Origin: Candidatus Methanoperedens sp.
GTDB lineage: Archaea > Halobacteriota > Methanosarcinia > Methanosarcinales > Methanoperedenaceae
DNA length: 38,525 bases
Direction of reading: 5' to 3'
Assembly (NCBI GenBank): GCA_027460585.1
Contig: JAPZAP010000055.1
Location: forward strand, 1-38,525
Of the stretch, positions 1-38,525 are shown one piece after another. The notes beneath the pieces were generated by a model, which saw only the letters and a list, made by a program, of their open reading frames with translations, searched no databases and was not told the origin of the DNA. Numbering within the stretch: the first letter of the stretch is position 1; each line of letters starts with the position of its first letter. The translations under genes were made by a program, and so were the position numbers.

Positions 1-150
1 GGTTCGTTTTCTTTAGACTCCATAGCAATCAAAAGAATCTTTTTCCAGAGCTACCAATGTATTTTCTTCAGGAAACACAAATCATCATTTTTCAGACGTT
101 TGTCGGAAGATTATAGATCAATTTATCTCGATTATTTTTGCCAATTAACA

Positions 151-246
151 CTTGACAAGACATTAGTTCAAGTGTCCTTAGTTTTGTTTGGTAACTCATA
201 AATAACAAACATGCTGAGGACACTATTATTATTTATCTGTCAAAGT
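151..246. repeat. Imperfect inverted repeat, MITE-like or hairpin
   Basis: Arms AGTGTCCTTAG (171-181) and CTGAGGACACT (214-224) pair with one G-T wobble. Outer TTGACA (152-157) and TGTCAA (239-244) also pair, giving an interrupted palindrome of about 95 bp in AT-rich non-coding DNA just downstream of the nuclease gene. It could be a transcription-end hairpin or a decayed miniature element. No open frame of interest is visible in positions 1-272. Confidence 0.35.
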
Positions 247-272
247 CAGGTTATATATACTCCGATAAAATA

Positions 273-1301
273 TTAATTATGATTTATGGCTCCTATTGAT
301 TTTCTCTTCCTTACCCATGTTACATATTTCAAATTTTTATAAATATCTTCGATGCTAAAATCATTATTCGTAGAAATATATCTTGGAGCTGGTTCTTTAG
401 CTGAATGTGTTGCTGGATATTTTCTTTTATAGTTAGTTATATATTTATCAGATTTTGTATCCAACCATTTGAGGCTTTCAGAAAATATTATTTTTGAAAG
501 ATATAATCTCTGAACAACTTTGCTGAATCTTAACAGTTGTTTGTTACTAATTTCAACTTGAGCCAAATATTCAGCCCAATATTCGATTCGTTTATCCTTG
601 AATAGATCATTCAGTTGTAAAAAGTCCTTTATTGAATTGACTATAAGTTTTTGAAGAATATCGCTGTTCAATTGAGAAGGATTTACAGGAATTAAGGAAA
701 TTCCTTTTGTAGGACACTTTGTTAATTTAAATTTATCTTTCTCAATAGTCTTGACATCGGTATAATGGTGTTCTCCTTGAAACTCAAATGCAATGTGAAA
801 ATCTTCAAACCATATATCAATCTCTAAATTGGATCCTGTTTTCGGATTTATTAGGAAATCTGGATATGCTGGGGACTCTTTATCAGTCTTAAATACTGTT
901 GAAGTAATAAATAAATCTACATATGCATTTAGTAATGCTTCGCCATAAGAAGGACATTTTTTATCATAGCCGGTCGATATTTTATTTTCCACATATTTTA
1001 TAAGATATTCGTTCACAATTTTCACCTCACCATCGAAATCGTAACTTAAAGCATGTTTTTGCTTAATATCTTCTACAAAACCAAATATCAGCCTGGATAT
1101 AGTTGGTATACTTTTGATTGAATTCTCGGAAATATATTCCTTCCTCAGTAATTTTTGTATCTTTTTTGTCAAATTTTTAAATTTTTTGGTGAAATCTGAA
1201 TCATATTCTTGGTTGACTATTTTCTCTAAGTACTGTTTTTGTCTCTCTTTTATAGAGCTAAGTGACCTATATCTACTTATTTTATCCATGGGAAACATCA
1301 T
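273..1301 (-). CDS. PD-(D/E)XK-like (Vsr/DUF559-type) nuclease, 342 aa
   Basis: The name is not recognised, but the C-terminal half has the pattern of a restriction-endonuclease fold. A helix carries E121 (GEALL), followed by LEIDIW (D162), then AFEFQGEHHY with E173 and Q175, then a D/K-rich helix and CPTKGISLIPV (C196, G200). This order resembles Vsr-like and DUF559-like nucleases that cut nicked, mismatched or foreign DNA. The first 110 residues are Lys-rich and helical, perhaps DNA binding. The start is the first of two adjacent ATGs; no good Shine-Dalgarno is visible. It lies 62 nt downstream of the RNA ligase on the same strand, so it may be read from the CBS/ligase transcript. Its base composition is clearly more AT-rich than the upstream genes, suggesting later acquisition. 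Fold assignment is moderately secure; substrate is unknown. Confidence 0.7.
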   Translation of the reverse strand: MMFPMDKISRYRSLSSIKERQKQYLEKIVNQEYDSDFTKKFKNLTKKIQKLLRKEYISENSIKSIPTISRLIFGFVEDIKQKHALSYDFDGEVKIVNEYLIKYVENKISTGYDKKCPSYGEALLNAYVDLFITSTVFKTDKESPAYPDFLINPKTGSNLEIDIWFEDFHIAFEFQGEHHYTDVKTIEKDKFKLTKCPTKGISLIPVNPSQLNSDILQKLIVNSIKDFLQLNDLFKDKRIEYWAEYLAQVEISNKQLLRFSKVVQRLYLSKIIFSESLKWLDTKSDKYITNYKRKYPATHSAKEPAPRYISTNNDFSIEDIYKNLKYVTWVRKRKSIGAINHN

Positions 1302-1363
1302 TTACGAAATATTATTCTGCTTGATAAACATTACTTACTTTAAATCGGTCGATAGAGATAAAC

Positions 1364-2530
1364 TCAACTCCACATCTGGCCGCCAAGAATTGTCTGCGTC
1401 TTATCATTAGTGCTCTGGTGTATCTTTTTTATCCTTATAAGATATTCATCCCCGATTTTCTCAGGTGTCTCAAAAACAGCATCTATCCCCAGCAACCTCA
1501 AATATTCCTCAAATTCTGAAACAGTCGTCAGGTTTTTTACCCTTATTTGCACATTTTCAGCTATTAGTTCACCGGCTTTTTTCTTCCTGATTGTCGAAAT
1601 CATAGGCAAGATGATGCTTTCCCCCAGCTTCCGGCATCTTTTCCTTGCGCTTTCCTCATCCTCGTCCCATTCTACTGACTGGAATGCTTCCCTGCACACC
1701 CTTCCGAAGAAAAAATCACGCCCGAAATCATTATAGAATTCAAACGCATAACGAAGATCCTGGCAGTTGCTGAGGGAACTTGTATATTTGACCGCTGGAA
1801 TATTCATTTCCGGGTCTTTGATGACCACGCCTTCCCGCAATGTATTCCCGAAACTCTTTATGATTCCGGTTATTGCAGTGTGAACCTCTCCGACATCGAA
1901 TTCCCCGAAAAGATGCACTGACTTAATTCCATATTCATCCATAAGCTTTCGTCGTTCATTGACTGGCATGGGATTCCCTGTATTCTTTTCCCTGACATCA
2001 AACACAAAAAAATCAAGTGATTCTATATTATAGAACGTTTTTGGCACATAAGGGCTATCCGGTCCAACCATCTCGCCGCATAGCACAAGATCCGGATGGT
2101 CACGGAAAAAATCCCGCTTTATCAAATCATTTGCCTTCTCAGTCGTATAAGGACATATGAAACCGCCGCGCGTGATCGCCACAATTTCATCTTTAATGAG
2201 GGCGACCCTGACATTATAACCATTCATTTTTTCCTCAACCACAACTTTCTTGATGGAAGAAAAATGTTTAATAAGCGCTGGATACAGCATCAGGGTGCGT
2301 GAAATTTTTGGAAAACCCCTCACTACTTCTAACGGTTCAAGAAATACAGAAGTTCCCCCCTCCACTGAGGAAACGGGCTTATCAAACCTGAAAAGCTCGC
2401 GTTTCCCATGCACAAACTGCAGCGTCTTTCGTTTCAGGGCGCCGGATATGCTATGTTCGGGAATTCCAAGCAGCCCTGATAATTTTGCTATTTCTAATTT
2501 ATTCTCCAGTTCTGAGACATCACGTCTCAT
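1364..2530 (-). CDS. ATP-dependent RNA ligase, Rnl3 (Pab1020/MthRnl) family
   Basis: This is a 388-aa nucleotidyltransferase that seals or circularises RNA through ligase-AMP and RNA-adenylate intermediates. The motifs are in order: motif I KMNG with the nucleophile Lys101, TRGG near 121, CGEMVG (E153), FFVFDV (173-178), motif IV EGVVIKD (233-239) and motif V AVKYT with Lys248. A C-terminal helical domain follows, as in the archaeal homodimeric enzymes, and the length is typical. The ATG overlaps the stop of the upstream CBS gene (ATGA), so translation is coupled and the ligase is the terminal or penultimate gene of the CBS-array operon. Family members are known to circularise RNA in vitro; the native substrate in this lineage is not known. 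All catalytic residues are present. Confidence 0.93.
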   Translation of the reverse strand: MRRDVSELENKLEIAKLSGLLGIPEHSISGALKRKTLQFVHGKRELFRFDKPVSSVEGGTSVFLEPLEVVRGFPKISRTLMLYPALIKHFSSIKKVVVEEKMNGYNVRVALIKDEIVAITRGGFICPYTTEKANDLIKRDFFRDHPDLVLCGEMVGPDSPYVPKTFYNIESLDFFVFDVREKNTGNPMPVNERRKLMDEYGIKSVHLFGEFDVGEVHTAITGIIKSFGNTLREGVVIKDPEMNIPAVKYTSSLSNCQDLRYAFEFYNDFGRDFFFGRVCREAFQSVEWDEDEESARKRCRKLGESIILPMISTIRKKKAGELIAENVQIRVKNLTTVSEFEEYLRLLGIDAVFETPEKIGDEYLIRIKKIHQSTNDKTQTILGGQMWS

Positions 2531-3309
2531 CCTTTCGCCGCCAGATGCCTGATAATTCCCCTCCTGCTTACAACGCCAACAAGTTCATCTTTCAGGTTCA
2601 ACACAGGAACTCCACCAATATTTTCCCTAAGTAGAGTGGATATTATTTCCTTTAGTGGGGTATTTGTGCGGACTGATATCACATTCCGGGTCATTATGTC
2701 GCCCACAATGAGGTTCCGAATTCTCTCATCCTGCTGGTTATCCGGCACAAGATTCCTGAAATTCATCATAGCTTTTGCAACATCTCTCTCGGTAATAATT
2801 CCCACGACGTCATTATTTTCAACTATCGGCAACCTTCCGATATCGTTATCCAGAATTATCCGCCTGGCATGAGATACCCTGTCACCGGGGCTTACCGTGA
2901 TCGGTTCTTTCATGATCTGGGCCGCATATCCTTTGATATCTTTTACATTTTTTAATATTTCATTGGGCGTTACCCATCCCATGACTTTGTTGTTATCCAT
3001 TACTACAAGGACTCCACTTTTCCTGTCCAGCAAACCAATAGCGTCATCAAAGGACATATCCGGAAGTACCTTTGTGAAAAGGGCCGATGTTGCGGCTGCC
3101 ACATGCAAAGATGAAGCCGGGAGATTGGAAGTCTTCCATGTACCGAGTTTGTTGGCAATATTTCTCATTGTGATCATACCCAGAAGTTCACTTCCATTGA
3201 TCACCAGAAGCCTGCGTGTATCATGTTTATCCATCAAATCCATTGCATGCGAAATCGTATCTGATTTATGCACAGTAATAGGTTCACTCATAATGTTTTT
3301 TACGCTCAT
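2527..3309 (-). CDS. Four-CBS-domain protein (array gene 5)
   Basis: This 260-aa soluble protein consists of four CBS motifs, i.e. two Bateman modules: roughly residues 1-58, 75-125, 130-182 and 203-258. Each begins with an 'IM..PITV'-type strand. Ligand-contact signatures are GMITMRN (44-50), GWVTPNE (111-117), GIITERD (170-176) and GVVSRRG (245-251). CBS pairs usually bind AMP, ATP, SAM or related adenylates; no effector domain is fused here, so it should act on a partner. GGTG lies in the 9-nt spacer after the preceding CBS gene. Its stop overlaps the RNA ligase ATG, making the ligase the natural candidate partner (inference). Ligand unknown. Confidence 0.92.
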   Translation of the reverse strand: MSVKNIMSEPITVHKSDTISHAMDLMDKHDTRRLLVINGSELLGMITMRNIANKLGTWKTSNLPASSLHVAAATSALFTKVLPDMSFDDAIGLLDRKSGVLVVMDNNKVMGWVTPNEILKNVKDIKGYAAQIMKEPITVSPGDRVSHARRIILDNDIGRLPIVENNDVVGIITERDVAKAMMNFRNLVPDNQQDERIRNLIVGDIMTRNVISVRTNTPLKEIISTLLRENIGGVPVLNLKDELVGVVSRRGIIRHLAAKG

Positions 3310-3318
3310 GGTTTCACC

Positions 3319-4167
3319 TCACATATCTATAATAGTTTTGATTATATTCTCACCGGTCAAAATTCCCATAACCCCGTTGCCCGTCACAGCTACCCCGTTT
3401 ATTTTTTCTTTTACCATTAACCCCGCAGCATAGGTGGCAAGATCTTCATTATTAACTGTAACTATCGGGCATGACATTATGTCTTCTGCGACGAGTGGCA
3501 CTTCGTTTATGTACCGGTTCTCTTTTCTTCCTGCATAGCTCTCCTTTCGCGTCATTTTTATTACTTTTTGAGGCAGGCCGCCTTTTTTGTCTTTCATCTC
3601 CGTAAAAGTGAGATTCGAATTAGTGATTATCCCCACGGGTTTATCATTGTCCTCAAAAACAATGGCCCTGTCTATTGAATTCTCCTGCAATTCATGTATA
3701 ATATGGCTTATCGTATGATGCCTGTGAACTGTCACAGCAGGTTCGATCTTAAGATCCTTGACTTTCATGTCAAGCTCCAATCCTGAAAAATACTTGATCA
3801 AATCCCATTTTGTGACAATACCTATTACATCATCTTTATTATTTACTACAGGCAGTCCCCCGATATTATTTTCAGTCATAAGTTCTGCCAGTTGGCGTGG
3901 TGTCGCATCCGGAAATATCGTTATCAGGCTCTCAGTCATAACCTTACTTACAGGTATATCATCTATGGGGCGTCTTCGCCACTGGGGTTCTGCCTGGTTA
4001 AGCCTACGTACGATATCTTTTTTTGTCACCATTCCAACAGGTTTATTGTTGTTGACAATTACAAGTCTCCCGATCTTATGGCGAAGCATCAGGTTCCTTG
4101 CTCTTGCCACTGTTTCATCAGGCGATACAATATAAACTGGTGCGCTCATTATATCTTTTATTTTCAT
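3319..4167 (-). CDS. Four-CBS-domain protein (array gene 4)
   Basis: This 282-aa protein has four CBS motifs: near residues 1-55 (GMVTKKD), 72-125 (GIVTKWD), 130-185 (GIITNSN) and 225-282 (GILTGEN). The linker between the third and fourth motifs is basic and about 35 residues long (KMTRKESYAGRKENR), unlike the other array members. The last two motifs have Asn in place of the usual terminal Asp, so ribose contacts may differ between modules. The upstream stop TGA is followed by GAGG and the ATG 9 nt later. No catalytic or DNA-binding domain is seen; a regulatory adenylate-binding subunit is the likely role. Confidence 0.92.
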   Translation of the reverse strand: MKIKDIMSAPVYIVSPDETVARARNLMLRHKIGRLVIVNNNKPVGMVTKKDIVRRLNQAEPQWRRRPIDDIPVSKVMTESLITIFPDATPRQLAELMTENNIGGLPVVNNKDDVIGIVTKWDLIKYFSGLELDMKVKDLKIEPAVTVHRHHTISHIIHELQENSIDRAIVFEDNDKPVGIITNSNLTFTEMKDKKGGLPQKVIKMTRKESYAGRKENRYINEVPLVAEDIMSCPIVTVNNEDLATYAAGLMVKEKINGVAVTGNGVMGILTGENIIKTIIDM

Positions 4168-4176
4168 GAAAACCTC

Positions 4177-5112
4177 TCAATCAGCGATTGCTCTTACAAA
4201 ATCACGTTCTGTTATGATGCCTCTCAATTCGCCATCTTCAAGCACGGGTAGAGAGCCGACATTCTTATCAAGCATCATACTTGCAGCTTCCCCAAGGTCA
4301 ACATCCGACCTTGTAAATATTAGATCCCTTTTTACAAGTAAGCTGACGGGAGCTTTGAAAACCTCAGCAGCATTTCCTGTGACAAGCCTGTCGAACATTT
4401 CGCCACTTCCCAGAAATCGCATTATATCCGAAGCCGTTACGATGCCTATCAGGACATCATCCCGCAAAATCGGAAGTCTCCTGAAACCGTTATTGATCAT
4501 GGACTTTGTGGCGGCTCCTATTGACATATCTGAGGGCGCAGTCACTACTTTTTTGCTCATGTATGCTTCGACGGTCTTACCTGTAACGATACCCGATAAT
4601 AGAAAGACAAAATCCATTTCGGAAACGATCCCTTTTATGGTTCCTTCACTATCCGTTATAGGGAGACCTCCGATATTTTCTTTCAACATCACGCTCAATG
4701 CATCTTTCAGGGAATCCTTAACGTTCATCGAGACCACATTTTCTTCCATGATCTCACTGATGCTCCCGTTCACCGCGGCAAGCAGGTTGCCTTTGAATTT
4801 GTTCCTGACGATAAGATTCCTTTTCCCGCCGCCAAGGAAATCTACAATATCCTGTGATGTAACGATCCCTTTGAGGTGATGTGTTCCGGCGTCTGTCACG
4901 GGAATTCTCCGGAATCCATGATCCAGCATGGCCCTGACCGCCCCTATCACCGGCATGGTGGGTGGAATAGTGATAACCTCACTTGAGGCCAGCGTCATTA
5001 TATCGCCGGGTCTTTCAGATATCCTGGATTTGAAATCCAGCGGCCCCATATTTCGCATATAACCTTTCCTGCCATGTTTTTCTATTTTAATATTACTTCC
5101 AGATAGATTCAT
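4177..5112 (-). CDS. Four-CBS-domain protein (array gene 3)
   Basis: At 311 aa this is the longest of the array. It has an N-terminal basic tail of about 35 residues before the first CBS motif. The four motifs are marked by GIVTSQD, GIVSEMD, GIVTASD and GIITERD. 'GFRRIPV' and 'GFRRLPI' in motifs 1 and 3, against 'NIGGLPI' and 'NVGSLPV' in motifs 2 and 4, suggest that a CBS pair was duplicated within the gene. The chosen ATG has AGGTG 4 nt upstream, inside the 9-nt spacer after the preceding stop; a second possible ATG is at residue 19 (MRNMGPL). Likely an adenylate-sensing subunit; ligand not determined. Confidence 0.92.
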   Translation of the reverse strand: MNLSGSNIKIEKHGRKGYMRNMGPLDFKSRISERPGDIMTLASSEVITIPPTMPVIGAVRAMLDHGFRRIPVTDAGTHHLKGIVTSQDIVDFLGGGKRNLIVRNKFKGNLLAAVNGSISEIMEENVVSMNVKDSLKDALSVMLKENIGGLPITDSEGTIKGIVSEMDFVFLLSGIVTGKTVEAYMSKKVVTAPSDMSIGAATKSMINNGFRRLPILRDDVLIGIVTASDIMRFLGSGEMFDRLVTGNAAEVFKAPVSLLVKRDLIFTRSDVDLGEAASMMLDKNVGSLPVLEDGELRGIITERDFVRAIAD

Positions 5113-5121
5113 AAAACACCT

Positions 5122-5895
5122 TCAGATGAATACTTTTATAATATCGTTCCTGTCGACTATACCCACAAGTTTCCCATCATTTGTCACTGAGATCCTGCCA
5201 ACATCAAGTTTCAGGAAAGCCTGTATCGCCTCAGCGATCGTGGATTCTGAGGGTAATGAATACGCTGGCGTGCTCATGACCTTCTCAACAGCCGGCGACA
5301 TGGTAGATTTTGTTCCCTGGTTGTCCTCCCTTTCGATTCTTGCATATCCGGCATTGATTATATTTCGCCGTGTTACCATACCTACAAGTTCCCCGTTTTT
5401 TACTATAGGAAATCCTGAAAAGCCGGTTTGTTTCATGTTCATCCAGGCTTTTGCTATGTTGTCCTTAGGAGAAAGTGTCTTGACATCGGTTGTCATTATT
5501 TCATGGAGCTTTTTGTGAGGTATTTTTTCAGGTTTCAGGTTCCTGAAGATATCAACTACGCTTAAGAGTCCCGCAAGCGTCATGTCCTGTCCCGATTTTA
5601 ATACAGGAACACGCCCCATATCAGCTTCGATCATTAGTTTTGCCGCTTCCATCATGTCCATTTCCGGATAGACAAATGGGAACTCTGATGTGAATCCCTG
5701 AACTGTTACGTTTGATTTTGTGGAATATATATTCAATAATTCTTTTTCCGTAAGGATTCCCACGACTCTTTTCTTTGCATCGACTACAGGCATGGTTCGA
5801 AAATGTCTGTCACGCATTACCTGGCGCGCTTGTGTCATAAAGTCCGAATCCTGTAAAAATACAGGATTTTTAGTCATTACGTCTTTTACTTTCAT
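5122..5895 (-). CDS. Four-CBS-domain protein (array gene 2)
   Basis: This 257-aa protein has four CBS motifs: MTKNPVFL.. with GILTEKE; a more diverged second motif with GLLSVVD; 'IMTTDVKTL' with GMVTRRN; and 'VMSTPAYSL' with GIVDRND. No other domain is visible. GGAG lies 6 nt before the ATG. A TTTATAAAAGG element overlaps the ribosome site, so an internal promoter is possible in the 64-nt gap after array gene 1. The next gene follows after 9 nt. The role is probably ligand-dependent regulation of a partner protein. Confidence 0.92.
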   Translation of the reverse strand: MKVKDVMTKNPVFLQDSDFMTQARQVMRDRHFRTMPVVDAKKRVVGILTEKELLNIYSTKSNVTVQGFTSEFPFVYPEMDMMEAAKLMIEADMGRVPVLKSGQDMTLAGLLSVVDIFRNLKPEKIPHKKLHEIMTTDVKTLSPKDNIAKAWMNMKQTGFSGFPIVKNGELVGMVTRRNIINAGYARIEREDNQGTKSTMSPAVEKVMSTPAYSLPSESTIAEAIQAFLKLDVGRISVTNDGKLVGIVDRNDIIKVFI

Positions 5896-5959
5896 ATTAT
5901 ACTCCTTTTATAAATGTATAATTATGTTGTTTGTCCAAAATCCGTTAAAAGCTACCGTT

Positions 5960-6508
5960 TTAAATTTCCCTGCAGCTTTCGCAGAGAAGTTTTCCTTCAA
6001 CTAATTGCAGATTGTCAGAAATATATCCGCAATCCTCGCATATCCCTTTAACAGCCTGACCTGGCGTTTCCATCGAAAACAACTTTTCCCGATGCATCTT
6101 TATGAGATCAGAAAATATATTGCCCATTTCCGATGATATCGCAATTAAGTCAGTATCCGTAACTATACCTGCAAGTTTTCCTTTTTCCACGACCGGAAGC
6201 CGCCGTATTTCAAGCTTCAACATTTTATGCATTGTATCTGTTACGTCCTCTGTGGAAGGTACGGTTAAAAGAGGAGAGGTCATTAATTCCTTAATGGAGA
6301 TTTCTTCGGGTTTTAAATTCCTGGAAACAATCTTCCTGACAATATCCCGTTCTGTTACTATTCCAACGGGCTGGTTCTTATCTGTGACAATAACACTTCC
6401 CACTTTATATGTTAGCATTTTCTTTGCTAATTTCTGGACATCGCTTTTGATGTCTATTGTCACAACGTCACGGGTCATAATTTCTTTGACCGTTATGTTA
6501 AGTTCCAT
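5960..6508 (-). CDS. CBS-pair protein with C-terminal zinc ribbon (array gene 1)
   Basis: This is the first gene of the array, 182 aa from the chosen start. One CBS pair carries GIVTERD and GIVTDTD and is followed by a helix. The C-terminal rubredoxin-like or zinc-ribbon knuckle pair is CEDC ... CESC, about 20 residues apart. An upstream extension to 6598 is possible in the same frame, but GGAGG sits 6 nt before the ATG at 6508 and homologous CBS proteins begin at this MELNITVKEIM point, so the shorter form is preferred. The zinc ribbon gives this member a probable nucleic-acid or protein contact that the other four lack. Confidence 0.9.
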   Translation of the reverse strand: MELNITVKEIMTRDVVTIDIKSDVQKLAKKMLTYKVGSVIVTDKNQPVGIVTERDIVRKIVSRNLKPEEISIKELMTSPLLTVPSTEDVTDTMHKMLKLEIRRLPVVEKGKLAGIVTDTDLIAISSEMGNIFSDLIKMHREKLFSMETPGQAVKGICEDCGYISDNLQLVEGKLLCESCREI

Positions 6509-6521
6509 GTTCATCCTCCCT

Positions 6522-6556
6522 TTGTTAATACTATGTATCTTGGAGTGTTTATATGT
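6522..6556 (-). promoter_or_regulatory. Probable promoter of the CBS/RNA ligase operon
   Basis: On the minus strand CATATAAAC (TATAAA at 6548-6553) lies about 40 nt before the ATG at 6508. This predicts a start site near 6523 and a 15-nt leader containing GGGAGG. It is the only clear TATA element upstream of array gene 1. Confidence 0.5.
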
Positions 6557-6598
6557 TATGGTTCTAATTATTTGAGCTCTTTTTAGCCCTTGCATCAA

Positions 6599-7013
6599 TT
6601 ATAGTCAAGAACGTGACCGTTACATTACATGTTGGTGTAATTTTTGGCATGTCCTGAATTTCATGAATATATGTCATTTTGAGTGCATGTCTTGAAAATC
6701 CCGCATCTGCGCCTCAGTAGTCTATATCATGATTTTTTTAGACAGGATCGACAGGATTTACAGGATTTGCCACAAAAATCGTATCCTGTCGATCCTGTAA
6801 ATCCTGTCAAAGGTCACGATTTGTTGGACACTAACAGTCAAGTCCACTTTTATTCAACAACACAAATTGAAACGGTCACTCAAGAACATAATCTATTTTA
6901 CATGTATGCTAAACACTTGCGCTTTTTGCATCCTTGGCGATGCATGATTTTGTTCACCGCAAAGATAGTTTGAATTGTTTGGTATTTAACAATAATATTT
7001 TTTATCATTTACA
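6599..7013. other. Non-coding region between CBS array and ribH
   Basis: About 415 bases with no convincing gene. It holds the promoter of the CBS array at its left side, a short ATTACA/TGTAAT hairpin near 6628, and the inverted ACAGGAT repeat element at 6741-6808. The rest is AT-rich and featureless to my reading. Confidence 0.5.
6741..6808. repeat. Inverted pair of 26-nt ACAGGAT triple repeats
   Basis: The left arm 6741-6766 is GACAGGAT-CG-ACAGGAT-TT-ACAGGAT. The right arm 6783-6808, read on the minus strand, is GACAGGAT-TT-ACAGGAT-CG-ACAGGAT. Thus 22 of 26 positions pair around a 16-nt loop, and the two dinucleotide linkers are swapped between arms. A single related arm with the same 9-bp period lies at 18734-18759. 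I recall similar words recurring in intergenic DNA of many unrelated prokaryotes; function unknown. Confidence 0.75.
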
Positions 7014-7424
7014 CTATTGTTTTAACATTTTAACCATTTTTATAGCAGCTTCAACTGCCCTTTTGGCATATTCTATGCGCTCAAATGCATCCATCCGGCT
7101 CATACCCGGACCTGATATACCAAGAGTTATAGGTTTTGAAAATTCAAGTGCAAGGTCGGCGATCTTGCGTGTAGCGTGCTGTATCACAATTTCATCATGT
7201 TTTGTTGCTCCCTGTATAACACAGCCTAAAGTCACAACTGCATCTATTGTCTTATCGCTTGCCATTTTTTTTACTGCAAGCGGCATGTCAAAAACGCCCG
7301 GGACATAATATATTTTATCGACGGTTGCGCCAAGAAAAGCTGCATGTTCTTTTCCAAGCGTTTCCATCTGGATTGTAATATCCCGGTTGAATTCAGAAAC
7401 AACGAAACCTAATTTAATACTCAT
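7014..7424 (-). CDS. ribH: 6,7-dimethyl-8-ribityllumazine synthase
   Basis: Penultimate step of riboflavin synthesis: it joins 5-amino-6-ribitylaminouracil to 3,4-dihydroxy-2-butanone 4-phosphate. The 136-aa length is typical of the archaeal form. Visible signatures are EFNRD at 11-15 (aromatic stacking region), PGVFDMP at 42-48, [12 protein letters not shown] at 67-78 with the catalytic His76, and GISGPGMSR near the C-terminus. AGGTG lies 5 nt before the ATG. It stands alone, divergent from ilvC, with no other riboflavin gene visible here. The product supplies flavin and, in this lineage, coenzyme F420 shares the upstream pyrimidine precursor. Confidence 0.95.
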
Positions 7425-7526
7425 TTTGCACCTGTATATGTTATATTATTTGGAATATCCATATATTTTTCTATAAAGTTTTTGGTCGCATTATTCGAAT
7501 TTTGTAAAAATTGTGATTATGAAACA

Positions 7527-7571
7527 TTTATATCTCTTATTAATGTATTGAAGCCAAGGAAGGTATTTTTT
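7527..7571 (+). promoter_or_regulatory. ilvC promoter and ribosome binding site
   Basis: TTTATATC at 7527-7534 is a good archaeal TATA box. GGAAGGT at 7558-7564 is a Shine-Dalgarno 8 nt before ATG 7572. This arrangement decides the ilvC start: a frame continuation to 7482 lies upstream of the TATA box and is not expected to be translated. Confidence 0.6.
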
Positions 7572-8567
7572 ATGGTTAAAATATACTATGACAAGGATGC
7601 AGATTTAGAAGTATTGAAAAATAAAACGATCGCAGTCATTGGCTATGGAAGCCAGGGTGCGGGGCAGGCTCAGAACCTGCATGATTCAGGACTGAATGTA
7701 ATCGTAGGCGCAAGGAAGGACGGAGAATCCTGGGTACAGGCAAAAGCTGATGGCTTAAAAGTTGCCACGATGGCAGATGCTGCAAAAAAAGGTGATGTGA
7801 TCCAGATGCTCGTACCCGATGAATTGCAGGGTGCGATTTATGCTTCAGAGATAGCGCAGGGCATGAGCAAGGGAAAGACTTTGTGTTTCTCCCACGGTTT
7901 TAATATCCATTATAACCAGATCGTGCCCCCGAAAGACGTTGACGTAATAATGGTCGCGCCCAAGGGACCAGGTTTCCTTGTAAGAAGAACATACACTGAA
8001 GGCAACGGCGTTCCTGCACTAATTGCAATTTACCAGGATGCTACAGGAAATGCAAGGGATACTGGTATGGCTTATGCAAAAGGAATTGGGGCAACACGGG
8101 CAGGAGTGCTTGAAACAACCTTCAAGGAAGAGACAGAAACAGATCTTTTCGGTGAGCAGGTTGACCTTTGCGGTGGATTAACATGCCTCATGAAAGCCTC
8201 ATTTGAGACTCTCGTTGCGGCAGGATACCAGCCGGAGATCGCGTATTTTGAAACATTCCATGAAATGAAACTCATCATCGACCTTATCCATGAAGGCGGA
8301 TTGAGCAAGATGTGGTATTATGTGTCAAATACTGCAGAATACGGCGGGCTGACAGTCGGTCCAAAGATCATCAATGAGCAGTCCAAACAGGCAATGAAAG
8401 AAGCGCTAACGAGAATTCAGAATGGTGAATTCGCAAAAGAGTTCGTTCTTGAAGGCAAGGCGAACAGGCCGGTACTGAATGCTCTTGAAAGACAGGAGAA
8501 CGAACATCAGGTCGAGAAGGTCGGGAAAGAACTTCGCGCCATGATGCCGTGGTTGAAAAAAGATTAG
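7572..8567 (+). CDS. ilvC: Ketol-acid reductoisomerase (class I)
   Basis: Second common step of valine, leucine and isoleucine synthesis: Mg-dependent alkyl migration followed by NAD(P)H reduction of acetolactate or acetohydroxybutyrate. The 331 aa match class I enzymes. GYGSQG (24-29) is the dinucleotide loop. His108 (SHGFNIHYN), Lys131, Asp191 and Glu195 (DLFGEQ), and Glu227 and Glu231 form the expected active site. The start at 7572 is set by GGAAGGT and by the normal MVKIYYD N-terminus. It is monocistronic; no acetolactate synthase genes are seen here. A hairpin with a T-run follows the stop. Confidence 0.97.
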
Positions 8568-8570
8568 ATC

Positions 8571-8596
8571 GGATGGTTTTTTACCATCCAATTTTT
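8571..8596 (+). terminator. Hairpin plus T-run after ilvC
   Basis: GGATGGT (8571-8577) pairs perfectly with ACCATCC (8583-8589) around a five-T loop, and TTTTT follows at 8592-8596. It starts 4 nt after the ilvC stop. The T-rich stretch is also close to the end of the convergent cupredoxin gene. Confidence 0.6.
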
Positions 8597-8619
8597 AGTG
8601 ATATATTTTTTTAATTTCT

Positions 8620-8967
8620 TCAGGTCACTATCACTTTTCCGCTCATGCCCGGATGGATGCTGCATTTATATTCAAATGTTCCAATATCATTAAAGGTATG
8701 TGCGTATGATTGACCGTTTTCCAGTGTTTGTGAACTGAAAGCATTATCTGCTGCAACTACAGTATGCGCAACACTATCCATATTCGTCCAAGTTACAGTC
8801 GTTCCTTTGGCGACGGTTATGGTTTCAGGAGCAAAAGCAAAACCCTTGATCGCCACAGAATTTGGTGCCGCAGGAGTAATGTCTGTTTTTGTAACAGTTT
8901 TTTGTCCAGTGCAACCGCTTATTAAAACCACCGATATTAGAAACACTATCAATAATTTCGTTCCCAT
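8620..8967 (-). CDS. Lipoprotein cupredoxin (plastocyanin/amicyanin-like)
   Basis: This is a type 1 (blue) copper electron carrier expected on the outer face of the cytoplasmic membrane. A 115-aa product starts at ATG 8967, with GGAGG 4 nt upstream; an in-frame extension to 9000 is rejected. Residues 1-18 form a hydrophobic signal ending in LISGC, a lipobox with Cys19. A Thr/Pro linker and a single cupredoxin domain follow. Copper ligands are visible: His68 (SVAHTVV), Cys102, His105 and Met108 (CSIHPGM). It could shuttle electrons between membrane complexes and multiheme cytochromes, but no redox partner is adjacent. Confidence 0.92.
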   Translation of the reverse strand: MGTKLLIVFLISVVLISGCTGQKTVTKTDITPAAPNSVAIKGFAFAPETITVAKGTTVTWTNMDSVAHTVVAADNAFSSQTLENGQSYAHTFNDIGTFEYKCSIHPGMSGKVIVT

Positions 8968-8971
8968 AAAA

Positions 8972-9010
8972 CCTCCATTAATGAATATGAATTTCTGCAC
9001 TATATAACCA
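8972..9010 (-). promoter_or_regulatory. Cupredoxin promoter
   Basis: Minus-strand GGTTATATAG (about 9000-9008) sits some 25 nt before a predicted start site near 8978. That gives a very short leader consisting essentially of the GGAGG ribosome site at 8972-8976. Confidence 0.5.
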
Positions 9011-9151
9011 TTGTTGATACAAGTTTCTTAACTGGTTGTACACGAAATGTAGTTCACTCCATATGCAGCATCAGAGGCATGGATATGGGGACTTCACCTC
9101 GGTTTAGGAAAAGATAAAAAGATATGATAAAAACACTATGGAAGTCAATTA

Positions 9152-9547
9152 TTACAGCCAATTTTCAACTTCTAATCCTTCAATTCGCTTGAAATGTTTT
9201 TCATTATTTGTAACAAGTGTAACATTATCTGCAAGTGCACATGCAGCTATGAAAATGTCCGCATCATCTACAATAGTGCCCTTATCCATGAGGGATACTT
9301 TGATTTTTCCGAATAGTTCACAAATCGCCTCATTCGATTCAATAATAAGCAGCTTTTTTTTGAGTTTTTCAATATTATTGATGTTTTTTCTTATTTGTTT
9401 AGATTTATAAGCGCCATAATACAATTCACTGAGTGTTATAAATGAAATAGAAATAGAATCTAATCCAACTTCGATTGCTTTTGATTCAATGTTTTCATAT
9501 CCTTTTAACCAATAAATGCAAATATTTGTATCAAGGAGATAAATCAT
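9152..9547 (-). CDS. vapC: PIN-domain toxin, VapC family
   Basis: This is a 131-aa predicted Mg-dependent ribonuclease. The acidic quartet of PIN domains is visible: Asp6 in LLDTNICIYWLKG, Glu41 in LSELYYGAY, Asp95 and Asp97 in IVDDADIFIAACA, followed by TNNEKHF. The length is normal. The ATG overlaps the stop of the upstream small gene by 4 nt, the standard antitoxin-toxin coupling. VapC proteins cleave tRNA or rRNA when released; the target here cannot be told. Confidence 0.92.
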   Translation of the reverse strand: MIYLLDTNICIYWLKGYENIESKAIEVGLDSISISFITLSELYYGAYKSKQIRKNINNIEKLKKKLLIIESNEAICELFGKIKVSLMDKGTIVDDADIFIAACALADNVTLVTNNEKHFKRIEGLEVENWL

Positions 9548-9798
9548 AATTTAATTTCTCTTCCCCCAAATCCGGTTCTAAAGGAATGGATATCATCAAT
9601 TATCTCGTCTGCGTTTCTATTATCTTTCCATATACCGCAAAGGCCGCTTGATTTTTTCTGGATTTTTTTTTTTGATTTTACAGTTACAAGAGTTTCCTTA
9701 AGCGTTTGCAAGATTTTTATAACCATTGGAAGTGCTTCATCGGGTATTTCTTTTATTTCATTTAATATTAATGTTTCATATTTACTTTTGGTTTGCAT
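9544..9798 (-). CDS. VapB-type antitoxin (DUF2281-like)
   Basis: This 84-aa partner of the PIN toxin is translated just before it. The N-terminal 40 residues (LILNEIKEIPDEALPMVIKILQ) resemble the helical start of DUF2281-like antitoxins. The C-terminus SGLCGIWKDNRNADEIIDDI is the usual toxin-binding tail, ending in R-GFGGREI. A Lys-rich segment in the middle is encoded by an A11 homopolymer (T11 on the plus strand, 9662-9672). No classical AbrB or RHH fold is obvious. Confidence 0.82.
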   Translation of the reverse strand: MQTKSKYETLILNEIKEIPDEALPMVIKILQTLKETLVTVKSKKKIQKKSSGLCGIWKDNRNADEIIDDIHSFRTGFGGREIKL

Positions 9799-9866
9799 TA
9801 TATATTAATATAAACCCCTACGTTTTTAAACTTAATGTCCATAAATATAAACAAAAGATTTTACTC

Positions 9867-11873
9867 TTATTCCTTCACCCTCGACCCGCCCGGCGGAAGT
9901 AACATCGCTATCTTATCTGGCGATGCGACATTCTTTATTAGTTTCTTGTCCTCGAATTTATCATTCATTATCCTGTGTATTTTCTTTGAGAGGTCGTTCT
10001 GGTTGAACTCACCCGGCTCGACCTCGATAACGAATTTCGCTTTCTTCCTTACCATACCCACAGGGCCACCGATCAACCTTTTCTCTTCACCCAGCTCAAA
10101 ACCCAGGGCTGCGCCAAGAATCACATCTTTGAAATAATTACGTTTACCCCTAATCACAAAAGCGCCTTTCCCGACATACTCCCCTGTCTCCGGTGTCTTT
10201 GACACCTGGTTGGGGAGCACCCAGTAGGCGTCCCCGCTTGCCTGTCCCGATTTCCAGATGCTTGAATATGAAACCGTGAATTCTGCTGCCTCAAGGAGCG
10301 TGGATTCGGGGACAACTTTTCCCTCTGTTTTTATCATAACTGCAGGTGAGCCTGATACATGCGCATGGAAGAAAATATCCTGTTTCTGGAGGTATTTTTT
10401 TACTAAGTCCTCGTTACTTTGCGCATCCCTTCCCCCGATAACAAGAAACCCGTCTGATGAGATAAACCACCTGAACTGTTCGTACCATTTTGGTTTTGAT
10501 TTGAGTATTTTCTTCTTCTGCGGGGGAGCTTCTTTTTTCTCAGTTAATTTTTTTGTCTCCTCAATTGCAATAACTGCACCTTTTATTTTTCCTGATAATT
10601 TTTTCGACCTGTCGTAATAGACCTGGGAGTTCTGGGTCACTGGCAGCCTTATATCCAGTTCCAACTCTGTGTTATCGAGGAGCACGTTGATCAGGCCTTT
10701 GCCAGGGTTAATGGATTTTATCAATTTTGCTTCCGGCATCTCGGAGCTTTTCAGGATGTTCTTGATATCATCCCATGAATAACCTTTGTCCCTTGCGTTA
10801 TTTATCGCTTTTAATATCCCGTCGCATGTCTGGTAATGCGCATAGATCAACTCACCTTTATGAACAAGCTTTTGCTCTTCATCCCTGAACTTTGAGAGCG
10901 CAAGCACCTGTTTCTGGAGACGGTATTCATATAATCCGGTTTTTTCGTCCTTCTTCGTTTCCGCCTCTTTTACCGCTTCATTTTTCTTTTTTGCCTCGCT
11001 ACTGAAATATTCATCAAGAGCCTCGTTGAATGTAGCAAAAAAGATTTTTTCATTATTCTCATTCTTTGAAACTCCAATTATATCTAAACGTTTGAACGGA
11101 GTTTCAAACTGGGAAAGGGGGAAAGGAAGCACATCCATCTTAATCCCGTTTTTTGTGATAATATGCGGTTTTAATTCAGTGCTCAGCGGTTTAAATACCT
11201 CAGCAAGTGCATTCCGGATCGGGACAGGGTCAATTAGATCCCTGGCAGGCGTACTTTTTTCAATTCCAGCGCGCAGGCAAACTTCTTCGGCATACTGGCC
11301 CCCCATGTTCATTTTTGTCGCCATTGTTCTCACAATGTCAGAATCAGAGTGTGCAAACATTTCCTTTAATTCCTCTGCGGTGGTTGTGATCGGACTTAAC
11401 TGCGCCGCTGGAAGCTCATATTGCTCGCCGCCTCTTACTTTCCTGTCCCTGAAGCTTATGGACTTTAAGGGGAGGATTATCCGCTTTTCCGAATCCAGCA
11501 GGACGATATTTCCCCTGGAGAATAATTCGACCAGAAGCATTGTTTTGTCCTCTCCACGCTGGATATGAAGTATGATTATCCTGTCAAAATCATACTGCAC
11601 AATGTCTGTTATCCTGCCTCCGGTAAGGTGTTTGCGCAAAAGCATGGGGAAAGCCGGCGGCAATTTCTGGGCTGTCTCGGGGTTTTTTGTGAGATGGAAG
11701 CGTTTTCCCGCTTCAATTATAAGATTTGTTCTTCCCTCTTTGAAAATATGCAGCCCGATTCTTATCTCATCCGGCGAATGCTGGTATATCTTCGTAATTT
11801 TGGAATCGAGAAGTCTGGGATGCAATTCCCTTACCAGTGCCGCAACGTCCACGCTTGACATTTCCTGTTTCAT
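9867..11873 (-). CDS. rqcH: Ribosome quality control protein RqcH/NEMF (NFACT family)
   Basis: This 668-aa protein is the archaeal homologue of bacterial RqcH and eukaryotic NEMF/Rqc2. These bind 50S subunits with stalled peptidyl-tRNA and add C-terminal tails. The NFACT-N domain spans about 1-250 (VDVAALVRELHPRLLDSKI, NLIIEAGKRFHLT, ..DRIIIL). A helix-hairpin-helix and coiled-coil middle covers about 290-430. The NFACT-R domain covers about 465-600 (FRWFISSDGFLVIGGRDAQ, FHAHVSGSPAVMIK, ASGDAYWVLPNQV, GAFVIRGKRNY). ATG 11873 or the ATG at residue 5 are both plausible starts. It is monocistronic or leads its transcript. Confidence 0.94.
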   Translation of the reverse strand: MKQEMSSVDVAALVRELHPRLLDSKITKIYQHSPDEIRIGLHIFKEGRTNLIIEAGKRFHLTKNPETAQKLPPAFPMLLRKHLTGGRITDIVQYDFDRIIILHIQRGEDKTMLLVELFSRGNIVLLDSEKRIILPLKSISFRDRKVRGGEQYELPAAQLSPITTTAEELKEMFAHSDSDIVRTMATKMNMGGQYAEEVCLRAGIEKSTPARDLIDPVPIRNALAEVFKPLSTELKPHIITKNGIKMDVLPFPLSQFETPFKRLDIIGVSKNENNEKIFFATFNEALDEYFSSEAKKKNEAVKEAETKKDEKTGLYEYRLQKQVLALSKFRDEEQKLVHKGELIYAHYQTCDGILKAINNARDKGYSWDDIKNILKSSEMPEAKLIKSINPGKGLINVLLDNTELELDIRLPVTQNSQVYYDRSKKLSGKIKGAVIAIEETKKLTEKKEAPPQKKKILKSKPKWYEQFRWFISSDGFLVIGGRDAQSNEDLVKKYLQKQDIFFHAHVSGSPAVMIKTEGKVVPESTLLEAAEFTVSYSSIWKSGQASGDAYWVLPNQVSKTPETGEYVGKGAFVIRGKRNYFKDVILGAALGFELGEEKRLIGGPVGMVRKKAKFVIEVEPGEFNQNDLSKKIHRIMNDKFEDKKLIKNVASPDKIAMLLPPGGSRVKE

Positions 11874-11945
11874 GTAAAGGGGCTATATGAAGGGGATGTT
11901 AATTTAAGTTAACTCAAAAATCTGCGGATTTATTATATTTTGTAT

Positions 11946-13937
11946 TCAACTAACAGCCGATAATACCACCGCCTTCACCCCTGCGATACATTCCCTCGTC
12001 CCGATCAAAATAACAATATCCTGCGCCAGCAATTGAGTGTCGCCAGATGGGTTGGTAATCGTCCGGGCGCCGCGCTGGATAGCAAGCACTGTTACGCCAT
12101 ATTTTCTTCTGAAACCGATATCTGCGAGAGACTTCCCGGCCAGGGGTGAAATAGCCTCAATTCTGATAGTTTCTATCTCAACATCAGGCAAATGCTGTTT
12201 TAATTCCGGAAAAACATCATACTTTTGCGCTACATTCCTGAAGATCTCATAACCGTCCTTCCTGACCTCATTGATGTGTTTTTCTATCTCGTTGGCAGGA
12301 ATAAAAAAATTGTGCAGCACCCTTGAAATTATCTCGATGCTGGTTTCAAACTCTTCAGGAATAACATCATTTGCGCCAAGTGAAAACAGGGGCTTCACTT
12401 CACTCGTATAAGGAGTTCTTGCGATTATGTAAACATTGGGATTAAGTATTCGGGAAAGCTCCACGATCCTTCTTGTAGCTGATGCATCAGAAATAGCAAT
12501 TACCACAGCACGCGCAGTTTTTATGCCAAGATGTGTGAGCAGCACTTCCTTTGAAGCATCACCATACGAAATTGGAATCCCCCGTTTCTTCTCAATCCTC
12601 ACAGTCTCCGGGTTTATCTCAAGGATAACAAAAGGAATTCCGGATGCAGACAGCACTTTTGTAACATTTCGTCCATTAAGTCCAAAACCTACAACAATGA
12701 CATGGTTCGTTAATTCCTTCGGTTCAAAAAAATCCTCGTGGAAGCGTCCCGTCTTGATCTTACTTGATATCGGCAGTCTCTCAAAAAACTCTGAGAATCT
12801 TCCGCTTCCCTGGATCATGAATGGAGTAAATATCATAGTTATAATAGAGGACGCCAGGAAGACCTGGTAATCAGAACCTGAGAACAGGCCAAAATTCATT
12901 CCTTCCTTTGACAATACGAACGAAAATTCACCGATCTGGGAAAGCGCAACACCTACAAGCACACCGATTCGAAGCGGGTAGCCCAGCACCATAGTGACAA
13001 GCGCTCCGGCGGTGAATTTTATCACAAGGATCAAAACGACTGCCAGAAGAACTATCAAAGGGTTACGAATCATGGAACCAACATCCAGCAGCATTCCTAT
13101 TGAAACAAAAAAAAGAATACTGAAAATATCCTTTAAAGGAAGGATCTCACTGAATGCCTGTTGCCCGTATTCAGATTCAGATATCACAAGACCTGCAAGA
13201 AATGCGCCAAGAGCAAGCGATAAACCTACAAGCGAAGTTAACCAGGCGGTTCCAAAACAGATGAGTACTATACTTATTAAGAACAACTCGCGGCTGTGGG
13301 TTGAAACGATCTGGTATAGCATCTTTGGAACAACGAACCATGATACTATGATTATCAGGACAACTATTGAAAGCGCCCAAATAATGTTCACTGCCATGTC
13401 GAAAGCGGATACGCCTGTTTTACCGCCCAGCATGGGAAGGAGCAATACAACTGCCACCACGCTCAGGTCCTGGAAGATCAATATTCCGGAAGAAAGGCGA
13501 CCCTGCGGTGAGTCCATTTCACCTCTGTCAGATAGCACTTTGAATACGATAGCGGTGCTGCTCATCGCCACTAAGATACCAATAAATATTCCTTTTTCAA
13601 AGGAAATACCAGCGGAAAGAGAGATCAATAGCACGGCTCCTGTGGTCAAAAAGACCTGGAGAAATCCTCCCACGAAAACGGCGCGATTGATCCTGATAAG
13701 CTCTGCAAGTGAAAACTCAATTCCGATCAGGAACAATAACAATATTACACCGACTTGCGCCAGCACCTCGATCAGCGAGATATCCTGTGTAACCCCCAGC
13801 ATCGATGGGCCAAGCAGCACGCCTGCGATCAAATAACCCACAATCGGAGCTATATGGAGGCGATGGAACAGGAAATTAATACTGATCGCAGCGCCGAAAA
13901 TTATTACAAAATCCTTTAAAAATGAGAGATCATTCAT
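11946..13937 (-). CDS. KefB-type cation:proton antiporter (CPA2) with TrkA domains
   Basis: This 663-aa membrane protein begins with a CPA2 Na+/H+-exchanger domain of about 12-13 helices (residues 1-385), including GYLIAGVLLGP and the SSTAIVFKVLSD and GAFLAGLVISES motifs. A TrkA-N (RCK) Rossmann domain starts at HVIVVGFGLNG near 413, and a TrkA-C domain occupies the last 80 residues. Family members export K+ or Na+ in exchange for protons under control of nucleotides bound at the RCK domain. The gene is complete, and its stop is 70 nt upstream of the RqcH start on the same strand. Ion specificity cannot be read from the sequence. Confidence 0.92.
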   Translation of the reverse strand: MNDLSFLKDFVIIFGAAISINFLFHRLHIAPIVGYLIAGVLLGPSMLGVTQDISLIEVLAQVGVILLLFLIGIEFSLAELIRINRAVFVGGFLQVFLTTGAVLLISLSAGISFEKGIFIGILVAMSSTAIVFKVLSDRGEMDSPQGRLSSGILIFQDLSVVAVVLLLPMLGGKTGVSAFDMAVNIIWALSIVVLIIIVSWFVVPKMLYQIVSTHSRELFLISIVLICFGTAWLTSLVGLSLALGAFLAGLVISESEYGQQAFSEILPLKDIFSILFFVSIGMLLDVGSMIRNPLIVLLAVVLILVIKFTAGALVTMVLGYPLRIGVLVGVALSQIGEFSFVLSKEGMNFGLFSGSDYQVFLASSIITMIFTPFMIQGSGRFSEFFERLPISSKIKTGRFHEDFFEPKELTNHVIVVGFGLNGRNVTKVLSASGIPFVILEINPETVRIEKKRGIPISYGDASKEVLLTHLGIKTARAVVIAISDASATRRIVELSRILNPNVYIIARTPYTSEVKPLFSLGANDVIPEEFETSIEIISRVLHNFFIPANEIEKHINEVRKDGYEIFRNVAQKYDVFPELKQHLPDVEIETIRIEAISPLAGKSLADIGFRRKYGVTVLAIQRGARTITNPSGDTQLLAQDIVILIGTRECIAGVKAVVLSAVS

Positions 13938-13990
13938 AATTTAAACGACATAAATAAAGTAATGAAACTATAAATAATCTCATGAAATTA

Positions 13991-15025
13991 TTAAACCAAA
14001 ATATCTTCAAGTCCGGACTTTTTCAAAATATCAACCGCTTTCTCGCATTCCCCTTTTGTCAGCATCCTGTTGATCCGGGGGAATTCATGTGCCCTGTAGT
14101 TGGGAGAATACTGGAACATAAGGTTAAACCTCACATTTGGGATGTTCTTTTTTGTCCATTCAATAATTGGCAGTGTGCAGCACTCGATATGGCCGGGAAG
14201 AACAAGCTGGCGCAGCAGTATCTCACCGGTTTTGTATGCGGTGTTGAAATTCCCGGTAACGACTGACCAGTAATCCGGGGCATTTGAATACTTGAGCGCA
14301 CACTCATCATTCCCGTATCTCAGATCTCCCAGGTAAATATCCACTACTCCTTCAAGAAGCCTGGCAACTTCCTTGGAATAATACATATTTGAATTCCACA
14401 CAATTGGCACATTAACATTCAGCGCGTTGAGGATTTTCAGGATCGTGTGAGTATGCGGAGTCGGGGTCACAAAATTCACATTTTTTGAGCCATATGCTCG
14501 CCGCAATGTGATGATCCTGGCTATCTCAACAGGTAAGATCGGAATACCTCTTTTTGGCGCTGTAGAGATTTGCCAGTTCTGGCAATAAACGCAGGAAAAA
14601 TTGCAGCCAGTGAGAAAGATCGTGTGCGATGGCACAAGTTCAGGCTCTTCCCCCTGATGCATGAACTCGGCGGAATAACGCGATATTGCATCCATCCGGC
14701 AATAGCCGGTCTCTTTCTTTTTGCGGTTTATTCCACAGCGTCTTTCACAGAAATGGCAATTTTGAAGGATCTTATCGGCAATTGCTACTTTCAGGTCAAG
14801 GAGTGAAGGCGGGGCGCGAGGAGGAAGTTCATCGATAGAACTTATCTTATCGAACTTTTCCCTGAAAGAATTCATCGCTTCATCGTGTAATTTCCAGAGT
14901 TCATGAATATCCATTTCCTTGCGCAAGGGAACGCTTATGGATTGGGAAATAAGGAATTGGGAAGGAATTTGATCATTCATTACCTGAATGTATCTCTTAA
15001 GATGAATCGGGTCACTTGATTGCAT
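13991..15025 (-). CDS. Radical SAM protein, PflX-like (COG1313)
   Basis: This protein of about 345 aa is related to pyruvate-formate-lyase activases. An N-terminal four-Cys cluster precedes the core (by numbering from the TTG at 15037: C94, C97, C101, C113 in NCHFCERRCG..GYCRM). The radical SAM cysteines C145, C149 and C152 in TGCNFSCVYCQNW bind the 4Fe-4S cluster. The rest is a TIM-barrel half (NFVTPTPHTHTIL, PIVWNSNMYY, DIYLGDLRYGN). ATG 15025 is preferred over an in-frame TTG at 15037; neither has a strong ribosome site. Family function is unknown; members are thought to modify a protein or small molecule. Confidence 0.88.
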   Translation of the reverse strand: MQSSDPIHLKRYIQVMNDQIPSQFLISQSISVPLRKEMDIHELWKLHDEAMNSFREKFDKISSIDELPPRAPPSLLDLKVAIADKILQNCHFCERRCGINRKKKETGYCRMDAISRYSAEFMHQGEEPELVPSHTIFLTGCNFSCVYCQNWQISTAPKRGIPILPVEIARIITLRRAYGSKNVNFVTPTPHTHTILKILNALNVNVPIVWNSNMYYSKEVARLLEGVVDIYLGDLRYGNDECALKYSNAPDYWSVVTGNFNTAYKTGEILLRQLVLPGHIECCTLPIIEWTKKNIPNVRFNLMFQYSPNYRAHEFPRINRMLTKGECEKAVDILKKSGLEDILV

Positions 15026-15167
15026 TTTCAGATCCAATATGCTGTGGCTCTTAATAACGGTATTGAGGAGTTTATATGAGCCAGTGGATCATACTGGACA
15101 AATGAAACTGTGTCTATCTTTCTGGAAAACTATTTAATATACCTTCTCCATTATGATTTGCCTTCGC

Positions 15168-15219
15168 TTTTATAGAAACAAGAAAACTAATCAAAATAAT
15201 GATAATCGGAGAAAATTAA
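15168..15219 (+). promoter_or_regulatory. Promoter of the rpsO operon
   Basis: CTTTTATAG near 15169-15178 is a TATA candidate about 45 nt before the ATG. GGAG at 15209-15212 lies 7 nt ahead of ATG 15220. A second AT-rich candidate, TATTTAATATA, is at 15131-15141. Confidence 0.4.
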
Positions 15220-15678
15220 ATGGCAAGAATGCACACACGCAGAAAGGGCCAGGCAGGTTCAAAGAAACCCATAAGGACAGAGCCGCCAAAATGGTCAAAT
15301 ACGAATAAGGAAGAGATAGAGAATACCATTGCGCAGCTTGCGTCTGGTGGAAAGGGTCCAAGCGAGATCGGTATGATCTTAAGAGACCGTTATGGAGTTC
15401 CGGATGTCACAATGGTGACAGGTAAAAAGATCGGGACAATATTAAAAGAAAAGAATGTTGCTCTAAAAGTTCCGGAAGATATTCAAAGCATCATTCTGAA
15501 TGTCCTTGATCTCAACAAGCATCTTTTGAAGAATAAGAAAGACGTTCATAACAAGAGATCTCTTAACAACATGATTTCAAAGATCAGAAGACTTGAAAAA
15601 TATTATCACCGTGAGGGTGTACTTCCAGAAGACTGGAAATTCTCTATACAGAGAGCAGAAATGCTCATTTCAAGATAA
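15220..15678 (+). CDS. rpsO: 30S ribosomal protein uS15
   Basis: This 152-aa archaeal/eukaryotic-type S15 binds the 16S rRNA three-way junction in the central domain. It starts with the basic MARMHTRRKGQAGSKKP tail. The archaeal N-terminal module (PSEIGMILRDRYGVPDV) and the S15 helices (LNKHLLKNKKDVHNKRSL..ISKIRRLEKYY) follow, ending near LPEDWKF. It heads a four-gene block with the RecJ-like protein, Pcc1 and S3Ae, a conserved euryarchaeal arrangement. Confidence 0.97.
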   Translation: MARMHTRRKGQAGSKKPIRTEPPKWSNTNKEEIENTIAQLASGGKGPSEIGMILRDRYGVPDVTMVTGKKIGTILKEKNVALKVPEDIQSIILNVLDLNKHLLKNKKDVHNKRSLNNMISKIRRLEKYYHREGVLPEDWKFSIQRAEMLISR

Positions 15679-15684
15679 GTCCCG

Positions 15685-17004
15685 ATGACTGATGGAAAAG
15701 AAAGCCTCGCTGTAATTGAGGCTTTGAGTAAGCAAGTAGCAGAAGCCATATTGAAACATGATCGTGTGAGGCTCATATCTCACAACGATGCAGATGGTTT
15801 ATCTGCTGCCGGGATCATGTGCAATGCCCTGCACAGGAAGGGCATACTTTTTCATACGACTATCGTTGGCCAGTTTGACCAATCGACCATCGAATTGATA
15901 GAAAAAACATCCGGCGATCCAGTCATCCTTTGCGATATGGGAAGCGGCCAGGTGGAACTTACTTCTAAAATAAATGATGCGATAATAATAGACCATCATA
16001 AACCCACGGGAAAACTGGAACATGTACATTTCAATCCTCATCTTGCAGGCATCGATGGCTCAACCGAATTATGCGCTGCTTGCGGCGCCTACATGGTGGC
16101 GCGCCAGATGGGAGATAATACTGACCTTGCAGGGCTTGCCCTGACAGGTGCGATGGGAGATAAACAGGCATTTCTGGGCGCGAATAAATTCATCCTGGAC
16201 GAAGCCCTCGAAAAAAAAGTAGTTACAATCACTAAAGGGCTCAGGATGGGGGATGCACCTATTGAGGAGATATTTGAGTTTAACGTTGATCCTTTTCTGG
16301 ATATTACCGGAAATAAGGAAAAGATCAAGGAATTTCTTGATAAGCTGGGTATATATGGGAAATTAAAAAATCTTTCTAATGAACAATTGACAAAGCTTTC
16401 TTCCGGGATCATATTGAAGCTTGTGAAACAGGGAAGTTTTGCAGCAGTAGATTCACTGATCGGTGACATTTATACGCTTGACAGGGAGGTTGTCTCGAAT
16501 ATCTATGATTTTGTAAATATCCTCAATGCATGCGGTAAAGATGAAAAACCGGGCATTGCCCTGACTCTTTGCATGCGGGATGCTTCGGTCATTGACGAGG
16601 CAAGAACAATTGTGCGTGAAAACCAGCGCGTTCTTATAATCGCTATCAGGAAAGCACAGGAACAGCTTAAGTCAGCTCGCAGTTTCAGGTATGTGCTTCT
16701 TGACGATTCAAGCGGCAGCGGTATAATTTCGGGAACTATGACGCGTTATCTGTATCCTGATAAGCCTTTCCTGACATTTAACGAAGTTGAGGGAAAAATA
16801 AGGATATCAGGACGGGGAACGAGAAAATTGGTGAATGCGGGACTTGACCTTGCAGCAGCGATGCGGGAAGCTTCAGCTTCGGTCGGAGGGATGGGCGGAG
16901 GACATGATGTGGCATCCGGAGCCACCATCCCTATAGGAACAGCCATGAAATTCATAGATATTATAGATTCGATCATCGAAAAGCAACTAAGGTCAAAAGC
17001 ATGA
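15685..17004 (+). CDS. RecJ-like DHH/DHHA1 nuclease (GAN/RecJ family)
   Basis: This 439-aa protein is of the archaeal RecJ-like group, which includes the GINS-associated nuclease and RecJ exonucleases acting on single-stranded DNA or RNA. The DHH domain shows HNDAD (33-37), CDMGSG with Asp84, and DHH (103-105). The C-terminal DHHA1 domain shows SGSGIISG and the GGMGGGHD motif near 391-399. All metal ligands are present. It starts 6 nt after rpsO and its stop overlaps the pcc1 ATG, so it is part of the same operon. In Cdc45-like relatives the motifs are lost; here they are kept, so nuclease activity is expected. Confidence 0.93.
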   Translation: MTDGKESLAVIEALSKQVAEAILKHDRVRLISHNDADGLSAAGIMCNALHRKGILFHTTIVGQFDQSTIELIEKTSGDPVILCDMGSGQVELTSKINDAIIIDHHKPTGKLEHVHFNPHLAGIDGSTELCAACGAYMVARQMGDNTDLAGLALTGAMGDKQAFLGANKFILDEALEKKVVTITKGLRMGDAPIEEIFEFNVDPFLDITGNKEKIKEFLDKLGIYGKLKNLSNEQLTKLSSGIILKLVKQGSFAAVDSLIGDIYTLDREVVSNIYDFVNILNACGKDEKPGIALTLCMRDASVIDEARTIVRENQRVLIIAIRKAQEQLKSARSFRYVLLDDSSGSGIISGTMTRYLYPDKPFLTFNEVEGKIRISGRGTRKLVNAGLDLAAAMREASASVGGMGGGHDVASGATIPIGTAMKFIDIIDSIIEKQLRSKA

Positions 17005-17231
17005 AGATCAAAGGAAAATTGATTTTTAAAAGTGACAGAGCAGATGAACTGGTAAATATTATTGCTCAAACACTTGCGCCGGACAATGTTCCTGATATGG
17101 AAACCCGGATCACAGGGAATTGCGCCACGGTGGGATTCGAGGGAGATAAGGTGGGGACTTTGCTTTCATCGGTTGATGACTACCTGATGAATGCGAAAAT
17201 AGCATATGATATACTTCTCCAAAAGTATTAA
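17001..17231 (+). CDS. KEOPS complex subunit Pcc1
   Basis: This 76-aa small dimerisation subunit of KEOPS assists Kae1 in N6-threonylcarbamoylation of A37 in ANN-reading tRNAs. It has the typical beta-alpha-beta pattern: MKIKGKLIFKSDRADELVNIIAQTL, then an ETRI..CATVGFEGD strand pair, then the LLSSVDDYLMNAKIAYDIL helix. ATG overlaps the preceding stop (ATGA). The neighbourhood of ribosomal proteins fits a translation role. Confidence 0.9.
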   Translation: MKIKGKLIFKSDRADELVNIIAQTLAPDNVPDMETRITGNCATVGFEGDKVGTLLSSVDDYLMNAKIAYDILLQKY

Positions 17232-17308
17232 GTATCCAATGATCTATTTAACGCATGATTTTTGTGAGCTTATTCACATCTTAATCATATTATACCGGAG
17301 GAAATTAA

Positions 17309-17890
17309 TTGGCAGTAGCAAAGACAGAAGGCTGGAAAGCCAAACAATGGTACAACCTTGTTGCACCTGAAATGTTCGGAAAAGCAAATATCGGAGAAAC
17401 AATAGCTGATGAGCCGGAAAAGCTGATCGGAAGAAATATCGAGGTCACACTTGGGGAATTGACGAACGATCTTTCCAAGCAGAATACAAAATTGATACTT
17501 AAAGTAGACAGCGTGGGCGGCGACTCCGCTTATACTAAATACATGGGTCATCAACTCACACAGGATTACCTGCGCTCACTTGTAAAGAGAGAAACATCTT
17601 CAGTTGAGGCAAATGTTTCAGTAACGACAAAGGATGGTTATACCATAAGAGTAAAGCCTTCATGTTTCACCATAAAAAGAGCACGAGAAGCACAGGTCAA
17701 AGCTATTCGCCAGATAATGAATACGGTTATCCAGGCAAAAGCGAAGGAACTGAATATGGAGCAGTTCGTCCAGGACATTGTTACAGGAAAACTGTCCGCT
17801 AATATATACCATGATGTAAAACCTGTATATCCACTCAGAAGAGTCGAAGTCAGGAAAACCCAAATAGAGGCTGAACCTTTAGCCTCATAA
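17309..17890 (+). CDS. rps3ae: 30S ribosomal protein eS1 (S3Ae)
   Basis: This 193-aa archaeal/eukaryotic S3Ae protein of the small subunit platform starts with TTG at 17309. GGAGG lies 7 nt upstream (17297-17301), and the first residues (MAVAKTEGWKAKQWYNLVAPEMFG) match the family. Later signatures are IGRNIEVTLGELTND, LTQDYLRSLVKRETS, YTIRVKPSCFTIKRA and YPLRRVEVRKTQ. A 77-nt gap from pcc1 contains AT-rich sequence that may hold its own promoter. Confidence 0.96.
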   Translation: MAVAKTEGWKAKQWYNLVAPEMFGKANIGETIADEPEKLIGRNIEVTLGELTNDLSKQNTKLILKVDSVGGDSAYTKYMGHQLTQDYLRSLVKRETSSVEANVSVTTKDGYTIRVKPSCFTIKRAREAQVKAIRQIMNTVIQAKAKELNMEQFVQDIVTGKLSANIYHDVKPVYPLRRVEVRKTQIEAEPLAS

Positions 17891-17891
17891 A

Positions 17892-17920
17892 TCTTTTTTT
17901 TAAAACTATTTTTTCAAAAA
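17892..17920 (+). terminator. T-rich terminator after rps3ae
   Basis: Runs of T (17893-17901 and 17907-17913) follow the stop with no GC-rich hairpin, the common archaeal oligo-T type. The stretch separates the convergent rps3ae and ccmC genes. Confidence 0.5.
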
Positions 17921-17928
17921 ATATTGTT

Positions 17929-18627
17929 TTAGAGATTAGTTTCTCTCTTAATTTCATTCACTTTTTCTTTCAATGTCTCATTATCGATCTTTAACATGAT
18001 AAGTGTCGCTGCAAGCAGGAAATACGCAGCAAAATTAAGCAGGAGATAAGATAATACATCTCCGCCAATACCTCCCCCGCCTCCACCCGGGCATGGCCCG
18101 ACAACACATGGATGCATTCTTGAATAGAATCTTACCGAAAGAAAACTTATTGGAACACTTATAAAACCGATTATCCCGAAAACCGCAGAAAGGCGTGCCC
18201 GTTTTTCAGGTTCTTCGACAGCCTGGCGGATCATCAGGTAAGAGATGTATATTAAGAACAGGATGAGGGATGTATTTAGCCGGACGTCCCATGATACCCA
18301 GTAAGCATTCCATGCCGAGCGTCCCCATATTGATCCACTGATAAGGGTAAGAAGTGCAAAAATAACTCCAGCTTCTGCTGCAGCTAATGATACTATATCC
18401 CATTTCTGCTCTTTTTTCCTGAGATAAAGTATGCTTGAAATAAATACAATAAAAAAAGACAAATATGCTGATATTGCGATCGGAAGATGGAAATAGAATA
18501 TTTTGAAATTATTAGGGTCACCTGCTGCCTGGCCGGGATCTATCGGAATAGGTGCAATGAAAAAATCAATATATACCGAGATCAATATCAACGCGGCAGT
18601 AATCGCATAGACAATTTTTTTTAACAT
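17929..18627 (-). CDS. ccmC: Cytochrome c maturation heme chaperone CcmC
   Basis: This 232-aa six-helix membrane protein passes heme to CcmE in System I cytochrome c maturation. The tryptophan-rich heme loop is visible as WGRSAWNAYWVSWDVRL. The first heme-ligand His is in FHLPIA (about residue 47) and the second in SRMHP (about 171). An unusual Cys/Gly-rich loop, with two Cys and a run of six Gly, follows the second His. ccmA and ccmB lie on the same strand upstream but are separated by a two-gene insert on the opposite strand. No ccmE or ccmF is seen in the window. Confidence 0.93.
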   Translation of the reverse strand: MLKKIVYAITAALILISVYIDFFIAPIPIDPGQAAGDPNNFKIFYFHLPIAISAYLSFFIVFISSILYLRKKEQKWDIVSLAAAEAGVIFALLTLISGSIWGRSAWNAYWVSWDVRLNTSLILFLIYISYLMIRQAVEEPEKRARLSAVFGIIGFISVPISFLSVRFYSRMHPCVVGPCPGGGGGGIGGDVLSYLLLNFAAYFLLAATLIMLKIDNETLKEKVNEIKRETNL

Positions 18628-18733
18628 ACTATTACCACATTAAGTTTCATATGTCATAATATTATCCATTAAGAGTTCGAAGTCTTCAAAGATCTTTAGT
18701 CTGGAACGGTTTTTTTGATACTGTGACTTTTCA

Positions 18734-18759
18734 GACAGGATCTACAGGATGGACAGGAT
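18734..18759 (+). repeat. Second ACAGGAT triple-repeat element
   Basis: GACAGGAT-CT-ACAGGAT-GG-ACAGGAT has the same 26-nt, 9-bp-period layout as the arms at 6741-6808. Only a degenerate opposite arm (TCTGTAAATC near 18771) is visible. It lies at the left border of the AT-rich insert, between ccmC and the DUF4365 gene. Confidence 0.65.
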
Positions 18760-18847
18760 ATGATTGTAATTCTGTAAATCATTAGTCAATCACGTTAAAA
18801 GCAAATAATATAGTATGTGAATAATAATATTAATTGATAAATAGTAA

Positions 18848-18882
18848 CTTTTATAAGATATTAAAAGATAAGAAAGACATAT
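18848..18882 (+). promoter_or_regulatory. Promoter of the DUF4365 gene pair
   Basis: CTTTTATAAG at 18848-18857 is a strong TATA box 25-30 nt before ATG 18883. There is no good Shine-Dalgarno, so a leaderless or near-leaderless transcript is expected. Confidence 0.5.
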
Positions 18883-19395
18883 ATGAGTTTGCCACGAGAA
18901 CATAGTCAAGAAAATCTAAGCATTGCATATATTTCCGCAGTTGCTGCCAAAGCAGGCTTTATGTGTTCTCGTCCTCAAGATTATGGAACAGATATTGAAA
19001 TTGGTATTGTTGAGCAATTTGGCAATGTTAGAATAGATACTGGATTTAGACTATGTATTCAAGCAAAAGCATCTCATAATTATACAATTTCTGACCCAGA
19101 TAATTGTGTTGTTTATGATCTTGATGTCAAAAATTATAACTCATTAATCATGGAAAGTCGTGGTATTCCCGCAATACTTGTTTTATATTGCATGCCAAGT
19201 AATGATGATGATTGGCTATCGGTTCATGATAATTGCACCACTTTGAAATATTGTGGTTATTGGATATCCCTCCGAGGGAAACCTGAGTCGGCAAATAGTT
19301 CAACACAGAGAATTAAAATACCAAAAGAACAGATGTTCACGGATTTGACTTTAACATCTATAATGGAACGCATCAAAAATGGGGAAGCTGTATGA
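18883..19395 (+). CDS. DUF4365-like PD-(D/E)XK nuclease, insert gene 1
   Basis: This 170-aa protein has the layout of DUF4365 domains. Glu10 lies in the first helix (HSQENLSIAYISAVAAKAGF). YGTDIEIGI carries Asp37, and FRLCIQAKAS carries Gln60 and Lys62 as the D...QxK nuclease core. YDLDVKNYNSL and a PAILVLYCMP strand follow. DUF4365 proteins often sit in mobile or defence contexts; that is family knowledge recalled, not shown here. The following gene overlaps by 4 nt (ATGA). Base composition is much more AT-rich than the flanking ccm genes. A nuclease role is inferred; the substrate is unknown. Confidence 0.78.
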   Translation: MSLPREHSQENLSIAYISAVAAKAGFMCSRPQDYGTDIEIGIVEQFGNVRIDTGFRLCIQAKASHNYTISDPDNCVVYDLDVKNYNSLIMESRGIPAILVLYCMPSNDDDWLSVHDNCTTLKYCGYWISLRGKPESANSSTQRIKIPKEQMFTDLTLTSIMERIKNGEAV

Positions 19396-20618
19396 ATGAG
19401 AATCTATCTCAGAAGAATTACCCTATAGAACAGGTAAGCGTTTCAAATTTGAAAAACTACCTTACTGATAGAGGTTGGAATCAGGAACATTTTGGGCGTG
19501 AAGAAGTATTAAAATTTAAATCACCCCAACCGATTCAAGGACAGGAATATTTTGAGATTTTAATACCATCAAAAAAAGAATTAGTTGATTACGAGAGAAT
19601 TGTAAAAATTGCATTAGAATCGATTTCATTTTTTGAGAAACGAAATTTTGAAGATGTATTGACTCAAGTTTTAAGTTTCGGTGATTTGCTCAAATTCCGT
19701 ATTTCAACACCGACTACAAAAATGGGAAATATTCCAATAACAGATGGAATTGGTTTATATCAGAGTATAAATGATTTTCTCATTTATAGTGCATGCGCAG
19801 AACTTTCTCCGCAAAAGAGTTTTCCCCGAAAATATAAAGAAGCTGTTAGTTTGATCAAGAGTTATCAAATTGGGCAAAGTCAATATGGTAGTTATATTGC
19901 AAATGTCCAATGTAGATTACAGAGACCCAAAACAAGAGATTTAGATTTGGAAATGAATTCTATTCCGCTCGAACCACCAATGGGCAGGAAAACCATAGTT
20001 CGTATATTGAATGGGCTTGAAAATGTTAATGAATCTATTCAAGAAGAAAGCTCAGAGCCGATCGTAAATCATTACCCTGAAGGACTAAATGCAAATATGT
20101 GCGATGCATTAGCGGATATTATTGAAATTGGGCTTGGCAATGCAATAAATATTTCTGCGAATCTTGAGCCAATTTGGACGGTTCCAGATAATATTCATAC
20201 AAACATAACATTACAGCCGTCATCAAAAGGATATTTAATAGAAGCATCAGAGATTCTGAAAGGAGAGAATCCTGAAGAAAGAATTACATTGAAGGGTTAT
20301 GTTTTCCAACTAAAGAGAATACCTACAGAAGAAGACAACACTATTAAAATGTTAATATTCGATGAAGAAGGAGAAACTAAACCCGTAGATGTAAAACTTA
20401 ATGATGAATCATATCGATTAGCTATTGATGCGCATAGAGATTCGCATCAGATTCAAATAACTGGAATATTAAAAAAGTTGGAAGAAAATGGTATCTCAAT
20501 AATCCAGAGAATTTGGAACTATCAGATGAAATATAATGAATGCAATTCTCTATTGCTAGAGGCGAAAAAAATGTCAAAGAATCTTCAATCTTCTATTGTA
20601 TATTCAAACACCATTTGA
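19392..20618 (+). CDS. Unknown 408-aa protein, insert gene 2
   Basis: Not recognised. It is translationally coupled to the DUF4365 gene (ATGA overlap; GGGGAAG before the ATG). The N-terminal 120 residues look mixed alpha/beta (VSNLKNYLTDRGW, YFEILIPSKKELVDYERIVKIALESISFFE), a middle part is helical, and the C-terminal third is beta-rich (GYVFQLKRIPTEEDNTIKML, IDAHRDSHQIQITGILKKL), suggesting a small beta-barrel such as an OB-like fold. No membrane segment, Walker motif or catalytic signature is evident. Its last 34 nt overlap the 3' end of ccmB on the other strand. Probable specificity or effector partner of the nuclease-like gene (inference). Confidence 0.75.
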   Translation: MNENLSQKNYPIEQVSVSNLKNYLTDRGWNQEHFGREEVLKFKSPQPIQGQEYFEILIPSKKELVDYERIVKIALESISFFEKRNFEDVLTQVLSFGDLLKFRISTPTTKMGNIPITDGIGLYQSINDFLIYSACAELSPQKSFPRKYKEAVSLIKSYQIGQSQYGSYIANVQCRLQRPKTRDLDLEMNSIPLEPPMGRKTIVRILNGLENVNESIQEESSEPIVNHYPEGLNANMCDALADIIEIGLGNAINISANLEPIWTVPDNIHTNITLQPSSKGYLIEASEILKGENPEERITLKGYVFQLKRIPTEEDNTIKMLIFDEEGETKPVDVKLNDESYRLAIDAHRDSHQIQITGILKKLEENGISIIQRIWNYQMKYNECNSLLLEAKKMSKNLQSSIVYSNTI

Positions 20619-21274
20619 GCAACCACAAAAAAAATGATATCATACACCACAAGTATCTGAAGTTCACCTGAAATATCTGAAATATCACCATTTGAAAGCA
20701 TTGTCGCCGTTGCGGTTACTGCGGACAGGATCACAGGGATAAGGACGGGAAATAAGATCACAGGAAGAAGTATTTCACGCGTCCGGGTATTTACAGTAAG
20801 CGCCGAGAGAAGTGTTCCCACGAAGATGAACCCGAAGGTGCCCAGTATTATGACTAAGATGAGACCGGGCAGATTCTTGATATCATAACTGAAAAGCACA
20901 ATAAAAATGGGCAATGCGGCAATTTCCATAAGGAACATCAGGACTGCATTGGACAGGACCTTCCCGTTATATATATCGCTCCTGTCAACGGGACAGAGTT
21001 TTAATCCATCAAGGCATCCCTCTTCCTTTTCTCCGGCAAATGAGCGTGACAGGCCAAGCATCCCTGCAAAAGTAAAGGCTATCCATAGCATGCCCGGCGC
21101 AAGTATATCTATGATTTTCTTCTTAAGGTTTGGAATAAATATTGTTGCTTCATTTCCGAATGCAAAACTAAAGATAACCATAACAAGAAGTGCAAATATG
21201 ACCATGGAGTTAAGCATTTGTTTTGTCCGGAATTCTGCCCGTAAATCCTTTTTTGCGATCTCAAGGAATTTCAT
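20585..21274 (-). CDS. ccmB: Heme exporter permease CcmB
   Basis: This 229-aa ABC permease has six predicted helices, homologous to CcmB, which together with CcmA drives release of holo-CcmE in System I cytochrome c maturation. Typical features are an N-terminal KKDLRAEFRTKQMLNSMVIFALLV, then GMLWIAFTFAGMLGLSRSFAGEKEEGCLDGL and an EIAALPIFI helix. The normal end is FEYTIED, so the gene is intact despite the insert beside it. Its ATG overlaps the ccmA stop. Confidence 0.92.
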   Translation of the reverse strand: MKFLEIAKKDLRAEFRTKQMLNSMVIFALLVMVIFSFAFGNEATIFIPNLKKKIIDILAPGMLWIAFTFAGMLGLSRSFAGEKEEGCLDGLKLCPVDRSDIYNGKVLSNAVLMFLMEIAALPIFIVLFSYDIKNLPGLILVIILGTFGFIFVGTLLSALTVNTRTREILLPVILFPVLIPVILSAVTATATMLSNGDISDISGELQILVVYDIIFFVVAQMVFEYTIED

Positions 21275-22011
21275 TTTCGCTCCTCCACGTGTTTATCATA
21301 TATCGCCCTGCACTGGAGCAGGTCCTTGATCTCGTTCTCCCTCATCTCATAAGCAATTTTCCCTCCTGTGAGAATTATCGCCCTATTGCATAACGAAATA
21401 CCATGCTCGATATCATGGGAAATGAGGATCCGCGTCTTATCCTGCGCATTAGTACTTCCAAGGATCCTGTCAAATGTTGCGATCGCATGCTGGTCTAATC
21501 CCGTATAAGGTTCATCAAGGAAAAGAATAGGGGGATCATGTATCAGGGCTCTTGCGATCGACAGGCGCTGCTTCATCCCGCGGGAAAAAGTCCTGACGCG
21601 GTCGTTTTTCCTGTGGGTCAATCCAACCTGCTTTAACAAGTCATCGATACGTGTATCGAGTTGCTGTACATCATACATTTTTCCGAAGAACCTGAGATTC
21701 TCTGCAGCTGTCAATTCATGGTAAAGATAGGTATCATGCGAAATGACACCAATTTTTTTCCTGATCTCTATGGGATTTTCTTTAATATCAAAACCGCCTA
21801 TAGTGACTTTTCCATATGTTGGACTGACAAGTGTTGCCAGTATCTTTATGAGCGTGGTTTTTCCCGCTCCGTTTGGTCCGAATATTGTGAGAAATTCACC
21901 TTTTTCAATCCTTAGATTGATATTTCTAAGAACAACATTTGTACCGAAAGATTTTGATAGGTTTTCAATAGAGATTATATGGATTTCTCCTGTGTTACTA
22001 GATAAACTCAT
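21271..22011 (-). CDS. ccmA: Heme exporter ATPase CcmA
   Basis: This 246-aa ABC ATPase has Walker A GPNGAGKTT, the signature FSRGMKQRLSIARAL, Walker B ILFLDEPYTGLD and the switch His in ISHD. Pairing with ccmB (ATGA overlap) identifies it as CcmA rather than a generic ABC subunit. The first ten residues from ATG 22011 are not conserved-looking and lack a ribosome site. An AGGAG sits inside the frame a few codons later, before an ATA codon, so the true start is not certain. Confidence 0.9.
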   Translation of the reverse strand: MSLSSNTGEIHIISIENLSKSFGTNVVLRNINLRIEKGEFLTIFGPNGAGKTTLIKILATLVSPTYGKVTIGGFDIKENPIEIRKKIGVISHDTYLYHELTAAENLRFFGKMYDVQQLDTRIDDLLKQVGLTHRKNDRVRTFSRGMKQRLSIARALIHDPPILFLDEPYTGLDQHAIATFDRILGSTNAQDKTRILISHDIEHGISLCNRAIILTGGKIAYEMRENEIKDLLQCRAIYDKHVEERK

Positions 22012-22117
22012 ACAGGCTTTATATTTTCTCTTAATGCTATAATAAAAAGTAAGGAGAACTTGCTAGTTAACCATTAAATCTATAACTAAATATACCAATT
22101 TATAAAAGGGTGATTTT

Positions 22118-23392
22118 ATTAAACCGATACTCCAGGTAGCTCTTGATGTTCTGGAAACAGAACGCGCAATACAGATAGCAAAAGAAGCAATAGAGGGCGG
22201 AGCAGACTGGATCGAGGCTGGAACACCACTTATTAAAAGCGAGGGCATGGATGCTGTAAGGAAACTAAAAGCAGCTTTTCCAGGCCATATCATCCTTGCG
22301 GATATGAAGACTGTAGACACGGGGGCCATGGAGGTGGAAATGGCAGCTAAAGCCGGTGCTGATATCGTTATAATTCTGGGAAGTGCCGATAACTCAGCAA
22401 TTAATGAGTCTGTAAGGTCAGCCCGCAAATACGGGGTAAAAATAATGGCAGACCTCATTTCTGCCCAGGCTCCAGCAAAAAGAGCAAAAGAACTTGCAGA
22501 ACTGGGAATTGATTATATCAATATTCATGCGGGGATCGACCAGCAGATGATGGGTGAAGACCCGCTGTATATCCTGAAATCGCTTAAAATCAATGTGCCG
22601 ATCGCAGTCGCCGGGGGCCTTGATGCGCAAAGCGCAGCAGCTGCGGTAATATCCGGAGCAACGATTGTTATTGTTGGAGGAAATATCGTTCGATCATCCA
22701 ATGTTACAGCCTCAGCAAAAGCCATTCGCGAAAGTATTGATAATCCTGAATCGTCCCCTGATGTTGAAAAATCAATGGATGAGAAAACCATCGAACTGCT
22801 AAAACATGTATCCACGCCCAATATATCGGATGCAATGCACAGGAAGGGCGCAATGAAAAACATCCATTCGATATGCATCGGAACAAAAACTGTGGGAAAG
22901 GCGGTTACGGTGCAAACATTTGCAGGGGATTGGGCAAAGACCGTGGAAGCTATCGACATCGCTGCCGCTGGAGATGTTATTGTTATCTACAACGGAAGCC
23001 CCCATATAGCGCCATGGGGAGAACTTGCAACCTTGAGCTGCATTAATAAAGGGGTTGCAGGCGTTGTGATAGACGGTGCGGTGAGGGATGTTGAGGATAT
23101 CAGGAAAATTAATTTCCCTGTTTTTGCGACATCGATCGTCCCGAATGCAGGTGAGCCAAAAGGTTTTGGTGAAATAAATTCCCAGATACAATGCGGGGGG
23201 CAGACCGTAAATCCGGGGGATTTCATAGTCGGGGATGACAATGGTGTTGTGGTAATACCGCGGGAGCGTGCTTATGAGATAGCGCGGCGGGCAGTCGAGG
23301 TTGAAAAGAACGAGCGGCGGATACGGGATGAAATAAAGAGGGGGAAAACGCTGTCTGAAGTGCTATATCTTGAGAAATGGGAAAAGCACTGA
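22118..23392 (+). CDS. hps: 3-hexulose-6-phosphate synthase fused to RraA-like domain
   Basis: The 424-aa fusion begins with an Hps orotidine-decarboxylase-type TIM barrel at residues 1-210 ([17 protein letters not shown] with E33, [10 protein letters not shown] with D62, K64 and D67, [15 protein letters not shown]). An RraA-like aldolase/regulator domain occupies about 225-424 ([45 protein letters not shown]). Hps condenses formaldehyde with ribulose 5-phosphate, or runs in reverse to make pentoses in archaea. An in-frame TAA at 22103 and absence of ATG, GTG or TTG before 22247 leave ATT at 22118 as the only start that keeps the conserved N-terminus; GGTGA lies 5 nt before it. Starting at ATG 22247 would remove 43 residues of the barrel. 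Confidence 0.9.
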
Positions 23393-23594
23393 CTTGTAGG
23401 AGTGAGATATAGATTTGTATTCCTTAATTATTCTGGCTTTCTTTTATTGTTTATACAATGCTTGGACAATGTCCCAAAATCACACCAAAAGATAGGATTA
23501 AATACTAATATTATCATGTAAAGATATTGGTTAGGTATGGTGTGCATCGTTAAGAAAAACGAATTACATCAACCAACTTAAAAAGGAGGATATT

Positions 23595-24218
23595 ATGGCT
23601 GGTACAGAAGGACAAGAACTATCGTCTATAGATTTTCAATCAATGATTGGCGGCCCGTTGAACGCGGTCGTCAAAGCTCAAGCACAGTCTGCACAAACGT
23701 CTGTTGATTTCATCAAGAGTGTTGGATTCAATGCGGCGGATGCGAAGGAAGATCCTGGGAAGCCAACAATGGTCACTTTCGAATATACGAAAATTATTGA
23801 TAAACCTGGTCCGTTAGTTGATGGGAAACCTGGCCCCACGGTTCCGACGCCGACAGATATGAAACTGACTGTTCCAATTCTCACGATGCTTCCTATTCCC
23901 TTCATAAGGGTTGAAGAGGTAACGATTGACTTCAACGCAAAAATAAATTCTGTTGTTGAGACGACAACGGCATCCTCGTCAGAACTAAATGCGTCTCTGG
24001 CGGTTAAAGGCGGGTGGGGACCAGTATCTGCCGAGTTGAAATGCAGTTACAGTACCAAGAAATCCACATCTTCCACCGACAAAACAGAGAGGACTTACAG
24101 CCTGGCAATTCATGTTAAGGCGGTGCAGGATGAACTTCCTGCAGGGATGGAAAAGCTCCTGGGTATTCTAGAGAATAACATCAAAGAAGTACCGGCAGCA
24201 GCTGCACCCGCCGCGTAG
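23595..24218 (+). CDS. DUF2589-family protein, cassette gene 1
   Basis: This 207-aa protein resembles the DUF2589 family. It has an N-terminal LSSIDFQSMIGGPLNAVVKAQ helix region, and a central beta-rich part beginning with LTVPILTMLPIPFIRVEEVTIDFNAKI. A low-complexity Ser/Thr stretch (TTTASSSELNA, STKKSTSSTDK) and an Ala-rich tail (AAAAPAA) follow. There is no signal peptide or membrane helix. GGAGG 6 nt before the ATG is a strong ribosome site, suggesting high expression. A 14-bp perfect hairpin follows its stop, before two further genes. The family has no established function to my knowledge. Confidence 0.82.
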   Translation: MAGTEGQELSSIDFQSMIGGPLNAVVKAQAQSAQTSVDFIKSVGFNAADAKEDPGKPTMVTFEYTKIIDKPGPLVDGKPGPTVPTPTDMKLTVPILTMLPIPFIRVEEVTIDFNAKINSVVETTTASSSELNASLAVKGGWGPVSAELKCSYSTKKSTSSTDKTERTYSLAIHVKAVQDELPAGMEKLLGILENNIKEVPAAAAPAA

Positions 24219-24236
24219 GATAAAAGATTATAAGCC

Positions 24237-24284
24237 TGCAGGTAAAGGGAGATAGAAGTTTCCCTTTACCTGCATGGATTTTTG
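24237..24284 (+). terminator. Strong 14-bp hairpin between cassette genes 1 and 2
   Basis: TGCAGGTAAAGGGA (24237-24250) pairs perfectly with TCCCTTTACCTGCA (24261-24274) around a 10-nt loop, and TTTTT follows a few bases later. It lies in the 76-nt gap between the DUF2589 gene and the next gene. It could partly terminate the transcript or protect the 3' end of the first message. Confidence 0.7.
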
Positions 24285-24294
24285 AGAAGGGAAT

Positions 24295-24972
24295 ATGGCA
24301 GATTTAGGCGAACTTTTAGGATCAATGATGTGTGGGGTAATTCGTGCCCGTCGCATGGCTGATGAGCAAACAGCAGCGCTGGCAGAATACTACAAAAGCA
24401 ACCCGCTCCTGGAAGGTTTGTCGGTTCCTCGCATACGTATTCCTGAATTGACCATTGATATGCCCATGCTTATCGAGATTAGCCTGGAAGGACAAAGCGG
24501 GGAGATGGCAGACCCGACAATTATTGCAGATGCAGCAGAATCACAACTGAAAGCCACTTTGTCCAAGGAGAATATCAAGATTAACCCGGCTTTCCATGAA
24601 ACGTTTTTAAATGAGGTAAAAAACCGGCTTGACCTGGTAAAACAAACACAAGCTCCTATTATGAAAGAAACCGTCGCTCGTAGTGTGCAGGATGCTTTTG
24701 CCGCCACTGTAGCCAAAATGAAGACCTCCCTGACTCCATTACACAAGGAAGCCATTGCAAGAGATCTTCGTGCCAGGGTTTCAACAGTTGGCATAGCCAA
24801 AGAGCCTGTGCCTTCAAGTATTGTGGCTAACATCAAAACGGCCGATGTTAAAGAACAGGCATCAAATACGACCGTCGTGCGCCTGAAAATCACACTGAAA
24901 GAAGAAGGTCTTGAATGGGCTACACAGTCGAGCGAATCCGGGGGCGTAGTACGCACGTTACAGCCAGAATGA
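24295..24972 (+). CDS. Unknown 225-aa protein, cassette gene 2
   Basis: I do not recognise a named family. The protein starts with an amphipathic helix (LGELLGSMMCGVIRARRMADEQTAALAEYY). A short beta part carries IPELTIDMPMLIEISLEG, which resembles in pattern the 'ltVPILtmlpIPfIrVEEV' segment of cassette gene 1. A long helical middle and a final beta strand pair (TTVVRLKITLKEEGLEW) follow. GAAGGGA sits 4 nt before the ATG. The shared helix-then-'IP-L-I-MPML-I' layout suggests that the two proteins are distant relatives or co-assemble (inference). Confidence 0.78.
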   Translation: MADLGELLGSMMCGVIRARRMADEQTAALAEYYKSNPLLEGLSVPRIRIPELTIDMPMLIEISLEGQSGEMADPTIIADAAESQLKATLSKENIKINPAFHETFLNEVKNRLDLVKQTQAPIMKETVARSVQDAFAATVAKMKTSLTPLHKEAIARDLRARVSTVGIAKEPVPSSIVANIKTADVKEQASNTTVVRLKITLKEEGLEWATQSSESGGVVRTLQPE

Positions 24973-24990
24973 TTGGCGAAGGTACATAGG

Positions 24991-25596
24991 ATGCAATGTA
25001 TTCTGAGGGAAAAACTCATGGCGCAGGCGATGAAACTTGCAGGCGTCAGCAATGTTTATCGTACCGAAAGCTATCGTTTTGTGGATGCATATATCGCCTG
25101 GCTGGAAGAAGCTGAAAAGGACCTGTCCGGCTTACGATCGCCCATCGTCATTCTGCTCCAGGCAGAAAAAAGTTCTGTGATTTCAGTCCTGGACGGGTTC
25201 CTGCCCAACGATATTCAAGCAGGAAAAAGCATCAGGAAAAGCCAGAAAGCAGTTGCAGCCCAATCTTTGGAAAAAGTTTCAAAAGAGATCTATTCCAAAA
25301 TAGAAAATATTGATAACACCCTTGATCAATCCAGCGAAAAATTATGTCACGCTATTGCTGTCCTGGCTATCAAGAAACCTGAATTGTATAAGAAGCTTAA
25401 AGTAGATCAGAATTGTGTAGAAACGATATGGAAAATGCTTGGCAGAACGCCAGAGACTATACCGACTTATAACTATTTTTGTGCAAAGCTTGCCTCTACA
25501 GACATAAATTACCTGCTCATGGATATTATACAGAAAATAGTAACCAATAAAACTGATGCCTTTGAAAACAGAACGCATTCATCTCAAATATGCTAA
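24991..25596 (+). CDS. Unknown 201-aa helical protein, cassette gene 3
   Basis: Unknown. The frame is open from the TTG at 24973, directly after the preceding stop. ATG 24991 has GAAGGT 7 nt upstream and is preferred. The product is almost wholly alpha-helical with many heptad-like stretches (YIAWLEEAEKDLSGLRSPIVILLQAEK, AAQSLEKVSKEIYSKIENIDNTLDQ). It has no signal, membrane segment or catalytic motif. It ends flush against the convergent fen1 stop. Co-directional with the DUF2589 gene and therefore probably part of the same cassette. Confidence 0.7.
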   Translation: MQCILREKLMAQAMKLAGVSNVYRTESYRFVDAYIAWLEEAEKDLSGLRSPIVILLQAEKSSVISVLDGFLPNDIQAGKSIRKSQKAVAAQSLEKVSKEIYSKIENIDNTLDQSSEKLCHAIAVLAIKKPELYKKLKVDQNCVETIWKMLGRTPETIPTYNYFCAKLASTDINYLLMDIIQKIVTNKTDAFENRTHSSQIC

Positions 25597-26613
25597 CTAA
25601 AACCACTTATCCAGCGTCTTTTGCCCTTCGTCCGATGCTTCAAGCAACCGTTCCACGGCCTTTGATACTCGCACCTGCGAAAAATCATGCTCATTGCAAA
25701 GGAACTTTATTATCGCCTTTCCATCAGCTTTTTTCCACTTAATCTCATAATCTGTTGTGACATCAGGATGCAGGAACAGATCCTTTATTTCCTGCAAGTT
25801 CTCTATCCCGGAATTCAATTCACGAAGCGCGGCTTCGATCCCCCCTTGTTTTTTTATGAGTTTCAGCGCCTTTTTCGGGCCTATGCCTTTTATTCCTTCA
25901 TTATAATCAGTGCCAACAAGGAGCGCAATATCGACCAGTTGTTCCTGAGAGATCCCAAGCGCGTCAAGCCCTTTTCCAAGTTCGATAAGCTCAGGCTTGA
26001 CTTCTACGAAGATCCCCTTACCGGCAAGTTTTCTTTTTCCTGTTACTGCAAGGTTCCTGACAACATATGGCGCCCCGAACAAAAGTGCGTCATAATCCTG
26101 TGAACCTGCCGCATACGCGCTTTTATTATGCGCCATGAAGGCTGCCTGGGCTTCCCCTTCAGATGGCGCCTGGACGACGGGAATGCCCATAAATCCTAGC
26201 AGGAGCTTTGCATCTTCAACCATGTTGCCTTTTAGCCGTGAAGACGCCTGCGCATGTTTGAAGGCAGCTTCATCATCACCTTTTGCTTTTGCTTCTTCGT
26301 ATTTTTCCTGCGCTTCGATCCGTATTTTTTTTCGCTCCTCGATAGTGTTATTCTTGAAAATTGGAGGTGTCCCGTCAAAAACGAATATTGGCTTTATGCC
26401 TTCTTCTATGAGGTTAGTGGTCCTGTACAGGAAACCTGAAAGATGGGATGTGACCTCACCGTGTGTATCCTTAAGCGGTGTACCATCGCGCTGGCGGATT
26501 ATGCTCAGGAACTGGTAAAGAGTATTAAATGCATCGATTGCGATTATTTTGCCCTTAAGGTCAGGAAATTCGATCTCCTTTTTCTCAAAAATATCTCCGA
26601 GATCTACTCCCAT
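25597..26613 (-). CDS. fen: Flap structure-specific endonuclease FEN1
   Basis: This 338-aa XPG-family nuclease removes 5' flaps in Okazaki fragment maturation and repair. Metal ligands are Asp27 and Asp80 (VFDGTPP), Glu152 and Glu154 (PSEGEAQAA), Asp173 and Asp175 ([10 protein letters not shown]), and the later [20 protein letters not shown] helix-2-turn-helix. The C-terminus QKTLDKWF (331-338) is a canonical PCNA-binding box. Start GVDLGDIF is the usual archaeal N-terminus. It lies 13 nt downstream of the small TrmO-like gene, so likely co-transcribed with it. Confidence 0.97.
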
Positions 26614-26626
26614 TCTTCACCTTAAA

Positions 26627-26902
26627 TCAATTGTACAACCTGACATCGATCACTGAATCATTATCGGCATTAATGCCTTTAACGGTCAACAGGTTGCCTT
26701 TGCGATTGACCAATTCAGCCGCAGACACCTGTACCTGATGCTGGTCAGAGGATTCCATGTTCTTATGAACGATCAGCATCTTGGTTCCTTTTTCAACCAT
26801 CGTGCCTCCCAGGACCTTTTCAAAATCAGAATATATTAAAAGATCAGCCAATCCCGAATTGGATGTTTTTATTATGCCTATGGGTTTGATCTTAAGATTC
26901 AC
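26627..26902 (-). CDS. Shortened TrmO-like (UPF0066) protein
   Basis: The first part of this 91-aa protein, IKPIGIIKTS and LLIYSDFEKVLGG, resembles the N-terminus of TrmO/YaeB (tRNA m6t6A37 methyltransferase). Its last part, VSAAELVNRKGNLLTVKGIN and SVIDVRLY, matches the family's 'pIGlsvVELl-Re-GN-L-V-GLDa-dgtpVlDIKPY' end. The middle segment, which in TrmO carries the SAM-binding and catalytic 'HPRG..GVFATRSP-RPNPIG' residues, is absent. The reading frame is clean, so this looks like a conserved minimal barrel rather than recent damage. It may bind but not methylate. Confidence 0.65.
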   Translation of the reverse strand: MNLKIKPIGIIKTSNSGLADLLIYSDFEKVLGGTMVEKGTKMLIVHKNMESSDQHQVQVSAAELVNRKGNLLTVKGINADNDSVIDVRLYN

Positions 26903-26976
26903 CTGGATGACCTCTATAAATATATCGTGTAATCATGCGGCGTTGCTTATATCTTTTTCGTAAAGTTCCGGATTTT

Positions 26977-27900
26977 TCAAATATTTAGTGAAGCTATCCC
27001 GGATTTAACCGCATCGGCTGATTTCCCAAGAGCTTTTTCTTCCTCTTTGGTCAATTTAAGTTCCACGATCTCTTCGACACCGCGTCTTCCAATTTTTACA
27101 GGCACACCGAGGTAAATATCCTTCCTGCCGTATTCCCCGTTCAAATAGGCACATACCGGAAGTATCCGTTTTGTGTCCTTTACAACTGCTTCGACCATAT
27201 TCGTCACCGCAGCAGAAGGCGCATAAAATGCACTTCCTGTTTTTAACAGATTCACGATCTCTGCGCCGCCGTTCACTGTTCTCTCAACAAGGCGATCGAT
27301 GGTGGATTGTGACATAAGCTCAGTTATCGGGACACCCGTTACTGTTGTGAACCTGGGCATTGGTACCATCGTATCCCCATGCCCTCCAAGCACCATCGCA
27401 TTTATATCCCGGACAGAGCAGCCAAGTTCCATTGCGATGAACGTGGCAAATCTTCCCGAATCAAGGACTCCACTCATGCCAAATACATGTCCGGGCTCAA
27501 AACCCGTGGTTTTAAGGGTCACGTAGGTCATTATATCAAGAGGGTTCGTAACAGTGATTACCACTGAACCGGGAGCATAGCGTTTTATGTTATTTGAGAC
27601 ATCAGTTATTATCTTTGTATTAATTTTAAGAAGATCTTCTCTTGTCATGCCGGGTTTTCTTGCGATCCCTGCCGTGATGACAACAACATCCGAACCCTCG
27701 ATATCCTTATAATCATTCGTTCCTGTGACCTTTGAATCATAACCAAAAAGAGGCCCGGATTCCATCAGGTCAAGGGCTTTTCCCTGGGGCAGCCCTTCAA
27801 CGATATCCGTAAGGACAACGTCCCCAAGTTCTTTTTCCGCTATTCTTTGCGCTGCTGTTGCGCCAACCGCGCCGGCGCCGATGATCGTTATTTTTGGCAT
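26977..27900 (-). CDS. mdh: Malate dehydrogenase (LDH-like type)
   Basis: This 307-aa enzyme interconverts malate and oxaloacetate with NAD(P)H. The Rossmann loop is GAGAVGATA (8-16), and Asp32 in LTDIVEG is the NAD-preferring acidic residue. Substrate arginines lie in ARKPGMTRED, Asn and Asp in TNPLDIMTY, catalytic His in GGHGDTMVP, and Arg in SGRFATFIA. The length is typical of the small archaeal/bacterial type. In methanogen relatives it feeds the partial citric acid cycle. Confidence 0.95.
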   Translation of the reverse strand: MPKITIIGAGAVGATAAQRIAEKELGDVVLTDIVEGLPQGKALDLMESGPLFGYDSKVTGTNDYKDIEGSDVVVITAGIARKPGMTREDLLKINTKIITDVSNNIKRYAPGSVVITVTNPLDIMTYVTLKTTGFEPGHVFGMSGVLDSGRFATFIAMELGCSVRDINAMVLGGHGDTMVPMPRFTTVTGVPITELMSQSTIDRLVERTVNGGAEIVNLLKTGSAFYAPSAAVTNMVEAVVKDTKRILPVCAYLNGEYGRKDIYLGVPVKIGRRGVEEIVELKLTKEEEKALGKSADAVKSGIASLNI

Positions 27901-28029
27901 ATGTGTTCTCCTGAGTTTGGGAGGTTAGGAGGGATTTATGGAAGATAAGAGTTGTGTTTTAGGAGACAGTTACAAATGCTGTTGGTAGTTATCCTGAGTT
28001 AAATTTTTCCCAAAAATTAGTAGGAAAGC

Positions 28030-28067
28030 TTTATATATTCACTTAGTGAATAATTCAGTTGGTGAAT
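28030..28067 (+). promoter_or_regulatory. TATA box with two tandem operator-like palindromes
   Basis: TTTATATA (28030-28037) is followed directly by the perfect palindrome ATTCACTTAGTGAAT (28037-28051). A second, near-identical 15-mer, ATTCAGTTGGTGAAT, lies at 28053-28067. The predicted transcription start (near 28057) and the GGTGA ribosome site of the next gene fall within these repeats, so a protein bound here would block expression. Confidence 0.65.
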
Positions 28068-28069
28068 AT

Positions 28070-29494
28070 ATGAAGTTTATCGACCGAAAAGAAGAAATAC
28101 GCTATTTGAATGAAGCTGCCGATTTATCCAAAAGCAAGCTCTTTACGGTTTCCATTACCGGCCTTCGAAGAATTGGGAAGACCCGGCTCATCCTGGAAAT
28201 ATTATCAAAGGATGACATATACTTTTTTGTAAATAAAGACAAGGAAAGTGTAAGCCTCCTCCAGGAGTATGCCGACGTTTTAAAAACAAGAAAAATCCTT
28301 ACCGGGCTTGAAACATTGAAGAACTGGGATGAATTTTTCAAGGTATTATTCGAGAGGTTTAAGGGAATTGTTGTCTTTGACGAATTCCAGAATCTGGCTT
28401 CTGTTGACAATTCGGTTTACGGAACACTTCAGAAATATATTGACTTAAACGAGAACGAAGCAGGGCTTTTTATAATTTTCTCCGGCTCTACGGTAGGGCT
28501 GATGAAAAAGCTTTTTTCCGATTCAAAACAGCCTTTGTACGGGCGGCTGAAAAGAAAGATGCCCTTAAAGCCGTTAATGTTTCGCGATACGTTAGAAGTT
28601 TGCGAGACGCTCGGAATACGCGATATTGAGGAAGCTGTGCGACTTTATGCAATTTTCGGCGGATTCCCGAAATACTATGTTACTATAGAGGATGAGCGCC
28701 TTGGCAACGCAGGTTTTGAAAATATCATGGACAGACTATTTTACAATGAAAATGCCATTCTTGAGGATGAAGTAAGCCAGATACTTTCACTTGAATTCGG
28801 CAAAAGATCCGGAATATATTACGACATTCTTGCAGCCATAGCATCCGGAAATACAAGGATAAGCGAAGTTGCATCGTTCCTTCGGAAAAAAGAAACCGCA
28901 CTGACACGACAGATGAACGAGCTTATAAAACACTTTGAGATAGTATCTGTTGAGAAGCCGGTTACCGGAGGAAAAAGTATCTTTGTCATAAACCATCCGC
29001 TTCTGAATTTCTGGTTTAGGTTTTTCTACAAGGACTTATCGAGCTATAAAAGGCGGGAAGGAGTGATGATAAATAAAATAAAAGATAATACAAATGCATA
29101 TGTAGGTTTGCGATTTGAAGCTGTATGCCGTGAATTTTTAATTTCCCAAAGTCTGAATTTTGAAAAAACCGGTAGATGGTGGGGCGCCTACAGGGACGTG
29201 GAAACCGACAAAAGAAAAATCGCAGAAATTGACATAGTTTCAATTAATGAACATGCTAAAGAAATTCTCTTCTGTGAATGTAAATGGCAGGATAAAGTCG
29301 ATGCTAAAAAAATCTTAGCCGAGATAAAGGGGAAAACAACGTTTGTCGATTGGAACAGCGGCAAACGAAAGGAACATTACGCGATTTTTGCAAAGTCATT
29401 CAAAGAGAAGATAAAAGGGCCGGATTTGATGCTGTTTGATTTGAAGGATTTTGAGAAAGCCATGAAACATGATATAGTTGAGAGTGAAAAATAA
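28070..29494 (+). CDS. Archaeal AAA ATPase with DUF234 C-terminal domain
   Basis: The 474-aa protein has an N-terminal ATPase domain with Walker A GLRRIGKT (31-38), Walker B VVFDEFQNL (D104, E105) and sensor IIFSGSTVG. A winged helix follows at about 270-320 (ISEVASFLRKKETALTRQMNELI). The C-terminal DUF234 restriction-like domain has AEIDIV and LFCECKW as a D...ExK core. This architecture is frequent in archaea and thermophilic bacteria, often in multiple copies; its role is unknown, with mobile or defence functions proposed. ATG 28070 has GGTGA 4 nt upstream; an earlier in-frame ATG at 28046 would lie in the operator and is rejected. Confidence 0.9.
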   Translation: MKFIDRKEEIRYLNEAADLSKSKLFTVSITGLRRIGKTRLILEILSKDDIYFFVNKDKESVSLLQEYADVLKTRKILTGLETLKNWDEFFKVLFERFKGIVVFDEFQNLASVDNSVYGTLQKYIDLNENEAGLFIIFSGSTVGLMKKLFSDSKQPLYGRLKRKMPLKPLMFRDTLEVCETLGIRDIEEAVRLYAIFGGFPKYYVTIEDERLGNAGFENIMDRLFYNENAILEDEVSQILSLEFGKRSGIYYDILAAIASGNTRISEVASFLRKKETALTRQMNELIKHFEIVSVEKPVTGGKSIFVINHPLLNFWFRFFYKDLSSYKRREGVMINKIKDNTNAYVGLRFEAVCREFLISQSLNFEKTGRWWGAYRDVETDKRKIAEIDIVSINEHAKEILFCECKWQDKVDAKKILAEIKGKTTFVDWNSGKRKEHYAIFAKSFKEKIKGPDLMLFDLKDFEKAMKHDIVESEK

Positions 29495-29551
29495 TATTTG
29501 TGTCTTAAAAAAAGTTCGATGCGCAGACCATACCGTATACTTGTTCCGCGG

Positions 29552-30379
29552 TTAATGCCGCCCGGACTTTTCATACTCCTTTTTTAACTTCAAAGCATCA
29601 ACTTCAAGATTCGGGCTTTCACAAATAACCATCCCCTGAATATCAAAATCCGAAAAAGCCTGAACAAGTTCCCGAAAATTAAAATCAGACTTTTCTAATT
29701 CAAGATGGTTTTTTTCTCCCTTCACAGAATATTCTATTCCTGAAACATGTATGTGCATATTGTTTAATCCTTCACGCCCAAGCTTATTCTCAATGCTGCC
29801 AAGAATGTGGGCAAATTCCTCAAGGGAGTTGTTTTTTCCGGTAATAGCATGAAGGTGCGAAAAATCAATACACGGAAAAACGCCTTCTACCTCAGTAATA
29901 GCAAGAACCTCATCAAGAATCCCGAACTGTGAAATTCGCCCCATAGTTTCTATACGAATCGCAATACTCAACCCTTCAGTATTCATTTGTTCGCGGATCT
30001 GGATCAGCTCTTTTTTTATTTTTTCATACGCAGCCTCACGAGTATCTTTCTGGATAAAACCCGCATGGACTACCACGCTTCTTGCCCTGCAAATATTCCC
30101 TATCCTCGCAGAATTAAGTATTCTTTCCCTGCTCTTTAGCCTTGTTTCACCTTCGCCATTGAGATTAATATAATACGGGGCATGAACGCTCAACTTTATA
30201 TCCAGGTCTTTTGCAAGAATGTTTACATTTTGCGCAGTCTCTTCTTTCATCTTTACGCCGCGGACGAATTCAAGCTCCATGCATCCAAGACCAAGCTCAT
30301 GAATACGCTTAATTCCGGAAAGACTGTCACTGCCACTTGAGCTTATGGGTGTCCCGGCAGTTCCAAAAAGCAATACCAT
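29552..30379 (-). CDS. Endonuclease IV-like TIM-barrel protein
   Basis: This 275-aa protein of the AP-endonuclease-2 (Nfo/xylose isomerase-like) fold shows the trinuclear zinc ligand pattern. Ligands are His66 (VHAPYYINL), His105 (VVHAGF), Glu144 (IETMGR), Asp172 and His175 (CIDFSHLHA), His209 or His211 (MHIHVSG) and Glu254 (CESP). These place it close to endonuclease IV, which cleaves DNA 5' to abasic sites; a related archaeal sugar isomerase-like role cannot be excluded. GAGGG inside the end of a 35-codon upstream frame serves as ribosome site. It converges with the DUF234 ATPase gene. Confidence 0.85.
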   Translation of the reverse strand: MVLLFGTAGTPISSSGSDSLSGIKRIHELGLGCMELEFVRGVKMKEETAQNVNILAKDLDIKLSVHAPYYINLNGEGETRLKSRERILNSARIGNICRARSVVVHAGFIQKDTREAAYEKIKKELIQIREQMNTEGLSIAIRIETMGRISQFGILDEVLAITEVEGVFPCIDFSHLHAITGKNNSLEEFAHILGSIENKLGREGLNNMHIHVSGIEYSVKGEKNHLELEKSDFNFRELVQAFSDFDIQGMVICESPNLEVDALKLKKEYEKSGRH

Positions 30380-30487
30380 TTAACCCTCAATGAGTTCGCT
30401 GGATCTTGAATAATATTCCCTGCCAAATATCTCGATAGATATCGCTTCTTTCAGGATATCAGGAAGCATCGCATTCTTTTCGTTCAT
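30380..30487 (-). pseudogene. 35-aa ferritin/rubrerythrin-like N-terminal fragment
   Basis: A short frame (MNEKNAMLPDILKEAISIEI, then FGREYYSRSSELIEG) ends 1 nt before the endonuclease IV-like ATG. ILKEAISIEIFGREYYSRSSEL has the E-x2-G-x2-Y(Y/F) helix pattern of the first ferritin/rubrerythrin helix. The other three helices and iron ligands are missing. It may be a remnant, or a leader frame coupling translation into the next gene, whose Shine-Dalgarno it contains. Confidence 0.5.
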
Positions 30488-30540
30488 AAGAGTTACCCTT
30501 TAAAGGTTGAGCCCAATAGGTAATAAAGATTGGTATGTAG

Positions 30541-30568
30541 TTTATAAAAAGGGGAAAAACATATAGTT
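30541..30568 (+). promoter_or_regulatory. Promoter predicting a leaderless CBS-ParB mRNA
   Basis: TTTATAAAAA (30541-30550) lies 25 nt before ATG 30569, so transcription should begin at or next to the start codon. GGGG at 30551-30554 is too close to the TATA box to serve as a ribosome site. Confidence 0.55.
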
Positions 30569-31396
30569 ATGAACGCTACCATGACAGACCACCCCAAAGT
30601 TAAAAATTACATGACACAGGAAGTAGATACGGTCTCACCGGAAAATACTGTAAAGGATGTTATAGATCTTATTAAAAGGACAGGACATGATGGTTTTCCT
30701 GTAGTTGAATACGGAAAGGTCACAGGATACGTATCAGCGTCGGGTTTGCTGGAAAAAGCGCTGGATGAAAAGATATCCCATGTGATGAGCAGGGATGTTT
30801 TAGTAGCGGATACTGAAATGGAAATGAGCGATGTGGCACGCGTCATATTCAGGTCAGGCAAATCAAAATTGCCTGTCGTGGATAACAGCGGACATTTGCG
30901 AGGTATTATTACAAATTCTGATGTTATTCGATCCCATATTGAGAGGACAAGCCCACAAAAAGTCTGGACGCTTAAAAAGACACTTGAAACCATCCACAAT
31001 ATCCATGTAGATGTGATCCGGGAAACAGTAAATATTGATGAGCTCGTTCCTACGCAACCCAAGGTCTATGCGGATGAACTCGATGGAAGGATATACGAGT
31101 TAAAGAAAGGTCTTGCTGAACCAATAGTTGTTATCAGGAAAAGTAATAGATTAATTCTTGTAGATGGCCATCACAGGGTAATTGCTGCCAGGAAACTCGG
31201 TATCAAAAGTATGGATGCCTATGTCATACCCATTGGTGATGAGATACATCTTGGCATGGAAAAAACCGCTAAATCATCAGGGCTTCATACTATGTCGGAT
31301 GTCAGGATTCTTGACTATGCCAGACATCCTCTGGTTGAAATCACAAAAAGACTTAAAAAAGATGATGAGAACGGATTGACAAATGTTGGGCAATAA
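30569..31396 (+). CDS. CBS pair fused to ParB/Srx-like domain (SerK-like)
   Basis: This 275-aa protein has two CBS motifs at residues 8-65 and 67-125 (GYVSASG, GIITNSD), a helical linker to about 150, and a ParB-superfamily domain at about 152-235. The key motif is LVDGHHRVIAARKLG with DGHHR at 199-203, plus EPIVVIRKSNRLI before it. The ParB fold includes CTP-binding ParB, sulfiredoxin and the ADP-dependent free serine kinase SerK of archaea. With no HTH domain present, a small-molecule kinase controlled by adenylate binding at the CBS pair is more likely than DNA partition (inference). It converges with the HTH-CBS gene, 5 nt apart. Confidence 0.85.
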   Translation: MNATMTDHPKVKNYMTQEVDTVSPENTVKDVIDLIKRTGHDGFPVVEYGKVTGYVSASGLLEKALDEKISHVMSRDVLVADTEMEMSDVARVIFRSGKSKLPVVDNSGHLRGIITNSDVIRSHIERTSPQKVWTLKKTLETIHNIHVDVIRETVNIDELVPTQPKVYADELDGRIYELKKGLAEPIVVIRKSNRLILVDGHHRVIAARKLGIKSMDAYVIPIGDEIHLGMEKTAKSSGLHTMSDVRILDYARHPLVEITKRLKKDDENGLTNVGQ

Positions 31397-31401
31397 GACA
31401 T

Positions 31402-32277
31402 TCAATATACAGCAAGTTTGGCGAGTATGTCGGTTTTTGAGATGAGCCCAACAAGTTCCCCGTTGACTTTTACCATCAGCCTTCCAACTTTTTCTTTATT
31501 AAATATCCTGACAACTTCGTAAAGTGGCATATCCCCATCAATTGAGATAATGTCCTTTGTCATGATATCTTTTATCTTAAGGCTTGTTTTCCCTTCTGCA
31601 AGCGTTTTTCCGATATCGGTCAGGGTTACTATTCCAACGATACCGTCCTTGTCTTTCACGGGTGCGCCGTGAATGTTATTGGTAACAAGGATCCTTGAAG
31701 CTTCCTGGATCGTGGCTGTTGCGGGGATCATTATGGGATTTTCATGGATATAATTCTTAACGGGTTTTTTGGGAAGTGATACCATTTCCTGTATTACAAA
31801 TAATATTGTATTTTGGGTATCATCCCTTCCGATCACGGAACCCCTGATCACCAACCTGTTTACCGGAGTTGGTCCTATTATAAGGTTGTCTCCGACATCG
31901 AATTTTCTTATATCACCAATGACATGAACAGTTGCATTGCATAGATCGGGATGCCGTACAGTGGTAAAACTTATCTCTGCTACAGTGGCATTTTCTATCA
32001 ATTCATCATTCCTTTTTAAAGGAACATTCATCTCTTTATCCATATCTGATAAGCTCAAAGCTCGATATGTAGCGCCAGTGGCTTTGTATCCCCCTTTTGG
32101 TCCGGGTACCCCTTCTACCAACCCAAGGGCTTTTAATGATTGCATCTGGTTCCTGACAGTACCCGGATTTCTTTCAATTATCTCAGCTATATCTTCCCCT
32201 TTGATCGCGTGTTTTCTTGTCCTGTATAAATTAATTAATGCCGTTAGGATTTCTTTTTGTATTGGTGTAAGTTCCAT
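31402..32277 (-). CDS. Transcription regulator with winged helix and CBS pair
   Basis: The 291-aa protein begins with a winged helix-turn-helix at 1-70 (LTPIQKEILTALINLYRTRKHAIKG, RNPGTVRNQMQSLKALGLV). A beta-rich middle domain follows at about 90-170. Two C-terminal CBS motifs lie at 175-230 and 235-291 (GIVTLTD, GLISKTD). Archaeal proteins of this layout are thought to sense adenylates or SAM and act as repressors; the target is unknown. glnK/amt lie upstream on the same strand but are separated by about 250 nt. A 17-bp perfect palindrome lies 113 nt upstream of its ATG. GGGAG is 12 nt from the ATG, slightly far. Confidence 0.9.
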   Translation of the reverse strand: MELTPIQKEILTALINLYRTRKHAIKGEDIAEIIERNPGTVRNQMQSLKALGLVEGVPGPKGGYKATGATYRALSLSDMDKEMNVPLKRNDELIENATVAEISFTTVRHPDLCNATVHVIGDIRKFDVGDNLIIGPTPVNRLVIRGSVIGRDDTQNTILFVIQEMVSLPKKPVKNYIHENPIMIPATATIQEASRILVTNNIHGAPVKDKDGIVGIVTLTDIGKTLAEGKTSLKIKDIMTKDIISIDGDMPLYEVVRIFNKEKVGRLMVKVNGELVGLISKTDILAKLAVY

Positions 32278-32389
32278 GAGATTCAGACTCTCCCTAATTC
32301 TTAGTATATTTAGGTGTATATATCTTTATTGATAATGATAATTAGCATTCTTTTGTCTTTGATATCCTACCCATTTCATTAATAATAGT

Positions 32390-32406
32390 ATTCATTAATA
32401 ATGAAT
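32390..32406. promoter_or_regulatory. Perfect 17-bp palindrome upstream of HTH-CBS gene
   Basis: ATTCATTAATAATGAAT is a perfect inverted repeat with 8-nt arms around one base. A partial copy (TTCATTAATA) lies just before it at about 32376-32385. It sits between glnK and the HTH-CBS regulator, in a 247-nt AT-rich gap with no gene. It may be an operator for the regulator itself. Confidence 0.45.
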
Positions 32407-32524
32407 GTTACTGATAATTTTTCAAAAATGGTACTTCAAGAACTCATAATCCATCAATTCAAGTGAAAATGATACAATGCCTAAGATCTAAAGAACAGCA
32501 TGGAATGAAAAAAAGCAATTTATC

Positions 32525-34143
<1,619 letters not shown>

Positions 34144-34315
34144 ATATATAACCTCAAATTTTAATACATCAATTTATAAGGCATACGGCTTCCTACTGAA
34201 TAATTTACTATATAAATTTAACTATAAGTTGACATAAAGATAACAAACTTCAGATTAAGTATTCCGGAAAATTGCTAGTGATGTATCCTTTCAAGTTTAA
34301 AAAGTCAACCGGCAC

Positions 34316-34364
34316 GCTTATATACTACATATCTGAATATATAACTCTTTCGCTGAGGTAGAAA
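34316..34364 (+). promoter_or_regulatory. Promoter and ribosome site of gar1-tfb
   Basis: GCTTATATACTAC (about 34316-34328) is a good TATA box. TGAGGT at 34354-34359 sits 5 nt before the TTG start of gar1 and decides that unusual start codon. Confidence 0.55.
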
Positions 34365-34610
34365 TTGAAAAGATTGGGAACTGTTCTTCATGCTATCGAT
34401 AATTTACTGATAGTGCGCGCCGATAAAACACTGGATCTGGGTACTTTGAACCCGAATTCCATGATTGTCACAAAGACATTGCGCAAGCTCGGTAAAGTGA
34501 AAGAACTTTTTGGTCCCGAACAAAATCCCTACATTTCGGTAAAGTTACTAAATGATATAAAAGGCCCTGAAATAGCGAAACTAAAAAACGAAAGGGTCTA
34601 TCTGGCATAA
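34365..34610 (+). CDS. gar1: H/ACA RNP component Gar1
   Basis: This 81-aa small beta-barrel subunit of the H/ACA ribonucleoprotein guides pseudouridylation with Cbf5, Nop10 and L7Ae. It begins [20 protein letters not shown] from a TTG codon with GAGGT 5 nt upstream. The core [20 protein letters not shown]-type strand is present ([20 protein letters not shown]). It precedes the tfb gene by 14 nt, a pairing conserved in euryarchaea. Confidence 0.93.
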
Positions 34611-34624
34611 AGGAAAGGTGTAGA

Positions 34625-35638
34625 ATGGTAGAAATTGAAAAGGTAAAGGAAATCGAGAAGACTGAACGAGAGAAAATAAAAGAAGGCATCAAACAGAAAA
34701 AAGAGAAGGAAAAACTCGGTCAGTTCGAAAAAGCCACAATTGAGTGCCCGGAGTGCAAGAGCCACGCCCTGGTTCATGATTATGAGAGGGCCGAGCTGGT
34801 ATGCAATGAATGCGGACTTGTAGTGGACGCCGACTTTATAGACCAGGGACCGGAATGGAGGGCTTTTGACCACGACCAGAGAATGAAACGCTCTCGAGTG
34901 GGCGCGCCAATGACCTATACTATTCATGATAAAGGATTATCCACAATGATCGATTGGAGAAACCGCGATTCATACGGGAAATCCATATCCAGCAAGAGCA
35001 GGGCGCAGTTATACAGGCTCAGGAAATGGCAGCGCCGCATACGTGTAAGCAATGCAACCGAAAGGAATCTTGCCTTTGCGCTTTCAGAACTTGACAGGAT
35101 GGCATCCGCTCTTGGATTATCCCAGAATGTGAGAGAAACAGCAGCCGTCGTATATCGAAAAGCCGTTGACAAGAACCTCATCAGGGGAAGAAGCATTGAA
35201 GGTGTTGCCGCAGCAGCTTTATATTCAGCGTGCAGGCAATGCAATGTCCCCAGGACACTTGATGAAATAGGTGAAGTTTCAAGAGTAAGCAGGAAAGAGA
35301 TCGGAAGGACATACAGGTTCATCTCAAGAGAACTGGGTCTTAAACTTGTCCCGACATCGCCAATTGATTATGTGCCGCGCTTCTGCTCAGGATTGACCCT
35401 GCGCGGGGAAGTCCAGTCAAAAGCAGTTGAGATTCTCAGGCAGGCATCAGAGAAAGAACTCACAAGCGGAAGAGGTCCGACGGGCGTTGCAGCTGCAGCG
35501 ATCTATATCTCCTCGATCCTTTGTGGCGACAGGAGAACCCAGCGCGAAGTGGCTGAAGTAGCAGGCATAACAGAAGTAACGATAAGGAACCGGTACAAGG
35601 AACTGGCGGAGGAATTGGATATTGAAATTATCCTTTGA
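34625..35638 (+). CDS. tfb: Transcription initiation factor TFB
   Basis: This 337-aa archaeal TFIIB homologue bridges TBP at the TATA box and RNA polymerase. The N-terminal zinc ribbon shows C41, C44, C60 and C63 ([17 protein letters not shown]). The B-reader/linker region follows ([22 protein letters not shown]), then two cyclin folds at about 145-235 and 240-330, the second ending in a helix-turn-helix ([23 protein letters not shown]). A 35-residue Lys/Glu-rich extension before the ribbon is longer than usual. AAGGTG lies 5-6 nt before the ATG. Confidence 0.97.
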
Positions 35639-35685
35639 GGATAAAATATCCATAAATAAGGAAATTTAAAGCAGAAATAAAAACA

Positions 35686-35725
35686 AGATAAACGCAGATT
35701 TGTTACTTCGTATATGCGTTTATCT
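35686..35725. repeat. 11-bp perfect inverted repeat AGATAAACGCA/TGCGTTTATCT
   Basis: Arms 35686-35696 and 35715-35725 flank an 18-nt spacer in the 112-nt gap before mptE. The word 'ATCTGCGTTTATCTGC' type is one I associate with a dispersed intergenic element in many prokaryotes (recollection). No promoter role can be assigned. Confidence 0.6.
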
Positions 35726-35750
35726 GCTTTAATGTGGGTTAATAGCAGAT

Positions 35751-36413
35751 ATGGAATTTGATGAGTGGGAGCAGATATACAAACTTATCCTTGAGGATAT
35801 GCATTATGACAGGATATATGATGAAGCATCGGCGCGCCTCCTTTCCAAATTGCTTGAGACAAAATCAAGGAAAAAAATCCCTGATGTCATTGATATAGAA
35901 CTTGTGCATAAAGCCATCAATGGAAACGATGTTCTCGTATGCGGCAAAGCGCCATGCCTTAAGGATGATATGAAAAATGTCGATTTTAAGAAATATGTGG
36001 TAATTGCGGCTGATGGGGCCACGAGTGTTTTGATAAATAATGGAATTGCTCCTAATGTAATTGTAACTGATCTTGACGGCAATATGGATGATGAAGCAAA
36101 AGCAAACGAATTGGGAGCCATAATGGTGGTGCACGCGCATGGGGATAACATGGATGCATTGGGTGTGGAAGTACCCCGGCTTAAGAGGGTTATCGGAACA
36201 ACACAATCAACTCCTCTTTCAAATGTCTATAATTTCGGGGGATTCTCAGACGGTGACAGGAGCGTATTCCTGGCAAAGGAAATGGGAGCTAAATCTATAA
36301 CTCTTATAGGTTTCGATTTTAAAGACACAAATGTTTCTCCAATCAAGAAGAAAAAACTCATGTGGGCGGAAAAACTGATAGATATGGTAATGGTTGAAAT
36401 GGATTTTGAATAG
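35751..36413 (+). CDS. mptE: 6-hydroxymethyl-7,8-dihydropterin pyrophosphokinase MptE
   Basis: The 220-aa archaeal enzyme of the DUF115/MAF_flag10 fold activates the pterin with ATP before joining to 4-aminobenzene derivatives in tetrahydromethanopterin synthesis. Signatures are DVLVCGKAPCL, VIAADGATSVLINNGIAPNVIVTDLDG and VVHAHGDNMDAL, and later GTTQSTPL and GFSDGDRSVFLA. The start ATG has no strong Shine-Dalgarno. The convergent small Cys-rich gene ends at the next base. Confidence 0.92.
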   Translation: MEFDEWEQIYKLILEDMHYDRIYDEASARLLSKLLETKSRKKIPDVIDIELVHKAINGNDVLVCGKAPCLKDDMKNVDFKKYVVIAADGATSVLINNGIAPNVIVTDLDGNMDDEAKANELGAIMVVHAHGDNMDALGVEVPRLKRVIGTTQSTPLSNVYNFGGFSDGDRSVFLAKEMGAKSITLIGFDFKDTNVSPIKKKKLMWAEKLIDMVMVEMDFE

Positions 36414-36662
36414 TCAGATTTTATATCGATCAAACAGTTCTTTCCTTACCGGACATAAACAGACATCGGAATAACCAAAAGAAATCCTGTAAGGACAGAA
36501 TTCATGGCTCAAGCATTTCACGAAATGTATCTTGTCATCAACATTGAGTTCAACTTTACAAATATTATCAATTTGACCTGATAAGCAGGAATGATTTTTT
36601 CTGCATTTGCCAGCCATTTTTAAAGTATCTTCATTTATTCTTATTCCCTTCGATCCGTTCAT
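36414..36662 (-). CDS. Small Cys-rich protein, unknown
   Basis: About 82 aa from ATG 36662; a GTG four codons earlier (36674) is an alternative start. Seven cysteines are spread along it, including a closing C-x-C (CLCPVRKELF) and the spaced pair KCLSHEFCPY. A second His/Cys-rich stretch, GKCRKNHSCLS, lies near the N-terminus. The pattern suggests a zinc- or iron-sulfur-binding fold. I do not recognise a family. Its stop abuts that of mptE with no spacer. Confidence 0.65.
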   Translation of the reverse strand: MNGSKGIRINEDTLKMAGKCRKNHSCLSGQIDNICKVELNVDDKIHFVKCLSHEFCPYRISFGYSDVCLCPVRKELFDRYKI

Positions 36663-36808
36663 TTTTAAAACCACTATGTTATAGATTCAAATTCCAATAT
36701 TTAACCTGATTGGATTGAAGTTGCTATGAAATATGATAATGTATTTATTTTAAAGCAGTCCATGTGTCTCGGATAGGATTTTGAAAAATAGACAATACGA
36801 TATCAATA

Positions 36809-36893
36809 TGCGAGGGATGGGATTTGAACCCATGAACTCCTTCGAGATTAGCCCCTAAAGCTAACGCCTTTGACCTGACTGGGCGACCCTCGC
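36809..36893 (-). tRNA. tRNA-Leu (anticodon UAG)
   Basis: This 85-nt class II tRNA has acceptor arms GCGAGGG and CCCTCGC with discriminator A. The D-arm is CGCCCAGTCAGGTCAAAGGCG. Anticodon stem TTAGC/GCTAA encloses loop TTTAGGG (anticodon TAG, reads CUA). A long variable arm (TCTCGAAGGAG) and T-arm ATGGGTTCAAATCCCAT follow. No CCA is encoded and no intron is present. Confidence 0.95.
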
Positions 36894-36928
36894 ATTTTGC
36901 GCCATAGAGTGCGTAAGTTGATGTTTTG

Positions 36929-36975
36929 TGGAAGACCTAAATCTTGCGCCTTTGACCTGGCTGGGCGACCTCCGC
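36929..36975 (-). pseudogene. Decayed 5' half of a second tRNA-Leu
   Basis: The minus-strand sequence GCGGAGGTCGCCCAGCCAGG and following TCAAAGGCGCAAGATTTAGG have the acceptor 5' strand, D-arm and anticodon region of tRNA-Leu(UAG). One loop base appears lost before TCTTCC. No variable arm, T-arm or 3' acceptor strand follows. It lies 35 nt upstream of the intact tRNA-Leu and differs from it in acceptor and anticodon stem, so it is not a simple copy of it. Confidence 0.75.
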
Positions 36976-37065
36976 ACAAGCGTCCAGATGACTCTTATAA
37001 CATAAAGCTTTGATGGCGGCGGAGAATTAGTTATTTCTTGTTGGCACATAGTTCAGGATGCAACC

Positions 37066-37503
37066 ATGAAAGGAATATATGTTCTAATCCTCAGGATGAA
37101 AGAAACTAAGGACATCCGCGTAGGAAAACTCGGCAGGCTTCATTTCAGGAGAGGATACTATTCTTACGTGGGCTCAGCCCAGGGCAGCGCAGGTGAAAAA
37201 CGCGTAACAAGACATTTCAATGTGGCTCAAGGCAACAACCACACAAGGAAATGGCACATTGATTTTCTTCTGCCGCACTCGGAGTTGATATGCGCGGTTT
37301 TTTCACCCACTGAAGAAGCTCTTGAATGCGTTGTTGCAAAAATACTCAGTGAATATTGCGAAGGTTTGCAGGACTTTGGATGCAGTGACTGTCAATGTGA
37401 ATCGCATCTGTTCTTTACTGGTGGAAATATAATGGGTGAAGCTTCGGACATCTGCAAGGGTGCCTCTGGAAACGAAAGTATCATTATTTACCCTGACATG
37501 TAA
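37066..37503 (+). CDS. DUF123 (GIY-YIG-like) protein
   Basis: This 145-aa protein has the archaeal/bacterial DUF123 pattern. GIYVLILRM is the first strand, and RRGYYSYVGSAQG is the GIY-YIG-like second strand. RVTRHFNV, KWHIDFLLPHSEL and a Cys-rich FGCSDCQCESHLFF segment follow. The fold is related to GIY-YIG nucleases (endonuclease III-associated in some genomes); function unproven. It lies 6 nt upstream of argC and may be co-transcribed. Confidence 0.88.
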   Translation: MKGIYVLILRMKETKDIRVGKLGRLHFRRGYYSYVGSAQGSAGEKRVTRHFNVAQGNNHTRKWHIDFLLPHSELICAVFSPTEEALECVVAKILSEYCEGLQDFGCSDCQCESHLFFTGGNIMGEASDICKGASGNESIIIYPDM

Positions 37504-37509
37504 GACCAT

Positions 37510-38520
37510 ATGGACATTGGAATAATCGGCGGCTCAGGATACACTGGCGGCGAACTTATGCGATTGCTCTCGTATCATCCCGAAGCAGCAATAAAAGCGG
37601 TAACTTCACGCAGCAGGAAAGGTCAAAAAGTAAGCGATACACATCCTCATCTTCGCAAAATTTGCGATATGGAATTTGAAGACCTTCAACCCGAAGAAGT
37701 GGCTTCGCGCTGCGATATTGTTTTCACGGCCGTACCTCACGGCACTGCAATGCAGGTGGTACCCGCGCTTCTGGATGCGGGTGTGAAAGTTGTTGACCTT
37801 AGCGCCGATTATCGCCTCAAGACTGATGTTTTTGAAAAAACATATAAAATGAAACACATAGATCCACGCAAAGCGATTTATGGCATCCCTGAACTGCATC
37901 CTGAGATTCCGTCGCAGCAATTTATCGCTAATCCCGGTTGCTATCCTACTGGAGCATCTCTAGCTGCCGCACCTCTGGCAAAAGCAGGACTCATCGAACG
38001 CGTTGTGTTTGATTCAAAAAGCGGTGTATCGGGCGCAGGAGTTGAACCAAGTGAGGTTTCCCATTACCCCAACATGGCCGAAAATATCCAGGCCTACAAA
38101 CTTACGACCCACCGCCACCGCGCTGAGATATTCCAGGAACTAACGCGGCTTGATGGCGGTTTAAAAAGCATCTGCTTCACTCCGCATGTAATTCCCTCAG
38201 TGCGTGGGATTCTAACAACGGCGCATATATTTGTAAAAAAGGAATTGAGCGAAGAAGATGTGAGCAAAATATACAATGATTTCTACAAAGACAGGCCTTT
38301 CATCCGGTTGATAAAAGGCATACCGATGCTGGGAAATGTGCGCGGCTCCAATTTCTGCGACATTGGTTTTGAGATTGATAAGGGAAACGACAGGATAGTT
38401 GTGATATCAGCAATTGACAACCTGGTAAAAGGAGCATCAGGCCAGGCTATCCAGAATATGAACCTGATGTTCGGGCTTCCTGAGACAACAGGTCTCTGGC
38501 ATCCGGGTCTTGCTCCATGA
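37510..38520 (+). CDS. argC: N-acetyl-gamma-glutamyl-phosphate reductase
   Basis: Third step of arginine synthesis: NADPH reduction of N-acetylglutamyl phosphate to the semialdehyde. The 336-aa protein begins with the Rossmann loop IIGGSGYTGGEL (5-16). VPHGTAMQVVP and VVDLSADYRL follow, with catalytic Cys144 in NPGCYPTG, then THRHRAEI and FTPHVIPSVRGI. It is complete; the last 5 bases of the window follow its stop, so a downstream gene (argJ would be usual) is not visible. Confidence 0.97.
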   Translation: MDIGIIGGSGYTGGELMRLLSYHPEAAIKAVTSRSRKGQKVSDTHPHLRKICDMEFEDLQPEEVASRCDIVFTAVPHGTAMQVVPALLDAGVKVVDLSADYRLKTDVFEKTYKMKHIDPRKAIYGIPELHPEIPSQQFIANPGCYPTGASLAAAPLAKAGLIERVVFDSKSGVSGAGVEPSEVSHYPNMAENIQAYKLTTHRHRAEIFQELTRLDGGLKSICFTPHVIPSVRGILTTAHIFVKKELSEEDVSKIYNDFYKDRPFIRLIKGIPMLGNVRGSNFCDIGFEIDKGNDRIVVISAIDNLVKGASGQAIQNMNLMFGLPETTGLWHPGLAP

Positions 38521-38525
38521 GGTAA

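What the first reader, a model, noticed from the sequence alone, without database searches (positions are those of the whole stretch)
1364..6508. Polycistron of five CBS-domain genes feeding an RNA ligase
Seen: five consecutive minus-strand genes made almost solely of CBS motifs (18 motifs in all), then an Rnl3-type RNA ligase whose ATG overlaps the last CBS stop. Known: CBS pairs bind AMP/ATP/SAM; Rnl3 uses ATP and makes ligase-AMP. Inference: the array is a multi-channel adenylate sensor controlling RNA repair or circularisation, a pathway I do not know to be described.
Basis: partly seen in the sequence, partly recalled or inferred. Interest (0 to 1): 0.72.

Follow-up and report, generated by a model that had tools for sequence, protein, structure and literature searches.

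The report
Ribosome-hibernation operon ending in RNA ligase
Five neighbouring genes in a methane-cycling archaeon encode relatives of proteins known from resting ribosomes, and the gene at their end encodes an RNA-joining enzyme, which hints that archaea may store ribosomes and look after RNA as one job.

Summary
In detail: five minus-strand CBS genes (2,4,4,4,4 motifs) run into an Rnl3 RNA ligase whose ATG overlaps the last CBS stop. The interpretation needs changing. Each four-CBS protein best matches, nearly full length, a different chain of three 2026 cryo-EM entries of the Methanosarcina acetivorans 70S ribosome (9ZNF, 9ZNG, 9ZNI; SriA-SriD), and the set fits the CM-5/4/1/2 cluster of proposed archaeal hibernation factors in print. 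So the array is a ribosome-hibernation operon, headed by a CBS-zinc-ribbon protein. What I did not find in print is the attached ligase. Of 80 fetched Rnl3 loci of the phylum, 70 have array genes upstream on the same strand, 41 in the full order; the window's flanking genes recur in 0 of 60 such loci. Against strict dependence: half of the SriC-positive genomes lack Rnl3, two GoM-Arc1 genomes keep the two apart, and 10 of 12 Rnl3 genomes without the array place Rnl3 beside the RNase HARP. Nucleotide-pocket aspartates are well kept at 9 of 18 motifs, so energy sensing is possible for some subunits. That Rnl3 maintains RNA of resting ribosomes is inferred, not shown.

The parts
5960..6508 (-). 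Head gene: CBS pair plus C-terminal Cys4 zinc-ribbon-like segment (Ta0289-like layout), 182 aa
   Evidence: Pfam CBS x2; Cys157, 160, 176, 179 invariant in 13 of 13 aligned rows; phmmer match to Ta0289 1pvm, E 6.1e-14
5122..5895 (-). SriA relative (CM-5-like), four CBS, 257 aa
4177..5112 (-). SriB relative (CM-4-like), four CBS, 311 aa
   Evidence: match to 9znf chain 5 over residues 17-308, E 1.2e-93; next MJ1225 (3kh5), E 1.8e-55
3319..4167 (-). SriC relative (CM-1-like), four CBS with a 40-residue insert between CBS3 and CBS4, 282 aa
2527..3309 (-). SriD relative (CM-2-like), four CBS, 260 aa
   Evidence: match to 9zng chain 7 over residues 1-255, E 9.7e-92, and 9zni chain 7, E 1.1e-91
1364..2530 (-). 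ATP-dependent RNA ligase Rnl3 (TIGR01209), 388 aa
   Evidence: TIGR01209 E 1.6e-119; best PDB match 5d1o, ATP-dependent RNA ligase, E 8.6e-100; active-site motif EEK[ML][ND]G in 157 of 160 ligases extracted from two partly overlapping locus sets
2527..2530 (-). ATGA overlap of the SriD-relative stop and the Rnl3 start
   Evidence: sequence read directly

Best explanation
This is the ribosome-hibernation (Sri / CBS-module) operon of a Methanoperedenaceae-like archaeon, with a CBS-zinc-ribbon protein at its head and the RNA ligase Rnl3 as its last gene, here overlapping the gene before it. The SriA-SriD relatives would bind idle ribosomes, perhaps as the pairs A/B and C/D. The head protein, SriB and the first CBS pair of SriC keep adenine-nucleotide pocket residues and could report energy state. 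Rnl3 would be made in the same state and use its RNA-joining activity to seal or circularise RNAs of the translation apparatus (rRNA breaks, C/D-box guide RNAs) while translation is off. Shown here: gene identities, layout, close relatedness to Sri chains, conservation of the linkage. Shown by others for M. acetivorans: structures of the 70S ribosome in complex with Sri proteins (PDB titles). Inferred: ribosome binding in this organism, co-regulation, nucleotide gating, and the ligase acting on ribosomal or guide RNA.
For: One-to-one, nearly full-length best matches of the four genes to ribosome-entry chains; entry titles read. Gene order head-SriA-SriB-SriC-SriD-Rnl3 in 41 of 80 unnamed loci (40 exact, plus L118 with one extra distant weak CBS hit) and in 54 of 80 named loci (the two sets overlap in part). 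In the 294-genome draw SriC and an over-cut-off Rnl3 co-occur in 59 genomes and are linked in 58; the other, G226, has its ligase on a 3.7-kb contig with 2.5 kb upstream and no array gene. None of eight genes flanking the window's array is found in 60 unnamed array loci with full flanks, against the ligase in 60 of 60. Pocket Asp in at least 90% of distinct relatives at 9 of 18 motifs. In T. kodakarensis an Rnl knockout repressed C/D-box RNA circularisation (abstract) and changed rRNA fragments, some near the sarcin-ricin loop (PMC9014305, section 19 read).
Against: The array occurs without Rnl3: 59 of 118 SriC-positive genomes have no over-cut-off Rnl3, with complete arrays lacking it in L221, L228, L233, L236 and L239. 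Two GoM-Arc1 genomes hold an SriB relative away from Rnl3. The Rnl3 tree fits a single origin of the linkage, so vertical inheritance explains much of the count. Among Methanoperedens-like named loci the window's ribH and ilvC flanks are kept in 4 of 9, so nearby genes persist too at short range. The A/B pairing is only partly mirrored in gene loss: 12 loci lack both SriA and SriB, but f7 loci, L099 and L136 keep SriB without SriA, and three of the 12 genomes have SriB elsewhere. Rnl3 and the head gene have no chain of their own in the Sri entries by sequence search. In Methanosarcina-like loci the SriD-Rnl3 gap is 1.1-4.3 kb. No expression or binding data for this organism.
Confidence: 0.63

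Rival explanations
1. One reading: the CBS proteins are adenylate sensors whose main target is the ligase; they bind Rnl3 and set its activity by the AMP/ATP ratio.
For: Linkage in 70 of 80 loci. All 13 fetched f7 loci (unnamed family; Archaeoglobi is my guess) keep just the head gene and SriB next to Rnl3, and in these 13 rows the two proteins keep the pocket Asp at 5 of 6 motifs. SriB is the closest of the five to MJ1225, titled a putative gamma-AMPK homologue.
Against: All four large CBS proteins have close relatives in ribosome entries; the array is kept without the ligase in many genomes; no Rnl3 chain in the Sri entries by sequence search.
Confidence: 0.12
2. Neighbours by inheritance: Rnl3 joined the operon once and stayed because operons persist; it may share expression but no function with the Sri proteins.
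For: Single-origin pattern on the tree; Rnl3 is absent or elsewhere in many genomes with the array intact.
Against: Outside the window's own family the block is kept while the window's flanks are not (0 of 60 unnamed and 0 of 27 other named loci), at Rnl3 identities of 45-58% to the window in the 11 array-linked rows; overlaps of 4 bases with the gene before Rnl3 recur.
Confidence: 0.25
3. Rnl3's true partner is the RNase HARP throughout, and the CBS linkage is incidental (can hold together with the other explanations in part).
For: HARP (TIGR03875) is over cut-off in 121 of 294 genomes against Rnl3 in 119 of 294. In 10 of the 12 Rnl3 genomes of f11, f16, f21 and f27, where no array was found, HARP lies within 3 kb of Rnl3 (coordinates compared by eye). 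The pairing is in print (PMC12153264, passages).
Against: No other Rnl3 genome in those listings has HARP within 3 kb on the same contig (nearest 9.8 kb, G092; by eye), while the CBS linkage is near-constant there.
Confidence: 0.2

Closest known systems
SriA, SriB, SriC, SriD of Methanosarcina acetivorans (PDB 9ZNF, 9ZNG, 9ZNI; titles and sequence matches seen, no paper found)
   Same: Four four-CBS proteins with one-to-one, nearly full-length matches; same letter order as gene order if chain 4 is SriA and chain 5 SriB
   Different: The titles name no RNA ligase and no CBS-zinc-ribbon protein; ribosome binding in Methanoperedenaceae untested
CM-5/4/1/2 cluster of the HibA paper (PMC13324472, passages)
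   Same: Clustered four-CBS modules proposed as hibernation factors; CM-1 and CM-4 reported from dormant M. acetivorans ribosomes
   Different: The text has no occurrence of 'RNA ligase'; my mapping of the genes to CM numbers is inferred
Dri of Pyrobaculum calidifontis (PDB 9E6Q, 9E7F)
   Different: Dri is one fused protein; the SriA relative's weak sequence match lies in the C-terminal half and the SriC model fits both halves about equally
Rnl3 ligases (5D1O; P. abyssi PAB1020, 2VUG)
   Same: Family match along most of the protein, active-site Lys motif, Lig_C domain
   Different: Two Rnl3 papers that I opened have no hit for 'CBS' (PMC9014305; PMC12153264)
HARP-Rnl3 pairing (PMC12153264, passages)
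   Same: Genome-context link of Rnl3 to another RNA gene
   Different: HARP lies on another contig in the window's genome (C68)
Ta0289-type CBS-zinc-ribbon proteins (1PVM, 2QH1, 3GHD; family literature recalled)
   Same: CBS pair plus C-terminal Cys4 segment
   Different: Here the first gene of the Sri operon

Membership tests
Sri / CM ribosome-hibernation factors | Four tandem CBS motifs | tested here: met
   four stretches in each of four genes; models
Sri / CM ribosome-hibernation factors | Close, nearly full-length match of each gene to a distinct Sri chain | tested here: met
   titles
Sri / CM ribosome-hibernation factors | Long insert between CBS3 and CBS4, as described for HibA and Dri | tested here: inconclusive
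   SriC relative: 40 residues (187-226; unit limits) with conserved basic positions. The other three have about 19-25 residues there
Sri / CM ribosome-hibernation factors | Clustered genes in fixed order | tested here: met
Sri / CM ribosome-hibernation factors | Binding to dormant ribosomes in this organism | not testable with these tools
   needs ribosome purification
Rnl3 RNA ligase | TIGR01209 above curated cut-off and catalytic Lys motif | tested here: met
   399 against 136.9 bits; EEKMNG in the protein
Rnl3 RNA ligase | ATP-dependent ligation and circularisation activity | not testable with these tools
   assay needed
Adenylate-sensing CBS proteins (AMPK-gamma-like) | [ST]xxD pocket motif (recalled) in the CBS units | tested here: inconclusive
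   Asp in at least 90% of distinct relatives at 9 of 18 motifs; SriD keeps one of four
CBS-zinc-ribbon (Ta0289-type) proteins | CBS pair plus four C-terminal cysteines | tested here: met
   13 of 13 rows; metal binding itself untested

The most novel reading that the evidence does not exclude
Rnl3 is the RNA-maintenance arm of archaeal ribosome hibernation: while Sri proteins hold idle ribosomes, Rnl3 reseals breaks in their rRNA (or keeps guide RNAs circular), gated by energy charge read by the CBS-zinc-ribbon protein and SriB, the minimal trio that f7 genomes (probably Archaeoglobi) keep at this locus.
Probability: 0.2. Interest if true: 0.82.

Novelty: new variant of a known kind. Interest (0 to 1): 0.5.

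Why it matters
To my knowledge the physiological job of Rnl3 is unsettled. A conserved operon with ribosome-hibernation factors gives a concrete setting to test it in: resting ribosomes. It also points to a fifth CBS protein at the head of the Sri operon that I found no paper on, and suggests that ribosome storage and RNA upkeep may be one programme in methane-cycling archaea.

Tried and rejected
Array as a chance pile-up of CBS motifs: rejected (order, strand and relatedness conserved). Array as a regulator peculiar to Rnl3: set aside, because it persists without the ligase. A replacement RNA ligase beside ligase-less arrays: of five neighbours on the SriD side that I scanned by Pfam (L221, L227, L228, L234, L239, out of 20 loci fetched), none is ligase-like (deoxyhypusine synthase twice, DUF7847, an aminotransferase, a PKD-repeat protein). 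Rfam at gathering scores: only a tRNA in the window. Promoter scan: a bacterial consensus, unsuited to archaea, not used. SriA was not searched across whole genomes. Other phyla: the single genome-contig scan kept the best 80 of 371 relatives, by title nearly all Methanosarcinales-type archaea, so Methanobacteriota, Methanococci and Thermococci were not surveyed. From memory, M. thermautotrophicus MTH1221 (ligase) lies beside MTH1222-1226 (CBS proteins); not tested, and a text search for such names found no paper. Literature: the listings of searches showed no title or abstract joining Rnl3 to CBS or hibernation genes; most listed papers were not opened, subscription papers and preprints are not held, and no paper on the Sri entries was found. 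A first motif pattern misplaced several pocket sites and was replaced by named positions.
Full report
What is there. The window carries, on the minus strand, genes of 182, 257, 311, 282 and 260 aa with 2, 4, 4, 4 and 4 CBS motifs, then a 388-aa RNA ligase. Gaps between the CBS genes are 64, 9, 9 and 9 bases, and the last CBS gene overlaps the ligase by ATGA. The genome search lists 37 CBS stretches in all, 18 of them here. The nearest named ligase loci are Candidatus Methanoperedenaceae and like records at 84% identity.

What the CBS genes are. Against the PDB chain sequences, each four-CBS protein has its best match, nearly full length, in a different chain of three entries: 9znf chain 4 (E 7.4e-69), 9znf chain 5 (1.2e-93), 9zni chain 6 (7.9e-79) and 9zng/9zni chain 7 (9.7e-92 and 1.1e-91). 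The entry titles, read through structure comparison of two AlphaFold2 models, are M. acetivorans 70S ribosome in complex with SriA and SriB (9ZNF), with SriC and SriD (9ZNI) and with SriD (9ZNG), released 28 January 2026. Chain 7 is SriD and chain 6 SriC by comparing titles; chain 4 as SriA and chain 5 as SriB is inferred. By fold alone the SriC model ranks other CBS proteins (2yzq, MJ1225, 3ddj) above 9zni_6; its 46% identity to 9zni_6 is what stands out.

The HibA paper (PMC13324472; passages only) describes six archaeal CBS-module families, a CM-5/4/1/2 cluster, CM-1 and CM-4 in dormant M. acetivorans ribosomes, and Dri as a CM-1/CM-5 fusion. My mapping of the window genes to CM-5, CM-4, CM-1 and CM-2 rests on gene order, on the HibA chain being the second-best match of the SriA relative (E 3.7e-19) and on the SriC relative matching residues 332-630 of Dri. 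It is an inference.

The head gene. It has a CBS pair and a C-terminal segment with four cysteines invariant in 13 of 13 aligned rows. It matches Ta0289. Its matches in the 9ZN entries are to the four Sri proteins at paralogue level, so by sequence it has no chain of its own there; nor has Rnl3.

How conserved the linkage is. In a draw of 294 genomes of the phylum, 119 have an over-cut-off Rnl3. I fetched 80 of the 118 other than the window's own. Seventy have array genes upstream on the ligase strand: 40 with exactly head-SriA-SriB-SriC-SriD, one more with the same plus a distant weak CBS hit (L118), 12 with head-SriC-SriD, 13 with head-SriB (all family f7; two of them with one more CBS hit further off), and four with one gene of the five not found. 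Ten have none: L091, a 3.7-kb contig with 2.5 kb upstream of the ligase, and nine loci of families f11, f16, f21 and f27. Of the 35 f7 genomes not fetched, 18 have printed coordinates in both, and in all 18 SriB lies next to Rnl3; for the other 17 one search lists an SriB match without printed coordinates. Among 80 named loci (which overlap the first set in part), 54 have the full order, 20 part of it and six the ligase alone; of those six, three have 2.5 kb or less upstream (L204, L206, L215) and three are GoM-Arc1 genomes (L171, L175, L176).

SriC and Rnl3 co-occur in 59 of the 294 genomes and are linked in 58; the other is G226, the genome of L091, where the question stays open. Among 60 unnamed array loci with full flanks, none of eight genes flanking the window's array is found, against the ligase in 60 (the CBS rows of that table are inflated by paralogue matches). 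Among nine Methanoperedens-like named loci, ribH and ilvC are kept in 4 and the cupredoxin-like gene in 1; in 27 other named loci none is kept.

Results against a strict link. SriC is in 118 of 294 genomes, and 59 of these lack an over-cut-off Rnl3; Rnl3 is in 60 of the 176 without SriC. So co-occurrence is weak (50% against 34%); it is the adjacency that is strong. Complete arrays without ligase were read in L221, L228, L233, L236 and L239. In L240 (G010) SriD is split and a short ligase remnant follows. In two of three GoM-Arc1 genomes an SriB relative (E 1e-131) lies away from Rnl3; the third has only weak CBS matches. The Rnl3 tree of 47 rows separates the HARP side from the array side by a long branch and needs three changes for the array label, which fits one origin plus losses. 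In Methanosarcina-like loci the gap between SriD and Rnl3 is 1.1-4.3 kb.

Gene loss and pairing. The pairs in the PDB titles (A with B, C with D) are echoed in 12 loci that lack SriA and SriB but keep SriC and SriD. They are not echoed in f7 loci, L099 and L136, which keep SriB without SriA at the locus. SriB was found elsewhere in three of the 12 genomes and not found in nine (E 1e-50); SriA was not searched genome-wide.

The other partner. HARP is over cut-off in 121 of 294 genomes, a pairing with Rnl3 already in print (PMC12153264, passages). In 10 of the 12 Rnl3 genomes of f11, f16, f21 and f27, where no array was found (nine by reading the locus, three), HARP lies within 3 kb of Rnl3; G284 (far) and G134 (another contig) are the exceptions (by eye). 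No other Rnl3 genome in those listings has HARP within 3 kb on the same contig; the nearest is 9.8 kb (G092). So in this phylum Rnl3 tends to sit with one of two partners.

Could the CBS proteins sense nucleotides? The pocket aspartate (a [ST]xxD motif, recalled) is kept in at least 90% of distinct relatives at 9 of 18 motifs: two in the head protein, two in SriA, two in SriB, two in SriC, one in SriD. In one of the SriA sites the S/T is mostly replaced (7 of 92). HibA's own CBS module bound adenylates but showed no clear effect of AMP or ATP on ribosome binding (passages). A sensing role is possible for some members and unproved.

What the ligase may do. In Thermococcus kodakarensis an Rnl knockout repressed circularisation of C/D-box RNAs (abstract) and showed different rRNA fragments, some near the sarcin-ricin loop; the authors suggest direct joining or an indirect effect (PMC9014305, section 19 read). 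In M. acetivorans ribosomes the 23S rRNA is circular, and the paper names EndA and RtcB as the enzymes of circularisation in model archaea (PMC12918454, abstract and passages), so Rnl3 is not needed to explain that circle. That Rnl3 acts on rRNA breaks or guide RNAs in the resting state is an inference from gene context and from another organism.

Verdict. The CBS array is a member of a known kind, a Sri/CM hibernation cluster. The conserved attachment of Rnl3 and of a CBS-zinc-ribbon protein is the part that I did not find in print (search listings).

Noticed in passing
L064, L065, L072, L089, L097 (Rnl3 genes): Rnl3 of five Methanococcoides-like genomes has an in-frame TAG; the three translated (L064, L089, L097) have it at one place before the active site, a pyrrolysine candidate.
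   Followed up: partly
window 273-1301 (-): A 342-aa gene downstream of the ligase without a Pfam match, not found in any of the 96 full-flank array loci compared.
   Followed up: partly
window 30569-31396 (+) and 31402-32277 (-): Two more CBS-pair genes side by side, one with an HrcA-like winged-helix domain.
   Followed up: no
G256:C9:272469-274259 and G100:C5:29549-31339: Second copies of SriC and SriB relatives lie in one 633-aa open frame, a Dri-like double-module fusion.
   Followed up: no
L228:4260-5687, L221:10313-11278, L234:9974-10984: OapB, OapC and a GTPase lie divergently upstream of the array in L228; deoxyhypusine synthase follows the ligase-less array in L221 and L234.
   Followed up: partly
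L074, L081, L102: The head CBS-zinc-ribbon gene is called at 388-389 aa, about twice the usual length.
   Followed up: no
L218: A record titled Candidatus Dojkabacteria carries the archaeal array with the same spacing as Methanosalsum L219, so the title or bin is probably wrong.
   Followed up: no
L240 (G010): A split SriD followed by a short Rnl3 remnant: an array losing the ligase, or an assembly error.
   Followed up: no
L067, L068, L071, L075, L076, L078, L079, L084, L088, L095, L098, L101: In the 12 loci without SriA and SriB, a stretch of about 0.7-0.8 kb remains between the head gene and SriC; what it holds was not examined.
   Followed up: no
window 9867-11873 (-): NFACT protein (NFACT_N and NFACT-R domains), a family linked to ribosome quality control (that link is recalled), 3.4 kb from the array.
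   Followed up: no
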